From: an uncultured Ruminococcus sp.
GTDB taxonomy: Bacteria > Bacillota > Clostridia > Oscillospirales > Ruminococcaceae
DNA length: 64,000 bases
NCBI GenBank assembly: GCA_900315755.1
Contig: ONAI01000001.1
Coordinates: 46,696 to 110,695 of the forward strand
Direction of reading: 5' to 3'
The notes under the pieces are model-generated. The model ran no database searches. It had not been told where the DNA came from and saw only the letters and a list, made by a program, of their open reading frames with translations. The translations under genes were made by a program, and so were the position numbers. Of this stretch, positions 1-64,000 are shown in pieces; position 1 is the stretch's first letter; each line of letters begins with the position of its first letter.

Positions 1-156
1 CTCTTTGAATCCGGTACGGAAGAGTACCATAACAGGCAGAAAATCAGGATGTATGTCCTTTGAAAGACGTATTGAGAAACGAACTGTCTCAAACTGTCTC
101 ACCGCACCGAAAATTGATTTATAAGACAGATCCCAAGTGTCATATATAGGTTTCAT
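1..156 (-). CDS. Glycoside hydrolase GH13-type protein, N-terminal fragment (runs off the window)
   Basis: Reading the minus strand from an ATG at 156 gives 52 open codons that reach the window edge without a stop. A GGAGA ribosome site lies six bases upstream. The start reads MKPIYDTWDLSYKSIFGAV and continues with RFSIRL, which resembles the N-terminal beta-sandwich of Bacillota alpha-amylase/neopullulanase proteins, where a KSPFGAV-like segment precedes a strand of the FRIRL type. It lies directly downstream of glycogen phosphorylase on the same strand, so a role in glucan breakdown fits. The family call is inferred from about 50 residues, and no catalytic residues are in view. Confidence 0.55.
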   Translation of the reverse strand, partial: MKPIYDTWDLSYKSIFGAVRQFETVRFSIRLSKDIHPDFLPVMVLFRTGFKE

Positions 157-200
157 AGTTGTCTCCGTTTTCAATAGTGATTTTGTTTAAACACGCCAAT

Positions 201-223
201 AGGGGACGGCAAAAACGTCCCCT
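201..223. other. Perfect 8-bp stem-loop between glgP and the GH13 gene
   Basis: AGGGGACG at 201-208 pairs with CGTCCCCT at 216-223 around a 7-base loop. Neither strand has a good U-tract after the stem. It is therefore more likely an mRNA-processing or partial-termination hairpin between two co-transcribed genes than a full terminator. Confidence 0.5.
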
Positions 224-269
224 AAAATACGTGGTTTGATTATTGTGAAATGCAGCCGAGTCCCATATG

Positions 270-2678
270 TCAGCGTAAGTGCCAGATGTTATCAGCGTAC
301 TCGGTAACAGCACGGTCAGCAGAGAAGATACCTGCACCGGCAATGTTGTTGAGCGACATCTTAGCCCACTTCATCTTATCGTTATAGCACTCAGTTGCAT
401 ACTGCTGAGCCTTGCGGTAGCTGTCGAAATCAGCAAGCACCATGTAAGGATCGCTTTCCTTGAGTGAATTAGCAACATCATTGAAAGTACATCCGTTGAT
501 ACCGTGATACATACGCTCGATAGCTTCGTGTATACGATTATCGCTGTTGTAGTAGTTGATCGGGTTATAGCCGTTAGCCTTGAGAGCATTCACCTCAGGA
601 GTTGTCATACCGAAGATAATTATATTATCTTCTCCGCAAGCCTCTCTTATTTCGATGTTAGCGCCGTCGAGAGTACCGAGAGTGATAGCACCATTGAGCA
701 TGAGTTTCATGCATCCTGTACCCGAAGCCTCTGTACCTGCAAGTGAGATCTGTTCTGAGATGTCGGCAGCCGGCATGAGGTGCTCAGAAAGCGTTACGCA
801 GTAGTTCTCAAGGAATACGACCTGAAGTTTCTGATTGATATGCGGATTTTTCCTTATCTCTTCCGAGATAGCCCAGATCATCTTGATTATCTGCTTAGCA
901 AGATAGTAGCCCGGAGCAGCCTTAGCAGCAAAGATATAAGTCTTAGGAGTGAAAGGAGCGTCAGGATTATTGAGCAGATAAGCGTAATCCGTGAGTATAT
1001 TCATAACGTTGAGGTGCTGTCTCTTGTATTCGTGGAGACGCTTTACCTGAACATCGAAAATGCTGTCAGTATTGAGGGCTGTGCCGGTTTCCTTCATGAC
1101 ATATTTAGCAAAGCTTTCCTTGCTTGCCTTCTTAACTTCAAGGAGCTTGCCGAGAACTTCCTCATCGTTCTGGAATGCTCTGAACTTTTCAAGTTCATCA
1201 GAATCCTTGATAAACTTCTTGCCGATAGTATCTGAAAGAAGCTTTGTAAGCGCAGGATTGGACTGTGTGAGCCATCTTCTGTAAGCGATACCGTTGGTAA
1301 CGTTCTTGAATTTTTCAGGAGTATTCTCATATTCATCGTGGAATACCGACTGCTTGATGATCTCTGAATGAAGCTTTGATACGCCGTTTACGCTGTGTGA
1401 AGCCGCAACACAGAGAGTAGCCATATGGATAGTATTATCCTTGATGATCGACATTCTTGTAGTCTTAGCACTATCGTAGCCGTTTTTCTCCATAAGTGAC
1501 TGGCAGTAGCGGTTGTTGATCTCAACAATGATCGAGAATATACGCGGAATAACAGCCTTAACAAGGTTGACATCCCATTTTTCGAGTGCTTCAGCCATAA
1601 CAGTATGGTTGGTGTAAGCGAAAGTACGTGTAACGATGTCCCATGCCTTTTCCCATGTATAGCCGCAGTCATCAAGAAGGATACGCATAAGTTCAGGGAT
1701 AGCAAGAGTCGGGTGGGTATCGTTGATGTGTATAGCGACCTTATCAGCGAGGTTTTCAAGAGTGCCGTAAACATTCATGTGTGTGTTTACGATGTCGCCG
1801 ATAGAAGCTGCACAGAGGAAATACTGCTGACGCAGGCGGAGACTCTTACCCTCAAGATGGTTATCATTAGGATAGAGTATCTTCGAGATAGCGTTTGCAA
1901 TAGAGTTCTGAGCAAGCGCCTTTTCGTAATTGCCCTTGTTGAACATCTCCATATTGAAGTTAGGAGCTTTAGCAGACCAGAGACGAAGTACAGACACACC
2001 TTCTCCGCCGTAGCCGGATACATACATATCATATGGAGTTGCAACAACAGTATTGTAATTCACATGGGAGATATAGTGATACTGATTATCCCAGTATTCC
2101 TGAAGATCACCCTCGAAATGGATGTCGATAGCGAGCTCCGGCTTAGGAACGAGCCATACTGAACCCCCGGGAAGCCAGTTATCAGGGAGCTCTGTCTGCC
2201 AGCCGTCTTCGAGCTTCTGCTGGAAGATACCATATTCATAGCAGATAGAGTAGCCCATTGCTGGGAAACCTGTCGTAGCAAGACCGTCAAGATAGCAGGC
2301 AGCAAGACGTCCGAGACCGCCGTTTCCAAGACCTGCATCCGGCTCATATTCATATATCTTATCGAGATTTATATCATATTCCTTGAGCATGGATGTAATA
2401 TCATCAGCAAGTTCAAGGTTATAAATGCTTGTTTTGAGTGAACGTCCCATAAGGAATTCCATAGAAAGATAGTAGACCTGTTTTCCGCCTATGGAATGGG
2501 TATGGTTGATGAAGCTCTGTCTCTTTGCGCCGAGGATCTCAACGATGATAGAGGAGAGCACCTGATAGACCTGCTTGTCGGAAGCATCCTCCGGAGAAAC
2601 GCTGTAAAGAAGCTGCAATTTCTTCGGGAACTCACTCCTGATAACATTCATAAGAGGATTAACTTTTTTGTTAGCCAT
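270..2678 (-). CDS. glgP: Glycogen/maltodextrin phosphorylase
   Basis: Releases glucose-1-phosphate from the non-reducing ends of alpha-1,4-glucans using phosphate and pyridoxal phosphate (GT35 family); it is cytoplasmic. The 802-residue length is normal for bacterial glycogen phosphorylases. Visible family segments are the N-terminal SMEFLMGRSL, the glycine-rich DAGLGNGGLGRLAACYLD, VKRLHEYKRQ, and the pyridoxal-phosphate site EASGTGCMKLMLNGA, where K is the Schiff-base lysine. The ATG at 2678 has a GGAG site upstream, and a minus-strand promoter lies at 2800-2828. The glycogen-degrading gene lies upstream of a GH13-type gene on the same strand, which suggests a small glucan-use operon. Confidence 0.96.
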   Translation of the reverse strand: MANKKVNPLMNVIRSEFPKKLQLLYSVSPEDASDKQVYQVLSSIIVEILGAKRQSFINHTHSIGGKQVYYLSMEFLMGRSLKTSIYNLELADDITSMLKEYDINLDKIYEYEPDAGLGNGGLGRLAACYLDGLATTGFPAMGYSICYEYGIFQQKLEDGWQTELPDNWLPGGSVWLVPKPELAIDIHFEGDLQEYWDNQYHYISHVNYNTVVATPYDMYVSGYGGEGVSVLRLWSAKAPNFNMEMFNKGNYEKALAQNSIANAISKILYPNDNHLEGKSLRLRQQYFLCAASIGDIVNTHMNVYGTLENLADKVAIHINDTHPTLAIPELMRILLDDCGYTWEKAWDIVTRTFAYTNHTVMAEALEKWDVNLVKAVIPRIFSIIVEINNRYCQSLMEKNGYDSAKTTRMSIIKDNTIHMATLCVAASHSVNGVSKLHSEIIKQSVFHDEYENTPEKFKNVTNGIAYRRWLTQSNPALTKLLSDTIGKKFIKDSDELEKFRAFQNDEEVLGKLLEVKKASKESFAKYVMKETGTALNTDSIFDVQVKRLHEYKRQHLNVMNILTDYAYLLNNPDAPFTPKTYIFAAKAAPGYYLAKQIIKMIWAISEEIRKNPHINQKLQVVFLENYCVTLSEHLMPAADISEQISLAGTEASGTGCMKLMLNGAITLGTLDGANIEIREACGEDNIIIFGMTTPEVNALKANGYNPINYYNSDNRIHEAIERMYHGINGCTFNDVANSLKESDPYMVLADFDSYRKAQQYATECYNDKMKWAKMSLNNIAGAGIFSADRAVTEYADNIWHLR

Positions 2679-2799
2679 TATAAAAACTCCATTCTGTTAC
2701 AGAATACGCGGCGTTAATACAAAACGTATAATGCGTATCAGCCTCCGCGCACGTACCGCCGTCACCCCTGACACATATATTTACAAACGGTATATTTCA

Positions 2800-2828
2800 A
2801 TTATACTATTTTTGCATAGTTTTTGCAA
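2800..2828 (-). promoter_or_regulatory. Sigma-A promoter for glgP
   Basis: On the minus strand TTGCAA (2828-2823) and TATAAT (2805-2800) are separated by 17 bases, about 125 bp before the glgP start. The rest of the 503-bp gap between glgP and the next gene holds only the opposing promoter at 3039-3067 and AT-rich sequence. Confidence 0.7.
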
Positions 2829-3038
2829 CTGTATATTTCAACAAATATTTATCCACGAAATATACATATTGCGAAAAACGAACAAAGAAAAGGCGTTTCA
2901 GGCGAGAAATAAGCAGGCATTGATTGTGCACGATGACGAATCGTAAATAATTAACAGTCAATTTTAGTGAATTCTGACGAACAAAAGATACTTTTTCAGA
3001 TAAGCATATATTTTTAAAAAATAAAACCATAAAAAGGT

Positions 3039-3067
3039 TTGAAATCTGTCGCAATATGTGTTATAAT
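3039..3067 (+). promoter_or_regulatory. Sigma-A promoter for the S26-like membrane protein gene
   Basis: TTGAAA at 3039-3044 and TATAAT at 3062-3067 are separated by 17 bases, leaving a 5' leader of roughly 110 bases before the ATG at 3182. Confidence 0.65.
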
Positions 3068-3181
3068 ATTTTTATCCGCTTTTTGATTTGATTATCTAAG
3101 GCGGCAAATAACACTTCATAGTAATATTTATTATTAATGTGTAGCGATAGAAAAAGATTAAAAAGAAAAGGATGATCGTAA

Positions 3182-4378
3182 ATGGAAAAGAATAAAGGAT
3201 TCTCAATACTTAAAGGCTTCCTGGTTATCGTTTGCATACTGCTGATAATCGTTGCCGCAGGTGTTAACGTTGCATTCTCAAACGGTAAGATCCCTCATAT
3301 CCTCGGAAGGTATATCTATGTTGTAGATAAAAAAGACAACATGGGCAATTACGTTTCGGAAGGCTCTGCACTTCTTGCTAAAGACGCTAAAAACCAGTCT
3401 ATCACAAACGGTCAGGTAGTTCTCTGCTATCCGGCTGATAAGCCTGATGAGCTCCGTGTCCGCGAAATAATCAATGCCGACAGCGTAAACGATAAATATG
3501 GCACAAAGGACGCTACTCACATTGACAAAGCCGGTCCGGACGGCGACGGTACTATCTCCAAGGACAAGATCGTTGCAGTATGTTCAGGCTATCCCGAAAG
3601 CAAGGATCTCGGCGCTTTCATAAGATTCACAACATCTATCAAGGGTATACTCGCTCTTCTTATACTTCCCTGCGTTATCCTTGTTATACTCCTCATCGTC
3701 AAGATCGCTTCTTCCGGCAGTGATTCCGATGAAGATGATAATTTCGACTTCTATGAATACGACGAAGAAGCTAAGAAAATTCCTCAGAGACACTCTCATG
3801 TCAAGAACGGAACTCCTCTCTTCGAGGCTTCACAGGAAATACAGCCAAGCGATGAACTCGAACGCAAGAAAATGTCTATCGCTGAAAATTTCAGCCAGAA
3901 GCAGGTGAACCACGATTCGCCTTACCAGAAGGAAAAAGAACGCACTATGCAGTTCAGAAGCCAGCGCTCCGCTGAATCCGCATTTGCAGCAAGAAATGTA
4001 GGCGGTTCTTCATCTACCGCTCCTACCGCAGATGCTCTCCGCGAGGAAATGCTCAGAAAAACTGCCGAAGCCGAGCGCACAGGTACTTTCAGCATCAAAA
4101 ACGCCAGCACAGATACTTCAGCTGCATCAAGTGTTCCGGACAACACAGGCGTACTTTCAAAGGCTCAGCTTGCTGAAATGTCCAGAAACGATGTTCCGAG
4201 AACAACGCCTCTGAGGAGTCAGTCTGCAAACGCTTACGCTCCGAAAAAGAGCGATTCGCCTGATATTACAGACATCCTCAGAAAAACTGATTCCGAATCC
4301 ACTAAGAAAAAGCCTGTTTCCGATATGTCAGTTGACGATCTTCTCAAGATCATCGAAAACGAAAAGAAAAAGCTCTGA
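3182..4378 (+). CDS. Two-span membrane protein resembling a SipW/S26 signal peptidase without obvious catalytic residues
   Basis: 398 residues. A first membrane span lies at about 9-31, followed by an external region of about 120 residues. A second span lies at about 152-173, then a long, polar, serine/alanine-rich cytoplasmic tail. The external part (GQVVLCYPADKPDELRVREI followed later by DGDGTISKD) has the layout of SipW-like S26 signal peptidases. However, I cannot find the catalytic Ser-Met-x-Pro motif or a clear general-base lysine or histidine. It may be a non-catalytic relative, or the resemblance may be superficial. The start ATG has AAAAGGATG upstream; the gene has its own promoter and a strong terminator, so it is probably monocistronic. 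Confidence 0.5.
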   Translation: MEKNKGFSILKGFLVIVCILLIIVAAGVNVAFSNGKIPHILGRYIYVVDKKDNMGNYVSEGSALLAKDAKNQSITNGQVVLCYPADKPDELRVREIINADSVNDKYGTKDATHIDKAGPDGDGTISKDKIVAVCSGYPESKDLGAFIRFTTSIKGILALLILPCVILVILLIVKIASSGSDSDEDDNFDFYEYDEEAKKIPQRHSHVKNGTPLFEASQEIQPSDELERKKMSIAENFSQKQVNHDSPYQKEKERTMQFRSQRSAESAFAARNVGGSSSTAPTADALREEMLRKTAEAERTGTFSIKNASTDTSAASSVPDNTGVLSKAQLAEMSRNDVPRTTPLRSQSANAYAPKKSDSPDITDILRKTDSESTKKKPVSDMSVDDLLKIIENEKKKL

Positions 4379-4385
4379 TAGCTCA

Positions 4386-4414
4386 ACGGACTGCTTCATG
4401 CAGTCCGTTTTTTT
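4386..4414 (+). terminator. Rho-independent terminator
   Basis: ACGGACTGC and GCAGTCCGT form a 9-bp stem with a 5-base loop, followed by a run of T residues, just after the stop at 4378. Confidence 0.9.
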
Positions 4415-4468
4415 AGGTCAATAACGTTGTTTATTGTATAAGAATGACCGATAAGGTCAAAATAGATA

Positions 4469-4497
4469 TTGACAAAGCTGTTATCTTGTTATATAAT
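4469..4497 (+). promoter_or_regulatory. Sigma-A promoter for the first cyclophilin gene
   Basis: A consensus TTGACA at 4469 and TATAAT at 4492 are separated by 17 bases. The predicted transcript starts about 30 bases before the ATG at 4530. Confidence 0.8.
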
Positions 4498-4529
4498 TAT
4501 TTTATGTATCATACAGAGAGGTTGTTTTG

Positions 4530-5339
4530 ATGACAAAAAAGAATAATTTCCCTAAAATGCTCATTCTGATGACGCTTACTATGGGAGCATTTTCACTTGC
4601 ACTCATGCTGTTCGCAACAACACGCGATCAGAATAACAATAAACCAATAAGTATTGATCTCTCTACATTCAGGCTCGTTCAGCTTGAAGACCCCAAGGTC
4701 GGTGACCAGATAGCAATAGTTGATACAACGATCGGTGAAGTGCGTTTCAGGCTCTATCCCGAATACGCTCCCGAAGCCGTAAATAACTTCGTAAAACTTG
4801 CAGAAAGCGGTGCTTACAACGATACCTATGTTTTCGATGCTCAGAACGGAGCTTACTCCGCTATGGGAGCACCTAACCGCAACGGCTCGATCAACGGAAG
4901 CTATTCTCAGGACAGCGAACACGTCGAGCGCGAACTGCACCAGAATCTCTGGCCTTTCAGAGGTGCTGTATGTATGCTGAATACATCCTACGACCAGACG
5001 CTTAAAGAAAAGATCTTCGGCGGCGGTACTTATTACTGCGGAAGCAGATTCATTATACTTAATTCAGTCAAATTTACCGAGGAATTCAGTCAGGATGTCA
5101 GAGACTCGTCTTTCTCTCCTGAACTCGCAGAAGCGTTCATAAAACAGGGCGGTATCCCTAATTTCTCTCAGCAAATGACTATCATCGGTCAGACTTATAA
5201 GGGATACGACATCGTTGATAAGCTTGCTTCACTTGAAAACCAGGAAAACGGCGATTACCTTATGCCTAAAGAAGAGATAAAAGTTATATCAGTGAAAATA
5301 GACAAATTCGCCGACGGAGACGAAATAGAAAAAAGATAG
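4530..5339 (+). CDS. Membrane-anchored, divergent cyclophilin-type peptidyl-prolyl isomerase
   Basis: 269 residues: one N-terminal membrane anchor (about 8-28), then a cyclophilin-like domain. The family's early strand pattern is visible as IVDTTIGEVRFRLYPEYAPE followed by AVNNFVKLAESGAY. The usual FHR and FMIQGGDP active-site segments are not recognisable here; the equivalent place reads YVFDAQNG. Isomerase activity is therefore doubtful and a chaperone-like role is possible. ATG 4530 is preferred over the in-frame TTG one codon earlier. The next gene encodes a canonical cyclophilin, so the two probably arose by duplication and divergence. It would act at the outer face of the membrane. Confidence 0.7.
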   Translation: MTKKNNFPKMLILMTLTMGAFSLALMLFATTRDQNNNKPISIDLSTFRLVQLEDPKVGDQIAIVDTTIGEVRFRLYPEYAPEAVNNFVKLAESGAYNDTYVFDAQNGAYSAMGAPNRNGSINGSYSQDSEHVERELHQNLWPFRGAVCMLNTSYDQTLKEKIFGGGTYYCGSRFIILNSVKFTEEFSQDVRDSSFSPELAEAFIKQGGIPNFSQQMTIIGQTYKGYDIVDKLASLENQENGDYLMPKEEIKVISVKIDKFADGDEIEKR

Positions 5340-5409
5340 CATATTATAGCAAATGTGTTCCGTTTCGTCAGGCGATTTGCCTGATTGTTACAAAAACAGA
5401 TGCAAACTC

Positions 5410-5438
5410 TTTACAAAGCACCGTATTTGGTGTATAAT
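5410..5438 (+). promoter_or_regulatory. Sigma-A promoter for the second cyclophilin gene
   Basis: TTTACA at 5410 and TATAAT at 5433 with a 17-base spacer, 66 bases before the start codon. Confidence 0.7.
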
Positions 5439-5504
5439 AAATAAGTTGAATTGATTTTTTTGTGAATTACTTGATCTCACAAATTATTTCAAGGAGTGAA
5501 TATT

Positions 5505-6368
5505 ATGTTCAAAAAAGCTGCAGTTGCTATAATGTGCAGTGCTATGCTCACTGCATCTCTTGCTTCATGCGGTCAGAAGAATATCAGTATCTCAGACAGC
5601 AGCAGCAACGCTGCACAGTCTACTACCAGCGCAACAAAATCTAATGCAAATGAACCTTTCGGTAATGAAGTCTGTAACTACACAGCACCTGAAGAAGGCG
5701 AAACTGTCATTATTATGACTATCAAGGATTACGGCGATGTTAAGATCAAGCTTTTCCCTGAATACGCCGAAAAAGGTGTCGAGAACTTCAGAACACTCGC
5801 TGAACAGGGATATTACGATAATCTTACATTCCACAGAATAATTAATAATTTCATGATACAGGGCGGAGATCCTCTGGGTACAGGCCGCGGCGGAGAGTCC
5901 ATATGGGGCGCAAAATTCGATGGCGGCACTGATTCACATCTCATCCATACAGCAGGTGCAGTCGCTTACGCTAACAGCGGCTCAACCGCTACAAACGGCA
6001 GCCAGTTCTATATCGTTACAGGTAAGAAATATCCGGAGAACCAGTTCGCTGCAAATTATCCGGAAGCTGCTAAAAAAGCCTATATGAAGGCTGGCGGTAC
6101 TCCTTTCCTTGACGGTAAATATACCGTTTTCGGACAGGTTTACGACGGACTTGATATTGTATTCAAACTCCAGCAGGTAGAAACAGACTCCAATGATAAG
6201 CCTGTAACTCCTGTTGTTATCGAATCAATGAAGGTTGCAAAATATGACGGCGGCGCTCTGAGATGGTACATCGAAGACTATTCAGATACTGCTGCATCTT
6301 CAGAAGCTTCAACACAGGCTAAGACAGAAGCTTCCACTCAGCCGGAAACCGAAACTGTTTCCGAATAA
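5505..6368 (+). CDS. Lipoprotein cyclophilin-type peptidyl-prolyl cis-trans isomerase
   Basis: 287 residues. The signal peptide ends in a lipobox (SLASC, Cys at about residue 23), so the protein should be tethered outside the membrane, where it helps secreted proteins fold. The cyclophilin domain (about 60-250) keeps the catalytic region: TFHRIINNFMIQGGDPLGTG, then GSQFYIVTG and FGQVYDGLDIV. The C-terminal tail is Ser/Thr/Glu-rich with repeated EAST-like units. ATG 5505 is used because AAGGAG lies eight bases upstream; the in-frame GTG at 5496 overlaps that site. A weak hairpin (6388-6414) separates it from murA, and the two may be partly co-transcribed. Confidence 0.9.
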   Translation: MFKKAAVAIMCSAMLTASLASCGQKNISISDSSSNAAQSTTSATKSNANEPFGNEVCNYTAPEEGETVIIMTIKDYGDVKIKLFPEYAEKGVENFRTLAEQGYYDNLTFHRIINNFMIQGGDPLGTGRGGESIWGAKFDGGTDSHLIHTAGAVAYANSGSTATNGSQFYIVTGKKYPENQFAANYPEAAKKAYMKAGGTPFLDGKYTVFGQVYDGLDIVFKLQQVETDSNDKPVTPVVIESMKVAKYDGGALRWYIEDYSDTAASSEASTQAKTEASTQPETETVSE

Positions 6369-6433
6369 GATAGACAAAAGAAAGAAGTTCAGGAAAAGAT
6401 ATATATATCCTGAAAATTAAGGAGAGAAATCAA

Positions 6434-7732
6434 TTGGATAAATTTGTTATAAAGGGCGGCAGACGTCTTACCGGAGAGGTCACTATAAGCGGCGCAAAAA
6501 ACGCTGCTGTTGCAATACTCCCGGCTGTAATTCTTGCAGATGAACCCTGTGTTATCGAAAACGTTCCTTCGATCAGCGATGTCAATATAAGCCTTCGCAT
6601 ACTCAAGGAAATGGGCGCAGTTGTCGAAAACATCGGCAAAGATACTTACAGAATTGATCCTACCGGTATAGATAAATGCTGCGTTCCGTATGAAACTGCA
6701 AGAAAAATGCGCGCTTCATACTATTTTCTCGGCGCTCTTCTCGGCAAATTCAATAAGGCAAGAGTTTCTATGCCAGGCGGATGTCCGCTCGGCGATCGTC
6801 CGATAGACCAGCACCTCAAAGCATTTTCGGCTCTCGGCGCTGAATATTCCCTCAGTCAGGGAATGATCGACCTCAAAGCAGATAAGCTCAGAGGCAGCCA
6901 GATATTCTTCGATGTTGTAACAGTCGGTGCAACCATGAACGCTATGCTCGCTGCTGTCAAGGCAGAAGGTCTTACAGTTATCGAGAACGCTGCTAAAGAG
7001 CCGCATATCGTTGATCTTGCTAACTGTCTCAACTCTATGGGCGCTAACATCATGGGCGCCGGTACTGATGTTATCAAGATCAGAGGCGTTGAACACCTCC
7101 ATGGTACTACTTATGCCGTTATACCGGATCAGATCGAAGCCGGTACATTCATGATCGCTGCTGCCGCTACAAGAGGCGATGTTCTTATCAAGAACGTCAT
7201 CCCGAAGCATCTCGAGTCTATAACCAAGAAGCTTGAGAAGATCGGCGTAAGCATCGAGCAGTACGACGACAGCATAAGAGTCTGGGTAGAAGGCGCTCTC
7301 GTAAAGGCTAATGTAAAAACTACTCCGCATCCCGGATTCCCTACTGATATGCAGCCTCAGATAGCTACTCTCCTTACTCTCGCAGAAGGCACAAGCATTG
7401 TCACCGAGGGCGTTTGGGAACAGCGTTTCCGCTATGTTGACGAACTCAGACGCATGGGTGCTGATATTACCGTAAACGGCAAAGTCGCTCTTATCGAAGG
7501 TACAGGCAAGCTTATGGGTGCTCCTGTAAAAGCCTGTGACCTCAGAGCAGGTGCTGCACTTATTATTGCAGGTCTCGCTGCTCAGGGCATCACTGAGATC
7601 GAGGATATTTTCCACATCGAACGCGGCTATGACTGCATGGAAGGTAAACTCCGTAAGCTCGGTGCTGATATTGAAAAGGTAAGCATTCCAGATAAGGCTG
7701 TTGGTAAAAACAACAAAAAAGAAGCAGTCTGA
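6434..7732 (+). CDS. murA: UDP-N-acetylglucosamine 1-carboxyvinyltransferase
   Basis: First committed step of peptidoglycan synthesis: transfers enolpyruvate from phosphoenolpyruvate to UDP-GlcNAc in the cytoplasm. 432 residues, with the EPSP-synthase-like double domain. Diagnostic segments are GEVTISGAKNAAVAILPA at the N-terminus, the loop MPGGCPLGDRPIDQHL carrying the phosphoenolpyruvate-binding (fosfomycin-target) cysteine, and PGFPTDMQPQ late in the protein. Translation starts at a TTG (6434) with AAGGAGAG upstream; no in-frame ATG fits the conserved N-terminus. The lysine-rich tail is short. A terminator follows immediately. Confidence 0.96.
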   Translation: MDKFVIKGGRRLTGEVTISGAKNAAVAILPAVILADEPCVIENVPSISDVNISLRILKEMGAVVENIGKDTYRIDPTGIDKCCVPYETARKMRASYYFLGALLGKFNKARVSMPGGCPLGDRPIDQHLKAFSALGAEYSLSQGMIDLKADKLRGSQIFFDVVTVGATMNAMLAAVKAEGLTVIENAAKEPHIVDLANCLNSMGANIMGAGTDVIKIRGVEHLHGTTYAVIPDQIEAGTFMIAAAATRGDVLIKNVIPKHLESITKKLEKIGVSIEQYDDSIRVWVEGALVKANVKTTPHPGFPTDMQPQIATLLTLAEGTSIVTEGVWEQRFRYVDELRRMGADITVNGKVALIEGTGKLMGAPVKACDLRAGAALIIAGLAAQGITEIEDIFHIERGYDCMEGKLRKLGADIEKVSIPDKAVGKNNKKEAV

Positions 7733-7744
7733 TAATTGAAGCTC

Positions 7745-7769
7745 AGGACGACCTCTGGTCGTCCTTTTT
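7745..7769 (+). terminator. Terminator of murA
   Basis: AGGACGACC and GGTCGTCCT form a 9-bp stem with a 3-base loop, followed by five T residues. Confidence 0.9.
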
Positions 7770-7781
7770 ATATGCCGCATC

Positions 7782-7812
7782 AAAAATGACGTTCCAGAGG
7801 AACGTCATTTTT
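7782..7812. terminator. Bidirectional terminator between murA and the dockerin gene
   Basis: AAAAATGACGTTCC (7782-7795) pairs fully with 7799-7812. The A-rich and T-rich flanks let it work on both strands. It lies immediately after the stop of the minus-strand dockerin gene. Confidence 0.85.
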
Positions 7813-7814
7813 TG

Positions 7815-8981
7815 TTATAGTATATCCACTATTTTCAGCGTGTATTTCTGTATCGTAAGAGCATCATTAAGCGAAAGTCCTTTACTTCCGTCAACATCGC
7901 CGTTTGATTCGCCAAGAACTGTGATTTTATCCGCACTTGTGCCATTAAGACCGTATTTCGTCGGATTCAGATTCGACTGCATTACGATGACCACATCAGA
8001 CATATTTACATCACTATCGCAATTAGCATCGCCGCGTATTGCATCAGACGGACCTACCGTTATATAACTCATCATAAGATTATTGCCGCATATGGCATAT
8101 ACCGTAGCCTTTCCAGTACCAACAGCAGTTACAAGTCCATTATCAACGGTAACAACACCAAGATTATCGCTTGTCCACATAACGTCCTCGCCGGGAGGTG
8201 CGTTCATGAGCAGAAGCTGACTCGTACTGCCGACGGTCATTTTAACACCATCCGGTATTATCCTCGGCTGAGTATCCTCTGTCGGAGGCTGATAATCAGG
8301 AGATTCAAGCTTGATATAGCCATTTTCGATACCTTTTGTAAATATCCAGCCCTGCATCAGTCTGCCGGCATAATTATTAGTAACATTAGTGAACATATCG
8401 CTTGTATATTCATCAGCCTCAAATTCTATACCTATCGGATAAACATCGCCTTCTTTAGCATCATCCGGAATAATGAACTCAGCGGTATACATAACGCCGT
8501 CCTTGCCGTAGTTATCGTCCCCTACGGTATAAGCCCACAATTCGCCCTTGATGTTGTCACTCTCATAGCGGTAATTCAACTGACTCTTATAATCAATTTT
8601 ATCGCTGGATATTGCATTTCCTCTTTCAAGAGGCTTATAAGGGTTTGCAACAATAAGCCTGTTATCAAACAGAATATGTATACTTGTCGCAACATAGGCT
8701 TTTTCCGCACCGCTTATACTTATCTCGACCTTCTGCGTAGAGCCCGGAACACTGTCATTATACTTGATTATCTTCTGCTCTACCGATATAGTCGGTTTTA
8801 TTGCTGATTCTGAAAAATCCGGAGCATTTCCATTAGGATACATACTTTCCAAATAGTATGCGCCATTATAGTCCACAGGCTCGTTATCACCTGAATACGA
8901 AGCACTGACCGCTTTACCCGAACCCAATGCAATTCCGCAGCACGCCACAGCTGCTATAATCTTTGAAAGCAATTTGTTCAT
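7815..8981 (-). CDS. Secreted cohesin-like / Ig-like / dockerin protein (cellulosome-type component)
   Basis: 388 residues. A signal peptide (about 1-27) is followed by a beta-rich domain (about 45-215) with cohesin-like features: VEISISGAEKAYVATSIHI near the start and MYTAEFIIPDDAKEGDVYPI late, comparable to the TLKFKVPDDAKDG-type strand of cohesins. Next comes a BIG2-like bacterial Ig domain (about 240-310; TSQLLLMNAPPGEDVMWTSD, then VTAVGTGKATVYA). A type-I dockerin ends the protein, with two calcium-binding F-hands (GDANCDSDVNMSDVVIVMQ and GDVDGSKGLSLNDALTIQKY). A cohesin plus dockerin would make it an adaptor scaffoldin; the dockerin and Ig parts are clear, the cohesin call is moderate. 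ATG 8981 has AAAGGGTGG upstream, with its own promoter at 9038-9066. Confidence 0.8.
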   Translation of the reverse strand: MNKLLSKIIAAVACCGIALGSGKAVSASYSGDNEPVDYNGAYYLESMYPNGNAPDFSESAIKPTISVEQKIIKYNDSVPGSTQKVEISISGAEKAYVATSIHILFDNRLIVANPYKPLERGNAISSDKIDYKSQLNYRYESDNIKGELWAYTVGDDNYGKDGVMYTAEFIIPDDAKEGDVYPIGIEFEADEYTSDMFTNVTNNYAGRLMQGWIFTKGIENGYIKLESPDYQPPTEDTQPRIIPDGVKMTVGSTSQLLLMNAPPGEDVMWTSDNLGVVTVDNGLVTAVGTGKATVYAICGNNLMMSYITVGPSDAIRGDANCDSDVNMSDVVIVMQSNLNPTKYGLNGTSADKITVLGESNGDVDGSKGLSLNDALTIQKYTLKIVDIL

Positions 8982-9037
8982 ATACGCCACCCTTTATTGT
9001 TTATATTTAACAATAAAAATAGAATTTCAACGAATAC

Positions 9038-9066
9038 ATTATACCACATTACAAATAATTTTGCAA
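9038..9066 (-). promoter_or_regulatory. Sigma-A promoter for the dockerin protein gene
   Basis: On the minus strand TTGCAA (9066-9061) and TATAAT (9043-9038) are 17 bases apart. The 314-bp divergent gap also contains the YfhO promoter and nothing else I can identify. Confidence 0.7.
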
Positions 9067-9143
9067 GTAAAATTTTCAATTTTCAGCATTTGATCCAAAT
9101 AAAAAACAATTCATAAAAAAGCGCGCTAAATCCGTTATATTAC

Positions 9144-9172
9144 TTGCAAAATACGAAATAATGTAGTATAAT
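9144..9172 (+). promoter_or_regulatory. Sigma-A promoter for the YfhO-family gene
   Basis: TTGCAA at 9144 and TATAAT at 9167 with a 17-base spacer. Both promoters in this divergent region share the same TTGCAA -35 box. Confidence 0.7.
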
Positions 9173-9295
9173 TAAATTTAGTATTTAAAATCGGGGATTA
9201 TGGCTTGTTTTAGCATTGTGCCTGTATTCTGGACTTTTTATATCCAGATATGCAGTAATGACAGATCCCCAGACGATAACAAAGGAGGAACAAAA

Positions 9296-12200
9296 TTGGC
9301 TAAGTCTAATGCTTCGGCCGCGGTGAAAAGCAAACGCTCAAACAATCCCGGCGGTAATAAGAAGTCCAATAACTTCAAGCCTCGCAGCTCCGGCAGCTCC
9401 ATGCCTGCCATGACTGCTTCCGACAGTATCTCATCTTTCAGAGGTCAGAAATTCAATCCGTGGATGTGCGTTCTTGCATTTGCAATACCTTTCCTGCTAA
9501 CACTGATCGCATATATCGGATATGATGTTTATCCGTTCGGAAAACGCTCTGTTCTCACTCTCGACCTCAACGGTCAGTACATCTACTACTTCGAGGGTAT
9601 AAGAGACGCTTTCTGGGGCGATGGAAGTCTTTTCTACAACTGGAGCCGCAACCTTTCCGGAGGCTTCATGGGTATCATAGGCTACTATCTGGCGAGTCCA
9701 TTCACACTGATACCGATACTCATGCCGAGAGAACATATTCTCGAAGCGATAATGCTCATGCAGATGTGCAAGGTAGGCTCATGCGGCTTCACATTCTGTA
9801 TATACGCTCAGAAATCCAAGAAATTAGCTCCCGGACCTTCATTGATATGTTCAATAATGTATGCAATGATGGCATTTGTGGTAATTCAGCTCATAGACCC
9901 TATGTGGATAGACGGTCCTATACTTCTTCCGCTTATCATACTCGGTATCGAACACCTTGTTGACGATGGCAGAAAGCTTGGCTACATTATCCCGACTGCT
10001 CTTATGTTCATCGCAAACTTCTATATCGGCTTCATGATAGCCATTTTCATCGCTATCTACTACCTCTACTACCTGATGTTCGGAACACAGCGCAAGTTCA
10101 AAGGCTTTAAGGACTATGCCGTAACGACCGGTATTATGGCGCTTTCGACGATAGTAGTCCTGATGTGCAGCGCGATAATGATACTGCCGGTCTACCACGC
10201 TCTCCAGCTTGGTAAATTCGATTTCTCTGAACCAAGATACGATTGGAGCAGACGCCTCTTCAAGCTGCCTGAACTCATCCCTACTCTCCTGCCAAATCAA
10301 TATTACTCTGTAAACGTTGATCAAGGCACAAGATTCTACGGCAGACCTGAGATATACTGCGGTGTTCTCACTTTTGTCCTTGCACCGCTCTACTTCTTCA
10401 ATAAGAATATCAAGTGGAACAGAAAAGTCGGTCATGGACTTCTCCTCACTATAATGGTGACAAGTATGTATGTAAAGCCGCTGAATATGTACTGGCACGG
10501 CGGTCAGGATCCTAACTGGCTCCCATACAGATTCTCCTTCATCATATCATTTATACTTGTTTCAATGGCGGCTGAGGTCTTTGCAAATCTCGACGGTCTG
10601 CGTCTCAGCAAGGACAGCATATTAAGCGAATTCGGCAAGTATTCAAGCCCGATAGTTTACGGAACAGGTATTTTCAGTTTCATTGGTATACTCATACTAT
10701 GCAGCGCTACTGTTTCATCAAAGTATAACTATAATGAATCAAAATTCCAGTATCCGGCAAAGGGACTCTTCTACAAAAACGATATGAACTTCGGTAAAGA
10801 CTACTGGACTGAGATCTGGCTCGGAACTCTCGGATTTGGCGCTCTCCTCGCTGCTGTATATATCATTCTCATCTTCATTTTCAGCAGCACAAAAAGTAAA
10901 AATCTCCGCAGCTTCCTGTTGGTCGCAACAGCCTGCGTCGTCTGCTTTGAAGGCGGTTATAACTGCTATGACTCGTTCAGAAAGATCTATAAGGAAGTCG
11001 GCAACAGCTGCTATAATTCCTATGCCGAGATCACAAGCGCTCCTGATGACATAACAGCTACTCTTGAAGATTACGACGGAAGCTTCTACCGAGCTGAAAA
11101 GACCTATAACCGTATGGTAAACGACAATATGGCATACGGGCTCAAAGGTATCTCGCATTCAAGCTCAGTCATGAATTCAAAGGCAATTCAGGCTCTTGAA
11201 CACCTCGGATATTTCACACAAAGCTTTGAATCAAAATATGAAGGCAATAATCCTGTATCAGATTCTCTTCTCGGTGTAAAATACGTCCTCGACGATCCTT
11301 CAAGAAGAAGTGTTACCAAAAAGCTTCTTGATTCATCCTATCAAAAAGTTCTTGAAAACATCGAGTATAAGCGCTATGATGAGCCTAACCTCAGAGTTAC
11401 AACAAGTACGGTCGATGTTTACGAGATGTTTACGAGAACCCGAACGCACTCTCTATCGGCTGGATGTCAGATAAGTCTATCCTTGATGTGCCTTATCTCG
11501 ATCAGACCAACCCTTTCCGCGCTATCAATCAGTTCCTCGGAACTATGGTCGGCAACAAGGATGCTCAGTATTATAAGGACATCCCCACGGAAGTCGTTTA
11601 CGATGACAAAAATGTAAAATTCCATGACTATCCCGACGAAACCGGCTGTGTTCACGCTTGCTATGAATCCTACCCGACTACGGCTTATGGTAATGCATAT
11701 GTAAATGTCCGCTTTACAGCTCCTGTTGACGGAATTGTTTATATGCATCTTTCTACTTATTCAAAGCTCAGAAAAACCTGCAACGTATGGGTAGGCGTTA
11801 AGGACACAGACGGCGAATATAAAGGCTCAAAGAACAGCAACTACGATAGCTATGGAACTTACTTTGAGAACAATTCAGATCCTATTGTACGCCTCGGTCC
11901 ATTCAAAAAGGGACAGGAAGTCGAAACAAGATTCACTATCAAGGGTAACGGCGAAGAAGAAAAATATACCGGCAAAAACGAATACCTCATGGTAAGAAAG
12001 GACGACGGCTTCCACTTCAGCTACCTCGACAGCGAGGCGTTCCAGAAGGACATAGACATCCTAAAAAAGAATCAGTGGCATATCGACATGGATAAAACCA
12101 ACGACCGACACCTCGAAGGTACGATCGTAACCAATAAGGATCAGGTGTTTATTACTTCTATCCCCTATGAACCGGGCTGGACTATCGAGGTTGACGGTAA

Positions 12201-12771
12201 AAAATACGATGACCTCGTAAAATACGAAGGAGAAGGCAAGGAACAGCGCCTTGTGAATAAATCCGGAGATGAAGGTCAGGTCGCACTTGCAGATGCTTTC
12301 ATAGGTATCAGATTCGATGACCTCGAACCCGGTGAGCATACCATCTCTATGACCTATACTCCGCCCGGATTCAATACCGGTGTTGTGGCACTTGTATTTG
12401 GTATAATCGCACTGTTCATCATCTACTTCTACGACAAAACTCATAATCCGGTAGTTCTCGCAAATCTTGAAGAGAAAAAGCGCAGAAAGCTTGGCATCAA
12501 GGAAACTCCGGATACTGAAACTGCTCCGAAAAAAAAGAATGTGCAGATAATCAAGTCTAAAGGCGAAGTTTCTGAGGCGGGTACTGAAATAAAACTCGAA
12601 ACTGCTGAAAAAGTCAGCGATAATTCAGAGCCTGTCCAAGCTAAAGAGCAGCCGGAATCATCCGCCGCTCCCGAAACCAAAGAAGCTGAACAGAAAAAGC
12701 CTGAGGTCAAAGCAAAAACTGAAAAAAATACTTCCGGAAATGGAAGTAAAAAGAAAAAGAAGAAAAGATAA
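9296..12771 (+). pseudogene. YfhO-family polytopic membrane protein, frameshifted by an 11-bp tandem duplication
   Basis: YfhO proteins are large GT-C-like membrane glycosyltransferases linked to decoration of lipoteichoic acid or other cell-surface polymers. The TTG start at 9296 follows AAAGGAGGAACAAAA. About a dozen membrane spans run to residue 610, with GQYIYYFEGIRDAFWGDGS and FYNWSRNLSGGFMGIIGYYL near the start; an extracellular C-terminal part, a last span and a Lys/Glu-rich tail follow. The reading frame is intact to 11414. There the 11 bases ATGTTTACGAG occur twice in tandem (11415-11436) and shift the frame; the upstream frame stops at 11617. Removing one copy joins VDVYE to NPNALSIGWMSD and restores about 1154 residues, which matches YfhO family order. 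It may be a true mutation, a slippage-reversible switch or an assembly error. Confidence 0.85.
11415..11436 (+). repeat. 11-bp perfect tandem duplication inside the YfhO gene
   Basis: ATGTTTACGAG at 11415-11425 is repeated exactly at 11426-11436. One copy keeps the gene open and two copies break it, since 11 is not a multiple of three. The size and exactness are typical of replication slippage. Confidence 0.95.
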
Positions 12772-12772
12772 C

Positions 12773-12913
12773 AAATAGGACGACTATATGTGCGCTCCCC
12801 ATATAAAAGTTTATCAGTAATTTATTAAGGGCAAACCTTTCTGAGGAAAGCTTTGCCCCGGTAAGCTGCTGATAAAGCTGCTATATGAGTACAACACATA
12901 GGTCGTCCTATTT
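12773..12913. other. Long imperfect palindrome (about 140 nt) between convergent genes
   Basis: The outer arms AAATAGGACGAC (12773-12784) and GTCGTCCTATTT (12902-12913) are perfectly complementary. Further inward, TATATGTG pairs with CACATA, CATATA with TATATG, TTTATCAG with CTGATAAA, and GGGCAAA with TTTGCCC next to CTTTC/GAAAG. Together they build one tall stem with small internal loops and an apical loop near 12840. T-rich flanks on both sides could make it a two-way terminator for the convergent YfhO and EAL genes. The length and nested pairing also fit a structured RNA or a palindromic non-autonomous element. Confidence 0.75.
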
Positions 12914-12919
12914 TTATTA

Positions 12920-14623
12920 CTAACGATCAAGCTTGTACTTATAATCAGGAATATCAAGACGCGCTTCAAAATCATGCAACGATAGCGGCTTATCAAAATA
13001 ATATCCCTGTGCAAAGAAACATGAATTATCCTGAAGGATCTTGACCTGATTCTGTGTTTCAACACCCTCCGCAATACACTCAAGACCAAGTTCCTTTGCC
13101 ATTGAAACAACGTATTTGAACATTACACTTCTCGTACTCTTATCATCATCCTCATCGACCGGCAGAAAGCTTTTGTCTACCTTCAGAACGTTCCACGGTA
13201 TCTCACGGATAAGATTAAGTGAGGAATACCCCATTCCGAAATCGTCCACCGAGGTATATATACCGGCTTGCTGAAGTCCGCTTACAACACGCTTAAGATC
13301 ACGGAATTCAACGTCGGTAGTAGTCTCAGTAAGCTCTATTTCAATGTATTTATGAGGAACGCTGTACTTATCAACAATATTCAGGATATGATCAAGCAGA
13401 TCAACATCCATCATATGCTTACGCGAAAGATTAACTGATATGCGGACTATCTTTCTGCCCTCTTTTATCCATCGGCTTATGTCCTGACATACATGATCGA
13501 GCATATAGAAATCGAGAGTGCATATATCCATACTCTGTTCAAGAAGCGGTATAAATTCCATAGGCGGAACTATCCTGTCATCGTGAAACCAGCGGCACAG
13601 AGCCTCTGCCCCAACGAGTTCGCCTGTATTCACGTTTATCTTAGGCTGATAGAACACCTTGAACTCTTTGTTTATTATAGCTATCGGGAAAAGCTGCTGC
13701 AAACGCATTTTCTTTTCCTTTTCCTTGTTCTTGTCCATCTGTTCACTGTAAAATACGATACTGTCCTTGCCGCCAGTCCTTGCACTCTGCATTGCAGCAA
13801 GAACATGGTCCATAACATCGCCGGCAATATCGACATCATAGCCATCAGGCATTGAGAATACACCTGCACTTGCAGACACCATTATACGTTTTCCGCTTGC
13901 AGGATCATATATTACAGGAACACCACGAAGCAATTCAACTATCTCATCAACTATTGAAGTTTCAAATATCGCAACAAAATTGTCTCCGCCGACACGGCAT
14001 ATCAATCCCTTATTGCCGATAGCCTTTTCAAGCATTGAATAATAATTGCGGATGACCATATCTCCGGAATATCTGCCTATCTGCTGATTTATGAGTGTAA
14101 AATGGCGCAGATTGAATCGAACAGCAGTATGTCCGCCTATATCGTTATTTTCCTTCAGCCGTTCAAGATATCGCATGAATGATCTTACGTTCGGATAGCC
14201 GTTATCATCATAAAACGCGAACCTTTCAACAATTCCGAGGAGTCTGTTGCGGGTAAGAAAGCTCATAATGATCCTCAGAACAGCGTCTGCTTTTTCGCGT
14301 TCTTCATCATCAAGAGGCTTCTCGCCCTTTGCCATATAAAGCGTTCCCTTCAGAACAGCCATCGAAGATGTAACAAACCTATGCTCAATGACAGCATCCG
14401 ATTCTTCGCCTGTATCATAATCCGTATAGATCTCCCCCTGATTATTCTTCTCATGGGTAGGTGTCCGGTAAAACTCGGTAGTTCCTTTTGAAAGCCGGAA
14501 AAGCTTACAGAACTCCGTAGTTGTGCGTTTTAATTCCTCACGTTTGAAATTATCAAAGGAAGTCAGATTATTGATCATACTAATGAGTAAATCATAATAT
14601 TTAATTCTGTTTTCATCGGTCAT
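12920..14623 (-). CDS. Degenerate GGDEF plus EAL domain protein (likely cyclic di-GMP phosphodiesterase)
   Basis: 567 residues, with no membrane span. An N-terminal region of about 130 residues of unknown type is followed by a GGDEF fold (about 150-290) whose signature reads RVGGDNFVAIFE. The catalytic Glu of GGDEF is Asn, so cyclase activity is unlikely. The EAL domain (about 310-560) keeps key residues: FYQPKINVNTGELVGAEALC, NLSRKHM, ELTET, DDFGMGYSSLNLI and AEGVET. It should hydrolyse cyclic di-GMP to pGpG, with the GGDEF remnant perhaps a GTP sensor. ATG 14623 is chosen because GGAGAG lies just before it; an upstream in-frame TTG would put that site inside the gene. It follows the HD-GYP receptor by 82 bp on the same strand. 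Confidence 0.88.
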   Translation of the reverse strand: MTDENRIKYYDLLISMINNLTSFDNFKREELKRTTTEFCKLFRLSKGTTEFYRTPTHEKNNQGEIYTDYDTGEESDAVIEHRFVTSSMAVLKGTLYMAKGEKPLDDEEREKADAVLRIIMSFLTRNRLLGIVERFAFYDDNGYPNVRSFMRYLERLKENNDIGGHTAVRFNLRHFTLINQQIGRYSGDMVIRNYYSMLEKAIGNKGLICRVGGDNFVAIFETSIVDEIVELLRGVPVIYDPASGKRIMVSASAGVFSMPDGYDVDIAGDVMDHVLAAMQSARTGGKDSIVFYSEQMDKNKEKEKKMRLQQLFPIAIINKEFKVFYQPKINVNTGELVGAEALCRWFHDDRIVPPMEFIPLLEQSMDICTLDFYMLDHVCQDISRWIKEGRKIVRISVNLSRKHMMDVDLLDHILNIVDKYSVPHKYIEIELTETTTDVEFRDLKRVVSGLQQAGIYTSVDDFGMGYSSLNLIREIPWNVLKVDKSFLPVDEDDDKSTRSVMFKYVVSMAKELGLECIAEGVETQNQVKILQDNSCFFAQGYYFDKPLSLHDFEARLDIPDYKYKLDR

Positions 14624-14705
14624 AAAGATCTCTCCGTTCAAATCATGCTAACTGTTTTGTTATATTAATGTCAGCTCAGGAAATATTTCGCATCAAGTGC
14701 CGATA

Positions 14706-17700
14706 CTATTCTTTTGATTTTTCGCTCTCCTGATCTTTTGCAGCTGATTCAGCGTAAAGCTCGTCGATGTCAATAACTTTGTCATCAATGAGTTTGAGGA
14801 AAATATCAAGAAGCTCGGGATCGAACTGAGTTCCCCTTCCCTTGTGGAGCTCACCCATTACATAATCAAAATCCTGACGCTTGCGGTAGACACGATTTGC
14901 AGTCATAGCATCGAAAGCGTCCGCAATTGATATTATTCTTCCATAGAGAGGTATCTGTTCACCGGCAAGCTTATCCGGATACCCCTTGCCGTCATAGCGT
15001 TCATGGTGGTATCTTGCACCCTCGGCAACGTGGTCGATGATCGTGAAATCCTTTAGTATCTCAGCGCCACGGGTAACATGAGTTTTCATGATAGCATACT
15101 CCTCATCGGTAAGTCTGCCCGGCTTGTTGAGTACAGAATCAGGTATACCTATCTTGCCAATATCGTGGAGAAGCGCAGCATTGCGGATATTATCCTGTTC
15201 CGCCTCTGTGAAGCCGTATTCTCTGGCGATGAGTGCTGAATAATCTGAAACTCGCTGGGAGTGTTTACTTGTACGAACATCCTTTGCATCAACAGTCTTG
15301 GCAATAGCAACGATAGTCTGGTTGCCAAGCTTGACCTGCTGGAGTGCAAGGGAGAGCTTTGCCTGCTGGAGTTCAAACGTATGCTGCATACGCTTCCTTG
15401 CCACATACCATGTAAGGCAGCCTATAAACAGCACCGCAACGCCAAGCATATAGAATCTGAACCAGTAATTATCATACATTGCCTTTTCCTTGCTGATCTT
15501 ATAAGCACGTTCTGAAAGGATATTTCCTTCTTCATCACGTACAGTCAGACGAAATGTATAATCACCGGGCTTTAAATTTGTATACTTAGCCGAGAAGAAC
15601 TCGCCTTCTGAAACTGTCACCCAATTGCTGTCAAAGCCTTCAAGCTTATAGGAAATGATCGGTTCATCGCGGGTGAAATTGACGATCTCGGGAATAAACT
15701 CAATCTTTGTAACGTCACGGTCGATATTGATAACTGAATCGAGGTCAGCATACTGAGCTTTATCATCAAGCTTTATTCCCTTAACTTTAAGACGGTACTC
15801 CTTCTGCCTGAGGAGATACTTATCAAGATTGAAGCAGAAAACGCCTCTGTCTGCTGAAAGATAGACATTCTTTTCGGAATCCACGTAATTCCACGCATTC
15901 GCCGTAAGCGAGCAAACAAGGCCGGATTTTGAATTTATGAGAATACTCTCGGAAGGATCTCCGCTCAGAAGTGCCTCTTTATTCATGACGTAAACTCCGG
16001 CACTGCCTGTTACAAGTATCTCGCCGTCGTTATCAATGATAACGTCATAGTTATTGGAATAAGGAAAAGCATTCAGCTGTTGTATCTTGCCGTCTTCCAT
16101 GTGGCAGATACTGTTCGAGGTAACGATATATATACTTCCATCAGCCGGATCTGTTATCATTCTCAGTATTACCTCTGAAGTAAGACCGTCATCACGGGTA
16201 AGCTTTTTACGGAAATCCCCGTCCTTGATAACTGCTATGCCGTTGCCGTCAGTACCGGCATAGAGAGTGCCGTCTGAAGACTGAAGGAAGCAGAGTGCCT
16301 GTGCATGACCAAATTCGTCACCGTAAGGAATACTTTCTTTGATAATGCCGTCTTTTATGAAGAATATACCGTTAGAGGTGCTTACTGCAAGTGTTCCGTC
16401 GGATAGTTCATAACAAACTCTTACACGTTTTCCAAGCTCCGGAATACTGTCGGTGAGCGATACGACCTCACCGCTGTTTTTCTGCATCGTCAGACCTGCT
16501 CCGTAGCTGCAAATAAGGATATTGCTATTATTATCCGCGGTTATACATCTTATGCGGCTTCCATCGAGTGCCGCTGTAAGCTCGTTCTCAACGACCTGAT
16601 TCTTAGCAAGATCTATTATGATAAGTCCATCATCTGCTCCGACATAGAGCAGACCTTCCGAAATAAATGTTGAATTCACAACACTTGGCTTTATTCCTGC
16701 ATCAGCAAAAACGTCAGTGACCGATGAACGTGAAAGCTGAAGAAGTCCGAGACGCGATGAAGCAAACCAGAGATTTCCCTGATAATCGACTATCATATTC
16801 TCAATAGAGTAGTTGAAATCACCGGTCTCCTGCTTTGTGAACTTGCTGTTCGGATCTATGTAGCCTATTCCGTTATCAGCGCAAATCCATGTATCACCGT
16901 AAACATCAGGATAAATGTTGTTGATCTTGGAGAGCCCGCTGCATTTTGTATAATTGATATTCCTGAGAGAGCCGTCCTCTATCTTATATTCGTATATTGA
17001 GCCCTCATTAGTACCTAAACAGAGTACATCTTCCGGAGTAAAATTGCAGCATGAGATTTTCTTGCCTTTTTCATCAAGAGTAAGCGTTGTAATGATCTCG
17101 CGCTTATTGATGATATACAGCGTTCCTTCGGAGTTTACTGCTGAAACGTTGCCGTTTTTATCAGAAGATAATGAACTTACATATCCTATCTCCGGGAAGG
17201 CTGCAATCACACTGTAATCATTCTCCGCAGAAATAATAGCAATACCAGAAGCTGTGCCGATATAGTAATCACCGTCTGAAGAAGCAACTATCGAACGCAC
17301 CGTATTTGAAGGCAGACCGTCCTTCTGCTCCGATGATCCCAGTACCTTTTCGCCGCTGACTATTACAACTCCGTTATCATTTGTACCTATCCAGAGTCTC
17401 TCATCATCGTCATCATAAAGGCAGTTAACATTTCTTACCTCGTTAAAATAATCTATGTGTACAAAATCGCTTCCGTTATACCTGTAAAGTCCTGCATAAG
17501 TACCTATCCAGAGAACGCCGTCGCTGCTCTGAGTTATGGCATTGGCATGACCGCAGAGAAGTCCGTTTGAACCGTTGTATACATTCTGTATGTATGAAAC
17601 TTGCTGGACCTCTTCAGCTGCATCTGCGGTAACAGGTGTTATCGGAAAGCACATCAGCATTATCAGTATGCTTGCCGAAACAGCTGATGTTTTCCGGGCA

Positions 17701-18272
17701 ATGTCCTTTACTGCACTCTTATCCTTAGCTGATGTAAGCTTGACTATCAGGTATATAACGATAGCTGTCAGAAGCTTATCCGGGAACTCAATATAAAGGT
17801 CTCCGATTACCTCAGCTGCGTGGCGGTATACTCCATTTTCACACAAAAACTCAATAACGCCGTCTCCCCAGATATTACCCGTGCTGCCATCAAAGAGGAT
17901 AATATTTATCGGAACTGATATAGCCATTGCACCGCAGGCAACTGCAAGTGCAACTGTCACTGTACTGAATATAGCAGAAAAAGCTCCTTTTTTCGCCATG
18001 TTACCGACATATACACCTATGAATATACCCACAAGGCCATATGCAACAGAACTGATATTTGCAAGCGAGAATATTGCATTGCATATAAATCCTGCCGCTG
18101 CACCGTATAAAGGTCCAAGAGCATATGCTGCAAAGAATGTGCCATAGGCATCAAAGAAACCGGGAAGAGAAAATGTTTCAGCAAGCTTTCTTCCGCCGCA
18201 GTTCACTGCTATACATATCAGAAATAATACTATCTTATAAATTATCCGCTTGCTTCCGGTCATATTTTTCAA
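14706..18272 (-). CDS. Chimeric membrane receptor: S-component-like TM region, beta-propeller, Y_Y_Y domain and HD-GYP phosphodiesterase
   Basis: About 1188 residues. Residues 1-215 hold five or six spans resembling an ECF-transporter S-component (AYALGPLYGAAAGFICNAIF). Residues 220-790 form a double propeller of two-component-regulator type, with repeats such as LWIGTYAGLYRYNG, LWIGTNDNGVVIVSG and YYIGTASGIAII. A Y_Y_Y domain follows (YKLEGFDSNWVTVSEG, then LKPGDYTFRLTV), then a span (about 895-915). The last 200 residues are HD-GYP with LLHDIGKIGIPDSVLNK and HHERYDGKGYP intact, predicting cyclic di-GMP hydrolysis in the cytoplasm. The propeller would sense an external, perhaps carbohydrate, ligand. 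The start is uncertain: the TTG at 18272 has GGGGGAG five bases upstream; ATG at 18317 or 18263 is possible. Confidence 0.85.
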   Translation of the reverse strand: MKNMTGSKRIIYKIVLFLICIAVNCGGRKLAETFSLPGFFDAYGTFFAAYALGPLYGAAAGFICNAIFSLANISSVAYGLVGIFIGVYVGNMAKKGAFSAIFSTVTVALAVACGAMAISVPINIILFDGSTGNIWGDGVIEFLCENGVYRHAAEVIGDLYIEFPDKLLTAIVIYLIVKLTSAKDKSAVKDIARKTSAVSASILIMLMCFPITPVTADAAEEVQQVSYIQNVYNGSNGLLCGHANAITQSSDGVLWIGTYAGLYRYNGSDFVHIDYFNEVRNVNCLYDDDDERLWIGTNDNGVVIVSGEKVLGSSEQKDGLPSNTVRSIVASSDGDYYIGTASGIAIISAENDYSVIAAFPEIGYVSSLSSDKNGNVSAVNSEGTLYIINKREIITTLTLDEKGKKISCCNFTPEDVLCLGTNEGSIYEYKIEDGSLRNINYTKCSGLSKINNIYPDVYGDTWICADNGIGYIDPNSKFTKQETGDFNYSIENMIVDYQGNLWFASSRLGLLQLSRSSVTDVFADAGIKPSVVNSTFISEGLLYVGADDGLIIIDLAKNQVVENELTAALDGSRIRCITADNNSNILICSYGAGLTMQKNSGEVVSLTDSIPELGKRVRVCYELSDGTLAVSTSNGIFFIKDGIIKESIPYGDEFGHAQALCFLQSSDGTLYAGTDGNGIAVIKDGDFRKKLTRDDGLTSEVILRMITDPADGSIYIVTSNSICHMEDGKIQQLNAFPYSNNYDVIIDNDGEILVTGSAGVYVMNKEALLSGDPSESILINSKSGLVCSLTANAWNYVDSEKNVYLSADRGVFCFNLDKYLLRQKEYRLKVKGIKLDDKAQYADLDSVINIDRDVTKIEFIPEIVNFTRDEPIISYKLEGFDSNWVTVSEGEFFSAKYTNLKPGDYTFRLTVRDEEGNILSERAYKISKEKAMYDNYWFRFYMLGVAVLFIGCLTWYVARKRMQHTFELQQAKLSLALQQVKLGNQTIVAIAKTVDAKDVRTSKHSQRVSDYSALIAREYGFTEAEQDNIRNAALLHDIGKIGIPDSVLNKPGRLTDEEYAIMKTHVTRGAEILKDFTIIDHVAEGARYHHERYDGKGYPDKLAGEQIPLYGRIISIADAFDAMTANRVYRKRQDFDYVMGELHKGRGTQFDPELLDIFLKLIDDKVIDIDELYAESAAKDQESEKSKE

Positions 18273-18347
18273 ATCAACTCCCCCTTTAAGTATTCTATCA
18301 GATCTCAGAAGCGCCATATCCTAAAGAGTATAGAATGCCATGATTAC

Positions 18348-18376
18348 ATTATATCAAATATTTAAAATAATGTCAA
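18348..18376 (-). promoter_or_regulatory. Sigma-A promoter for the HD-GYP/EAL pair
   Basis: On the minus strand, consensus TTGACA (18376-18371) and TATAAT (18353-18348) with a 17-base spacer lie about 75 bp before the chosen start. Confidence 0.8.
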
Positions 18377-18456
18377 CCTCATTGTGTATTTTTGTCAACA
18401 ATAAACAATAAGCAGCTGGCTTATATATTCAAATAGCTGACTTATGACAAAAAAAG

Positions 18457-18488
18457 AAAAAGCTGCGTTGAACGCAGCCTTTTCTTTT
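18457..18488. terminator. Bidirectional terminator downstream of the CobW-type pair
   Basis: A GCTGCGTT/AACGCAGC stem is flanked by an A-run and a T-run, so on the minus strand it ends in a strong U-tract. It is about 295 bp past the stop of the CobW-DUF1980 gene. The stretch 18489-18782 between them shows no gene or structure I can support. Confidence 0.8.
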
Positions 18489-18782
18489 GGGGGATATTAG
18501 TTCCAAATGAACTGTTTTATAGAGAAGTATATCGGAAATAACTTTTATCATATGCACTCCGGCTGATCTGGTATCAGTGACTGGGTACATATTCATTTTA
18601 ACATAATACTCACGTATAATCAAGGGATTTTGCGAAGTCCTATGTTTAATACAAATATAGCACCGCGCAGATTAACAGAATGTATAATTTACACAAAAAA
18701 TTGCTGTCTGAATAATTGCCTGTTTTGCTCCGCCCGTTATTTCCAGAACATATACACTCTCATAATACAGCCTGTTTCCCGA

Positions 18783-19739
18783 TCAATAGAAGGTCGCAAC
18801 TTCCTTTTCCGGCGGTGCTGCCTTGGACATTTCCATGACTCTCAGCACCGGACCTTTCCCACGATAGAACTTATGCTTCTGCACCTTTATCCCAGCCTTT
18901 ACCATTATCCAGCCGCGATCCTGTATTTCAGAGTCGTCAGCGGATTCGGTCACAAACCAGCAGTACTGTATGTCCTCAACGCAGCAAGTCATGATTTTTC
19001 TGCCGACCGCGAAAGTACCTGCCGGGAACTTGCTGTTCTTGGCTGTCATTCCCTTGAACGTGATTATTTTGCCGTCATACTTCATCGGATCTTCCATAAT
19101 ATCGCGATAGAAGAGGGCATAATCGTCATCGTTGATCGTTATTTCATCTGCTTCAACGTCAAACGGCAGCGGATCCTCGATGTCATCATAAGCAACTGTT
19201 CCGTCAGTATATTCATAAGCGATCTCGGCACGGCGGCTAATTCCTCGCACTATCTTATGGAACTCGTTAGGATCCATGCTTCTCTCATAGCGGTTGAACA
19301 CCACAAGCTCGCAGAGATTCAGCTTATCAACAACAAGACTTCTCATGTTGCTGTTATAATTGAGGAACGTTGAAGCGTCTGCAAAGAACATCACCTGATA
19401 TACAGCCCAGCCCTCAGGCATAGCCTTGAAAAGGTCGTTCACAAGCCACATACCGTTATACTCAATAACTACTCTCTCCGCACGGCTTTCCTTTACAAGC
19501 TTATCAAGATTTTCGGTCGTGAGTTCTTCCTTATCCTCTATATTACGGATAACAACGTTCTTTGAGGGGTATTTCGCATCGCTGTATTCCTCAACGCCTT
19601 CCTCACATACCAGTACAAGAGTTCTCTCGCCTGAATTAAAACGCTTATCCTCAAGAGTTTCCTGTATGAATTTAGTCTTGCCTGATTCGAGAAATCCCAG
19701 AAACAGATAGACCGGAACTTCATTATTATTCTGCGGCAT
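18783..19739 (-). CDS. CobW-like P-loop domain fused to a DUF1980/YcgQ-like domain
   Basis: 318 residues. The N-terminal 190 residues resemble a CobW/G3E GTPase: the P-loop reads FLGFLESGKTKFIQE, with a Ser in place of the usual Ala. It lacks the CxCC metal motif of the neighbouring CobW. The C-terminal 120 residues match the TIGR03943/DUF1980 OB-like domain: YRDIMEDPMKYDGKIITFKG, FPAGTFAVGRKIMTCC, and a closing GWIMVKAGI strand. ATG 19739 follows GGGGAGTGAAT; the open frame extends further upstream into the preceding gene, but that is overlap only. It lies 14 bp after the histidine-rich CobW gene. Metal handling, probably zinc, is inferred from that context; the exact role is unknown. Confidence 0.75.
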   Translation of the reverse strand: MPQNNNEVPVYLFLGFLESGKTKFIQETLEDKRFNSGERTLVLVCEEGVEEYSDAKYPSKNVVIRNIEDKEELTTENLDKLVKESRAERVVIEYNGMWLVNDLFKAMPEGWAVYQVMFFADASTFLNYNSNMRSLVVDKLNLCELVVFNRYERSMDPNEFHKIVRGISRRAEIAYEYTDGTVAYDDIEDPLPFDVEADEITINDDDYALFYRDIMEDPMKYDGKIITFKGMTAKNSKFPAGTFAVGRKIMTCCVEDIQYCWFVTESADDSEIQDRGWIMVKAGIKVQKHKFYRGKGPVLRVMEMSKAAPPEKEVATFY

Positions 19740-19753
19740 ATTCACTCCCCCTG

Positions 19754-20830
19754 TTATTCTGCGCGGAATAGCTCTGCGATAGCTGCTTCGTTTATCTTTG
19801 ATCCGATAACACAAAGTCTGCCGATAGTACCAGCGCTTCCTGTACGTACATCCGGAACACCCGGAACGTAGTCGAAGTGTATCCACTTGCCGTCCTGACC
19901 AGCTACGATACCCTTTGCGCGGAGAATAATACCGTATTTCTCTTCGTTACCAAGTTCACCGAGGATAGTGCTGATCTCTTCCTGAGTGTAAGCATTAGGA
20001 GTTTCCTTACCCCAGCTTATAAATACTTCGTCAGCATGGTGATGGTGGTGTTCGTGGTCGTGATCGTGGCATCCGCAGGTGCAGTCCGGACCGTGGTCGT
20101 GGTGATGATGCTCATCGTGATCGTGGTGGTGATGCTCATGCTCATCGTGATCGTGGTGGTGATGCTCGTGCTCATCGTGGTCATGATGATGATGCTTTGC
20201 CTCTTCAAGAAGCTCCTTCAATTCGTCATCGAGGGTGTTCTTCTGAGTCATAGCGTCAGTAAGCTGTTCGCCTGTAAGCTGATCCCATTCGGTCGTTACG
20301 ACAGGTGCAACAGGATTGAGTTCCTTTACTATATTTACAGCCTCGCCGATCTTCTCCTCTGAAAGACCTGTTGTATGGCTGAGGATAACACAGCTTGCAT
20401 AGGTTATCTGGTTATTGAAGAATTCGCCGAAATTCTTGTGGTACATTTTGCACTTCTTAGCGTCAACAACGGTAGTAAAGCCGTCGAGAACGACATCATG
20501 TGCATTGATATTCTGTACTGCACGGATAACATCGCTGAGTTTTCCAACGCCGGAAGGCTCAATTAGTATGCGGTCGGGAGCGTAATCAGCGAGTACCTTC
20601 TCAAGCGCCTTTCCGAAATCTCCTACCAGTGAACAGCATATACAGCCGGAATTCATCTCGGTTATCTCAACGCCTGCGTCCTGAAGAAAACCTCCGTCTA
20701 TACCTATCTGACCGAATTCGTTCTCGATGAGAACAAGTTTTTCTCCCTTGTAACCCTCGGCTATCAGTTTTTTGATAAGAGTAGTCTTACCGGCACCGAG
20801 AAAGCCTGAGAAAATTGTTATCTTTGTCAT
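19754..20830 (-). CDS. CobW/ZNG1-family GTPase with histidine-rich metal-binding insert
   Basis: 358 residues. G3E GTPase features are the Walker A FSGFLGAGKTTLIKKL, the signature NSGCICCSLVGDF (CxCC metal site), the switch-like LIEPSGVGK, and a CobW C-terminal domain ending in GTIGRLCVIGS. Between the GTPase and C-terminal domains sits a stretch of about 60 residues of His, Asp and Glu with a CTCGCH motif, suited to storing or delivering Zn or another divalent metal. The family is known for GTP-driven metal transfer to metalloenzymes. ATG 20830 is chosen over an in-frame GTG three codons earlier. It is first in a two-gene operon with a consensus promoter. I saw no Zur-type operator, but that motif is hard to exclude by eye. 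Confidence 0.88.
   Translation of the reverse strand: MTKITIFSGFLGAGKTTLIKKLIAEGYKGEKLVLIENEFGQIGIDGGFLQDAGVEITEMNSGCICCSLVGDFGKALEKVLADYAPDRILIEPSGVGKLSDVIRAVQNINAHDVVLDGFTTVVDAKKCKMYHKNFGEFFNNQITYASCVILSHTTGLSEEKIGEAVNIVKELNPVAPVVTTEWDQLTGEQLTDAMTQKNTLDDELKELLEEAKHHHHDHDEHEHHHHDHDEHEHHHHDHDEHHHHDHGPDCTCGCHDHDHEHHHHHADEVFISWGKETPNAYTQEEISTILGELGNEEKYGIILRAKGIVAGQDGKWIHFDYVPGVPDVRTGSAGTIGRLCVIGSKINEAAIAELFRAE
20101..20190 (+). repeat. Three 30-bp tandem units encoding the histidine-rich insert
   Basis: Units begin at 20101, 20131 and 20161, each containing CTCATCGTGATCGTGG or a close variant. On the minus strand each encodes about ten residues of the pattern HHHHDHDEHE. A whole-codon unit length lets the metal-binding stretch grow or shrink without a frameshift. 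Confidence 0.85.
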
Positions 20831-20891
20831 ATTCAGCACTTCTTTCTTTTTTGTAATTGTTCAATTTAAGTGTATTTGCACATCAAATTAT

Positions 20892-20921
20892 ATTATACCA
20901 CTTCTGACATGGCTTTGTCAA
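20892..20921 (-). promoter_or_regulatory. Sigma-A promoter for the CobW operon
   Basis: On the minus strand TTGACA (20921-20916) and TATAAT (20897-20892) have an 18-base spacer, about 60 bp before the start codon. Confidence 0.8.
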
Positions 20922-20982
20922 TTTTTTCGCCGCCGCACAAGACCTCAGCAGAAACTTATAACACAACTTTGAGCATTGCCTC

Positions 20983-21011
20983 TTGATTTTTGTAAAAAAG
21001 CATGATATAAT
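20983..21011 (+). promoter_or_regulatory. Sigma-A promoter for the 62-residue protein gene
   Basis: TTGATT at 20983 and TATAAT at 21006 with a 17-base spacer, 35 bases before the ATG. Confidence 0.7.
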
Positions 21012-21045
21012 ATATTTATAATTTTTACGGAAAGAAGGTCTCACT

Positions 21046-21234
21046 ATGGACATCAAAAAAGCTGCTAACTCCCTTATCAACGACAAGAATCCTATCAAAG
21101 CCGTTGAGGACGCTACCGGAATAGATCTTCCGGACGAGAAAGTGAATAAGGTAGTTAAGGAAGTTGCTTCAAAGGTATCGGTTGACGATGTCAAGGACAA
21201 AGTCGGCGATGTTATCGACAAGTTCAAGAAGTGA
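21046..21234 (+). CDS. Small acidic/basic helical protein, 62 residues
   Basis: I do not recognise a named family. The protein starts MDIKKAANSLINDKNPIKAV and is made of short segments rich in Lys, Asp and Val (VNKVVKEVASKVSVDDV, then KDKVGDVIDKFKK), consistent with two amphipathic helices. It has no cysteine, signal peptide or membrane span. The gene is real by context: it sits on its own between a consensus promoter and a strong terminator, and AAGAAGG lies ahead of the ATG. A small cytosolic or nucleoid-associated protein is one possibility. Confidence 0.75.
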   Translation: MDIKKAANSLINDKNPIKAVEDATGIDLPDEKVNKVVKEVASKVSVDDVKDKVGDVIDKFKK

Positions 21235-21240
21235 TACATT

Positions 21241-21275
21241 AAAAGGGGATGCGATACTTTGCCGCATCCCTTTTG
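21241..21275 (+). terminator. Terminator of the small-protein gene
   Basis: AAAAGGGGATGCG and CGCATCCCTTTT form a 12- to 13-bp stem with a loop of about nine bases, ending in T residues. Confidence 0.9.
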
Positions 21276-21312
21276 CCTTTACGGATATTATACGCGGAAA
21301 GCCAAAAAACTC

Positions 21313-21341
21313 TTGACATCCGCTCAGATATAGTGTATAAT
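21313..21341 (+). promoter_or_regulatory. Sigma-A promoter for the leuA T-box transcript
   Basis: Consensus TTGACA at 21313 and TATAAT at 21336 with a 17-base spacer. It is placed so that transcription begins just before the T-box stem I. Confidence 0.85.
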
Positions 21342-21349
21342 ACAGTTAC

Positions 21350-21632
21350 AATAGTTAAATGCTATGAAGGGAAACAAAGCCTGTCGATGTTTTCACAGAG
21401 AGCTGCCGTATGGTGAAAGGCAGCAGGCTTAAACAGGTCATAACTCATCCCTGAGCAGTCGGCTTAAAGCAGATCCACTGCAAGTAGGCTTGAACGGGCT
21501 CTCCCGTTACAGAGATATGCGTTGGCAGGACGCAGATGAGTGGGCGTTTGATACGTCAAGAAGAGTGGTACCACGGAGTATATCGCAGCTTCGTCTCTTC
21601 CATGCAGGACATGGAGGGGACTTTTTTTATTC
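21350..21632 (+). promoter_or_regulatory. T-box riboswitch, probable leucine specifier
   Basis: The leader has the T-box landmarks: the AGAG bulge and distal-loop region AGAGAGCTGCCGTATGGTG (21398-21416), a probable specifier CTC at 21444-21446 followed by ATCCCTGAG, and the T-box bulge sequence AAGAGTGGTACCACGG (21560-21575) that pairs with the NCCA end of uncharged tRNA. A terminator stem (TCTTCCATG/CATGGAGGGGA) with a T-run follows at about 21592-21630. CTC is a leucine codon and the next gene is leuA, so uncharged tRNA-Leu should switch transcription on. The specifier choice rests on position and gene identity, not on a full fold. Confidence 0.9.
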
Positions 21633-21681
21633 CCCCATGCATTCGAGAAACGGACTCTACAAAACAGAACGGAGGATAACT

Positions 21682-23370
21682 ATGAAAAACACAAGCAAGT
21701 ATACACGTCAATTCATTGAAGCACCGAAAACTTCAATGAAATGGACTGAAAAGTCCTATATCGACAAGGCTCCGATATGGTGCAGCGTTGATCTGAGAGA
21801 CGGAAATCAGGCTCTTATAACACCTATGAGCCTCGTTGAAAAACTTGAATATTTTGCGGAGCTTGTACGTCTCGGCTTCAAGGAGATAGAAATAGGCTTC
21901 CCGGCTGCTTCTGAGACTGAATATGACTTCTGCCGAACATTGATCGAAAAAGGTCTCATTCCGGACGATGTTACGATACAAGTCCTCACACAGTCACGGG
22001 AGCACATCATCGAAAAGACCTTCGAGGCACTCAGAGGCTGTAAAAACGCGATAGTACACCTCTATAATTCAACATCCGCTGCACAGCGTGAACAGGTATT
22101 CCACAAGACAAAGGAAGAAATAACAGATATAGCCGTTTCAGGTGCAGAGCTTTGTAAGAAATACCGAGAAAAATACAGCGGCAATTACAGATTTGAATAC
22201 TCTCCGGAAAGCTTCACTGGAACTGAACCGGAATTTGCTCTTGAAATATGCAATGCAGTCCTTGATGTCTGGAAGCCCGCTCCTGATGATAAGGTCATAA
22301 TCAATCTTCCGGTCACAGTCCAGCTTTCGATGCCGCATATCTACGCTAATCAGGTGGAATATATGTGCGAGAACCTGAAATACCGCGAAAATGTCATAGT
22401 ATCGCTTCATCCGCATAACGACCGCGGATGTGCTGTCGCTGATACTGAATTCGGACTCCTCGCCGGTGCTGACCGCGTTGAAGGAACTTTATTCGGAAAT
22501 GGTGAACGTACCGGAAATGTTGACATTATCACACTTGCGATGAATATGTATTCGCAGGGTGTTGATCCGGAGCTTGATCTCAGCAATATACCCGGTATCG
22601 TAGAATTCTACACCCGCGTTACCGGCATGAATATCAACGAACGCCAGCCGTATTCCGGAACGCTTGTATTCGCTGCATTCAGCGGCTCTCATCAGGACGC
22701 TATCGCAAAGGGCTTGAAGTGGCGCGAGGAAAACAGCGATACTCACTGGAATGTCCCATATCTGCCGCTTGATCCGAACGATATCGGAAGAGAATACGAA
22801 TCGGATGTCATACGTATCAACAGCCAGTCCGGAAAGGGCGGTATCGGATATATACTCGAAACCCGCTTTGGCTATGATCTTCCGAAGAAAATGCGCGAGG
22901 CTGTCGGTTATCTTGTCAAGAGCATTTCCGATCACAAGCACAAGGAGCTCATGCCGGACGAGGTATACAACATTTTCAGGACCAACTATGTTGATATAAT
23001 AACCCCGCTCAACATTATTTCCGCCCATTACAAGCAGAACGGCTGTATCACCGCAGAAGTTGAGATCATGCTCGAAGGCGCTAAAAACTGCGTATCTGCA
23101 AAGGGCAACGGTCGTCTGGACGCTGTCAGCAATGCCATCCGTGAATGTACCGGCATTGATTACAGCATCAACGCATATACCGAACACGCTCTCGAAGTCG
23201 GTTCCGCATCAAAGGCTGTATCCTACGTTGAGGTTCTCAGCGTAACCGGTAAGAGCTTCTGGGGCGCAGGAGTTGATGACGATATCGTCACTTCTTCAAG
23301 GAAGGCGCTTGTAAGTGCAATAAATAACATGATAAATGCCCAGCAGAATGAAGCTCATTCTCAAAATTAA
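21682..23370 (+). CDS. leuA: 2-isopropylmalate synthase
   Basis: Condenses acetyl-CoA with 2-ketoisovalerate, the first committed step to leucine. 562 residues, as in the long LeuA type of Bacillota and Actinobacteria. Near the N-terminus WCSVDLRDGNQALI carries the metal-binding Asp. VSLHPHNDRGCAVADTEF supplies the HxH metal-ligand region and EGTLFGNGERTGN the family glycine-rich segment. The C-terminal 120 residues form the regulatory LeuA dimer domain that normally binds leucine. The correct start is ATG 21682 with GGAGG upstream; the same frame is open back to 21490, but that part is the T-box leader. The pathway continues in ilvB-ilvN and leuC-leuD-leuB downstream. Confidence 0.95.
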   Translation: MKNTSKYTRQFIEAPKTSMKWTEKSYIDKAPIWCSVDLRDGNQALITPMSLVEKLEYFAELVRLGFKEIEIGFPAASETEYDFCRTLIEKGLIPDDVTIQVLTQSREHIIEKTFEALRGCKNAIVHLYNSTSAAQREQVFHKTKEEITDIAVSGAELCKKYREKYSGNYRFEYSPESFTGTEPEFALEICNAVLDVWKPAPDDKVIINLPVTVQLSMPHIYANQVEYMCENLKYRENVIVSLHPHNDRGCAVADTEFGLLAGADRVEGTLFGNGERTGNVDIITLAMNMYSQGVDPELDLSNIPGIVEFYTRVTGMNINERQPYSGTLVFAAFSGSHQDAIAKGLKWREENSDTHWNVPYLPLDPNDIGREYESDVIRINSQSGKGGIGYILETRFGYDLPKKMREAVGYLVKSISDHKHKELMPDEVYNIFRTNYVDIITPLNIISAHYKQNGCITAEVEIMLEGAKNCVSAKGNGRLDAVSNAIRECTGIDYSINAYTEHALEVGSASKAVSYVEVLSVTGKSFWGAGVDDDIVTSSRKALVSAINNMINAQQNEAHSQN

Positions 23371-23440
23371 TATTATGCACAATTGCAACTGTTGAAATTA
23401 TTCATATTACCCAAATTATTTTAAAAAACTTCGCTGCTTA

Positions 23441-23469
23441 TTGATTTTGTTGCAATAAAGTGGTAGAAT
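23441..23469 (+). promoter_or_regulatory. Probable promoter of the ilvB leader transcript
   Basis: TTGATT at 23441 and TAGAAT at 23464 with a 17-base spacer. It would give a leader of about 280 bases carrying the small ORF at 23542 and the hairpin at 23685. Confidence 0.55.
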
Positions 23470-23541
23470 ATATAATGTATTCTTATTCTGTATATATTTT
23501 CAGAAACAATTCGATATTAATAGGTAAGGAGCGACGTTATA

Positions 23542-23649
23542 ATGAACTCAATGTATTTTTCTTCCGATGATGTCATTATAGCAGACGAGGTCGTGAACGT
23601 TTCTGGCTGCCGTCTTTTTTCATTCTGCCCGAATGGCGCTCTTGCTTGA
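23542..23649 (+). CDS. Putative 35-residue leader peptide controlling ilvB-ilvN
   Basis: The ORF starts at ATG 23542 with TAAGGAG eleven bases upstream and ends with TGA at 23647-23649. Its middle reads DVIIADEVVNV, in which six of eleven codons are for valine or isoleucine, the end products of the pathway served by acetolactate synthase. A terminator-like hairpin follows 36 bases later, then ilvB. CTGCCG at 23607-23612, inside the ORF just after the Val/Ile codons, can pair with CGGCAG at 23688-23693 in the terminator. That is the arrangement expected for ribosome-mediated attenuation. The inference is mine; I do not recognise a published family. Confidence 0.6.
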   Translation: MNSMYFSSDDVIIADEVVNVSGCRLFSFCPNGALA

Positions 23650-23684
23650 TATTACTATGTCACTTTAGGCAATGAAGCTTTTTC

Positions 23685-23709
23685 ATCCGGCAGAGTGCCG
23701 GATTTTTTT
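23685..23709 (+). terminator. Attenuator terminator in the ilvB leader
   Basis: ATCCGGCA (23685-23692) and TGCCGGAT (23696-23703) form an 8-bp stem with a 3-base loop, followed by seven T residues. It lies about 50 bases before ilvB, so it can only act as an attenuator for that gene. The 387-bp gap from leuA to ilvB is otherwise the leader described above. Confidence 0.85.
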
Positions 23710-23757
23710 GTATATGCTGTATTCCACACAAATAAACAACTTAGAGGATTTGTTATT

Positions 23758-25497
23758 ATGATGATCTCAGGCGCTAAAATCGTTGTTGAAACTTTGATCG
23801 AACAAGGCTGCGATACCGTTTTCGGCTATCCGGGCGGTCAGGTCATCGACCTTTTTGACGAATTATACGATGCGCGTGACCGCGTTCACCATATTCTTAC
23901 CGCACATGAACAGGGGGCAGCCCATGCTGCCGACGGCTATGCAAGATCAACCGGCAAGGTCGGCGTTGTTATCGCTACATCCGGTCCGGGCGCTACAAAT
24001 CTCGTTACAGGTATCGCTACTGCTTTCCTCGATTCTGTACCTATGGTCGCTGTTACAGGAAACGTATCATGCAGCCAGATAGGCAGGGACAGCTTTCAGG
24101 AGGTAGATATTGTCGGTGTGACTATGCCTATAACTAAGCATAATTTCATCGTTAAAAATATCGAAGAACTTGCCGATATTATACGTATGGCGTTCAAAAT
24201 AGCTAAATCCGGCAGACCGGGACCTGTCCTCGTGGATATTCCAAAAGATATCCAGACTGCAAAATGCGAGTTTGAAGCAAAGGCACAGCCCGTTATCCCT
24301 TATCCTATAATCTACGCACCAGAAGATAAACTCCGCAAAGCTGTGGAACTCATTGATTCATGCAGCAAGCCTTATATCTACTTCGGCGGCGGCATTATAA
24401 CAGGAAAGGCTTCCGAGGCTCTTATCTCATTCTCTGAGAAACTCAACGCACCAATGGGATGCTCCCTCATGGGACTTTCCGCTGTTTCATGCGAACATCC
24501 GAATTTTCTCGGTATGCAGGGGATGCACGGCCATTTTGCTTCCTCTGTTGCTGAGGACGAAGCAGACCTCATCATCGCTCTTGGAGTCAGATTCTCCGAC
24601 AGAGCAACAGGCAACACCAAACGCTTCGGTAAAAATTCAAAAATAATCCATATTGATATAGACGGCGCTGAATTACAGAAGAATATCACAGCCTATCTCC
24701 CTATAAGAGGCGACATCCTCGATGCTCTTGAAAGACTTACCGCTATGGTAAAAGATCACAATAACCCTGAGTGGGCTGCACGTATCGACGCTCTTCGCAT
24801 CGAAGAACTCAAACGTACTGAAAGCGCCCTCAAGATCCGTCATTCCAAGGATTGCGAAAACTGTTATGTAAAATGCAGCCACAGCGATGCTCCGGAGGAC
24901 GAATATCTCGCTCCTTACGACATTATTGATACATTAAGCGCTGCTGCTCCCGAAAACATAATAGTCGTTACCGATGTCGGTCAGCACCAGATGTGGACTG
25001 CCCAGAGATACCCTCTTAAAAAGCCGCGTACTTTCCTTACAAGCGGAGGGCTCGGTACTATGGGATATGGCATAGGCGCTTCGATCGGCGCTTCGATCGC
25101 TACCGGCAAGCATATACTTCTCTTTACCGGAGACGGCAGCTTCGGAATGAATCTGAACGAACTTGCAACGGCTGTAACCAACCAGATACCTGTTGTTATC
25201 GTAATTATGAACAACGGCGTTCTCGGAATGGTCCACCAGATCCAGTCGCTTTTCTACAACAAACGCTATTCAAATACGGTCCTCAGCCGCAAAACCGACT
25301 TCGTAAAGCTTGCGGAAGCTTTCGGTGCAAAAGGCATACACTGCTCAAATACTCAGGAACTCAAAGCTGCTGCCGAGGAAGCTTTCTCATACAACGGACC
25401 TTTTGTCATCGACTGTGCTGTTGACTGTAACCAGCTCGTTCTGCCCACGCTTCCGCCCGGCGGATCTATTGACAACATCATTACCGAAATTAAGTGA
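23758..25497 (+). CDS. ilvB: Acetolactate synthase, large (catalytic) subunit
   Basis: Thiamine-diphosphate enzyme that joins two pyruvates, or pyruvate and 2-ketobutyrate, in valine, leucine and isoleucine synthesis. 579 residues. Visible motifs are GYPGGQVIDLFDELYD, the catalytic-Glu segment LTAHEQGAAHAADGYARS, and the ThDP/Mg motif GDGSFGMNLNELATAV ending in NN. Two departures are notable. The usual MVRQWQ motif reads MVHQIQ, so the Arg and Trp that shape the herbicide and FAD/CoA-side channel are changed. A short insert, DCENCYVKCSH, also adds three closely spaced cysteines near residue 365. ATG 23758 follows AGAGG. ilvN starts nine bases after its stop. Confidence 0.94.
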   Translation: MMISGAKIVVETLIEQGCDTVFGYPGGQVIDLFDELYDARDRVHHILTAHEQGAAHAADGYARSTGKVGVVIATSGPGATNLVTGIATAFLDSVPMVAVTGNVSCSQIGRDSFQEVDIVGVTMPITKHNFIVKNIEELADIIRMAFKIAKSGRPGPVLVDIPKDIQTAKCEFEAKAQPVIPYPIIYAPEDKLRKAVELIDSCSKPYIYFGGGIITGKASEALISFSEKLNAPMGCSLMGLSAVSCEHPNFLGMQGMHGHFASSVAEDEADLIIALGVRFSDRATGNTKRFGKNSKIIHIDIDGAELQKNITAYLPIRGDILDALERLTAMVKDHNNPEWAARIDALRIEELKRTESALKIRHSKDCENCYVKCSHSDAPEDEYLAPYDIIDTLSAAAPENIIVVTDVGQHQMWTAQRYPLKKPRTFLTSGGLGTMGYGIGASIGASIATGKHILLFTGDGSFGMNLNELATAVTNQIPVVIVIMNNGVLGMVHQIQSLFYNKRYSNTVLSRKTDFVKLAEAFGAKGIHCSNTQELKAAAEEAFSYNGPFVIDCAVDCNQLVLPTLPPGGSIDNIITEIK

Positions 25498-25506
25498 GGT
25501 GGGATA

Positions 25507-26010
25507 ATGGAAAATAAATATGTCATAGCAGTTCTCGTTTCCAATATCTCAGGCGTACTTTCCCGCGTTTCGGGAATGTTCACACGCCGCGGCTTCAATA
25601 TCGACAGCCTCACCGTTGGCGAGACCGAATCAAGCGGTTTCTCACGAATCACTATCTCATTTCACGGCGATGACGACATCAAGGAACGTATTCTCCAGCA
25701 GCTCCAGAAGCTCCACGACGTAAGAGAAGTCGAGGTGCTGAACGCAAACGACACTGTTATCCGCGAGCTTCTGCTCATAAAAGTAAGAAACAAATCGGAA
25801 TCAAGACAGGATATTATGACTGCCGTTGAAATATTCCGTTCAAAAATAGTCGATTATTCGCCGACTGCTCTTATCTGTGAGCTTACCGGCGAGACATCAA
25901 AAATAGACGCTTTTATAGAACTCCTCAAACCATGCGGCATAATGGAGATGTGCAGAACGGGTATAGTTGCGGTCGAGCGCGGAGATAACTGCCTGAAAAC
26001 CGTAAAATAA
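25507..26010 (+). CDS. ilvN: Acetolactate synthase, small (regulatory) subunit
   Basis: 167 residues, the usual length. The N-terminal ACT domain (about 5-75) begins YVIAVLVSNISGVLSRVSGM and continues FTRRGFNIDSLTVGETE, the segment that binds valine for feedback inhibition. The second half is the C-terminal ALS-small domain, with ELTGETSKIDAFIELLKP. GAGGTGGG lies just ahead of the ATG. It activates IlvB and gives it valine sensitivity, and the two adjacent genes are clearly co-translated. Confidence 0.95.
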   Translation: MENKYVIAVLVSNISGVLSRVSGMFTRRGFNIDSLTVGETESSGFSRITISFHGDDDIKERILQQLQKLHDVREVEVLNANDTVIRELLLIKVRNKSESRQDIMTAVEIFRSKIVDYSPTALICELTGETSKIDAFIELLKPCGIMEMCRTGIVAVERGDNCLKTVK

Positions 26011-26067
26011 ACAGATCATATCCCGATAATGTATGCCATTTCTTATGTTTGCGAAAGGAATAGTTAT

Positions 26068-26703
26068 ATGTCTGAAAACTGCATAAGAAAATTCAGTCCC
26101 AACAAAAAGCATATCATTTCAGCTGTATTGCTTGCCACTGCTCTTGTACTTTTCGTTATAGGCGCTTTCAGAGCGGCAAAAGTCTCTGATCCGCGCAGCA
26201 TAAAGCAGGGCGACAGCGTCAGCACAGGAGAATGTATCACGATAAGTAATCCTGAGATCCTTTACGGCAGTATGACAGGTGCAAACAGAAGCAGACCGAT
26301 AGAATGGGCTGAACAGAACGGTAAGCACTGTTATATCATCCCGATCGGCGGCGAACTATGTCCGCTTATAGTTGATGATAAAGAATTTCAGCGCTGGATC
26401 GATACCGATCGTGCCGATTCCGCTTGTGAAGGCTTTGAAATGACAGCTATCGTGACCGACAAATACAGTGACGGCTTTCTTGACTATATGAAGAACATCG
26501 ACAGATATTACAGCAAATTCTATCACAATGCCAATGTTGATGTTGCTTATGATAACTGTACCGTTATCGGACTGAAAGCTGTTTCTCCCGCACGGGAACG
26601 ACAAAGCTTCCTCTTGGGACTTCCTTTCTTTATCGCCGGGAACCTGATACTTGCCTTTGCCGGAAAACCCTTTGTATACATTCCTTACAGCGAAAACATC
26701 TGA
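26068..26703 (+). CDS. Unknown membrane protein with two spans, inside the branched-chain operon
   Basis: I do not recognise a family. 211 residues: a short basic N-terminus, a first span (about 18-38), an external domain of about 130 residues (SVSTGECITISNPEILYGSM, YIIPIGGELCPLIVDDKEF), and a C-terminal span (about 178-198). ATG 26068 is taken because AAAGGAA lies before it; an in-frame ATG at 26029 lacks a site. It lies 57 bp after ilvN and 107 bp before leuC, so it is probably transcribed with the pathway genes, but nothing in it suggests an enzyme of that pathway. Confidence 0.7.
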   Translation: MSENCIRKFSPNKKHIISAVLLATALVLFVIGAFRAAKVSDPRSIKQGDSVSTGECITISNPEILYGSMTGANRSRPIEWAEQNGKHCYIIPIGGELCPLIVDDKEFQRWIDTDRADSACEGFEMTAIVTDKYSDGFLDYMKNIDRYYSKFYHNANVDVAYDNCTVIGLKAVSPARERQSFLLGLPFFIAGNLILAFAGKPFVYIPYSENI

Positions 26704-26810
26704 TGCTGCCTAAGGCGCTATGCCCGGCAGGTATCAAGCGCAGATAAGGCGCAATAATCAACAGGCGCAGCTGATAAACAGTTTCGCTTCAACGAAAGAA
26801 GCTGATATAA

Positions 26811-28030
26811 ATGAGTATGTCCATGACGCAGAAAATACTTGCTGCTCATGCCGGTCTGGAAAGCGTACAGGCAGGACAGCTTATCCTCGCAGATCTCGAT
26901 CTCGTTCTCGGTAACGATATCACGTCTCCGGTAGCTATCAAAGAGTTCGCAAAGCTTGGCAAAAGCAGCGTATTTGACAGAAACAAAGTCACTATGATAA
27001 TGGATCACTTCGCACCAAACAAGGACATCAAGGCTGCGGAGCAATGCAGACTTTGCCGCGATTTCTGCATGGATACTAATATAACTCACTTCTATGATGT
27101 TGGTGAAATGGGCATAGAACACGCCCTTATCCCTGAAAAGGGACTTGCATCTGCCGGTGATCTCATCATCGGTGCTGATTCACACACCTGTACCTACGGC
27201 GCTCTCGGTGCATTCTCGACAGGTGTCGGCTCGACTGATATGGCTTGCGGAATGGCTGTCGGCAAGGCATGGTTCAAAGTGCCATCCGCGATAAAGGTCG
27301 AACTCACAGGCTCACTCAGGAAATACGTCACCGGAAAGGATGTCATCCTTCACCTCATCGGCATGATCGGCGTTGACGGCGCTCTTTACAAGTCGCTCGA
27401 ATTCACAGGAAGCGGTCTTGCTTCGCTGCAAAGAACGGTATTTTCGATGTGGATGACATTACTCTTGATTACATCCGAACTCACGGCGGCGCTGAACCTC
27501 GTGTGTTCCAAGCTGATGCCGACGCGCATTATGACAGCACCATTACTATCGACCTCTCTCAGATCGAGCCTACGGTCGCATTTCCTCATCTGCCCGAAAA
27601 CACACGTACTTTCAGACAAATTGACGATATAAAAATAGATCAGGTCGTTATCGGCTCATGTACCAACGGAAGACTCGAAGACCTTAAGATCGCAGCTGAG
27701 ATCATGAAAGGCAGAAAGGCTGCCAAAAACGTCCGCGTTATAGTCATTCCGGCTACGCAGAGAGTTTACCTCGAAGCTATGGAGCTTGGTCTGCTGAAGA
27801 CATTCATCGAATTCGGGGCAGTTGTATCAACTCCGACGTGCGGACCTTGTCTCGGCGGACATATGGGAATACTCGCCGCTGGTGAAAGGGCAGTCGCAAC
27901 TACCAACCGAAATTTCGTCGGACGTATGGGACACCCCGGATCCGAAGTATATCTTGCAAGTCCGGCTACTGCTGCCGCAAGTGCAGTAACAGGCAGGATA
28001 ACAAGCCCATGGGAGGTGCCGGAAAAATGA
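26811..28030 (+). pseudogene. leuC: 3-isopropylmalate dehydratase large subunit, broken by an internal deletion
   Basis: LeuC with LeuD isomerises 2- to 3-isopropylmalate using a [4Fe-4S] cluster. The 5' part (26811 to about 27425) encodes [31 protein letters not shown]-like [10 protein letters not shown], and [19 protein letters not shown]. The 3' part, in another frame from about 27425 to 28030, encodes [20 protein letters not shown] and the cluster cysteines GSCTNGR and [16 protein letters not shown]. Family members have about 16-17 residues (SMDxRFTIANMAIEAGA-like) between these parts; here they are missing and the frame is shifted, consistent with a deletion of roughly 50 bases (one more than a multiple of three). 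As written it makes no complete enzyme, although leuD and leuB follow intact. Confidence 0.88.
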
Positions 28031-28521
28031 AATTCACCGGAAATATCATAAAATACGGCGACAACGTTGATACTGATGTTATCATCCCTGCTCGTTATCT
28101 CAATACCAGCGACCACAAAGAACTCGCTGCCCACTGCATGGAAGATCTCGATAAGACCTTCATAAGCAGAGTAAGACAGGGAGACATTATCGCTGCCGGA
28201 CAGAATTTCGGCTGCGGTTCTTCACGCGAACACGCTCCCATAGCCATAAAGGCGAGCGGTATATCGCTTGTTATAGCAAAAAGCTTTGCGCGTATCTTCT
28301 ACCGCAACGCCATAAATATCGGTCTCGCTATCGTTGAGTGTCCCGAAGCTGTGGACGCTGTCTCCGAGGGAGACGAGATCGAAGCCGACCTCGATAACGG
28401 CATTATAAGGAACATCACTACTAATCAGGAGTTCCGCACTCAGCCGTTCCCCGAGTTCATACAGAAGATAATCGAAAACGGCGGACTGATACAGTCGATC
28501 GCCAACGGCGTTATTACTTAA
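28027..28521 (+). CDS. leuD: 3-isopropylmalate dehydratase small subunit
   Basis: 164 residues, the short LeuD type that pairs with HacA-like LeuC proteins. It begins [21 protein letters not shown] and has the conserved swivel-domain segment [19 protein letters not shown], then [19 protein letters not shown] 28027 follows GGAGGT and overlaps the leuC stop by four bases (ATGA), the classic sign of translational coupling. An in-frame ATG at 28009 would place the ribosome site inside the gene and is rejected. It would lack a functional partner if the leuC lesion is real. Confidence 0.95.
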
Positions 28522-28575
28522 CAAACAGTGTTCTGATACCTTTTATATCATTACACCGCTTATATGAGGTGCTTT

Positions 28576-29649
28576 ATGGAATACAACATCGCTTTGCTGC
28601 GAGGCGACGGCATAGGTCCTGAAATAGTTGACAGCGCCGTGAAGGTCCTCGAAAAAGCTGCCGCTAAGTTCGGACATAAATTCAACTTCAAGCCTTATCT
28701 CATCGGCGGATGTGCCATTGATAAAACCGGTGTGCCGCTGCCGCAGGAAACTGTTGACGGCTGCCTTGCTTCCGACAGCGTACTGTTAGGTGCGGTAGGC
28801 GGTCCTCAATGGGATGACCAGCCCGGAAATAACCGTCCTGAAAAGGCACTCCTCGGCATACGTTCAGCACTTGGACTTTACATGAATCTGCGTCCGGCAA
28901 AGCTCTATCCCGCACTGCGCAGCGCCTCGCCGCTCAAAGATGAAATAGTCGCAAACGGATTTGATATACTCATAGTACGCGAACTGATCGGAGGTATTTA
29001 CTTCGGCGAAAGAGGTATCCGTCAGGGACGCTACGGCGAAGAAGCCTTCGATACCGAATCTTACAGCCCTATGGAGATCGAACGTATCGGACGCGCAGCC
29101 TTTGAAGCCGCTATGAAACGACGCAAACGGCTTTGCAGCATTGATAAGGCAAATGTGCTCGAAACATCGCGTTTATGGCGCAGGATCATGCACGGACTTT
29201 CAGAAGAATATCCCGAAGTTGAATACAGCGATATGTTCGTTGATAACGCTGCAATGCAGCTCATACGCGATCCAGATCAGTTTGATGTCATAGTAACATC
29301 GAATATGTTCGGAGACATCCTCTCCGATGAAGCTTCACAAATAACCGGTTCGATAGGTATGCTGCCTTCGGCTTCGCTCGGCGCTTCAACGCGCGGACTG
29401 TTTGAGCCTATACACGGCAGTGCGCCTGATATAGCCGGTCAGAATAAAGCAGACCCCTTAGCAACTATCCTATCCGGCGCAATGATGCTTCGCTATTCCT
29501 TCGGACTTTCCAGCGAAGCCGACTGTATCGAAAATGCAGTCAACGCGGTTCTCGATGCAGGTCACCGAACTGCGGATATATTGGGAACTTCCAGCAATAC
29601 TCCACTCTCATGCACAGAAATTACAAATAAAGTAATCGAGGTAATCTAA
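28576..29649 (+). CDS. leuB: 3-isopropylmalate dehydrogenase
   Basis: Oxidative decarboxylation of 3-isopropylmalate to 2-ketoisocaproate with NAD. 357 residues. Features are [34 protein letters not shown] with the catalytic Tyr region, [36 protein letters not shown] for metal binding, and the NAD-site [15 protein letters not shown] 28576 follows AGGTG. It ends the leucine genes; the next gene starts one base after its stop. Confidence 0.96.
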
Positions 29650-29650
29650 C

Positions 29651-30841
29651 ATGAATGAAAAATTGATCAAACTATGCCGCAGCCGTGACCTTGTAGCTAT
29701 TTTCAGAGGACTTGCTCAGGACGAGGTATTCAACAAGCTTATGATACTCATAGGTTCTGACAGCCGCCATCTCTCCTGCTATCTCGGAGATTATTCAGAC
29801 TTCGTTTCTGAACTCTACAACCAGAACACAATAGATCTAAGCCAGTATCTGCTGAAGATCACCCTTGAAGATGATAATATCTTTATTCAGGAAGCTGCTA
29901 AAGGCAACGTTCCGCCGAGAGAGATGCAGGAATGCCTCCTCAATGAACTCAAATTTCTTCAGGAAGTTTCACAGCTCACTCCGGATGACTTCATATCCGT
30001 TGCCCACCACGACGGCAATTTCCCACGCTGGATCAATTCCAAGGTAGACTTTATCGAAAGCTATCTCCAGCGTATCCGTGAGATCGACAATTACGGATAC
30101 GGCAAATGGGCTAAGAGCCATATGTTCATTTACCGCAATGAAGAGATAACACCTCTCAAATACCCTGATCCTCAGCGCCTGAGCGAATTCATAAGCTATG
30201 AGAACCAGAGACAGCAGGTAGTTGACAACACTCTTGCTCTCATCAATGGCAAATATGCTCAGAATGTCCTCCTTTACGGAGATGCCGGAACAGGCAAATC
30301 ATCTACCGTCAAGGCTATCGTCAATGAATATGCAGCAAACGGTCTTCGTCTCATAGAGATCACCAAAGATCAGATCAGCCATATTCCTGATATTGTCGAG
30401 GAAATATGCTGCAATCCGCTTAAATTCATAATTCTTATCGATGATCTTACATTCAGCACTGATGAGGACTCCTCCGGCGCTCTCAAGGCTACCCTTGAAG
30501 GCTCTGCGGCAAGATCAAATAATATGCTCATCTATGCCACAACCAACCGCTCTAATCTCGTTAAGGAAAGCTTATCTGACCGCGACAGCGATGACATCCA
30601 TGTGAATGACTCTGCACAGGGAGCTCTCTCACTTCCCTCACGCTTTGGTCTGCGCGTTAATTTCAGTGCACCGGATAAGAAGGGCTACCTTGAGATAGCT
30701 GCTGCTATCGCTAAATCCAAGGGAGTAAAGATGGAAGATAACTTCAACCTCAAGGCTTTACAGTTCGCACTTACATCCGGCAGCGGACGTTCACCGCGTA
30801 CAGCAAAACAGTTCGTTAATCAGCTCATGAACAGCAACTGA
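29651..30841 (+). CDS. DUF815-family AAA ATPase
   Basis: 396 residues. An N-terminal helical region of about 190 residues is followed by an AAA+ module: Walker A LLYGDAGTGKSSTVKAI, Walker B FIILIDDLTF, sensor-1-like MLIYATTNRSNL, and a C-terminal lid with SGSGRSPRTAKQFVNQL. The insert between sensor 1 and the SRFGLRVNF segment (HVNDSAQGALSLPSRFGL) is typical of the DUF815 family. The function of the family is unknown. It lies one base after leuB and is probably translated from the same mRNA, although no link to leucine synthesis is evident. Confidence 0.9.
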   Translation: MNEKLIKLCRSRDLVAIFRGLAQDEVFNKLMILIGSDSRHLSCYLGDYSDFVSELYNQNTIDLSQYLLKITLEDDNIFIQEAAKGNVPPREMQECLLNELKFLQEVSQLTPDDFISVAHHDGNFPRWINSKVDFIESYLQRIREIDNYGYGKWAKSHMFIYRNEEITPLKYPDPQRLSEFISYENQRQQVVDNTLALINGKYAQNVLLYGDAGTGKSSTVKAIVNEYAANGLRLIEITKDQISHIPDIVEEICCNPLKFIILIDDLTFSTDEDSSGALKATLEGSAARSNNMLIYATTNRSNLVKESLSDRDSDDIHVNDSAQGALSLPSRFGLRVNFSAPDKKGYLEIAAAIAKSKGVKMEDNFNLKALQFALTSGSGRSPRTAKQFVNQLMNSN

Positions 30842-30875
30842 TGTCCAAAATGAATATATTACGGAGGCAATGTCT

Positions 30876-31253
30876 ATGATAAAAATACATACAGAAAAAG
30901 CTCCGGCTGCTGTCGGACCTTATTCTCAGGCTATCGTCTCGAACGGTATGGTGTACACAAGCGGTCAGATAGCTATCAACCCGCTGACCAACTCTGTTGA
31001 GGCTGACGATATAGCCGGTCAGACAGAGCAGATAATGCAAAACCTCGGCGAAATACTCAAAACAGCCGGCTCTTCTTTCAGCAAGGCTGTTAAAACTACC
31101 TGTTACCTCGCTGATATGAACGATTTCGCAGCCTTCAATGAGATCTACGGCAAGTATTTCACCAGTCTGCCGGCAAGAAGCTGCGTAGCCGTTAAAACTC
31201 TGCCAAAGAACGTTCTCGCAGAGGTAGAGGTTATCGCTGAGAGCAGCCTCTGA
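30876..31253 (+). CDS. ridA: RidA-family enamine/imine deaminase
   Basis: 125 residues. RidA hydrolyses reactive 2-aminoacrylate-type enamines and imines released by PLP enzymes such as threonine dehydratase, which protects branched-chain synthesis. Conserved segments are APAAVGPYSQAIVSNGMVYT, SGQIAINP, and the C-terminal ARSCVAVKTLPKNVLAEVEV, with the substrate-binding Arg and a Glu near the end. The ATG at 30876 is preferred over 30870 because GGAGG is eight bases upstream. Its neighbourhood next to the ilv/leu genes fits the known role. Confidence 0.94.
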   Translation: MIKIHTEKAPAAVGPYSQAIVSNGMVYTSGQIAINPLTNSVEADDIAGQTEQIMQNLGEILKTAGSSFSKAVKTTCYLADMNDFAAFNEIYGKYFTSLPARSCVAVKTLPKNVLAEVEVIAESSL

Positions 31254-31273
31254 AATTTGAAAAGGAGCAACCT

Positions 31274-32206
31274 ATGACAGTACGTGAATTACAGGATGAG
31301 ATCCTGAAACTCAAAAAAGAAACCAATACCGCTATCCTCGCACACTGCTATCAGGCACGGGAGATAGTTGAGATAGCCGATTTTACCGGCGACAGCTATA
31401 AGCTCAGCGTTGATGCAAAAGGTATAAGCGCTGAGAACATCCTGTTCTGCGGAGTTCATTTCATGGCTGAAACTGCGAAGATGCTCTCTCCGCAGAAGCA
31501 CGTATATCTTGCTAACAAAAATGCCGGATGTCCAATGGCTGAACAAATGGATGCCGAAATGATAAGCGCTGTTAAAGCTGCTGATCCGGAAAGAACTGTC
31601 GTTGCATATATCAATACTACCGCTTCACTGAAAACAGTATGCGATGTATGTGTAACATCATCAAGCGCACTAAAAATAGTCAAGGCACTTGATAACGATA
31701 AAATACTCTTTATCCCGGACTGCAACCTCGGAGACTACGTTAAAAAGAAATGTCCCGAAAAGGACATAAAGCTGCTTAACGGCGGCTGCCCTACTCATGC
31801 AAAGGTAACTGAAAAGGAAGTCCTTGATGCAAAAGCAGAGCATCCGGAAGCACTGTTCCTTGTACATCCGGAATGTCAGCCGAAGGTGACCGCTCTTGCT
31901 GATTATGTCGGCTCAACTACCGGCATTATGGATTTTGCCAAAAAATCTGACGCAAAGGAGTTCATAATCGGAACTGAAACCTCAATTGCTGAGCATTTGC
32001 AGTATGAATGTCCTGATAAGAAATTCTATCCGGTAACCAAGGACATCGTATGCCACAACATGAAAATAACAACTCTGCCGGATATTTACAATTCTCTCCT
32101 CGCTATCGCCGGAAAAGGCGGCGAGGCTTTCGAGATGATTATGGATGACGAGCTCATCACAAAGGCTCGCCGCTGTATAGACGAAATGATAAGACTGGGC
32201 GGCTAA
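31274..32206 (+). CDS. nadA: Quinolinate synthase A
   Basis: Makes quinolinate from iminoaspartate and dihydroxyacetone phosphate, using a [4Fe-4S] cluster, in NAD synthesis. 310 residues, the short NadA form. Visible are NTAILAHCYQAREIVEIADF, the HFMAETAKMLSP segment, cluster-region cysteines in NAGCPMAEQMD and HPECQPKV plus KDIVCHNMKIT, and EFIIGTETSIAEHLQYECP. GGAGC lies ahead of the ATG. The usual partners nadB and nadC are not in the window. A radical SAM gene begins one base after its stop. Confidence 0.94.
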   Translation: MTVRELQDEILKLKKETNTAILAHCYQAREIVEIADFTGDSYKLSVDAKGISAENILFCGVHFMAETAKMLSPQKHVYLANKNAGCPMAEQMDAEMISAVKAADPERTVVAYINTTASLKTVCDVCVTSSSALKIVKALDNDKILFIPDCNLGDYVKKKCPEKDIKLLNGGCPTHAKVTEKEVLDAKAEHPEALFLVHPECQPKVTALADYVGSTTGIMDFAKKSDAKEFIIGTETSIAEHLQYECPDKKFYPVTKDIVCHNMKITTLPDIYNSLLAIAGKGGEAFEMIMDDELITKARRCIDEMIRLGG

Positions 32207-32207
32207 A

Positions 32208-33257
32208 ATGACTGATATTGTAGAAAAACTTTACCGCACAGGCGATCTTACCAATGAGGAACTCTCCGCACTCATAAAAACTGATGATACCTCAGCTGCG
32301 GAACTGCTGAAAAAATATGCGGACGAAACACGCCGGAAGTATTACGGCAAAAAGGTGTTTCTCCGCGGACTTATCGAAATATCGTCCTATTGCAGGAATG
32401 ACTGTCTATACTGCGGCATACGCAGAAGCAACAAATCCGCTGAACGCTACCGTCTCAGCAGGGAGGACATACTTTCCTGCTGCAAAAACGGCTACGAACT
32501 CGGTTTCCGCACCTTTGTAATGCAGGGCGGTGAGGACTCCTTCTTCACTGACGAGGTAATGGCGGACATCATCTCAGAAATACGTCGTTCTTATCCGGAC
32601 TGCGCTATAACTCTGTCACTCGGCGAGCGCTCCCGCGAGAGCTACAAGCTTTTCAAAGAAGCCGGCGCTGACCGCTATCTGCTGCGTCACGAAGCTGCTT
32701 CACCTGAACTGTACTCCAAACTGCATCCGGCTGAACTAAGCCTTGAAAAGCGCAAAGAATGCCTGTTTGCACTGCGTGAGCTCGGCTATCAGGTAGGTGC
32801 AGGATTCATGGTCGGAGCTCCGTTCCAGACCGTTGACCATATTATCTGCGATCTGCGCTTTTTACAGGAACTCCAGCCGCAGATGATAGGAATAGGTCCG
32901 TTTATACCTCATCATAATACGCCTTTTGCAGAAGAGAAAGGCGGAACGCTTGAGCTCACCCTGCGTCTGCTCGGCATACTCCGTCTGATGTTTCCGCGTG
33001 TGCTTCTGCCGGCAACTACGGCGCTCGGAACTATCGCTCCGAACGGCAGAGAACTCGGTCTCATGACGGGCTGCAATGTTGTTATGCCTAATCTTTCACC
33101 GGTAATGGTACGAAAAAAATACGACCTCTACGATAACAAAATATGTACCGGAGAGGAAGCCGCAGAATGCCGGGGATGTCTGCAAAGGCGCATAGAATCC
33201 GCCGGATACGAAATAGCTTCCGAGCGCGGAGACTGCGTTTCCTTCCATAATGCATGA
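32208..33257 (+). CDS. hydE: HydE-type radical SAM protein ([FeFe]-hydrogenase maturase family)
   Basis: 349 residues. The radical SAM cluster motif is SSYCRNDCLYCGIRRSN (CxxxCxxC). It is followed by EDILSCCKNGYELGFRTFVM and QGGEDSFF, then YLLRHEAASPELYSKLHP, the HydE-like substrate barrel, and PFIPHHNTPFAEEKGG. HydE acts on a cysteine-derived iron complex during assembly of the hydrogenase H-cluster. The C-terminus has additional cysteines (ECRGCLQRR). hydF and hydG are not in this window. A HydE paralogue with a different substrate cannot be excluded from sequence alone. Confidence 0.85.
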   Translation: MTDIVEKLYRTGDLTNEELSALIKTDDTSAAELLKKYADETRRKYYGKKVFLRGLIEISSYCRNDCLYCGIRRSNKSAERYRLSREDILSCCKNGYELGFRTFVMQGGEDSFFTDEVMADIISEIRRSYPDCAITLSLGERSRESYKLFKEAGADRYLLRHEAASPELYSKLHPAELSLEKRKECLFALRELGYQVGAGFMVGAPFQTVDHIICDLRFLQELQPQMIGIGPFIPHHNTPFAEEKGGTLELTLRLLGILRLMFPRVLLPATTALGTIAPNGRELGLMTGCNVVMPNLSPVMVRKKYDLYDNKICTGEEAAECRGCLQRRIESAGYEIASERGDCVSFHNA

Positions 33258-33287
33258 CCTCAGAATAATAAATACAGGAGAAACTTA

Positions 33288-34226
33288 ATGAAAGCACGTT
33301 TTCATCTGCCCGATTTTTCGGGAAATTTTAAACTAAATCTGCTTTTTGCAGATATGCTGAAAAACCGTCCGGATTTCTTCCGCGAGGGCGTTGAGATAGC
33401 ATCGTTCTACGGCGTTTTTCCGCCTTGTCTCTGGAACGGCGGCAGAACTCAGGGCGGTATGACTGATAAAAACTTTATCAAGGGCGTTATAAAGACCTTC
33501 AACGACAGAGGTATCCCTCTCCGCTATACCTTCACAAATATGGTTCTGGAAAAGAAGCACCTCTCTGATGACCGCTGCAACATGATACTCAATCTCTCAA
33601 ACAATGGTCTCAATGAAGCTATCGTTGCTTCCCCTGTCCTTGAAGAGTACCTTCGCAGGAATTATCCTAAATTCAAGCTTACAAGCTCTACCTGCAAGCG
33701 TCTGAATACTGAGGAGGCTCTTCTCGCTGAACTTGAAAAAGACTATCACATCGTAGTTCTTGATTACGATTTCAACAATAAATTCGATGTACTTGAAAAG
33801 CTTCCGCGCAAGAACGACATCGAACTGCTTGTAAATGCCTGCTGCGAGCCGGAATGTCCGCGCAGGATCGAGCATTATAAGGCTATCGGCGCACAGCAGA
33901 TCGCCTACTGTGAGCATATCAGAAAATACCCGAATCTCCCATTTGATATTGAAAAGCACGATCCACAGAATTTCCGTGCCTGTCCGTATTCGCAGAGAGG
34001 TATTTTCGACATCCGTAAACTGAAAACCCACATAACACCTGATGACATCTGGGATAAGTATATCCCTATGGGCTTTGAACAGTTCAAGATCGAAGGCAGA
34101 ACAGCAAGTCCGATAAATGTCATCGAGACCTATATGTACTATATGGCTAAGCCTGAATGCCGTGATGAAGCACGCTTCTTCCTGCTGAAACTTCTTGAAA
34201 ATACAGGCGTTATGAAATTCAACTAA
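33288..34226 (+). CDS. U32-peptidase-like cysteine-rich protein, copy 1
   Basis: 312 residues. It is not a named family to me, but the C-terminal GFEQFKIEGR strongly resembles the SFKIEGR motif of U32-type proteins such as RlhA, YegQ/TrhP and UbiU, which bind an Fe-S cluster in a TIM-like barrel. Cysteines are clustered: LVNACCEPECPRR and FRACPYSQRG. Other notable segments are EGVEIASFYGVFPPCLWNGG and NDRGIPLRYTFTN. Close to half of its residues are shared with the next gene by eye, so the pair is a tandem duplication. GGAG lies before the ATG. It probably belongs to the nadA-hydE transcript, 30 bp after hydE. Confidence 0.7.
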   Translation: MKARFHLPDFSGNFKLNLLFADMLKNRPDFFREGVEIASFYGVFPPCLWNGGRTQGGMTDKNFIKGVIKTFNDRGIPLRYTFTNMVLEKKHLSDDRCNMILNLSNNGLNEAIVASPVLEEYLRRNYPKFKLTSSTCKRLNTEEALLAELEKDYHIVVLDYDFNNKFDVLEKLPRKNDIELLVNACCEPECPRRIEHYKAIGAQQIAYCEHIRKYPNLPFDIEKHDPQNFRACPYSQRGIFDIRKLKTHITPDDIWDKYIPMGFEQFKIEGRTASPINVIETYMYYMAKPECRDEARFFLLKLLENTGVMKFN

Positions 34227-34239
34227 GGAGAATGTCAAC

Positions 34240-35199
34240 ATGAAAGCAAGATTTCACCTTCCAGGATTTTCAAAACACTATGAATTCAACATCATATTCG
34301 CTCAGATGCTGCATGATTGTCCGCAGTATTTCCGCGAAGGCGTTGAGATAGCTTCGGTCTACGGTACTTTCCCGCCGGCAATATGGAACGGCGGACGCTT
34401 CCAGTACGGAAAGAGCGACAAAGACTTCATTAAAACCGTTATAAAGAATTTCAACGACCGCGGCATCCCGCTTCGCTTCACCTTCACGAACCCTATGCTC
34501 GAAAAGAAGCACCTCAGCGATAAATTCTGCAATGCGATAATGCACTATGCTGATAACGGTATGAATGAGGTCATCGTGGCTTCGCCGCTGCTTGAGGAGT
34601 ATATCCGCAAGAACTACCCCAGCTACAAGATAACCAGCTCGACCTGTAAGCGTATCACCGATCCTGATAAGCTTTATGATGAGATCTCAAAGGATTACCA
34701 CATCGTCGTTATCGACTATGATCTCAATAACAAATTCGATGTTCTTGAAAAGATACAGGATAAGAAAAAGTGCGAGCTTCTCGTAAATGCCTGCTGTAAT
34801 CCGGGATGCAAGAGACGTTCTGACCATTACAAGGCTATCGGTATCGAACAGCTTATCTACGCTGAATACCTCAAAAGCGGCTCAAAGGAAGACTTTGATT
34901 TCACCGCCGATCCTAAATTTGATAAGTATGTGGATCAGTCACTTATCGAATGTCCCTGCATGAGCCGTACTGTATTCCAGATAAAAGACCTCAGTACACA
35001 CATCAGTCCTGAGGCTATATGGGAAAAATACATACCTATGGGCTTTGAACAGTTCAAGATAGAGGGACGCAGCATCGAACTGCTGAACCTTGTCGAGCAC
35101 TATATGTACTACATGGCAAAGCCGGAACTGCGTGATGAAGCACGTTTGCTGTTCCTTGTCCAGCTTGTAAGACAGGGCATCATTAATAGCAAGTTCTGA
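34240..35199 (+). CDS. U32-peptidase-like cysteine-rich protein, copy 2
   Basis: 319 residues, paralogous along its whole length to the preceding gene: both start MKARFHLP and share EGVEIAS, NDRGIPLR, ITSSTCKR or LTSSTCKR, LVNACC and GFEQFKIEGR. Cysteine clusters are LVNACCNPGCKRR and LIECPCMSRTVFQ, so four or more conserved thiolates could hold an Fe-S cluster. It differs by a short insert near residue 220 (KSGSKEDFDFTADPKFDK). AAGGAG lies before the ATG, 13 bp after copy 1. The function is unknown; a cluster-dependent hydroxylation or tRNA/small-molecule modification role is only an inference from the U32 resemblance. Confidence 0.7.
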   Translation: MKARFHLPGFSKHYEFNIIFAQMLHDCPQYFREGVEIASVYGTFPPAIWNGGRFQYGKSDKDFIKTVIKNFNDRGIPLRFTFTNPMLEKKHLSDKFCNAIMHYADNGMNEVIVASPLLEEYIRKNYPSYKITSSTCKRITDPDKLYDEISKDYHIVVIDYDLNNKFDVLEKIQDKKKCELLVNACCNPGCKRRSDHYKAIGIEQLIYAEYLKSGSKEDFDFTADPKFDKYVDQSLIECPCMSRTVFQIKDLSTHISPEAIWEKYIPMGFEQFKIEGRSIELLNLVEHYMYYMAKPELRDEARLLFLVQLVRQGIINSKF

Positions 35200-35220
35200 T
35201 CACGGAAGGAGCGGCACTCT

Positions 35221-36548
35221 ATGAAAACAGCAGCAGTTTTCAGTGATAATATGGTTCTCCAGCGAGGAGTTCCGATACGTATTTTCGGCGCAACATTGCC
35301 GTCGGCGAGGTATGGCTTGCCGGCGGACAGTCCAACATGGAGTTTGAGCTCCACAATGATCTCCACGGAAAAGAAGAACTGAAAAATTGCAGCCGCGAGA
35401 ACGTCCGCTTTTATTATACGCCTAAGTGCAGCATGACAGACGATGAATTGCTGCGTTCCGAGGCTGAAAGCCACTGGTCGGAAGCATCCGAAAAGAACTC
35501 CGGAGCATGGTCGGCTGCGGGCTATTATTTCGCAAAGGAACTCAGCCGCAAGCTTGGCGTTACAGTCGGCATTATCGGCTGTAACTGGGGAGGAACTTCC
35601 GCTTCTGCATGGCTTGAACGCGAATACCTTGTCCGCGATGAACGCCTCAGACCTTACATCGAAGATTACGAAGAAGCTATCGCCGGAAAGTCCGCTGAAG
35701 AGATGATCGCCGAATACAATGATTACCGTCAGAAACAGGCTGAATGGGACGCAAATGCTGAAAAATGCTATGCGGAAGATCCCGGTATGAGCTGGGAAGA
35801 GATCCTGAAACGCTGCGGTGAGAATCCTTATTCCGGACCGCCGGGAATAAAGAATCCGATGCGGCCGTGCGGTCTGTACGAGACTATGGTAAAACGTGTA
35901 TGTCCGTATACTATCGCCGGAGTTCTGTGGTATCAGGGCGAATCCGACGATCACCGCCCTGCTGTTTACAGTGCTCTTCTTACCGCTCTCATCGACAACT
36001 GGCGCACAATATGGCACAATGATAAGCTGCCGTTCATTATAGTGCAGCTGCCTATGTTCAGGTATTCACACGAAGAGGACACTCGCAGATGGGCAATGAT
36101 CCGCGATGAACAGATGAAAGTTTTCAACACTGTTAAAAATACCGGTATCGCAGTCGCTTCCGACTGCGGCGAACTGGATAACATACACCCGAAGGACAAG
36201 TCTCAGATAGGTCACAGACTTTATCTTCAGGCGCTTTCGGAGGTATACTCAATTGCAGACAGGTCGGAAACGCTGCCGCCTTTGTTCAGGGACTTCTATG
36301 CCGTTAAGGGCGGTATAATGCTTAGGTTCGATAACTGCTCCGGATTTGAGGTCAGGGGCGAACTAAGCGGCTTTGAAATCGCCGCCGATGACGGTATCTT
36401 TGTTCCGGCAAACGTTGAGATACACGGCAATGAGATATTCGTCCGCACCTGTATCAGGGTAAGGAATATCCGCTATAAATGGCTGAACTACGCCGATATT
36501 GAACTCTTTGGCACAAATGGACTTCCCGTTCCGCCGTTCATGGCATAA
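35221..36548 (+). pseudogene. SGNH-type sialate O-acetylesterase-like protein with an internal deletion and frameshift
   Basis: The ATG at 35221 (after GGAGCGG) opens MKTAAVFSDNMVLQRGVPIR, the typical first strand of sialate/acetyl-esterase proteins. At about 35290 the frame changes and sequence resumes at NIAVGEVWLAGGQSNMEFEL. Roughly 60 residues of the N-terminal beta-domain that normally lie between are missing. The catalytic parts remain in the downstream frame: Ser in GGQSNM, WYQGESD, and the Asp-His pair in DNIHPKDKSQIGHRL. As it stands, translation from 35221 fails. An internal ATG at 35337 would lose the nucleophile serine. Family role: deacetylation of plant polysaccharides or sialic acids. 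Confidence 0.8.
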
Positions 36549-36558
36549 TATGTAATTT

Positions 36559-36592
36559 AAGGGGCTGCTCGATTTTGAGCAAGCCCCTTTTT
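36559..36592. terminator. Terminator between the esterase and SpoIID-like genes
   Basis: AGGGGCTGCTC and GAGCAAGCCCCT form a stem with one bulge around a T-rich loop, followed by TTTTT. The convergent SpoIID-like gene ends 13 bp later. Confidence 0.85.
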
Positions 36593-36604
36593 CGATTACA
36601 GAGT

Positions 36605-37675
36605 TTATTGTTTGCTGATATTACAGCCGGAATAATAATGCTCCAGTATCTCCTTCCAGTTTTTTCCTTCGGCAGCCATTGAATTAGCCCCGTACTGACT
36701 CATTCCGACTCCGTGACCATAGCCGCGTGTAGTAAATATCGCTTCATCGTCCTCATACGTAACATCAAAGCAGGCAGAGCGCAGTACAAGGGCGGTGCGA
36801 ATATCGTTTCCGGTAACAGTCATATCGCCTGCCTGTGCAGTCAGTACCGTTCCCGAATCTGAAATCTCTATCACCTTTACCCATTCGGACATATCTTCGC
36901 CAAGTTCTATATCCGGAAACGCCGCTTTTAGCATGAATTCAAGTGATTCACGTTCAAAATGCTGCTGTTCAAGGTACTTCGGAGCTGAAGTATCACAGCT
37001 GCTGTCCACGGGAACGAGATAGTCTACCGAAGCTCCCCACGCATTCTCCGCACTCTCTGTCTTTCCGGACGACATAGAATGGAAGGCTGAAATTATCGGC
37101 TCGTCCTCATATGTAAGGATATAGGGCAGGACCTCGTCAACTGCTGCACTGATCTTCCCATAATTCGCCTCAAAATTCTCACCGTAGAACTTCTCAGTCT
37201 GCTCCTTTGTAAAAAATCCCTGATACTTTGAAGTATCATTGGAAAAATCAGCACCGCCGAGTTCCTCATGTGGTGCTGAACGCTCCTTTTTTCGCTGACG
37301 TTCTGCATAGGTATGAGCCGCAACAGCCTGCGCTTTGAGAGCCTCTTCCCCGAAGCTTGCAGGCATTTCCGCACACACCGCACCTATAACATAGTCCCTC
37401 TCCGAAACTTCAAGCACTTCTCCGGAAGCAGTGTCAAGAACTCTGTACGGAGTACCGGTATATGACGTTTCAGCGGCTTCATCAACGATCACTGACGTTT
37501 CTTCGGTGACCTCTTCTGTATTTTCATCGGTCAGAGGCTCAGTGCTCTCCTGAGAAGGTATTTTTCCCTCAGCTGCGACTACCTGTTTTCCCGAACCTGC
37601 AATATAAACCGGAACCGCAGGTGCTGCCGCGATCGAAGCCGCAAGAAACAAAGCTGCTGCAAAATAATTTTTCAT
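36605..37675 (-). CDS. SpoIID/LytB-domain secreted protein
   Basis: 356 residues. A signal peptide or anchor (about 1-25) precedes a Glu/Thr-rich linker (about 40-75) and a SpoIID domain (about 80-350). Family segments are DYVIGAVCAEMPASFGEEALKAQ with the catalytic Glu, AVAAHTYAERQRK, FHSMSSGKTESAENAWG, and the ending FTTRGYGHGVGMSQYGANSMA. SpoIID is a lytic transglycosylase that cleaves peptidoglycan glycan strands. In many non-sporulating Clostridia, relatives serve in wall turnover, so sporulation is not implied. ATG 37675 follows AAGGAGAG. Confidence 0.9.
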   Translation of the reverse strand: MKNYFAAALFLAASIAAAPAVPVYIAGSGKQVVAAEGKIPSQESTEPLTDENTEEVTEETSVIVDEAAETSYTGTPYRVLDTASGEVLEVSERDYVIGAVCAEMPASFGEEALKAQAVAAHTYAERQRKKERSAPHEELGGADFSNDTSKYQGFFTKEQTEKFYGENFEANYGKISAAVDEVLPYILTYEDEPIISAFHSMSSGKTESAENAWGASVDYLVPVDSSCDTSAPKYLEQQHFERESLEFMLKAAFPDIELGEDMSEWVKVIEISDSGTVLTAQAGDMTVTGNDIRTALVLRSACFDVTYEDDEAIFTTRGYGHGVGMSQYGANSMAAEGKNWKEILEHYYSGCNISKQ

Positions 37676-37754
37676 AGCTATCTCTCCTTTTCCGTTTCCT
37701 TCCGCGCTGAAACAAAAAAACACAATTATTGGCGCGGATAATAATAAATAATAT

Positions 37755-37783
37755 TTGACACAGCACGAAATATAGTGTATAAT
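37755..37783 (+). promoter_or_regulatory. Sigma-A promoter for the citrate synthase operon
   Basis: Consensus TTGACA at 37755 and TATAAT at 37778 with a 17-base spacer, 32 bases before the ATG. Confidence 0.85.
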
Positions 37784-37814
37784 TAATTGTGAATATTCTC
37801 AAAGGAGTGTGATT

Positions 37815-39173
37815 ATGATGCCGTCTTTCATTTCAGGTGCCAATATTACAGATTTATGCAGAGATCTTACTGAAAATGCTAAAATAGATCCAAAGCTTTA
37901 CGAAAAATATCACGTTAAAAGAGGTCTCCGAAACAGCGACGGTACAGGTGTTGTTGCCGGTATTACGAATATCTGCAATGTTCACGGTTATATACTTAAC
38001 GAGGGTGAGGTAGAACCTATCCCCGGTCAGCTTATATACAGAGGTTACAGTATCAACGATCTCGTTGAAAATGTTGAAGCCGAGGACCGCTACGGCTATG
38101 AGGAAACAACTTTCCTGCTGCTTTTCGGTCATCTTCCCACTCAGAAGGAACTCAATACCTTCAACACATATATATCGCTGAAAAGAGATCTTCCGAACGG
38201 CTTCGTTGAGGACATGATCCTCAAAGCACCTTCCAAAAATATCATGAACAAGCTTGCACGTTCTGTACTCGCTCTCTATTCCTACGATGACGAATGCGAG
38301 AACAAAGAGCTTGAAAACGAAATGCGTACCGCTATAAGCCTTATCGCCAAGCTCCCTGTCATAATGGCTAATGCTTATCAGGTCAAGCGCAGAGTATTCG
38401 ATAATTCCAGCATGATAATGCACCCGATCAACTATGAGGAGAACACCGCCCAGTGCATACTCTCTCTTTTGCGTCCTGACAGACTGTACACAAAGGACGA
38501 GGCTCAGATGCTTGACCGCCTGCTCATGCTTCAGGCTGAACACGGCGGCGGTAACAATTCAACCTTCACCTGCCGCGTACTCACTTCATCGGGAACTGAT
38601 CCATATTCCGCATATTCATCAGCTATATGCTCGCTCAAAGGTCCGCGTCACGGCGGCGCTAACCTTCAGGTAATAAATATGCTCGATAACTTCAAGGCTA
38701 ACATCAAGAACTGGGAGGACGAGGGCGAAGTTGCCGATTATATGCGCCGTGTCATCCGCAAAGAGGCTAACGACGGCTCAGGTCTTATCTACGGCATGGG
38801 ACACGCTATCTATACTGTATCAGATCCACGTGCGCTCATCCTCAAGAAAAAAGCCTTTGAACTCGCTAAGGGCAAGGAGATCGAAGCTGAATTCCGTCTC
38901 CTTGATACCATAGAGCACCTTACTCCTGAGATATTCCTTCAGGAAAAAGGCAGCACAAAAACAATGTGCGCTAACGTTGATATGTATTCCGGTCTTGTTT
39001 ACCGAATGCTCGGCATTCCGGACGAACTCTTCACACCGCTCTTTGCTGTCGCAAGAATGGCAGGCTGGGCTGCTCACCGTATGGAGGAGATACTCACCGG
39101 CGGAAGAATAATCCGTCCCGCATACAAGACTATCGCCAAAGAACGCGAATACGTTAAACTTGAAGAAAGATGA
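37815..39173 (+). CDS. gltA: Citrate synthase
   Basis: Condenses oxaloacetate and acetyl-CoA. 452 residues. Signature segments are IPGQLIYRGYSINDLVENV, EEHGGGN-like QAEHGGGNNSTFTCRV with the catalytic His, LKGPRHGGANLQVINML with the second His, and GLIYGMGHAIYTVSDPRA. The Asp-containing region NVDMYSGLVYRMLGIP closes the active site. ATG 37815 follows AAAGGAG; the GTG at 37809 is too close to that site. No aconitase or isocitrate dehydrogenase is in the window, so the usual use would be the oxidative route to 2-oxoglutarate and glutamate. A lipoprotein gene follows by 21 bp. Confidence 0.95.
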   Translation: MMPSFISGANITDLCRDLTENAKIDPKLYEKYHVKRGLRNSDGTGVVAGITNICNVHGYILNEGEVEPIPGQLIYRGYSINDLVENVEAEDRYGYEETTFLLLFGHLPTQKELNTFNTYISLKRDLPNGFVEDMILKAPSKNIMNKLARSVLALYSYDDECENKELENEMRTAISLIAKLPVIMANAYQVKRRVFDNSSMIMHPINYEENTAQCILSLLRPDRLYTKDEAQMLDRLLMLQAEHGGGNNSTFTCRVLTSSGTDPYSAYSSAICSLKGPRHGGANLQVINMLDNFKANIKNWEDEGEVADYMRRVIRKEANDGSGLIYGMGHAIYTVSDPRALILKKKAFELAKGKEIEAEFRLLDTIEHLTPEIFLQEKGSTKTMCANVDMYSGLVYRMLGIPDELFTPLFAVARMAGWAAHRMEEILTGGRIIRPAYKTIAKEREYVKLEER

Positions 39174-39194
39174 TCCCATATCTTCCGGCATATC

Positions 39195-40532
39195 ATGAAA
39201 AAACACAGAATAACAGCACTTTTGCTGGCAGCTATACCTTCAGCACTGCTGCTCACAGGCTGCGCTTTTGGTTCGAGCATTGATAATCTCATGACTCCGC
39301 CGAAGCTGAGCGTTGAACAGGAACAGATATACAGCGCTCTCACCGATGCAACAGGTCCTTCGATAAGCCTTAAATACCCAAAATCAGGTAAGTATCTGTC
39401 GGCGTTCATAGTCGAGGACATCGACAACGACGGAGGAAACGAAGCTATCGTTTTCTATGAGAGAACAGGTCTGACAATGGAAGAAAATACTCTCCGCATG
39501 AATGTTCTCGATCAGGATGAGGGTAAATGGCGCTCGGTAAGTGATGATCCTGTCGAAGGCGCTGAGATCGAAAAAGTTATGATCTCACAGCTCGGAAGCA
39601 ACAACAGAGTAAATATCATAATCGGAAGCAGCCTTATCAACCGCTCCGAAAAAAATGTTACTATCTATAACTACGTTCCTGAGGAAGGCAGATTATCCCC
39701 TAACTTCTCATCTTCATGCTCATTCATCGACGTTACTGATCTCGACAGAGACGGTCAGAATGAATTCCTGCTTCTTGCCGGCTCAGCAATGGGAGCTCCG
39801 GCAACTGCTGAGGTCTATAAGCTCAACGAGGATGGGCTTTACCATAAATACAGCAAGCGTCTGAGCGGAAACTTCACAGAATTCGACAGTCTTCGCTACG
39901 GCGACATCGGCGGCGGCAGAAGAGGTCTCTATATCGACGCGCTATCCGGAACAGGCACCATTCAGACCGATGTCATCTATATGGACAGCAGCGGTTTGAA
40001 TAAGGTCTTTGAAACTCCCGAGGATTCGCTCGTTACAGTGCGTCCGGCTGGCTGCTCTTCGTCCGACATAGACGGCGACGGAATGCTTGAGATACCGGTT
40101 CAGATAAACGCTGCCGGCTATGAGGATGTCTCCGAAAGCGAACAGATGAAGCTTACCAACTGGATGTATATAAGCAAGGATAACCGCCTTGAAAGAAAGT
40201 ATACTTCATATTACAGTGTTAATGAGGGATATATTTTCATTTTTCCTAAGAACTGGCGCAACAGAGTAACTGTAAAGCGAGATGCTATAAACGGCGGAGA
40301 ATTGGTGTTCTGCACTTATTCTGACGGACAGATGGGAAGAGAACTCCTGCGTATATACTGTGCCGAGGACACTGCCTCACGCGAGGACAGACTCTCAAAC
40401 GGTTATATGCTCCTGAAAACAAAGGGCGAAACTTCATATCTCGCCTATATTCCGCCATATTCCGAATTATACGATGATGATCTCTCGGCTGCCGCAGGAG
40501 ATATTGCGGTAGGATTCACTTTTGCAAACTGA
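39195..40532 (+). CDS. Lipoprotein with FG-GAP/VCBS-like calcium-type repeats
   Basis: 445 residues. The signal peptide ends in LLLTGC (lipid-attached Cys at about residue 22). The extracellular part carries at least three Asp-rich repeats of the VCBS/FG-GAP kind: EDIDNDGGNEAIVFY, TDLDRDGQNEFLLLAG and SDIDGDGMLEIPVQI. These suggest a calcium-binding beta-propeller fold. I do not recognise a specific function. It ends 24 bp before the response regulator gene and sits in what is probably one operon with it, so it may be an outer sensor or output of that two-component system. Confidence 0.75.
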   Translation: MKKHRITALLLAAIPSALLLTGCAFGSSIDNLMTPPKLSVEQEQIYSALTDATGPSISLKYPKSGKYLSAFIVEDIDNDGGNEAIVFYERTGLTMEENTLRMNVLDQDEGKWRSVSDDPVEGAEIEKVMISQLGSNNRVNIIIGSSLINRSEKNVTIYNYVPEEGRLSPNFSSSCSFIDVTDLDRDGQNEFLLLAGSAMGAPATAEVYKLNEDGLYHKYSKRLSGNFTEFDSLRYGDIGGGRRGLYIDALSGTGTIQTDVIYMDSSGLNKVFETPEDSLVTVRPAGCSSSDIDGDGMLEIPVQINAAGYEDVSESEQMKLTNWMYISKDNRLERKYTSYYSVNEGYIFIFPKNWRNRVTVKRDAINGGELVFCTYSDGQMGRELLRIYCAEDTASREDRLSNGYMLLKTKGETSYLAYIPPYSELYDDDLSAAAGDIAVGFTFAN

Positions 40533-40555
40533 TACATGAAAAGGAGCTGATATAT

Positions 40556-41257
40556 TTGAAACGCATTCTTATCTGTGAGGACGAGGATACTATCCGCGAA
40601 TTCGTGGTAATTAACCTGAAACGCGCCGGCTATGACGTTGTTGACGTCAACTGCGGTGAAGCTGCCCTCAAGACCTTTGAAACAGAACACGGCAATTTCG
40701 ATATTGTTCTGCTCGATATTATGATGCCCGGCATTGATGGATTCACCGTCTGCAAGAAGATACGCGAGAAGAGTTCGACTATCGGTATCATTATGCTTAC
40801 AGCAAGAACACAGGAAATGGATAAGGTTAGCGGTCTTATGATAGGCGCGGACGACTATATCACAAAGCCGTTCTCTCCCTCAGAGCTTACCGCGCGTGTG
40901 GACGCTATTTACAGAAGAGTCTGCATGAGCTTCATAAAGAATGAGAAGCAGTCTCTTATCGAATCAGGTCCTTTCGTCCTGAATCTGAAAAGCCGTACCG
41001 TCACCAAAGACGGCTCTCCGATAGAGCTGACACAGGTCGAATACCAGATACTTGAATTCTTCATGAACAATAAAAATACCGCTCTTGACCGCGCAAGTAT
41101 CCTTAACCACATATGGGGTGAAAGCTACTACGGCGATGACAAGATCGTGGACGTTAATATCAGACGTATACGCATGAAGATCGAAGAAGAGCCTTCTAAC
41201 CCGAAATATATCATTACGATATGGGGCTATGGCTATAAATGGAATGATTCGCAGTAA
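40556..41257 (+). CDS. OmpR/PhoB-family response regulator
   Basis: 233 residues. The receiver domain (1-115) has the acidic pair in LICEDEDT, the phospho-acceptor Asp in VLLDIMMPGIDGF, Thr in IMLTARTQ and Lys in ITKPFSPSEL. The DNA-binding winged helix (about 135-230) ends TIWGYGYKWN. Start is TTG 40556 with AAAGGAG upstream. The stop codon overlaps the kinase gene start by one base, so the pair is co-translated. The regulon is unknown; the lipoprotein just upstream is the closest candidate. Confidence 0.95.
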   Translation: MKRILICEDEDTIREFVVINLKRAGYDVVDVNCGEAALKTFETEHGNFDIVLLDIMMPGIDGFTVCKKIREKSSTIGIIMLTARTQEMDKVSGLMIGADDYITKPFSPSELTARVDAIYRRVCMSFIKNEKQSLIESGPFVLNLKSRTVTKDGSPIELTQVEYQILEFFMNNKNTALDRASILNHIWGESYYGDDKIVDVNIRRIRMKIEEEPSNPKYIITIWGYGYKWNDSQ

Positions 41258-42660
41258 TGGCTAAAAAGAGTATCACAAAGCGCTGGGCAGTCAACAACCT
41301 CGGCGTTATCGTACTTGCGCTGCTCGTTATCGAAATGGCGATAATCTACGCCCTGCAAAGTTATTATTACAACTCTGCAAAGCAGTACCTTTTTTCAAAG
41401 ATCAACGCCGTAACGAGCGTCCTCAGCATACATTCACAGGACAGCGCCGCGAATTTCTCGGCAGAAATGCGTAATATGCTCGAAACCTTCAACGAAAAGG
41501 ACAAAATCGAACTCATGGCAATAAACTCAAAGGGAAGAGTCGTCCTCACTTCATCGGGATTCTCGCCCGATGCGGACGCTCCTATGCCCGACTATGAGGA
41601 CGCTATGGTCAACGGCGAAGGCTACTATATCGGCAAGCTCAACGGCGGCGAAAAAATACTTGCCGTCTCTGTACCGATAACCTCAATGAACGGCGAATAT
41701 ACGTCCGTTCGTATGGTTACCTCACTTACCGATATTGATAACACTATCAAGACATATATCGTCATAATCACGATAGTTTCGCTTCTGATACTCCTTATCA
41801 TCATCACAACAGGTCTGTTCTTCGCCGGATCTATCGTCAAACCGATAAGACAGATAAGCGGTATCGCAAGCAAATTCGCAATGGGCGATTTCTCAGTCCG
41901 TATCGACAACAGCAGCAACGATGAGATAGGCGATCTCTGCACCGCTATCAACCACATGGCGGATGAGCTTTCAACCGCTGAGGCAATGAAAAATGAATTC
42001 ATATCATCGGTATCACACGAACTGCGAACGCCTCTGACAGCTATCAAAGGCTGGGCGGAAACCCTCATGGTGGACGGCGGCGAAGATCCCGAGACCATGA
42101 AAAAGGGTGTCGGCGTAATAGTCAATGAAACCGAACGTCTTTCGCAGATGGTTGAGGAACTGCTTGATTTCTCCCGTATGCAGAACGGCCACTTCACACT
42201 GAAAAGCGCAAATATGGACATCCTCGCGGAACTCGGAGACGCTGTTCTCATATACAGCGACAAAGCCCGCCGTGAACAGATAAACATTATCTATAATGAT
42301 CCCGAAATGCTTCCTTTCGTATTTGGTGATAAAAACCGTATACGTCAGGTATTCATTAATATCATAGACAATGCCGTTAAGTATTCTTCAGCCGGCGATA
42401 CCGTTACCATAAACGCCTCTGAAAACGGCGGAGAAGTTATCGTTTCTGTCAGCGATACAGGCTGCGGCATCAAAAAATCCGACCTTTCCAAGGTCAAGAC
42501 AAAATTCTACAAGGCTAACCATACAAGACGCGGATCAGGTATCGGTCTTGCGGTTGCCGATGAGATAGTAAGTATGCACGGCGGCTCTATGAACATTACA
42601 AGTGCCGGTGAAGGCAAGGGCACTACTGTTACTATAAAGCTTCCGGCTATACAAAGCTAA
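41257..42660 (+). CDS. Membrane sensor histidine kinase (HAMP, HisKA, HATPase)
   Basis: 467 residues. Two spans (about 14-34 and 166-190) bracket an extracellular sensor of about 130 residues. HAMP follows (about 190-240: FAGSIVKPIRQISGIASKFA). HisKA carries the phospho-accepting His in FISSVSHELRTPLTAIKGW. The ATPase domain has N-box IIDNAVKYS, G1 VSDTGCGIKKSDL, and G2 RRGSGIGLAVADEI. It pairs with the adjacent regulator. Confidence 0.95.
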   Translation: MAKKSITKRWAVNNLGVIVLALLVIEMAIIYALQSYYYNSAKQYLFSKINAVTSVLSIHSQDSAANFSAEMRNMLETFNEKDKIELMAINSKGRVVLTSSGFSPDADAPMPDYEDAMVNGEGYYIGKLNGGEKILAVSVPITSMNGEYTSVRMVTSLTDIDNTIKTYIVIITIVSLLILLIIITTGLFFAGSIVKPIRQISGIASKFAMGDFSVRIDNSSNDEIGDLCTAINHMADELSTAEAMKNEFISSVSHELRTPLTAIKGWAETLMVDGGEDPETMKKGVGVIVNETERLSQMVEELLDFSRMQNGHFTLKSANMDILAELGDAVLIYSDKARREQINIIYNDPEMLPFVFGDKNRIRQVFINIIDNAVKYSSAGDTVTINASENGGEVIVSVSDTGCGIKKSDLSKVKTKFYKANHTRRGSGIGLAVADEIVSMHGGSMNITSAGEGKGTTVTIKLPAIQS

Positions 42661-42676
42661 GAACGGAGATATTTTA

Positions 42677-43609
42677 ATGAGCAAAAACACCCAGCAGCCA
42701 TCGGCTGAAAAATTCAAGTCCAAGATAGGCGGACAGGCTCTCATCGAGGGTATCATGATGCTTGGTCCGAATACCGGCGCTATGGCATGCCGGCTTCCGG
42801 ACGGTACTATCGACCTCGAAACATGGAACGAACGCAACGGAAAGAATGCTCCGTGGTACAGAAAGGTCCCGCTTATACGCGGCTGCACAAGCTTTGTGAC
42901 CTCGCTCTCAAAGGGATATAAATACATGATGAAGTCCGCTGAGAAACAGCTTACCGAGGAAGAAAAAGCCGAAGAGGAAAATGCCTCGGCAATATTCAGT
43001 GCCATGATGTATGCCGGAATGATTCTCGGAATAGTTATGGCGATAGGTCTTTTTGTATTCCTTCCCAAATGGATAGTCGGTTTTTTCCCGGCTGTAAAAG
43101 AAAAGAGAATACTTCGCTCGCTTATCGAGGGTATAGTCAAAATAGCAATATTCGTGGGATATATGGTCATCATCAGTCTTATGAAAGACATCCGCAGACA
43201 GTATATGTATCATGGCGCTGAGCATAAGACCATTGCCTGCCACGAAGCCGAGCTCCCTCTCACTGTTGAGAATGTACGCAAGCAGACACGCTTCCACAAG
43301 CGATGCGGCACAAGCTTCATATTCATCGTACTCATAGTGGGAATACTTGTCATGTGCTTTATACCGTTCACTGTAACATGGCAGAGAATAGTTGCAAGCC
43401 TTGTGCTTCTCCCGCTGGTAGTCGGCATTTCCTATGAATGCATAAGACTTGCCGGAAACCATGATAACCTCTTTACAAGGATACTTTCCGCACCCGGTCT
43501 CGCAATGCAGAGGATTACCACCCGCGAACCGGATGACAGCATGATAGAGATAGCTATTGCAGCTCTTACTCCCTGCATCCCTCAGGATAAGGAGGAAGAC
43601 AAGTGGTAA
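42677..43609 (+). CDS. DUF1385 family membrane protein
   Basis: 310 residues. Family marks are IGGQALIEGIMMLGPNTGAM near the N-terminus, MYHGAEHKTIACHEAELPLT (HxxxH plus Cys, possibly metal-binding) and HKRCGTSFIFIVLIVGILV. About four or five spans are predicted (around 112-135, 148-170, 220-243, 247-267). The function is unproven; in Clostridia the gene is regularly next to prmC, as here, where the GTG start of prmC overlaps its end by seven bases. Confidence 0.9.
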   Translation: MSKNTQQPSAEKFKSKIGGQALIEGIMMLGPNTGAMACRLPDGTIDLETWNERNGKNAPWYRKVPLIRGCTSFVTSLSKGYKYMMKSAEKQLTEEEKAEEENASAIFSAMMYAGMILGIVMAIGLFVFLPKWIVGFFPAVKEKRILRSLIEGIVKIAIFVGYMVIISLMKDIRRQYMYHGAEHKTIACHEAELPLTVENVRKQTRFHKRCGTSFIFIVLIVGILVMCFIPFTVTWQRIVASLVLLPLVVGISYECIRLAGNHDNLFTRILSAPGLAMQRITTREPDDSMIEIAIAALTPCIPQDKEEDKW

Positions 43610-44457
43610 ACCGCCGCGAACTCTTTGATGAATGTCTGAATCTCCTCAACGCCGCAGGAAAGGAATCCGCTGAATTCGATACACTGTGTATCTTCCAGGA
43701 TATTCTCGGCGACAAAAATCCGCTGTTTTCACCAATGAAAGCAGTCGAAGAGAATGACGCAGCTAAAATACGCGATATTACTGCCAAACGCGCTAAGGGA
43801 CAGCCTCTCCAGTATCTGCTGGGAAAGTGGGAATTCTACGGCTATCCGTTTTATGTCGGCGAAGGCGTTCTGATACCGCGCCCGGAAACGGAACTGCTCG
43901 TTGAGAATATAATTGGCATTTGCAGGAAAAACGGCTTAACTGTACCGGTCATAGCTGATCTTTGCTCCGGCAGCGGATGCATTGCAATAACTCTGAAAAA
44001 GGAATTGCCTTCCGCGAAAGTGAGCGCATATGAGCTCTCAGATAAGGCGTTTGATTACCTTGAAAGGAACAAGGCACTGAATAACGCAGACATCAGCCTG
44101 ATAAAGTGTGATGTCACTGATGAAAGCTCCGTCGGGAACGCCGGATGCTTCGATATTATCGTTAGTAATCCGCCTTACCTTACAAAAGAAGAAATGGATC
44201 AGCTCCAGACTGAGGTCACCTACGAACCGGAACTCGCCCTCGACGGCGGCAGCGACGGTCTTGATCTCATCAGAAGCATAACTGAAATATGGAAAAATCA
44301 CCTGAACAAGGGCGGCTGGCTCTGCTATGAGTTCGGCGACGCTCAGCATGAACAGGTTGGAGATATACTCGCCGCAAACGGCTTTACAAACATTACTTTC
44401 AGCCGCGATTTTTCGGGAATAGTCCGGACAGTCGCCGCTCAGATACCGGAGGTATGA
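43603..44457 (+). CDS. prmC: Release-factor glutamine N5-methyltransferase
   Basis: SAM-dependent enzyme that methylates the Gln of the GGQ motif in RF1/RF2. 284 residues. An N-terminal helical domain ends with [18 protein letters not shown]. The Rossmann domain shows [27 protein letters not shown] for SAM binding, and the catalytic [13 protein letters not shown]. It starts at GTG 43603 inside the DUF1385 end and overlaps the next frame by a few bases, so the cluster is tightly coupled. prfA itself is not in the window. Confidence 0.95.
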
Positions 44458-44459
44458 AC

Positions 44460-45635
44460 ATGGCAAAAAAAGAACTTGCAAAAAAAGCATCAGTGGTGAA
44501 AGCTGAAAACAAAGACGATAAAAAAACTGCCCTTGAAGGCGCTCTAAAGCAAATCGAAAAGAAATACGGCGCAGGCTCGATAATGCGCCTCGGTGAGACG
44601 AAAAAACTCAACGTTGCTGCGATCCCGACAGGCTCTATGACTCTTGATATGGCACTTGGTATCGGCGGCGTTCCGCGCGGAAGAATTGTCGAGATATACG
44701 GTCCTGAAAGCTCCGGTAAAACTACCGTTGCACTTTCGATAATCGCTCAGGCTCAGAAGCTTGGCGGCGAAGTTGCCTTCATCGACGTTGAACACGCTCT
44801 CGATCCGGTTTACGCAAACGCACTCGGAGTCAATATCAATGATCTCCTCGTTTCACAGCCGGACAGCGGTGAACAGGCTCTTGAAATAGCCGAGGCTCTT
44901 ATCCGTTCCGGCGCTATCGACGTTATCGTACTCGATTCGATCGCAGCTATGACAACCCGTGCCGAGATCGACGGCGAAATGGGCGATCTCCATGTCGGAC
45001 AGCTTGCAAGACTTATGTCTCAGGCTATGAGAAAGCTCACCGCAGCTATATCAAAATCCAACTGCGTTGCAATATTCATCAACCAGATACGTGAGAAGAT
45101 CGGCGTTATGTACGGCAACCCAGAAACTACTCCCGGCGGACGCGCTCTGAAATTCTATTCATCCGTTCGTATCGAGGTAAGAAAGGGCGAGACTATCAAG
45201 TCCGGAAACCAGATAATCGGTGCTTCAACCAAGTGCAAGGTAGTCAAAAACAAGGTAGCACCTCCGTTCAAGGAGTGTATGTTTGACCTCATGTACGGCA
45301 CCGGCATATCACGTACAGGCGAAGTCCTTGACCTCGCTGTTCAGCTTGACATCATAAAGAAAGGCGGCTCATGGTTCAGCTATAACGACCAGAAACTCGG
45401 TCAGGGACGCGATAATGTCAAGGAGATACTCAAGAACGATGAGGCTCTCATGAAGGAGATAGAAGATCAGATCCTCGCAAGAAAATCAGAGCTTGAAGAC
45501 TCTGTTGCTCCTGCAAAGGAAAAAGCTCCGGCTGTAACAGCTGCTTCATCCGGCAGTGCTCAGAACGCCGATGATCCTGACGATATTCTTGCCGACATCG
45601 AAGAGGATTTTGAGGAATTCACCCCTGCTGACTGA
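44460..45635 (+). CDS. recA: Recombinase RecA
   Basis: 391 residues. RecA forms filaments on single-stranded DNA for strand exchange and triggers LexA cleavage. Diagnostic are [10 protein letters not shown], Walker [51 protein letters not shown] and [19 protein letters not shown] 44460 follows GGAGG; the ATG two codons earlier leaves no spacing. The extended N-terminus is Lys-rich and the C-terminus acidic, as usual. No LexA-type box was identified near it because it lies inside an operon. Confidence 0.97.
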
Positions 45636-45637
45636 TA

Positions 45638-46279
45638 ATGAAAGTTCTTGCTGTTAAGCTTAATGATAAAAATTCTTACAGAGTAACGTTCAGCAACGGA
45701 CGCACTGTCGTACTCAGTGCTGAGATAGTATGGGATCACGGTATCAGTGAAGGCGCTGAATTTGATCTTCCGCAGATAAGGGATATAATGCGCGCGGCAG
45801 TGTTCCTCCGCCTTTACAACACCGCTCTGAATAAACTCTCTTACAGAGACTATTCCGCTTCGGAAATGCTGAAAAAGCTCTCCGAGGACTGCAAGAATCC
45901 TGATCTCTGCGAAGCTGCTGTTCAGAAGCTTATAAGCGAAAATCTTATAAATGATGAACGCTATGCAGAAAAGCTTGCATATAAATATGTAGAAGTCAGA
46001 AAATTCGGGAAGAGACGTGCAATGCGCGAGATGGTCTCGCGCGGTATCAGCAGATTCACTGCTGAGGACGCTCTGCGGCAGTATGACGATGTTTTCGAGG
46101 AAAATATCATGCGGCTGCTCAGCGAAAAGTATTCCCGCTATCTGACAGATATAAACGACAAACGAGCCATAGACAAGGTAAAGAATTCGCTGATACGCAG
46201 CGGCTATGATTTTTCACAGATAAACTGCACTATCAAGGATTATTTTGATAATATGAATGAAACACTGGAGGAACAATAA
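45638..46279 (+). CDS. recX: RecA regulator RecX
   Basis: 213 residues made of three-helix repeats. Family segments are LNKLSYRDYSASEMLKKL, LISENLINDERYAEKLAYKY and KFGKRRAMREMVSRGI. RecX caps and limits RecA filaments. It starts two bases after recA stops and its stop overlaps the rimO ATG, which is consistent with co-regulated expression of RecA and its modulator. Confidence 0.92.
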   Translation: MKVLAVKLNDKNSYRVTFSNGRTVVLSAEIVWDHGISEGAEFDLPQIRDIMRAAVFLRLYNTALNKLSYRDYSASEMLKKLSEDCKNPDLCEAAVQKLISENLINDERYAEKLAYKYVEVRKFGKRRAMREMVSRGISRFTAEDALRQYDDVFEENIMRLLSEKYSRYLTDINDKRAIDKVKNSLIRSGYDFSQINCTIKDYFDNMNETLEEQ

Positions 46280-47607
46280 TGCCTATCAAGGTCGGAATGG
46301 TATCGCTCGGATGCTCAAAAAATCTTGTGGATTCCGAACGTATGCTGTATAAACTGAAAAGTCACGGCTATCAGCTCGTGACAGAGCCGGGAATGGCAGA
46401 CATTGCAGTCGTAAACACCTGCGGCTTTATCAAATCAGCCAAGGAGGAAGCCATCGAGACTATTCTCGAACTCGGTCAACTTAAAGCAGAAGGCAGCCTG
46501 AAAAAGATAGTCATAACCGGCTGCCTTACAGAAAGATACAAAGAAGAAGCCGCTGAGCTATTCCCGGAGGCAGACGCTGTTATAGGTATCGGCAATAACA
46601 AGGACATCATCGACGTTCTTGATCATGTCCTCGCAAATGAAAGATATATCAACTTCGCTCCGAAGCTTGATGCCGAAATAACAGGAAAACGTATAATTTC
46701 CACACTGCCTTTCTTTACTTACCTGAAAGTTGCTGAGGGCTGCTCAAACTGCTGCACATACTGCTCAATACCTCAGATCAGAGGAAAATTCCGCAGCATA
46801 CCAATTGAAAAGGCGCTCGAAGAAGCAAGCTTTATGGCTGAAAACGGCGTTACAGAACTTGTAGTCATCGCGCAGGATACTTCACGCTATGGTGAAGATC
46901 TTTACGGTGAATCAAAGCTTCCGCAGCTTCTGAGGGAGCTCTGCCGCATAGACGGTCTTAAACGCATCAGAACACTTTACTGCTATCCTGAGCGTATCAC
47001 AGATGAACTCCTTGAAACGATCGCTTCTGAGGAAAAGCTTGTCAAGTATCTCGAAATCCCTATCCAGCACTGCGATAAAGACATCCTTAGCCGCATGAAC
47101 CGCTGGGGCGATCCTGAAAAGCTTGAAGCTCTATTCACACATATAAGAGAAAAGATACCGGGTGTTATACTCCGTACAACTCTTATCACAGGCTTCCCCG
47201 GAGAGACAGAGGAACAGTTCAATGAACTGGCTGAATTCGTAAAGAAGATACGCTTCGACCGACTCGGATGCTTCCCTTATTCACGCGAAGAAGGCACAAA
47301 GTCCTATAATTTCCCGGATCAGATAGACGAAGAGGTCTCTTCACACCGTGCTGATATTATTATGGAACAGCAGATGCTCATAAGTGCCGAAAACAATGAA
47401 AAGCTTCTTGGCAGCGAATTCATTGCTGTTGTTGAGGGCTTCGACAGATTCGGCGAATGCTGGTTCGGACGCACCGAAAACGATGCTCCGGATATTGACG
47501 GAAAGGTTTTCTTTACTTCTTCACGCCGTCTCAGCATCGGTGAATATGTAAGAATAAAGATCACAGATACTCTTGATTATGATCTTATCGGTGAGGTGAT
47601 AGACTAA
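46279..47607 (+). CDS. rimO: Ribosomal protein S12 methylthiotransferase
   Basis: Adds a methylthio group to an Asp of ribosomal protein S12 using two [4Fe-4S] clusters. 442 residues. The N-terminal domain cysteines lie in VSLGCSKNLVDSE, VVNTCGFIKSAKEEA and ITGCLTERYKEE. The radical SAM motif is EGCSNCCTYCSIPQIRGKFR. A TRAM domain closes the protein. SLGCSKNLVDSE is typical of RimO rather than MiaB. The gene ends in a one-base overlap with pgsA. Confidence 0.95.
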   Translation: MPIKVGMVSLGCSKNLVDSERMLYKLKSHGYQLVTEPGMADIAVVNTCGFIKSAKEEAIETILELGQLKAEGSLKKIVITGCLTERYKEEAAELFPEADAVIGIGNNKDIIDVLDHVLANERYINFAPKLDAEITGKRIISTLPFFTYLKVAEGCSNCCTYCSIPQIRGKFRSIPIEKALEEASFMAENGVTELVVIAQDTSRYGEDLYGESKLPQLLRELCRIDGLKRIRTLYCYPERITDELLETIASEEKLVKYLEIPIQHCDKDILSRMNRWGDPEKLEALFTHIREKIPGVILRTTLITGFPGETEEQFNELAEFVKKIRFDRLGCFPYSREEGTKSYNFPDQIDEEVSSHRADIIMEQQMLISAENNEKLLGSEFIAVVEGFDRFGECWFGRTENDAPDIDGKVFFTSSRRLSIGEYVRIKITDTLDYDLIGEVID

Positions 47608-48191
47608 TGAATTTACCAAATAAGCTTACTCTGTTGAGAGTGCTTCTCATACCATTTTTCCTTCTGTTCATGTATCTGGAATTCAAGTTCAGTTTTCTTA
47701 TCGCACTTGTCATATTCTCAGCAGCTTCGATAACCGATGCTCTCGATGGCAAGATAGCACGTAAACGCGGACTTGTTACCAATTTCGGAAAATTCCTCGA
47801 TCCTCTTGCGGATAAGGTACTCGTTATCGCCGCTCTGACGGTTTTCGTAGAAATGAAAGAAGTAAACGTAGGCGCGATACCGATCATCATCATAATCGCA
47901 AGAGAATTCATGGTTTCAGGTCTTCGTCTGCTCGCAGCAGACAGCGGTATAGTTGTGGCAGCCGGAATATGGGGCAAACTCAAAACAGCTTTCACTATGG
48001 TAACTATCATAGCGATAATCTTCTGGCTCAGCCTTTGCTATGATTTCAGCTTTGGCTTCCCATGCGCCTTCAAAGACGCTGTAAATGACATCGTTATACC
48101 GATACTCATCTGGATCTCTACTGCACTCACAATTATATCTGGTGCTGTTTACCTTAAAGGCTACTGGCATCTGATTGACTCAGACAAATAA
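47607..48191 (+). CDS. pgsA: CDP-diacylglycerol-glycerol-3-phosphate 3-phosphatidyltransferase
   Basis: Makes phosphatidylglycerol phosphate in the membrane. 194 residues with about four or five spans. The CDP-alcohol phosphotransferase motif is present: DALDGKIARKRG then NFGKFLDPLADKV, i.e. D-G-x2-A-R with the downstream G-x3-D-x3-D metal ligands. It is translated in line with rimO, a frequent pairing in Bacillota. Confidence 0.93.
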   Translation: MNLPNKLTLLRVLLIPFFLLFMYLEFKFSFLIALVIFSAASITDALDGKIARKRGLVTNFGKFLDPLADKVLVIAALTVFVEMKEVNVGAIPIIIIIAREFMVSGLRLLAADSGIVVAAGIWGKLKTAFTMVTIIAIIFWLSLCYDFSFGFPCAFKDAVNDIVIPILIWISTALTIISGAVYLKGYWHLIDSDK

Positions 48192-48202
48192 GGAGAATAT
48201 AT

Positions 48203-48586
48203 ATGAAACATTGTGCTGGTCAGATCAAGTACCTGATCGCAATAAAAGAATTACTGGATATAGATGAATATGTCCGCTGTGTCAATATTTCACGCCACCT
48301 CGGAGTATCACGTCCAAGTGTAAGCAAAATGCTGCGCTGCCTTGCAAACTGCGGGCTCGTATATGAAGACTTCGGCAACAGTGTTGTTCTCACACCTCAG
48401 GGAAAAGACGCTGTTAAAGAGATATTTTCAACGTTCAATGAGATATATGCGTTCTTCCACAATTTCTTAAAGCTTCCAAGCGATGAGGCTCACGATCAGG
48501 CAATAAAGTTTATTACTGATTTTCCGCAGGATACCTGTGAAAGGCTTAAAGTCATCGTAAGACGTACAATTAACAAAAACAAATAG
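48203..48586 (+). CDS. DtxR/MntR- or MarR-like winged-helix regulator
   Basis: 127 residues. The winged helix (about 20-75) includes VNISRHLGVSRPSVSKMLRC and NSVVLTPQGKDAV, closest to the N-terminal part of DtxR/MntR metal regulators. The short C-terminal half (FHNFLKLPSDEAHDQAIKF) corresponds to the dimerisation helices. I cannot identify a full set of metal ligands, so metal dependence is uncertain. AAGGAG lies 11 bp after pgsA, so it is likely last in the long recA-pgsA operon. Confidence 0.75.
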   Translation: MKHCAGQIKYLIAIKELLDIDEYVRCVNISRHLGVSRPSVSKMLRCLANCGLVYEDFGNSVVLTPQGKDAVKEIFSTFNEIYAFFHNFLKLPSDEAHDQAIKFITDFPQDTCERLKVIVRRTINKNK

Positions 48587-48592
48587 TATATT

Positions 48593-48680
48593 ACTTCCCT
48601 GCATACCTAAGCGTGTTCCAATTATAGAAATATCAGACTTCTATATGTATATTACTCTCAGGCATACAGGGAAGTTTTTA
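48593..48680 (+). terminator. Tall imperfect hairpin with U-tract before the GH43 gene
   Basis: ACTTCCCTGCATACCT (48593-48608) pairs with 48660-48675 at 14 of 16 positions. A second stem sits in the loop (TATAGAA at 48623 with TTCTATA at 48639). A T-rich tract follows. It could end the recA-pgsA operon or attenuate the GH43 gene, which starts about 25 bases further on. Confidence 0.65.
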
Positions 48681-48704
48681 TAATATTTTGAAAGGAGTTT
48701 ATAT

Positions 48705-51471
48705 ATGGGCAGATTTTCTTTCATTAAGGCAGCCGCTGGAATTATTGCCGGCGCAATAATTTTTACCTCGGCACATTTTCCGATGAAGCCAGTATCTACT
48801 GCTGATGCCGCAAACAAGTCGCGGGTTTCCGTTCATGATCCCTCTATCATCAAGAACGGCGATACATACTATGTTTTCGGTTCACACATTGAAGCGGCAA
48901 AGACCAAAGACCTCCAGAATTGGTCACGCTTCACAAACGGCTATACAACACCTGATAACGTTGAGTTCGGCAACCTCTCACAGAATCTTAAAAAGGCTTT
49001 TGCATGGGCAGGTGAAGACCTTGAAGACTGTGAAAACGGATTTGCAGTCTGGGCTCCTGATGTGATCTGGAATCCTGATTACATAAATCCCGACGGAACT
49101 AAGGGCGCTTATCTTATGTATTTCTGTGCATCCTCAACTTATATGCGTTCTGTCATCGCATATGCTGCTGCAAAAAACATTGAAGGACCGTATACCTTTG
49201 TGGATACCCTCATCTACTCCGGATTCACCAATAACGACAGCTATGCCACCAGTAAAACAAAAAACGTGAACCGGAAATATACCTCGACCAATGTCGATGA
49301 ACTCATTGCTTCCGGCGAAGTCACCTTCAACAACAGCTGGTTCAACAAGAATAATTACAACAATCAGTTATTCCCTAACGCCATTGACCCCACCATTTAT
49401 TACGGCACTGACGGAAAAATGTATATGTGCTACGGTTCATGGTCGGGCGGTATATTCACCCTTGAAATAGACAAAACTACCGGCAAGTGCATCCACCCGA
49501 AGACCGGTACAACCTCCGACGGAAGAATGGTAGACAGCTATTTTGGTACAAAAATATCCGGCGGCTACGGAAAATCCGGTGAAGGACCGTTTATCGAGTA
49601 CAATGCTGATACCGGCTATTACTATCTGTGGGTGACCTATGGCGCACTCACCTCGACAGGCGGCTATAATATGCGCGTTTTCCGTTCAAAGAGCCCGACA
49701 GGTCCGTTTACTGATCCTGCCGGAAGACAGGCTGTTCTCCCCTCTAACCCCAATCTCGACAGCGTTGGTCTTAAAGTTATGGGAAACTACAAATTCAGCA
49801 GTCTCAACACAGCTTATATGGCTTGCGGACACAACTCCGTACTCCGCGATGATGACGGTAAATGGTTCTTATTCTACCACACCCGCTTCGACGACGGCGC
49901 TGAATTCCACGAAGTAAGAGTTCATCAGATGTTCTTCAACGAGGAAGGCTGGCCGGTCACGGCACCTTTTGAATACAGCGGAGATACTATCTCTCCGGGC
50001 GGCTATAATGAATCAGATATTGTCGGTGATTATGAATATATCAATCACGGAAATTCTACCGACGGCAAGATCATTGGCTATCAGAACATCAAGCTCAATG
50101 CCGATCATACCATTTCCGGCGCAGTAAGCGGTCGCTGGGAACAGGATGCAGGAAGCGCAAATGCTTATCACTATCGGCGGACAGCGTTATTCCGGAGTTT
50201 TTACAGCTGCTGAAAACGAAAGCGGCAAAAAGGTAATGTCATTTACCGCTGTCGGAAACAATAACCAGACGATCTGGGGCGCTAAAAATACAGCATTCGC
50301 AGGAAGTGAACGTTCCTCAACAGCTGATTATACCGATAAAAATGCGGAACTCGTCATGAATAAGGATAGCGTGGGAGAGCCGAGCGCATCACTTAAACTC
50401 AGCGGAACCGATCTTCTCAGCGGAGTTCCCTATTACATCACCAACGTCAACAGCGGACTTGCTATCGACCTTCCGAACGGCAAACTTGCAAACGGTACTA
50501 ATATCCAGCAGTGGGAAGTCAACAAGCTCTGGGCACAGCAGTGGAAACTCATCTCAGTGGACGATGAATGGTGCAGGATAGTATCAGCAGGTGATGAGGC
50601 AAAGTGCATCGCAGTTGCAGAGGATTCCGCAGCCGACGCTGTAAATGTCGAATTACAGACCTACACAGGCGCTGCAAATCAGCTGTTTAAGATAATTAAG
50701 AGTGGAACTTCCTATGGAATTGTTTCAAAATGCTCCGATGGTAAGGGCGCACTCGATGTCTTTGAGTGGTCAAAGGAAAACGGCGGAAACATCAATCAGT
50801 ACGCATACCACGAATATGAGTGCCAGCTTTGGAACATAACACCGGTACATCCGGCAATTCCACACGGAGAGTATACTATCCGGAATGTCAACAGCGGACT
50901 TTACATAGGCATGAATGAATATGGCGGTCTCATACAGACCGCAAAGCCGCAGAAGTGGATAGTTTGCGGCAATGCAGAATCTGACAGATGGATAGGAATT
51001 GATACTCACGGCATTACTCCGTTTATTCCAGTAAATGTTGCTGTTGTGGATAATAGTTCTGAAAACGGTGCTGATATAGCCTATATGACCATTGATAAAG
51101 AAGGTTCTGATCTGTTTAAGATCATCTGCAATAAAGACGGCTCTTATTCTATACTAACAAATGCATCAGACTATAAGTCCTGCTTTGACGTATATGAAAT
51201 GAGCAAAGAACCCGGCGCAAATATATGCCAATGGGAATTCTGGGGCGGAGACGGACAGAAGTTTGTCATTGAACCAGTTAACTCCGATTCAGACCTCGGA
51301 GATGTCAACGCAGATGGTGAAGTTAATATTGCAGATATAGTTGAACTCCAGAACTATCTCCTCGGAAAAACAAACTATCTCATTGACTGGAAGCTTGCCG
51401 ACATGAACAAAGACGGCAAACTCAACGGTTATGACGACATCCTTCTCAGAAGGCTTATATTTAATAAATAA
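48705..51471 (+). pseudogene. Secreted GH43 arabinanase with lectin-like domains and dockerin, split by a one-base frameshift
   Basis: Signal peptide (about 1-35), then a GH43 beta-propeller (about 40-410). The catalytic Asp is in SVHDPSIIKNGDTYYVFGSH, the second Asp in WAPDVIWNPDY, and the acid Glu in GEGPFIEYNADTGYY. Endo-1,5-alpha-L-arabinanase is the likely activity. A small C-terminal GH43-associated domain spans the break. Near 50158 the frame moves forward by one: deleting one A from the AAA in GCGCAAATG joins WEQDAGSA to MLITIGGQRYSGVF. The downstream frame to 51471 encodes two ricin-B-like modules (YYITNVNSGLAIDLPNGK; YTIRNVNSGLYIGMNE) and a dockerin (GDVNADGEVNIADIVELQ, DMNKDGKLNGYDDILLR). 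As written the upstream frame stops at 50213, and the product would lack lectin and dockerin. Confidence 0.87.
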
Positions 51472-51507
51472 GAAAAGCCTCACATTCAATGAATGTGAGG
51501 CTTCTTT
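51471..51507. terminator. Bidirectional terminator between GH43 and tetR
   Basis: AGCCTCACATTC and GAATGTGAGGCT form a perfect stem with a 3-base loop, with A-run and T-run flanks working for both convergent genes. Confidence 0.92.
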
Positions 51508-51510
51508 TAT

Positions 51511-52116
51511 TCACACTGCTTTGTGCTGAGCGATCATAGTACGGATAGTTGCGAAAAGATACGGCTTAAGATTTTCAAGGGAACATGGTTCATTATAAAG
51601 GATCGTGGAATAGCAGGTAGAAGAAACGAGTTCTATTATCATAAACAGCATTATTTCCGGATCTTTAAGGTCATACGGAGCTTCTTTGATCATATTGTAA
51701 TAAACCTCAGAGAAGTCCACATCATCATTTGAAGACGGAGAGGTAAGAGCGGATTTGAAAATTCCCCAGCTGAGATTCTTGGAAATGAACGTCAGAAGCG
51801 ACTTATTACTGTTCAGCTGATTCACGATACAATCGACTAATTTTACCATTTTATCTTCAAAGCTGAGTTCATTCACATTTTCTCCGAGCATCTCGATGGC
51901 ATTTTTAAAAAGAAGACTTGACTGATGTGAAACAAGTTTGTTTCGGATGTCGTATTTATCTTTAAAATAGAGGTAAAAAGTTCCTTTGGCAACTCCGGCT
52001 TTTCCGACTATGTCAGAAATAGAGGTCTTACTGAAACCTTTGGTAGTGAAAAATTCATATGCTGTTTTTAGCAGGGAGTTTTCTTTCTGCTGTTTATTTG
52101 TATCAACTTTTCCCAT
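51511..52116 (-). CDS. TetR-family repressor of the MMPL module
   Basis: 201 residues. The helix-turn-helix (about 12-58) reads LLKTAYEFFTTKGFSKTSIS, then DIVGKAGVAKGTFYLYFKDK, typical of TetR. The variable C-terminal ligand domain gives no ligand hint. It is divergent from the mmpL gene, with promoters back to back. Three copies of a 13-bp palindrome TGACYNNNRGTCA lie in the shared region, so it should repress both itself and the transporter. A fourth copy lies after the third gene of the module. Confidence 0.93.
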   Translation of the reverse strand: MGKVDTNKQQKENSLLKTAYEFFTTKGFSKTSISDIVGKAGVAKGTFYLYFKDKYDIRNKLVSHQSSLLFKNAIEMLGENVNELSFEDKMVKLVDCIVNQLNSNKSLLTFISKNLSWGIFKSALTSPSSNDDVDFSEVYYNMIKEAPYDLKDPEIMLFMIIELVSSTCYSTILYNEPCSLENLKPYLFATIRTMIAQHKAV

Positions 52117-52146
52117 TCATTGCACCGCCTTGACTTTTCTAAATCT

Positions 52147-52176
52147 ATTATAAACGATAGAACACATAGTTGTCAA
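52147..52176 (-). promoter_or_regulatory. Sigma-A promoter of tetR
   Basis: On the minus strand TTGACA (52176-52171) and TATAAT (52152-52147) with an 18-base spacer. Operator 1 lies ten bases upstream of the -35. Confidence 0.75.
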
Positions 52177-52185
52177 GGGAAAAAC

Positions 52186-52198
52186 TGACCGCAAGTCA
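52186..52198. promoter_or_regulatory. TetR operator 1
   Basis: TGACCGCAAGTCA matches the pattern TGACYNNNRGTCA shared by four sites in this locus. It flanks the tetR -35 box. Confidence 0.7.
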
Positions 52199-52238
52199 TA
52201 AATTTCGCCCCTCAGTTTTGTGCAGGTATACAAAAATT

Positions 52239-52251
52239 TGACTGAAAGTCA
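52239..52251. promoter_or_regulatory. TetR operator 2
   Basis: TGACTGAAAGTCA, same pattern. Its centre is 33 bp from that of operator 3, about three helical turns, which would place both proteins on one face of the DNA. Confidence 0.75.
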
Positions 52252-52270
52252 TTTTTTCTTTCAAAAATGG

Positions 52271-52299
52271 TTGACTATCGGTCATTTTTAGCGTATACT
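52271..52299 (+). promoter_or_regulatory. Sigma-A promoter of mmpL
   Basis: TTGACT at 52271 and TATACT at 52294 with a 17-base spacer. The -35 is inside operator 3, so binding there would block RNA polymerase directly. Confidence 0.8.
52272..52284. promoter_or_regulatory. TetR operator 3, overlapping the mmpL -35
   Basis: TGACTATCGGTCA, same pattern. It covers five bases of the -35 hexamer and the first part of the spacer. Confidence 0.8.
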
Positions 52300-52342
52300 A
52301 TTATTATAGATCAACAGAACTATTCCAGAAAGGACTGATAAT

Positions 52343-54454
52343 ATGCTTAAATTCGGAGAATGGGTAGCAAAACACAGATCCCTGATACTTATATTTGGTG
52401 TTCTTATGATGATACCTTCCGCTATCGGCTATATCAACACAAGAGTAAACTACGATATTCTCTCCTACCTTCCAAAAGATATAGACACTATGGTCGGTCA
52501 GGATATTCTCCAGGACGAATTCGGTCAGGGAGGCTTCTCCCTTGTAATGACCGAGGGCATGAGCGATAAGGATGTCGCGAAAACCGCCCGGCGTTTTGAA
52601 GAGATAGACCACGTTTCAAGCGTTGTTTGCTACCAGTCGCTAACAGACTGTCAGATCCCTAAAGAGATACTCCCAAGCAATATCGAGGAATTCTTCACTA
52701 AGGACGATACCACGATGATGGCAGTATTCTTCGATGAAGGTACTTCCGCCGACGGAACTCTCGCAGCTGTCGAAGAAATGAGAAAAATCACCGATGAACA
52801 GTGCTTCATCAGCGGTATGTCTGCAATAACACTTGATATGAAGAACCTTTCCAAGAGTGAATCCGTTATCTACGCTGTAATAGCCGTTCTCCTCACAAGT
52901 CTTGTACTTATACTTACAATGGATTCATTCCTGATACCGCTCTTCTTCATGCTCAGCATAGGCTTTGCAGTTGTATGGAATCTTGGAACGAATTTCGTTC
53001 TCGGTGAAATATCCTTCCTCACACAGGCGCTCGCACTTGTACTCCAACTCGGCGTTACAATGGACTATTCAATATTCCTCTGGCACAGCTACAAGGAACA
53101 GCTTCTTATATACCCCGATGATAAGCAGGAAGCTATGGCTCATGCGATAGCAAACACAGTAGTGTCAGTAGTCAGCAGTTCATTCACAACAGTTGCAGGA
53201 TTTCTTGCAATGTGCTTCATGAGCTTCACACTTGGTCTTGACCTCGGCATAGTAATGGCAAAGGGCGTTGTATGCGGCGTTATAGCGTGTGTAACAATTC
53301 TCCCGGCGATGATACTCATATTCGATAAAGCGATTGCAAAGACCTCCCACAGAGAATTCCTTCCTAACTTCAAAAAGACTTCATCATTCATAGTTAAGAA
53401 TTCAGCGGCATTCCTCATGATAGGCATAGCATTGCTGATACCTGCTGTTTACGGCAACGGTCACTATGATGTATACTATAAACTTGACAGCACTCTCCCT
53501 TCTTCACTCGAAAGTGTCACAGCCAATGAGAAGCTTTCAAACGACTTCAACATGAACAGCACCCACATCCTTCTTGCAGACACAAATCTCGATGCAAAAA
53601 CAGAATCCAAAATGCTCAAGGAAATGGACAAAGTTGACGGCGTTCAGTTTACATTAGGCTTCAACTCACTTGCAGGACCTGCTATCCCGGAAGAGGTCAT
53701 CCCCGAAGATCTCCGCTCAAAGCTTAAAGGTGATGAATATCAGCTTATACTTATCGGTTCTGAGTATGAAGTAGCTTCCGATAAGGTAAACGAACAGGTA
53801 GGAGCACTGAACAAGATAGCTGCAAAATACGACGACAAGGCAATGCTCATAGGCGAAGCCCCTGCAACAAAAGACCTCATCAATATCACTGACAAGGACT
53901 TCAATGTTGTAAGTCTGCTTTCGATAGCAGTTATTTTCCTGATAATCGCTCTGACATTCAAATCAATATCACTGCCTGTCATACTTGTATCCGTTATCGA
54001 ACTTGCGATCATGGTAAATCTTGGTCTGGCATACTTCACAAACACAGAACTCCCCTTCATCGCATCAGTGGTAATCGGTACTATACAGCTTGGCGCAACA
54101 GTTGATTACGCTATCCTCATGACAACAAGATACCGCAAGGAAAGATACAGCGGTAAAGATAAAAAAGAATCCATAAGCATAGCACTCGAAACATCAATAA
54201 AGTCGGTCATCACATCAGCGCTCGGCTTCTTCGCAGCTACAATAGGCGTTGCACTCTATTCCGACATCGGTATGATCTCTTCACTTTGTATGCTTCTTGC
54301 AAGAGGCGCAATGATCTCAATGGTGATCGTAATAACAATGCTTCCTTCGATGTTTATGCTGCTCGACGGCGTAATCTGCCGCACGAGTTCAGGTTTTCGA
54401 CCTGAAAAGGAAAATTACAGCAATTATAATAAGGCACAGTTCAGATCCGCTTGA
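52343..54454 (+). CDS. MMPL/RND-family membrane transporter
   Basis: 703 residues with two repeated halves, each with one span, a large external loop, then a block of five spans. In the first half the block begins SVIYAVIAVLLTSLVLILTM and includes LQLGVTMDYSIFLWHSYKEQ. The second half mirrors it with IQLGATVDYAILMTTRYRKE. The GxTxDYxI motif places the conserved Asp of the proton relay in each half. MMPL proteins export lipids, lipopeptides or hydrophobic drugs. AAAGGAC precedes the ATG. It is transcribed with the next gene, 31 bp away, and controlled by the divergent TetR regulator. The substrate is unknown. Confidence 0.93.
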   Translation: MLKFGEWVAKHRSLILIFGVLMMIPSAIGYINTRVNYDILSYLPKDIDTMVGQDILQDEFGQGGFSLVMTEGMSDKDVAKTARRFEEIDHVSSVVCYQSLTDCQIPKEILPSNIEEFFTKDDTTMMAVFFDEGTSADGTLAAVEEMRKITDEQCFISGMSAITLDMKNLSKSESVIYAVIAVLLTSLVLILTMDSFLIPLFFMLSIGFAVVWNLGTNFVLGEISFLTQALALVLQLGVTMDYSIFLWHSYKEQLLIYPDDKQEAMAHAIANTVVSVVSSSFTTVAGFLAMCFMSFTLGLDLGIVMAKGVVCGVIACVTILPAMILIFDKAIAKTSHREFLPNFKKTSSFIVKNSAAFLMIGIALLIPAVYGNGHYDVYYKLDSTLPSSLESVTANEKLSNDFNMNSTHILLADTNLDAKTESKMLKEMDKVDGVQFTLGFNSLAGPAIPEEVIPEDLRSKLKGDEYQLILIGSEYEVASDKVNEQVGALNKIAAKYDDKAMLIGEAPATKDLINITDKDFNVVSLLSIAVIFLIIALTFKSISLPVILVSVIELAIMVNLGLAYFTNTELPFIASVVIGTIQLGATVDYAILMTTRYRKERYSGKDKKESISIALETSIKSVITSALGFFAATIGVALYSDIGMISSLCMLLARGAMISMVIVITMLPSMFMLLDGVICRTSSGFRPEKENYSNYNKAQFRSA

Positions 54455-54485
54455 ATACAGAGAAAACAGTAAAGGAGTAATAAGT

Positions 54486-57014
54486 ATGAAAAATTATAAG
54501 AAATTCATCGCCGGTGCAGTTGCAATCGCTATATCAGCAGGTACAACAACTACTATCGCTTTTGCAAAGAACAGTGATAACAACGATAATGCTTCAGAAA
54601 GTTCAGCTTCTTCGCAGAAGTCTGAAAATACTAACACAAGAGCTCCGAAAGACAGTTCAGCCTATAAGGACGAAACAGTATATGTTCTCTGCGAAAGCAA
54701 TTCAAAAGTAAAGAATGTCATTGTAAGCGATTGGCTCAAAAACTCGCCTTCACTTGATTCTATCAAGGATATTTCATCCCTTGCCGACATCGTAAACATC
54801 AAGGGTGATGAGAAATTCACATCCGACGGCACTCAGCTGAACTGGGATGCAGACGGAAAAGACATCTACTACAAGGGCACTTCTTCAAAGGAGCTTCCTG
54901 TTGATGTAAATATCAAATACTACCTCGACGGCAAGGAAATGCAACCGGATTCCCTTATCGGCAAGAGTGGTCACCTCGTCATCCGCTGGGAATACACAAA
55001 CCACGCCAAAGTAACTAAAAATGTAAACGGAAAAGACAGAGAGCTCTATGTTCCGTTCATGTGTGCCAACGCAATGCTTCTCAACTCGGATAAGTTCATG
55101 AATGCCGAAATCTCAAGCGGCAAGATACTTTCTGATGGCAACCGCCTCATTGTTGTAGGTCTTGCCTTCCCGGGACTCAACGAAAGTCTCGGACTCGATG
55201 AGATAGAAGACTTCGACATAGAGATACCTGAATATGTCGAACTCACAGCAGATGTCAAGGATTTTGAAATGGGAACTACCGTAACAGCCGTAAGCAACGA
55301 GGTTTTCTCAAAGCTTGATCTCGACGGCGAATTCAACTACGGCAAGCTAAAAGACGAACTCAAGGAACTCACAGACGGCGCAGATAAGCTCTTAAACGGT
55401 ACTGTTTCGCTCTATGACGGTCTTACTACTCTTTCCGACAAGACCGGCTCTCTCGTTGACGGTGTTGATAAGCTCGCTTCCGGCGCTCTCGAACTTAAAA
55501 ACGGCGGCGAAAAACTCGGCAGCGGCGCTTCCGCACTCTCAAACGGCGCTAAGAAGATAGCAGATTCCACGGCTGCTCTCAGAGACGGCATACAGTCCGC
55601 AAAGGACGGCTCAGCTTCACTTGTTGACGGTATCGCTAAACTCGATGACGGCTCGGCTGCACTCGTAAGCGGTGCCGAACAGTTAAGTGCCGGCGCTGAA
55701 ACTCTCAGCGAAGGTCTCGGCAGCGCAAAGGACGGCTCAGCTGCCCTCGTTGACGGTATTGCACAGCTTGACAACGGCTCAGACGAACTCGTGAGCGGCG
55801 CAGCACAGCTTACAGGCGGCGCAGATAAACTCACAGCAGGTAGTTCCGCAGTCAAGGAAGGCTCGGAACAGCTCGCAGACGGAACTCAGCAGCTTGCAGA
55901 CGGTGCTTCACAGCTCAGCGATTCAGCCAAGCAGCTTTCAGCAGGTATAGCTTCCGCAAAGGACGGTTCAGCTGCACTCGCAGCCGGCGCAAGCAACCTT
56001 TCGGCAGGTCTCGACACTGTGGGTACAACTCTCAGCGCTACGATCACAAATAATGAAAATGCGCTCGCCGCTCTCCAGCAGCTTTATGCACAAAACCCTT
56101 CGACCGAACTCGCAACCGCTATCCAGACTCTCCAGCAGACAATAGCAGTGCAGAAAGCGCTCGCTGAAAATATGACATCTGACGGCAATATCGCAGCCGG
56201 TGCAAACGCACTCAAGCAAAGTGCAGAAGCCCTCAACAGCGGTCTGACTACACTCGATAACGGCGGAAAAGCGCTTTCAGCCGGTGCCGAAAAGCTTTCA
56301 ACCTCAACAGACCTCATAAACGGCGGTGCTCAAAAGCTTTCAAAGGGTACAGCCGATCTTGATAACGGAATCACAACTCTCACCGCAGGCGGATCAAAGC
56401 TCTCAGACGGCATCAACGCTCTTGCAGCCGGTATCGACAGACTTGCAGCCGGTGCCGGTGAACTCGATGGAGGTCTCGGAAAGCTCACAGCCGGCGCTCT
56501 TGACCTCAACAAAGGTCTCGCACAGCTGAAAACAGGTGCCGTAACACTTGATGACGGCGTGGACCAGCTGGGCAATGGTGCAAATGCTCTTGACGGAGGT
56601 CTTTCACAGCTTCTCAGCGGCAGTTCTCAGCTTGCTGACGGTACATCAACTCTTGCAGCTTCTTCAAATGAACTTGCAGCCGGCGCACTCAAGCTTGCAG
56701 AAGGCTCAGTTCAGCTCTGGAACGGCGCAAACGCACTCAAGGACGGCTGCGGTGCTCTCACCAGCGGAATAACCCAGCTCAAGAACGGTTCAGAGGAGCT
56801 CAAGAACGGCATGGCAAAATTCAACGATGAAGGCGTATCAAGGATCGCAGCTGCATTTGATAAAAAGCTTCCTGAATTTGTGAACAACTTCAAGGCTGTC
56901 AGAGACGTTTCCAGAGAGTACACAAGCTTCTCAGGCATCTCGGACAATATGGACGGCAGTGTAAAGTTCATATACGTATTTGACGGTGCTAAACCGGCAG
57001 ACAACGACAAATAA
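54486..57014 (+). CDS. Secreted YhgE/Pip-like heptad-repeat protein
   Basis: 842 residues. A signal peptide (about 1-27) precedes a Ser-rich linker, then a globular region (about 55-290). A very long repeat region (about 300-800) follows, built of seven-residue units of the type DGAxxLx (LADGTQQLADGASQLSD). Larger blocks of 42 residues also recur, starting SAKDGSASLVDG and SAKDGSAALVDG. These repeats are those of YhgE/Pip and of proteins paired with MMPL exporters; they predict a long rod-like coiled coil reaching into the wall. Unlike YhgE/Pip, it has no C-terminal membrane block; it ends SVKFIYVFDGAKPADNDK. It probably forms a periplasm-like conduit or tether for the MMPL partner. Confidence 0.8.
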   Translation: MKNYKKFIAGAVAIAISAGTTTTIAFAKNSDNNDNASESSASSQKSENTNTRAPKDSSAYKDETVYVLCESNSKVKNVIVSDWLKNSPSLDSIKDISSLADIVNIKGDEKFTSDGTQLNWDADGKDIYYKGTSSKELPVDVNIKYYLDGKEMQPDSLIGKSGHLVIRWEYTNHAKVTKNVNGKDRELYVPFMCANAMLLNSDKFMNAEISSGKILSDGNRLIVVGLAFPGLNESLGLDEIEDFDIEIPEYVELTADVKDFEMGTTVTAVSNEVFSKLDLDGEFNYGKLKDELKELTDGADKLLNGTVSLYDGLTTLSDKTGSLVDGVDKLASGALELKNGGEKLGSGASALSNGAKKIADSTAALRDGIQSAKDGSASLVDGIAKLDDGSAALVSGAEQLSAGAETLSEGLGSAKDGSAALVDGIAQLDNGSDELVSGAAQLTGGADKLTAGSSAVKEGSEQLADGTQQLADGASQLSDSAKQLSAGIASAKDGSAALAAGASNLSAGLDTVGTTLSATITNNENALAALQQLYAQNPSTELATAIQTLQQTIAVQKALAENMTSDGNIAAGANALKQSAEALNSGLTTLDNGGKALSAGAEKLSTSTDLINGGAQKLSKGTADLDNGITTLTAGGSKLSDGINALAAGIDRLAAGAGELDGGLGKLTAGALDLNKGLAQLKTGAVTLDDGVDQLGNGANALDGGLSQLLSGSSQLADGTSTLAASSNELAAGALKLAEGSVQLWNGANALKDGCGALTSGITQLKNGSEELKNGMAKFNDEGVSRIAAAFDKKLPEFVNNFKAVRDVSREYTSFSGISDNMDGSVKFIYVFDGAKPADNDK

Positions 57015-57027
57015 TGACTTTTGGTCA
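57015..57027. promoter_or_regulatory. Fourth copy of the TetR-type operator
   Basis: TGACTTTTGGTCA begins at the first base after the stop of the 842-residue gene and matches TGACYNNNRGTCA. It is 74 bp upstream of the -35 of small RNA 1. It can also fold as a short hairpin, but there is no U-tract. Confidence 0.55.
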
Positions 57028-57100
57028 TCACGCTTATAGCGCGATATATAGCTAAAAAGTAGATATATAAGATTTTTATATCGAAATAACATATATATAT

Positions 57101-57129
57101 TTGATTTTTGCAGTAAGAGGTGCTACAAT
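57101..57129 (+). promoter_or_regulatory. Sigma-A promoter of small RNA 1
   Basis: TTGATT at 57101 and TACAAT at 57124 with a 17-base spacer. The sequence from -40 to the start closely resembles the promoter of the second unit. Confidence 0.75.
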
Positions 57130-57135
57130 ATAGTC

Positions 57136-57226
57136 AAAGGACAAATGCTGCTTGTCTTTTATAATGATTTTTTCAATTCCATCCTTTAAAAAGAGTGAGT
57201 AGTCATATGGCTACTCACTCTTTTTT
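57136..57226 (+). ncRNA. Small RNA 1 of a tandem pair (about 90 nt)
   Basis: The predicted transcript starts near 57136. It opens with a hairpin in which AAGGACAA pairs with TTGTCTTT around the loop ATGCTGC. An A/U-rich linker containing TTCCATCCTTT follows. A terminator closes it: GAGTGAGTAG (57193-57202) with CTACTCACTC (57211-57220), loop TCATATGG, then six T residues. No open reading frame of note is inside. Its linker is complementary to AAAGGATGGAA, a ribosome-site-like sequence, so pairing with mRNA start regions is possible. I do not recognise a known RNA family. Confidence 0.75.
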
Positions 57227-57424
57227 GTGTTAATATTTTTCGCGTACATAATTTGTTCAAAAACTCCATGAAAAAATGCTCAAAACTGAGATGTAAACCG
57301 TCTATCATTTTTGTATTTAATTAACCAATAACCAAAAATAAAGATTGGCATTTTTCAAAAATCACGTAATATCGCGTTTTTTGTGGCATATAAAATACAT
57401 ATATCATTAATTGTGATTATATAT

Positions 57425-57453
57425 TTGCATTTTTGTAGAATTAGTGCTATAAT
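57425..57453 (+). promoter_or_regulatory. Sigma-A promoter of small RNA 2
   Basis: TTGCAT at 57425 and TATAAT at 57448 with a 17-base spacer. The -10 is closer to consensus than that of unit 1. Confidence 0.75.
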
Positions 57454-57459
57454 ATACTC

Positions 57460-57552
57460 GAAGGACAAATGCTGCTTGTCTTTTATAATGATTTTTTCAA
57501 TTCCATCCTTTAAAAAAGAGTGAGTAGTCTTACGGCTACTCACTCTTTTTTT
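57460..57552 (+). ncRNA. Small RNA 2 of a tandem pair (about 92 nt)
   Basis: From 57461 it matches unit 1 base for base for more than 50 bases, including the 5' hairpin and linker. It then differs by one extra A and by the terminator loop (TCTTACGG instead of TCATATGG); both terminator arms are identical (57518-57527 and 57536-57545). The conserved stems with a changed loop argue for selection on structure. Unit spacing is 324 bp; the 200 bp between units is AT-rich and shows nothing else. Its terminator overlaps the last codons and stop of the convergent LysR gene. Confidence 0.78.
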
Positions 57553-58487
57553 ATATCCTCATCAATTCTGTTTGCAAACCAAGTTATAGTTTTGATGCAT
57601 TCCTGTATGAGCGGATCATTCTCACTGCTCTTTCGGAACACTATAATATCTCTGTTGAGATTCTTTGCATATGAACACTTTCTGACCACAAGCTTTAACG
57701 GGGCAAGTACACTTGCCGGCACAGGTGTTACCCACATATACGCACCTATGACAGTCGAAAGCATACTGATCTGAGTTCCACGGTCGTAGATATAGATCTT
57801 TCTGCCGCTCGTTTCTATATGAAGCTCCTGGTTGATAGAAGCCCTTCTGAGCATTTCCGGTTCATCGTCGCCGTGAATCACTTCAGGATAGTCTTTAAGG
57901 AGCTCAACCGGAACGTCGTCATATTTAGCAAGTGGATGATCTTCCCTCATCATAAGGGCAAGCTGATACTCCATAATTGTTTTGGAGACAAGATTCTTAT
58001 TTTTGATACGTTCATTGAGCATATCAAGATAACTTACAGGAGTTCTCAGAACACCTATATCGAATTTTCCCGCACATACGTCCTCAAGGGCTTTAGGCGT
58101 GTTTGTTTCAAGAAGGTGAACAGTGAGGTTGCTTCCTGCGGCAATTTTGGAATTGTTTATCAGATGACCGATAGAAGCCGCCGAATAAGGCGAACGTGCC
58201 ATTGCAACTTTAAGGGTAGTATTATTGCCGGCGTGTTCTTTGTAATCATTTTCAAGCGAATGCACTTCATCAACGATGTTTCTTGCCCTTGCAAGAAAAG
58301 CCTCTCCCTCAGGAGTGAGTATCATACCGTTAGGCGTTCTGATAAAGATCTGTATGCCTATATTTTCTTCAAGCTCTTTCAGTGCAATGCTTATGTTCGG
58401 CTGTGCCTGATAAAGCTTTTTTGCAGCTCTGGTAACGCTGCCTTCCTGAGCGATCGCAATAACATATTCAAGATGCTGTAATTTCAT
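57540..58487 (-). CDS. LysR-family transcriptional regulator
   Basis: 315 residues. The N-terminal winged HTH reads MKLQHLEYVIAIAQEGSVTR, then AAKKLYQAQPNISIALKELE. The C-terminal periplasmic-binding-like domain (about 90-300) would bind a small effector. ATG 58487 follows GGAAGG. Its stop lies inside the terminator hairpin of small RNA 2. The gene lies 87 bp after the XRE regulator on the same strand. The target is not evident. Confidence 0.93.
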   Translation of the reverse strand: MKLQHLEYVIAIAQEGSVTRAAKKLYQAQPNISIALKELEENIGIQIFIRTPNGMILTPEGEAFLARARNIVDEVHSLENDYKEHAGNNTTLKVAMARSPYSAASIGHLINNSKIAAGSNLTVHLLETNTPKALEDVCAGKFDIGVLRTPVSYLDMLNERIKNKNLVSKTIMEYQLALMMREDHPLAKYDDVPVELLKDYPEVIHGDDEPEMLRRASINQELHIETSGRKIYIYDRGTQISMLSTVIGAYMWVTPVPASVLAPLKLVVRKCSYAKNLNRDIIVFRKSSENDPLIQECIKTITWFANRIDEDIKKE

Positions 58488-58574
58488 CTTACAATTCCTT
58501 CCTTTATGTTGACATAAAATATCAAAAAACTCTTTTCAAAAATCTCCAAAGATGCTATAATATAATATAGCTGC

Positions 58575-59291
58575 TTATTTACCGTCGCTTCTGTATTTGG
58601 CTCGGGTACGCGAGATGCTTTCCTCGCTTCGCTTGATAAGATTGAGGAGCGATGATGAATACTGTGCATAATCTTTCTGCAATGTTGCCGTAGTTACATA
58701 TAATGTATCGAAGTTATCAACGCAGTCGTTGCCGTCAAGTGCGATACCGCTCGAAGCGGCTTTGATATTTGCCTCGCTCATAGATACGATAGCATTGGCG
58801 CTGTCGTTAGCGATGACCTTAGGGATGCGGAAAAGCTTCTGATCGTTATGAGGGTTAGCATTGTAGACTATTCTGAACAGCTTGTATACCGACAGCATAA
58901 GGTAAGACGATACTTCTCTTATAAGAGTTATACTGTTAGCTTTCTGAGAGAGACTGAACAGAAGACTGATCGAGTTATTGATGATCCTTCGGTTGAAGTT
59001 AATGATCTCAGGCGATGGCATTTTAAGATTATTGTTGCCGTCATCATCCGGTATATCCTCAATAGAGATCGTCTTGCCCTCTGGTTCAGGAGTTCTTCCA
59101 AGCAGATAATCGCATGATACATTATAATAGTCAGCGATCTTAACGAGGAAGTTAAGTCCGCATTCTCTGATGCCCTTTTCATAATGAGAGAGGAGAGCCT
59201 GAGAGATGCCGAGATCGCTGGCAGCCTGTTTCTGGCTGATATGGCGTTCTTTTCTCTGAAGTGTAATAATTCTTGCAAAATCTGAATTCAT
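58575..59291 (-). CDS. XRE-family helix-turn-helix regulator
   Basis: 238 residues. The Cro/CI-type HTH (about 8-62) reads IITLQRKERHISQKQAASDL, then GISQALLSHYEKGIRECGLN, followed by DYYNVSCDYLLGRTPEPEG. The remaining 170 residues are largely helical with no recognised domain. ATG 59291 follows GGAGG; an upstream open extension is not needed. It has its own promoter at 59380-59408. Confidence 0.9.
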   Translation of the reverse strand: MNSDFARIITLQRKERHISQKQAASDLGISQALLSHYEKGIRECGLNFLVKIADYYNVSCDYLLGRTPEPEGKTISIEDIPDDDGNNNLKMPSPEIINFNRRIINNSISLLFSLSQKANSITLIREVSSYLMLSVYKLFRIVYNANPHNDQKLFRIPKVIANDSANAIVSMSEANIKAASSGIALDGNDCVDNFDTLYVTTATLQKDYAQYSSSLLNLIKRSEESISRTRAKYRSDGK

Positions 59292-59379
59292 ATTTTTTCC
59301 TCCTGTGACCGGAAATTTATTAGATCCAGCTTGCTGCTGCCACAAGCATGAACGTTTTACAAATATAAGCTACAATACT

Positions 59380-59408
59380 ATTATAATACATATTGTATAA
59401 TTTGTAAA
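59380..59408 (-). promoter_or_regulatory. Sigma-A promoter of the XRE regulator
   Basis: On the minus strand TTTACA (59408-59403) and TATAAT (59385-59380) with a 17-base spacer. Confidence 0.7.
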
Positions 59409-59524
59409 TAAGTAGAAATATGGAAGAATAAGGATTTTTAAGGCGTTTTTTTGTAACAATCACTAACGGCTAAAAATTCTCAACATATTTTTGTATACAT
59501 TAACTATATAGGAGTGGGTTAATT

Positions 59525-60163
59525 ATGAAGGGCTACCGTATAAGCGTATTGCGTCATGGTCTTACCGAAGCCAATGAAAAAGGCATTTACATAGGAACAA
59601 CTGATCTTCCGCTCTCTCAGAAAGGGGCAGCTGATCTCGCCGCAAAGCTTGATGAATTCGTCTATCCGTCAGTACATAAGGTATATAGTTCGCCGCTGAA
59701 ACGCTGCACTGAAACTGCGGAAATACTTTTCCCGTATACGGAAATGTGCGTTGTCGATGACCTCAGGGAGCTGAACTTCGGCGAATTCGAGAACAAAAGC
59801 ATTGACGAGCTCGCAAAACGCGAAGATTACAACACATGGCTGCGCGGCGGCAAGGAAGCACGTCCGCCTAAGGGCGAAAGCCTCGAAGAGCTTACTGCAC
59901 GTACCTTCAAAGCCCTCCATGCGGTCATCACCGACATGATGGAACAGGGTATCACACATACAGCTATGATAACCCACAGCGGCATAATCTCAAATATGCT
60001 CAGCTGCTACGGTATACCAAAGTATCCGCCATCGCAGATAACTGCCGAAGCCGGCGGCGGATTCGATATAATCGTCACCGCCCAGATGTGGCTTAATTCT
60101 CAGGCTTTCGAGATCTTAGGCTACTGTCCTTACGACCGCACAGAAGACGACGATACCGTATAA
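59525..60163 (+). CDS. Histidine phosphatase family protein
   Basis: 212 residues. The RHG motif SVLRHGLTEANEKGIYIGTT supplies the phospho-His. Further family residues are SSPLKRCTETAEIL, the acidic LRELNFGEFENKSIDE and the second His in AMITHSGIISNML. It resembles CobC-type alpha-ribazole phosphatases and phosphoglycerate-mutase-like enzymes; the substrate cannot be set without cobalamin genes nearby. AGGAG lies before the ATG. It ends 98 bp before the next gene. Confidence 0.9.
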   Translation: MKGYRISVLRHGLTEANEKGIYIGTTDLPLSQKGAADLAAKLDEFVYPSVHKVYSSPLKRCTETAEILFPYTEMCVVDDLRELNFGEFENKSIDELAKREDYNTWLRGGKEARPPKGESLEELTARTFKALHAVITDMMEQGITHTAMITHSGIISNMLSCYGIPKYPPSQITAEAGGGFDIIVTAQMWLNSQAFEILGYCPYDRTEDDDTV

Positions 60164-60261
60164 TTTTCAAAAATTTACACATAATATCTCCATGATCAGG
60201 ATAGCGCATATTGCCGGGACATCTCCTCTTTATACGCAGCAGACTGACCGCGGAGGTACTT

Positions 60262-61218
60262 ATGAAAATTTTGAAGCTATTACATTATTCAAACTCTTTG
60301 CTGCGCGGCAAACGGACAATTACAGCGCTTATATGTTTTATGCCGATAGCTGCATGGATATTCTTCAGATCGGCAGAGGCCTGCTTTTATGCGATGTTCC
60401 TGTATTTCAGCGAAAAAGCACCCATGAGCCTGTTCGATGGCAGCATCCCGTTACAGATTGCCGTCACCGCCGGATTCACGATAGTCCGCTGGACTGTTAC
60501 TGCGCCGCTGGTATATATATGCGCCTACCGGCTTTGTGAGATATGCAGCGAAAAAAACTCTCCGCTGACTCCGCTCACTGAAGTCCTTACCGAAAAAGGC
60601 AGCGTCCGCAGGAGCATTTCCGCTCTTATATGGACCAAAATTTTCAGCCTCGCAGCACTTATACCGGCAGCATTCTTCGCTGTTGCCGCATACGATATTT
60701 TCAACAGCCGGCATTCAACATCGGGGCTTTTTATGACTTTACACGCAGTAACACTCACTGTCGTATCCGTTATTATGTGGCTATCGCTGAAGCTCAGCTT
60801 CACCGCAGTCCCCTTTCTGCTGACGAAATATCCCGAACGCAGCCCTCTCAGAAACGTGCTGTACTCACTGAGATTCATGCGCGGCAGGCGGAGCGTTTTC
60901 CTGAAACTGTCACTGATATGTCTGCCGGCAATAATGAGCATCGCCGCTGCTCCGTTTGTACTGCCGCTGCTCTGCACTTCATTCGCGCTTAGCGTGGACA
61001 TATTCATAAAAGAGGAGGAGTACCTTGAGAGAACTGAAACTGAAAGTCTGCACGAAAGAGTCCACAACTCTCCAGAGCTTCCTTCTGGGGCAAAGCGGAG
61101 TCTCAAAAAGACTGCTGACACGTCTGAAACGTCAGACCAACGGAATAACCAGAGACGGCATCCAGATAAGAAGCATAGATACCGTCTATCCCGGAGACGA
61201 AATAATACTCAGATTTGA
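60262..61218 (+). CDS. Unknown polytopic membrane protein with a 3' end overlapping rluA
   Basis: 318 residues; I do not recognise a family. Five or six spans are predicted (around 23-45, 62-85, 110-135, 150-175 and 205-240 of the protein), with helices such as FAVAAYDIF and MWLSLKLSF. ATG 60262 follows GGAGGTACTT. The reading frame runs on past the rluA start for 194 bases. The last 64 residues are a polar Arg/Lys/Glu tail encoded in another frame of rluA, so they look like read-through rather than a conserved domain. A lost stop codon near 61020 is a simple explanation. Confidence 0.7.
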   Translation: MKILKLLHYSNSLLRGKRTITALICFMPIAAWIFFRSAEACFYAMFLYFSEKAPMSLFDGSIPLQIAVTAGFTIVRWTVTAPLVYICAYRLCEICSEKNSPLTPLTEVLTEKGSVRRSISALIWTKIFSLAALIPAAFFAVAAYDIFNSRHSTSGLFMTLHAVTLTVVSVIMWLSLKLSFTAVPFLLTKYPERSPLRNVLYSLRFMRGRRSVFLKLSLICLPAIMSIAAAPFVLPLLCTSFALSVDIFIKEEEYLERTETESLHERVHNSPELPSGAKRSLKKTADTSETSDQRNNQRRHPDKKHRYRLSRRRNNTQI

Positions 61219-61879
61219 AGATCAGAGCTTCCTCGAACCGAATCCCGAGCTTAAAATACCAGTGGTATTCGAGAATGAGCGGCTGGTCGTATTCAACAAG
61301 CCGGCAGGAGTTCCGGTGCATCCTTCAATAAAACATCAGGGCGATACGCTTGGCAACTGCTTCGCCGCACTTTATCCGGAACTCACATTTCGTCCGATAA
61401 ATCGTCTTGATAAGGATACCTCCGGTCTTTGCATAATAGCTAAGGACGCACACGCTTCAAGCTTGCTTCAAGGCAGCTGCCGCAAGATATACTACGCAGC
61501 CGCTGAGGGCGATGTTCCGGACTCCGGACGCATAGACGCACCTATCGCCCGCGAAAGAGAATCAATAATCCTCCGCTGCGTCCGCCCGGACGGTCAGCCG
61601 TCAGTGACCCTGTATAAGGTACTGAAACGCGCAAACGGACACTCCCTCGCAGAGGTCATCCCTCAGACAGGCAGAACTCACCAGATACGAGTACACTTTG
61701 CATATACAGGGCATCCGCTCGCAGGCGATGATATGTACGGCGGCTCGCTTAATTACATAAAACGTCAGGCTCTCCACTGCGGCAGTATTACATTCAAAGA
61801 GCCGACTTCCGGAAGCGAAATAACCGTAACAGCGGATATTCCGGAAGATATGGCTGCAATATTCGCAGATACTATATAA
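61025..61879 (+). CDS. RluA-family ribosomal/tRNA pseudouridine synthase
   Basis: 284 residues. An S4-like RNA-binding N-terminus (LLGQSGVSKRLLTRLKRQTN) is followed by the RluA catalytic core: VVFNKPAGVPVHPS, RPINRLDKDTSGLCIIAKD with the catalytic Asp, and EVIPQTGRTHQIRVHFAYTG. The target could be 23S rRNA or tRNA; RluA/RluC/RluD cannot be told apart here. Start is TTG 61025 with GAGGAGGAG four bases upstream. The upstream membrane gene overlaps its first 194 bases. Confidence 0.92.
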   Translation: MRELKLKVCTKESTTLQSFLLGQSGVSKRLLTRLKRQTNGITRDGIQIRSIDTVYPGDEIILRFEDQSFLEPNPELKIPVVFENERLVVFNKPAGVPVHPSIKHQGDTLGNCFAALYPELTFRPINRLDKDTSGLCIIAKDAHASSLLQGSCRKIYYAAAEGDVPDSGRIDAPIARERESIILRCVRPDGQPSVTLYKVLKRANGHSLAEVIPQTGRTHQIRVHFAYTGHPLAGDDMYGGSLNYIKRQALHCGSITFKEPTSGSEITVTADIPEDMAAIFADTI

Positions 61880-61900
61880 CCATTCGGCTATTTATACCAT

Positions 61901-61926
61901 TTCGGCAAAAATCAAGCCGAATTTTT
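61901..61926 (+). terminator. Terminator downstream of the pseudouridine synthase gene
   Basis: TTCGGC (61901-61906) and GCCGAA (61916-61921) pair around a 9-base loop and are followed by five T residues. An alternative longer stem uses ATTCGGCT at 61882. Confidence 0.75.
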
Positions 61927-61977
61927 GTGCGAATATACAAAATATAGCCCTGATAGGAAATTTCGTCATATTTTTCG

Positions 61978-62005
61978 TTGTATTTTCACCGACTATTGCT
62001 ATAAT
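61978..62005 (+). promoter_or_regulatory. Probable promoter of the M23 peptidase gene
   Basis: TTGTAT at 61978 and TATAAT at 62000 with a 16-base spacer, giving an untranslated leader of about 90 bases. Confidence 0.6.
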
Positions 62006-62101
62006 ATTACAATGTAACTGTTTTGTAAATACGTTCCTATCCCGGACGAGGTATCACACCCATAACTCTTAGGAAGGAACCGACAGAAAGGAGTTGTTGT
62101 C

Positions 62102-63868
62102 ATGCCTCAGGAACGTCCTGAGAATAGCTATAAAAGCGAATATCAGCCTGAGAACGCAGGAATACTCCAGAGCATAGTTCAAAAATCAGCTGAATTGTGC
62201 TTACGTGCAGGACTTTCTACTGTAAAGCTGTTCACGGTACTGCTGCTTTGCATAGCCGGAGCACTCAGAACGGTCGCTTACGAGTTAAAGGATATGCTCC
62301 GCGGATTTTCAAACGTTTGCGTATGGCTTTTCAGGTATTTTACCGAATCCCTGAGAAAACGCCACAAGAAAAACATAGAACTCCAGAAAGCAGTCCAAAA
62401 AGCCAAGAAACAGGACAAGCGTTCATATATGGAAGCGCTGTCAAGATTCATTCTGTCATATCTTTTCGGAGAGGGCGGCGTTTTCTATACAGCTTTCAAT
62501 TATATAATGCCGATAGTTTCGTTCGCATTCCTGATCGGAGTTATAAAATACGGTGCAGGTCTTGAATACGGAATAAGCGTTGAATTCAACGGAAAGAATA
62601 TCGGTATTATCTCTGAGGAATCGGAATACGACCGTGCCGAAAAGGATGTTCTCCAGCGAATATCCTACAACAGCGATGGCGGCCCTGATCTTTCCGCTAA
62701 ATTCTCACTGAAAATAATCAACGAGGAGGATCGCCTTCTCAATACCGAAATGCTCGCAAATAAAATGCTCGAAGCCTCTGATGAAGAACTTACAGAAGCC
62801 TACGGCATCTATATAGACGGACAATTCATCGGCGCTGTAACAGATAAGGATCCAATACAGGAAGCCCTCGATGAACGTCTGCTTAATTTTGATGCAGGCG
62901 GAAAGGTGAAAGACGTCGATTACCAGAACAAGATAGAGTATACGCAGGGAATCTACCTTTCAAGCAGTATCCTCGATCAGCAGGAAACTATCGACAAGCT
63001 TACATCATCTGTCAAGAAAAGAGGAATATATGTCACCCGCGCAGGTGATTCACTCGTTTCCATATGCCAGAAATACAACATGGATCCACAGGAACTGCGC
63101 GAACTCAATCCGCTTTTCGCAGATCAGATCAAAGCCGGTCAGATAATTAATATAACCGAAACCGAAAGCTATCTGCCGATAAAGTACGTCGTGGAATCCG
63201 AAATGCTTTCACTCCTCGACTATGAAACCATAGAGGTCGAGACCTCTGCTCTGAATGTAGGTATGCGTCAGGTACTTGTAAAAGGCGCAAAGGGCGAAAA
63301 GCATACCAATTATGAGATAACTTATATCGACGGTATCGAACGTTCACGCAAGGTCATCAGTTCACAGGTAACAAGAGATCCTATTACTGAACAGATAGGT
63401 GTAGGAATATATTCAGCACATCCGGATAGTCCGAACACGCTGCTCACAGGTTCAGGAGAGTTCGGCTGGCCTGTAAACGGAGGATACATCAGCGATCCTT
63501 ATATGAGCGACAGAAATCATAAAGGACTTGATATTGCCGCTCCCGGAGGCACTGAGATATATGCAGCCGCCGACGGTGTTGTAATATCAGCCGGATGGAA
63601 TTCAGGCGGATACGGAAATGTCGTACAGATAGCGCACGATAACGGCTATCAGACTGTATATGGTCATATGAGTACAGTCCTCGTAACAGCAGATCAGGAA
63701 GTACACCGCGGACAGCTTATAGGTCTTGTCGGTACAACAGGAAACTCGACCGGCAACCACTGCCATTTTGAGGTAAGATACCTCGGTGTATGTAAAAACC
63801 CTGCAAACTACCTCAACACCACGGATTTTGCAGCGTCTGACAAAAAGAAAAATGAAGACGATGACTAA
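62102..63868 (+). CDS. Membrane-anchored LysM-G5-M23 peptidoglycan endopeptidase
   Basis: 588 residues. The basic cytoplasmic N-terminus and a span (about 132-152, IMPIVSFAFLIGVIKYG) place the rest outside. A region of about 150 residues of unknown fold is followed by LysM (about 302-348: YVTRAGDSLVSICQKYNMDP), then G5 (about 355-430), then the M23 domain (about 460-575). M23 zinc ligands are in NHKGLDIAAPGGTEIYAAAD, with later TVYGHMSTVL and GNHCHFEVRYLG giving the HxH pair. It should cut peptide cross-links in the wall, likely during growth or division. ATG 62102 follows GAAAGGAG. Confidence 0.93.
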   Translation: MPQERPENSYKSEYQPENAGILQSIVQKSAELCLRAGLSTVKLFTVLLLCIAGALRTVAYELKDMLRGFSNVCVWLFRYFTESLRKRHKKNIELQKAVQKAKKQDKRSYMEALSRFILSYLFGEGGVFYTAFNYIMPIVSFAFLIGVIKYGAGLEYGISVEFNGKNIGIISEESEYDRAEKDVLQRISYNSDGGPDLSAKFSLKIINEEDRLLNTEMLANKMLEASDEELTEAYGIYIDGQFIGAVTDKDPIQEALDERLLNFDAGGKVKDVDYQNKIEYTQGIYLSSSILDQQETIDKLTSSVKKRGIYVTRAGDSLVSICQKYNMDPQELRELNPLFADQIKAGQIINITETESYLPIKYVVESEMLSLLDYETIEVETSALNVGMRQVLVKGAKGEKHTNYEITYIDGIERSRKVISSQVTRDPITEQIGVGIYSAHPDSPNTLLTGSGEFGWPVNGGYISDPYMSDRNHKGLDIAAPGGTEIYAAADGVVISAGWNSGGYGNVVQIAHDNGYQTVYGHMSTVLVTADQEVHRGQLIGLVGTTGNSTGNHCHFEVRYLGVCKNPANYLNTTDFAASDKKKNEDDD

Positions 63869-63929
63869 CTCAAACAGCCATAAAGAAGCATACTCTTCTT
63901 TAAGTCAGCTTCACTGAATAGAAAAAGTA

Positions 63930-63967
63930 AATTACCGAGCCTGAAAGTATGGGCTCGGTAATTTTTT
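63930..63967 (+). terminator. Terminator of the M23 peptidase gene
   Basis: AATTACCGAGCC (63930-63941) pairs fully with 63952-63963 and runs into TTTTT. The last 30 bases of the window show nothing further. Confidence 0.92.
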
Positions 63968-64000
63968 GCCGCGATTCCGCCAGAGTAAGCTCCCCTTTGG

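What the first reader, a model, noticed from the sequence alone, without database searches (positions are those of the whole stretch)
57092..57552. Two near-identical small RNA genes in tandem, each with promoter and terminator
Seen: two units 324 bp apart are identical over more than 50 bases, each preceded by a sigma-A promoter with a 17-base spacer and closed by the same 10-bp terminator stem. The terminator loops differ while both arms are kept, and the 5' hairpin is unchanged. Inference: a duplicated small RNA family under structural selection. The unpaired TTCCATCCTTT linker is complementary to a ribosome-site-like AAAGGATGGAA, so base-pairing control of translation is plausible. No known family came to mind.
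Basis: partly seen in the sequence, partly recalled or inferred. Interest (0 to 1): 0.8.

Follow-up and report, generated by a model that had tools for sequence, protein, structure and literature searches.

The report
Conserved Ruminococcus small RNA family
Two side-by-side genes here very probably make a small regulatory RNA; the same kind of RNA, not in the RNA family library searched, occurs in many related gut bacteria, is inherited together with one regulator gene, and probably works by pairing with the start regions of messenger RNAs.

Summary
In detail: two promoter-hairpin-linker-terminator units, 324 bp apart, share 56 identical bases. They belong to an sRNA family without an Rfam 15 match. 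A covariance model finds it in 57 of 125 genomes of the genus, 53 of which I count as firm; beyond the genus an order sample gave two weak hits. In 44 of the 53 the sRNA converges on one lysR gene, and firm sRNAs occur in 44 of 58 lysR-positive and 0 of 42 lysR-negative genomes. The 51-nt body is identical in eight copies from four genomes although lysR fourfold sites differ at 44 of 72. The 5' hairpin is not conserved across the family; promoter, an unpaired anti-Shine-Dalgarno/anti-AUG core and a terminator are. In five genomes the lysR leader holds 11-14 exactly complementary nt, including four of five genomes with sRNA and lysR unlinked; in the window 14 of 15 bases pair at the lysR ribosome-binding site. 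Best reading: a trans-acting RNA that blocks translation initiation, analogous to streptococcal csRNAs but not a member, with lysR mRNA a target in some species. Transcription and pairing are unproven; wider target enrichment was not significant.

The parts
57101..57129 (+). promoter of copy 1: TTGATT, 17-nt spacer, TACAAT, TG before the -10
   Evidence: same promoter type in family members
57136..57226 (+). sRNA copy 1 (inferred transcript; 5' end estimated from the -10)
57136..57160 (+). 5' hairpin of copy 1, 9 bp
57168..57188 (+). core of copy 1, TTTTTTCAATTCCATCCTTTA, the proposed pairing region
57188..57226 (+). terminator hairpin and T tract of copy 1
57425..57453 (+). promoter of copy 2: TTGCAT, 17-nt spacer, TATAAT, TG before the -10
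   Evidence: sequence; one search prints it one base shifted
57460..57551 (+). sRNA copy 2 (inferred transcript)
57460..57484 (+). 5' hairpin of copy 2, 9 bp
57492..57512 (+). core of copy 2, the same 21 bases as in copy 1
57512..57551 (+). terminator of copy 2; by sequence it could also end the convergent lysR transcript
57540..58487 (-). lysR: LysR-type regulator gene, convergent with the sRNAs
   Evidence: co-occurrence
58492..58506 (-). lysR mRNA ribosome-binding region, complementary to the sRNA core at 14 of 15 bases

Best explanation
The two units are paralogous genes of a family of trans-acting small RNAs (roughly 80-180 nt) of the genus Ruminococcus. Each has an extended -10 promoter with a conserved A/T-rich upstream region, a variable 5' hairpin in most subtypes, an unpaired core (UUYCAUCC(CC)UUUAU) that mirrors a compact Shine-Dalgarno/start-codon region, and an intrinsic terminator. 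The RNA most likely pairs with translation initiation regions of mRNAs, possibly helped by Hfq, and represses them; the mRNA of the co-inherited, usually convergent lysR gene is a target in at least some species. Shown by computation: the family and its spread, sequence-level constraint, co-occurrence with lysR, complementarity to lysR leaders in a subset of species. Inferred: transcription, pairing in the cell, repression, use of Hfq, other targets, and any control of the sRNA promoter by LysR.
For: 57 of 125 genus genomes hit. 51-nt body identical in 8 copies from 4 genomes while lysR fourfold sites differ 44 of 72; subtype B identical over 80 nt in 12 of 13 genomes. Own promoter and terminator, with no downstream gene on the same strand before lysR. 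Firm sRNA in 44 of 58 lysR-positive and 0 of 42 lysR-negative genomes. Exact complements in lysR leaders: 14 nt G032, 14 G120, 13 G082, 12 G033, 11 G100; combined p 1.7e-4, or 5.9e-4 taking the worst member per core. Permutation over 20 cores p 0.010. Four of five unlinked genomes have 11 nt or more, 1 of 37 others, p 2.2e-4. Window lysR start ranks 2 of 47. An Hfq gene in 9 of 9 genomes.
Against: No transcript evidence. lysR leaders of subtypes B, C, E and most of D show no special pairing; G028, unlinked, has only 7 nt. In the window the longest exact run is 7 nt (p 0.36 against gene starts); 0 of 300 shuffles reached its duplex energy for G000, but 5 of 300 for the near-twin G123. Gene-start enrichment of other targets is not significant, p 0.24; subtype B gave 2 exact matches beyond the sRNAs in 10 genomes. 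Co-occurrence and pairing tests are not corrected for descent. In G100 and G120 part of the core is paired in the folded model.
Confidence: 0.7

Rival explanations
1. The RNA is a general anti-Shine-Dalgarno mimic or a decoy for a protein (ribosome, Hfq or another RNA-binding protein), without specific mRNA targets.
For: The core resembles an anti-SD; no clear targets in subtypes B, C and E. Constraint over the whole body, hairpin loop included, is wider than a seed needs. Several subtypes also carry C-rich terminator loops.
Against: Cognate complementarity in lysR leaders reaches well beyond the SD (13-14 nt) and changes with the core (G032 against G082).
Confidence: 0.12
2. The unit serves only in cis, as a shared bidirectional terminator or transcriptional-interference element for the convergent lysR gene; the RNA itself does nothing.
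For: 44 of 53 firm genomes have it converging on lysR; the copy-2 terminator overlaps the lysR stop codon.
Against: The body is frozen while the terminators vary. The unit persists away from lysR in G082, G100, G033, G120 and G028, and on the same strand 0.9 kb downstream in G062 and G097.
Confidence: 0.07
3. It is the mRNA of a tiny peptide (MLLVFYNDFFNSIL in subtype A), for example a type I toxin-like gene.
For: AAAGGA lies three bases before an ATG with 14 codons; hydrophobic product, tandem copies.
Against: G082 has lost that ATG and G100 has an extra base that shifts the frame, with the core intact. Subtypes C, D and E have no ATG before the core. No synonymous change among 8 copies.
Confidence: 0.05
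4. The shared sequence is a DNA-binding site (such as a LysR operator) present in both the lysR leader and the sRNA gene, not an RNA-pairing element.
For: It occurs in both places in opposite orientation; LysR proteins often bind their own control region (general knowledge).
Against: It lies downstream of the promoter, in the transcribed and mostly unpaired core, and is kept where the lysR leader lacks it.
Confidence: 0.04

Closest known systems
csRNAs of Streptococcus (CiaRH regulon)
   Same: Two stem-loops flanking an unpaired region complementary to SD and AUG; CAU as anti-AUG in 53 of 61, anti-GUG/UUG in the rest; several near-identical copies per genome (PMC3091779 and PMC4507080, passages only). 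Here, of 20 distinct cores, 17 have CAU next to the C run, 2 have CAC and 1 (G089) has UAU.
   Different: No CiaR-type repeat at these promoters; constant partner is a lysR gene; usually one copy per genome. No sequence relation was tested.
LhrC1-5 of Listeria
   Same: Multicopy sRNAs of 111-114 nt with C-rich stretches that pair with SD regions; one target is bound upstream of the SD (PMC6794450, passages only).
   Different: LhrC uses three UCCC motifs; here a single CAUCC(CC)UUU core. No Rfam family reached its threshold.
GcvB/GcvA (and OxyS/OxyR, recalled)
   Same: An sRNA gene next to the gene of a LysR-type regulator (PMC1557403, passages only).
   Different: There the sRNA is divergent and activated by the regulator; here it is convergent, regulation by LysR is untested, and the regulator mRNA is a predicted target.

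Membership tests
streptococcal csRNA | CiaR-dependent promoter with TTTAAG-N5-TTTAAG (motif recalled) | tested here: not met
   no match with up to 2 mismatches near 57000-57600; nearest at 52335 and 59437
streptococcal csRNA | unpaired region complementary to SD and start codon between two stem-loops | tested here: met
   for the window type; subtype E lacks the 5' stem-loop
streptococcal csRNA | post-transcriptional repression of targets | not testable with these tools
   needs an experiment
Rfam L20_leader (RF00558) | score at the gathering threshold | tested here: not met
   29.2 and 27.0 bits against 58.7
Rfam L20_leader (RF00558) | ribosomal protein genes downstream | tested here: not met
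   the next gene is the convergent lysR
LhrC | Rfam-level sequence and structure match | tested here: not met
   no gathering-level hit in the window or in 10 member loci; that Rfam holds an LhrC family is recalled
sRNA controlled by an adjacent LysR-type regulator (GcvB, OxyS) | regulator gene next to the sRNA gene | tested here: met
   44 of 53 firm genomes, convergent
sRNA controlled by an adjacent LysR-type regulator (GcvB, OxyS) | regulator binds and activates the sRNA promoter | not testable with these tools
   a conserved A/T-rich element lies upstream of the -35; binding unknown
trans-acting base-pairing sRNA | complementarity to targets beyond chance | tested here: inconclusive
   significant for lysR leaders of a subset; not for further targets

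The most novel reading that the evidence does not exclude
A genus-wide regulator-RNA module: an almost invariant anti-start-codon sRNA and a LysR regulator are co-inherited as one feedback pair. The sRNA blocks translation of the regulator and of a set of exported proteins, LysR controls the sRNA promoter, and the pair stays coupled after the two genes separate in the genome, with stronger complementarity in most separated species.
Probability: 0.22. Interest if true: 0.78.

Novelty: new member of a known kind. Interest (0 to 1): 0.6.

Why it matters
Ruminococcus species are important fibre degraders of rumen and gut (general knowledge), and the paper listings seen here show no sRNA family described in them (2 of 2, 15 of 37 and 1 of 1 papers listed). 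A sequence frozen over 51-80 nt while the neighbouring gene differs at about half or more of its sampled fourfold sites points to an important regulatory job, and the co-inherited regulator gives a first testable target. The same anti-SD/anti-AUG design as in streptococci would be a case of convergence if no common origin is found.

Tried and rejected
Peptide or toxin reading: rejected. L20 leader: rejected. Recent neutral duplication: rejected. Cis leader of a downstream gene: rejected, since each unit ends in a terminator and the next gene is convergent.

Exported-protein targets: exact complements AAAGGATGAAAW number 100 in 16 genomes with D/F-type cores (own sRNAs included; backward control 14) against 38 in 21 genomes with other cores or no sRNA, and some lie on start codons of signal-peptide genes. 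But coding hits are also commoner there (44 in 16 genomes against 25 in 21), and the excess at non-coding or start positions (40 against 13) is not significant, p 0.24. Kept as a lead only. Subtype B complement with 1 mismatch: 75 hits in 10 genomes, 10 of them the sRNAs, against 45 for the backward control; exact hits beyond the sRNAs: 2. Promoter element elsewhere: uninformative, because the spacing in my pattern missed nearly all sRNA promoters themselves. My first Fisher test of unlinked against linked genomes (4 of 4, p 5e-5) had left out G028; with it the result is 4 of 5, p 2.2e-4.

Rows dropped before counts: one search failed to delimit the terminator of 4 of 40 units and mis-set that of L080; A2 used 26 of the 40 units, four of them trimmed by hand (L062, L069, L070, L080). 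Searches took 45 of the 58 lysR loci; 42 had an sRNA, and G070 was left out for an incomplete lysR start (41 used); G028 was not among them; of 100 hits 92 were fetched (the other 8 are the sRNAs themselves), 2 rows were dropped as repeats of an identical context (L239, L269), 6 were set aside as the sRNA; L194, also the sRNA, and perhaps L248 remained under 'other', and the lysR leader of G032 (L243) was classed as coding. The weak hits G084, G114, G128, G130, G174 and G201 were not counted as firm. One search scored only 10 candidates per genome and missed G028, so absence outside the genus is not proven.

Full report
OBSERVATION. The window holds two head-to-tail units at 57094-57226 and 57418-57551, spaced 324 bp, 87% identical over 99 nt, with 56 identical bases in a row. 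Copy 1 has TTGATT-17-TACAAT preceded by TG; copy 2 reads TTGCAT-17-TATAAT. Both fold as a 9-bp 5' hairpin, a mostly open linker and a 17-18-bp terminator, z -6.4 and -7.4; the 52-nt body alone is not unusually stable (z -1.25). Rfam gives no gathering-level match at this place; at permissive thresholds the best hit is L20_leader, 29.2 bits against 58.7.

NEIGHBOURHOOD. Upstream lie an MMPL transporter gene (52343-54454) and a heptad-repeat protein gene (54486-57014); downstream and convergent lies a LysR-type regulator gene (57540-58487, minus) that reaches no curated NCBIfam cut-off among the 25 of 51 families shown. The copy-2 terminator overlaps the lysR stop codon.

FAMILY. A DNA search in 60 relatives gave short hits; three of them (L009, L010, L012) proved to have the same promoter, core and terminator and to face the same lysR gene. 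A lysR protein search found homologues at E<=1e-60 in 58 of 100 genus genomes; the 3' flanks of these 58 loci hold the unit in 36 (one further pattern hit, L091, is not a unit). An alignment of 26 units gave model R1, which hits 57 of 125 genus genomes at E<=0.01, one place each except pairs in G000, G123, G095 and G104, and two other genomes, weakly, in a 295-genome order sample. I count 53 of the 57 as firm, leaving out G084, G114, G128 and G130, whose cores do not match; G028 is kept for its clear core. Of the 53, 44 have the sRNA converging on lysR (36, 8 of the 19 stretches); G062 and G097 have it about 0.9 kb downstream on the same strand; G082, G100, G033, G120 and G028 have it elsewhere; G139 shows no lysR in its 6-kb stretch; G010 has it at a contig end. 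In G082 and G100 it still follows relatives of the window's upstream genes. The exact subtype-A 50-mer occurs in three named records, two Ruminococcus flavefaciens MAGs and one uncultured Ruminococcus sp., two copies each. None of 10 member loci has a gathering-level Rfam match.

CONSTRAINT. The tandem pair also exists in G095 and G104, whose LysR is 59% identical to the window's. All eight bodies in four genomes are identical over 51 nt; lysR fourfold sites differ at 44 of 72, and the spacer between copies aligns hardly better than shuffled sequence (0.52 against a mean of 0.48, maximum 0.54, of 50 shuffles). In subtype B 80 nt are identical in 12 of 13 genomes, with lysR fourfold differences of 50 of 114 to 69 of 105 in four sampled pairs. 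Between subtypes the 5' part differs; what stays is promoter, core and a terminator with two-sided changes in 8 of 10 stem pairs. Eight folded members: a 5' hairpin in most, none in subtype E; the core is mostly open but partly paired in G100 and G120. A/T-rich positions about 20 and 10 bp upstream of ATATTTG are conserved in 29 non-redundant members; ATATTTG itself was my search anchor, so its perfect score is built in.

NOT A PEPTIDE. Subtype A could encode MLLVFYNDFFNSIL, but G082 has lost the ATG and G100 is frame-shifted while the core is intact, and subtypes C, D and E have no ATG before the core.

MECHANISM. The core is the complement of a compact AAAGG-AUG region. Streptococcal csRNAs share this design, with CAU as anti-AUG in 53 of 61 and anti-GUG or anti-UUG in the rest (PMC3091779, passages; PMC4507080, passages). 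Here, of 20 distinct cores, 17 have CAU beside the C run, 2 CAC and 1 UAU. Hfq is encoded in 9 of 9 genomes tested.

TARGET lysR. Exact complementary runs between core and lysR leader of the same genome: 14 nt G032, 14 G120, 13 G082, 12 G033, 11 G100, 10 or fewer in the other 36 of 41. In G082 the 11-mer AAAGGATGGAA occurs only at the sRNA and in the lysR leader. In the window 14 of 15 bases pair at the lysR ribosome-binding region, -19.3 kcal/mol, 0 of 300 shuffles as strong, but 5 of 300 in the near-twin G123; it ranks second of 47 gene starts in the window, yet the longest exact run is 7 nt (p 0.36). Permutation over 20 distinct cores: cognate mean -14.8 against -13.5, p 0.010. Combined exact-run test: p 1.7e-4 (median per core) or 5.9e-4 (maximum per core); its 298 background gene starts include loci fetched for a related motif, which should make it conservative. 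Of five unlinked genomes four have 11 nt or more, against 1 of 37 others, p 2.2e-4. Against: subtypes B, C, E, most of D, and G028 show nothing special. Firm sRNA is present in 44 of 58 lysR-positive and 0 of 42 lysR-negative genomes; none of these tests is corrected for descent.

OTHER TARGETS. Complements of the D/F core are abundant in D/F genomes and some sit on start regions shared by several species, but relative to coding hits the excess is not significant, p 0.24. Subtype B gave no convincing targets.

VERDICT. A real sRNA family, without an Rfam match and not seen in the paper listings, of a known mechanistic kind. Targeting of lysR is likely in some species; expression, pairing and the rest of the regulon are open.

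Noticed in passing
window 21355-21601 (+): A T-box leader, 103.7 bits, the only gathering-level Rfam match in the window.
   Followed up: no
L170, L228, L272; L178, L234, L237, L268: In D-type genomes the same genes recur with an exact core complement at the start region: a protein starting MTELEIGQEVELEFGGKA (3 genomes) and an exported protein starting MKLL or MKLI (4 genomes).
   Followed up: partly
L042-L054, L060-L062, L065-L069, L073, L077, L080: Several subtypes carry a C-rich terminator loop (CCTCCCCCC, CTTCCCC or TTTCCCC, GTCCCCC), a possible second pairing site.
   Followed up: no
L126 3315-3502, L130 2889-3073: G120 and G139 have a much longer 5' domain with a G-rich arm (CAAAGGGG...CCCCTTTG) before the usual core.
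   Followed up: no
L248 about 1200: G032 has another place that reads, on the other strand, like core plus a hairpin (TTTTTTCATCCTTTATAAAAGCAGTC...GACTGC); model R1 did not hit it.
   Followed up: partly
window 52343-57014 (+): MMPL transporter and heptad-repeat protein genes before the sRNAs; relatives also precede the unlinked sRNAs of G082 and G100.
   Followed up: partly
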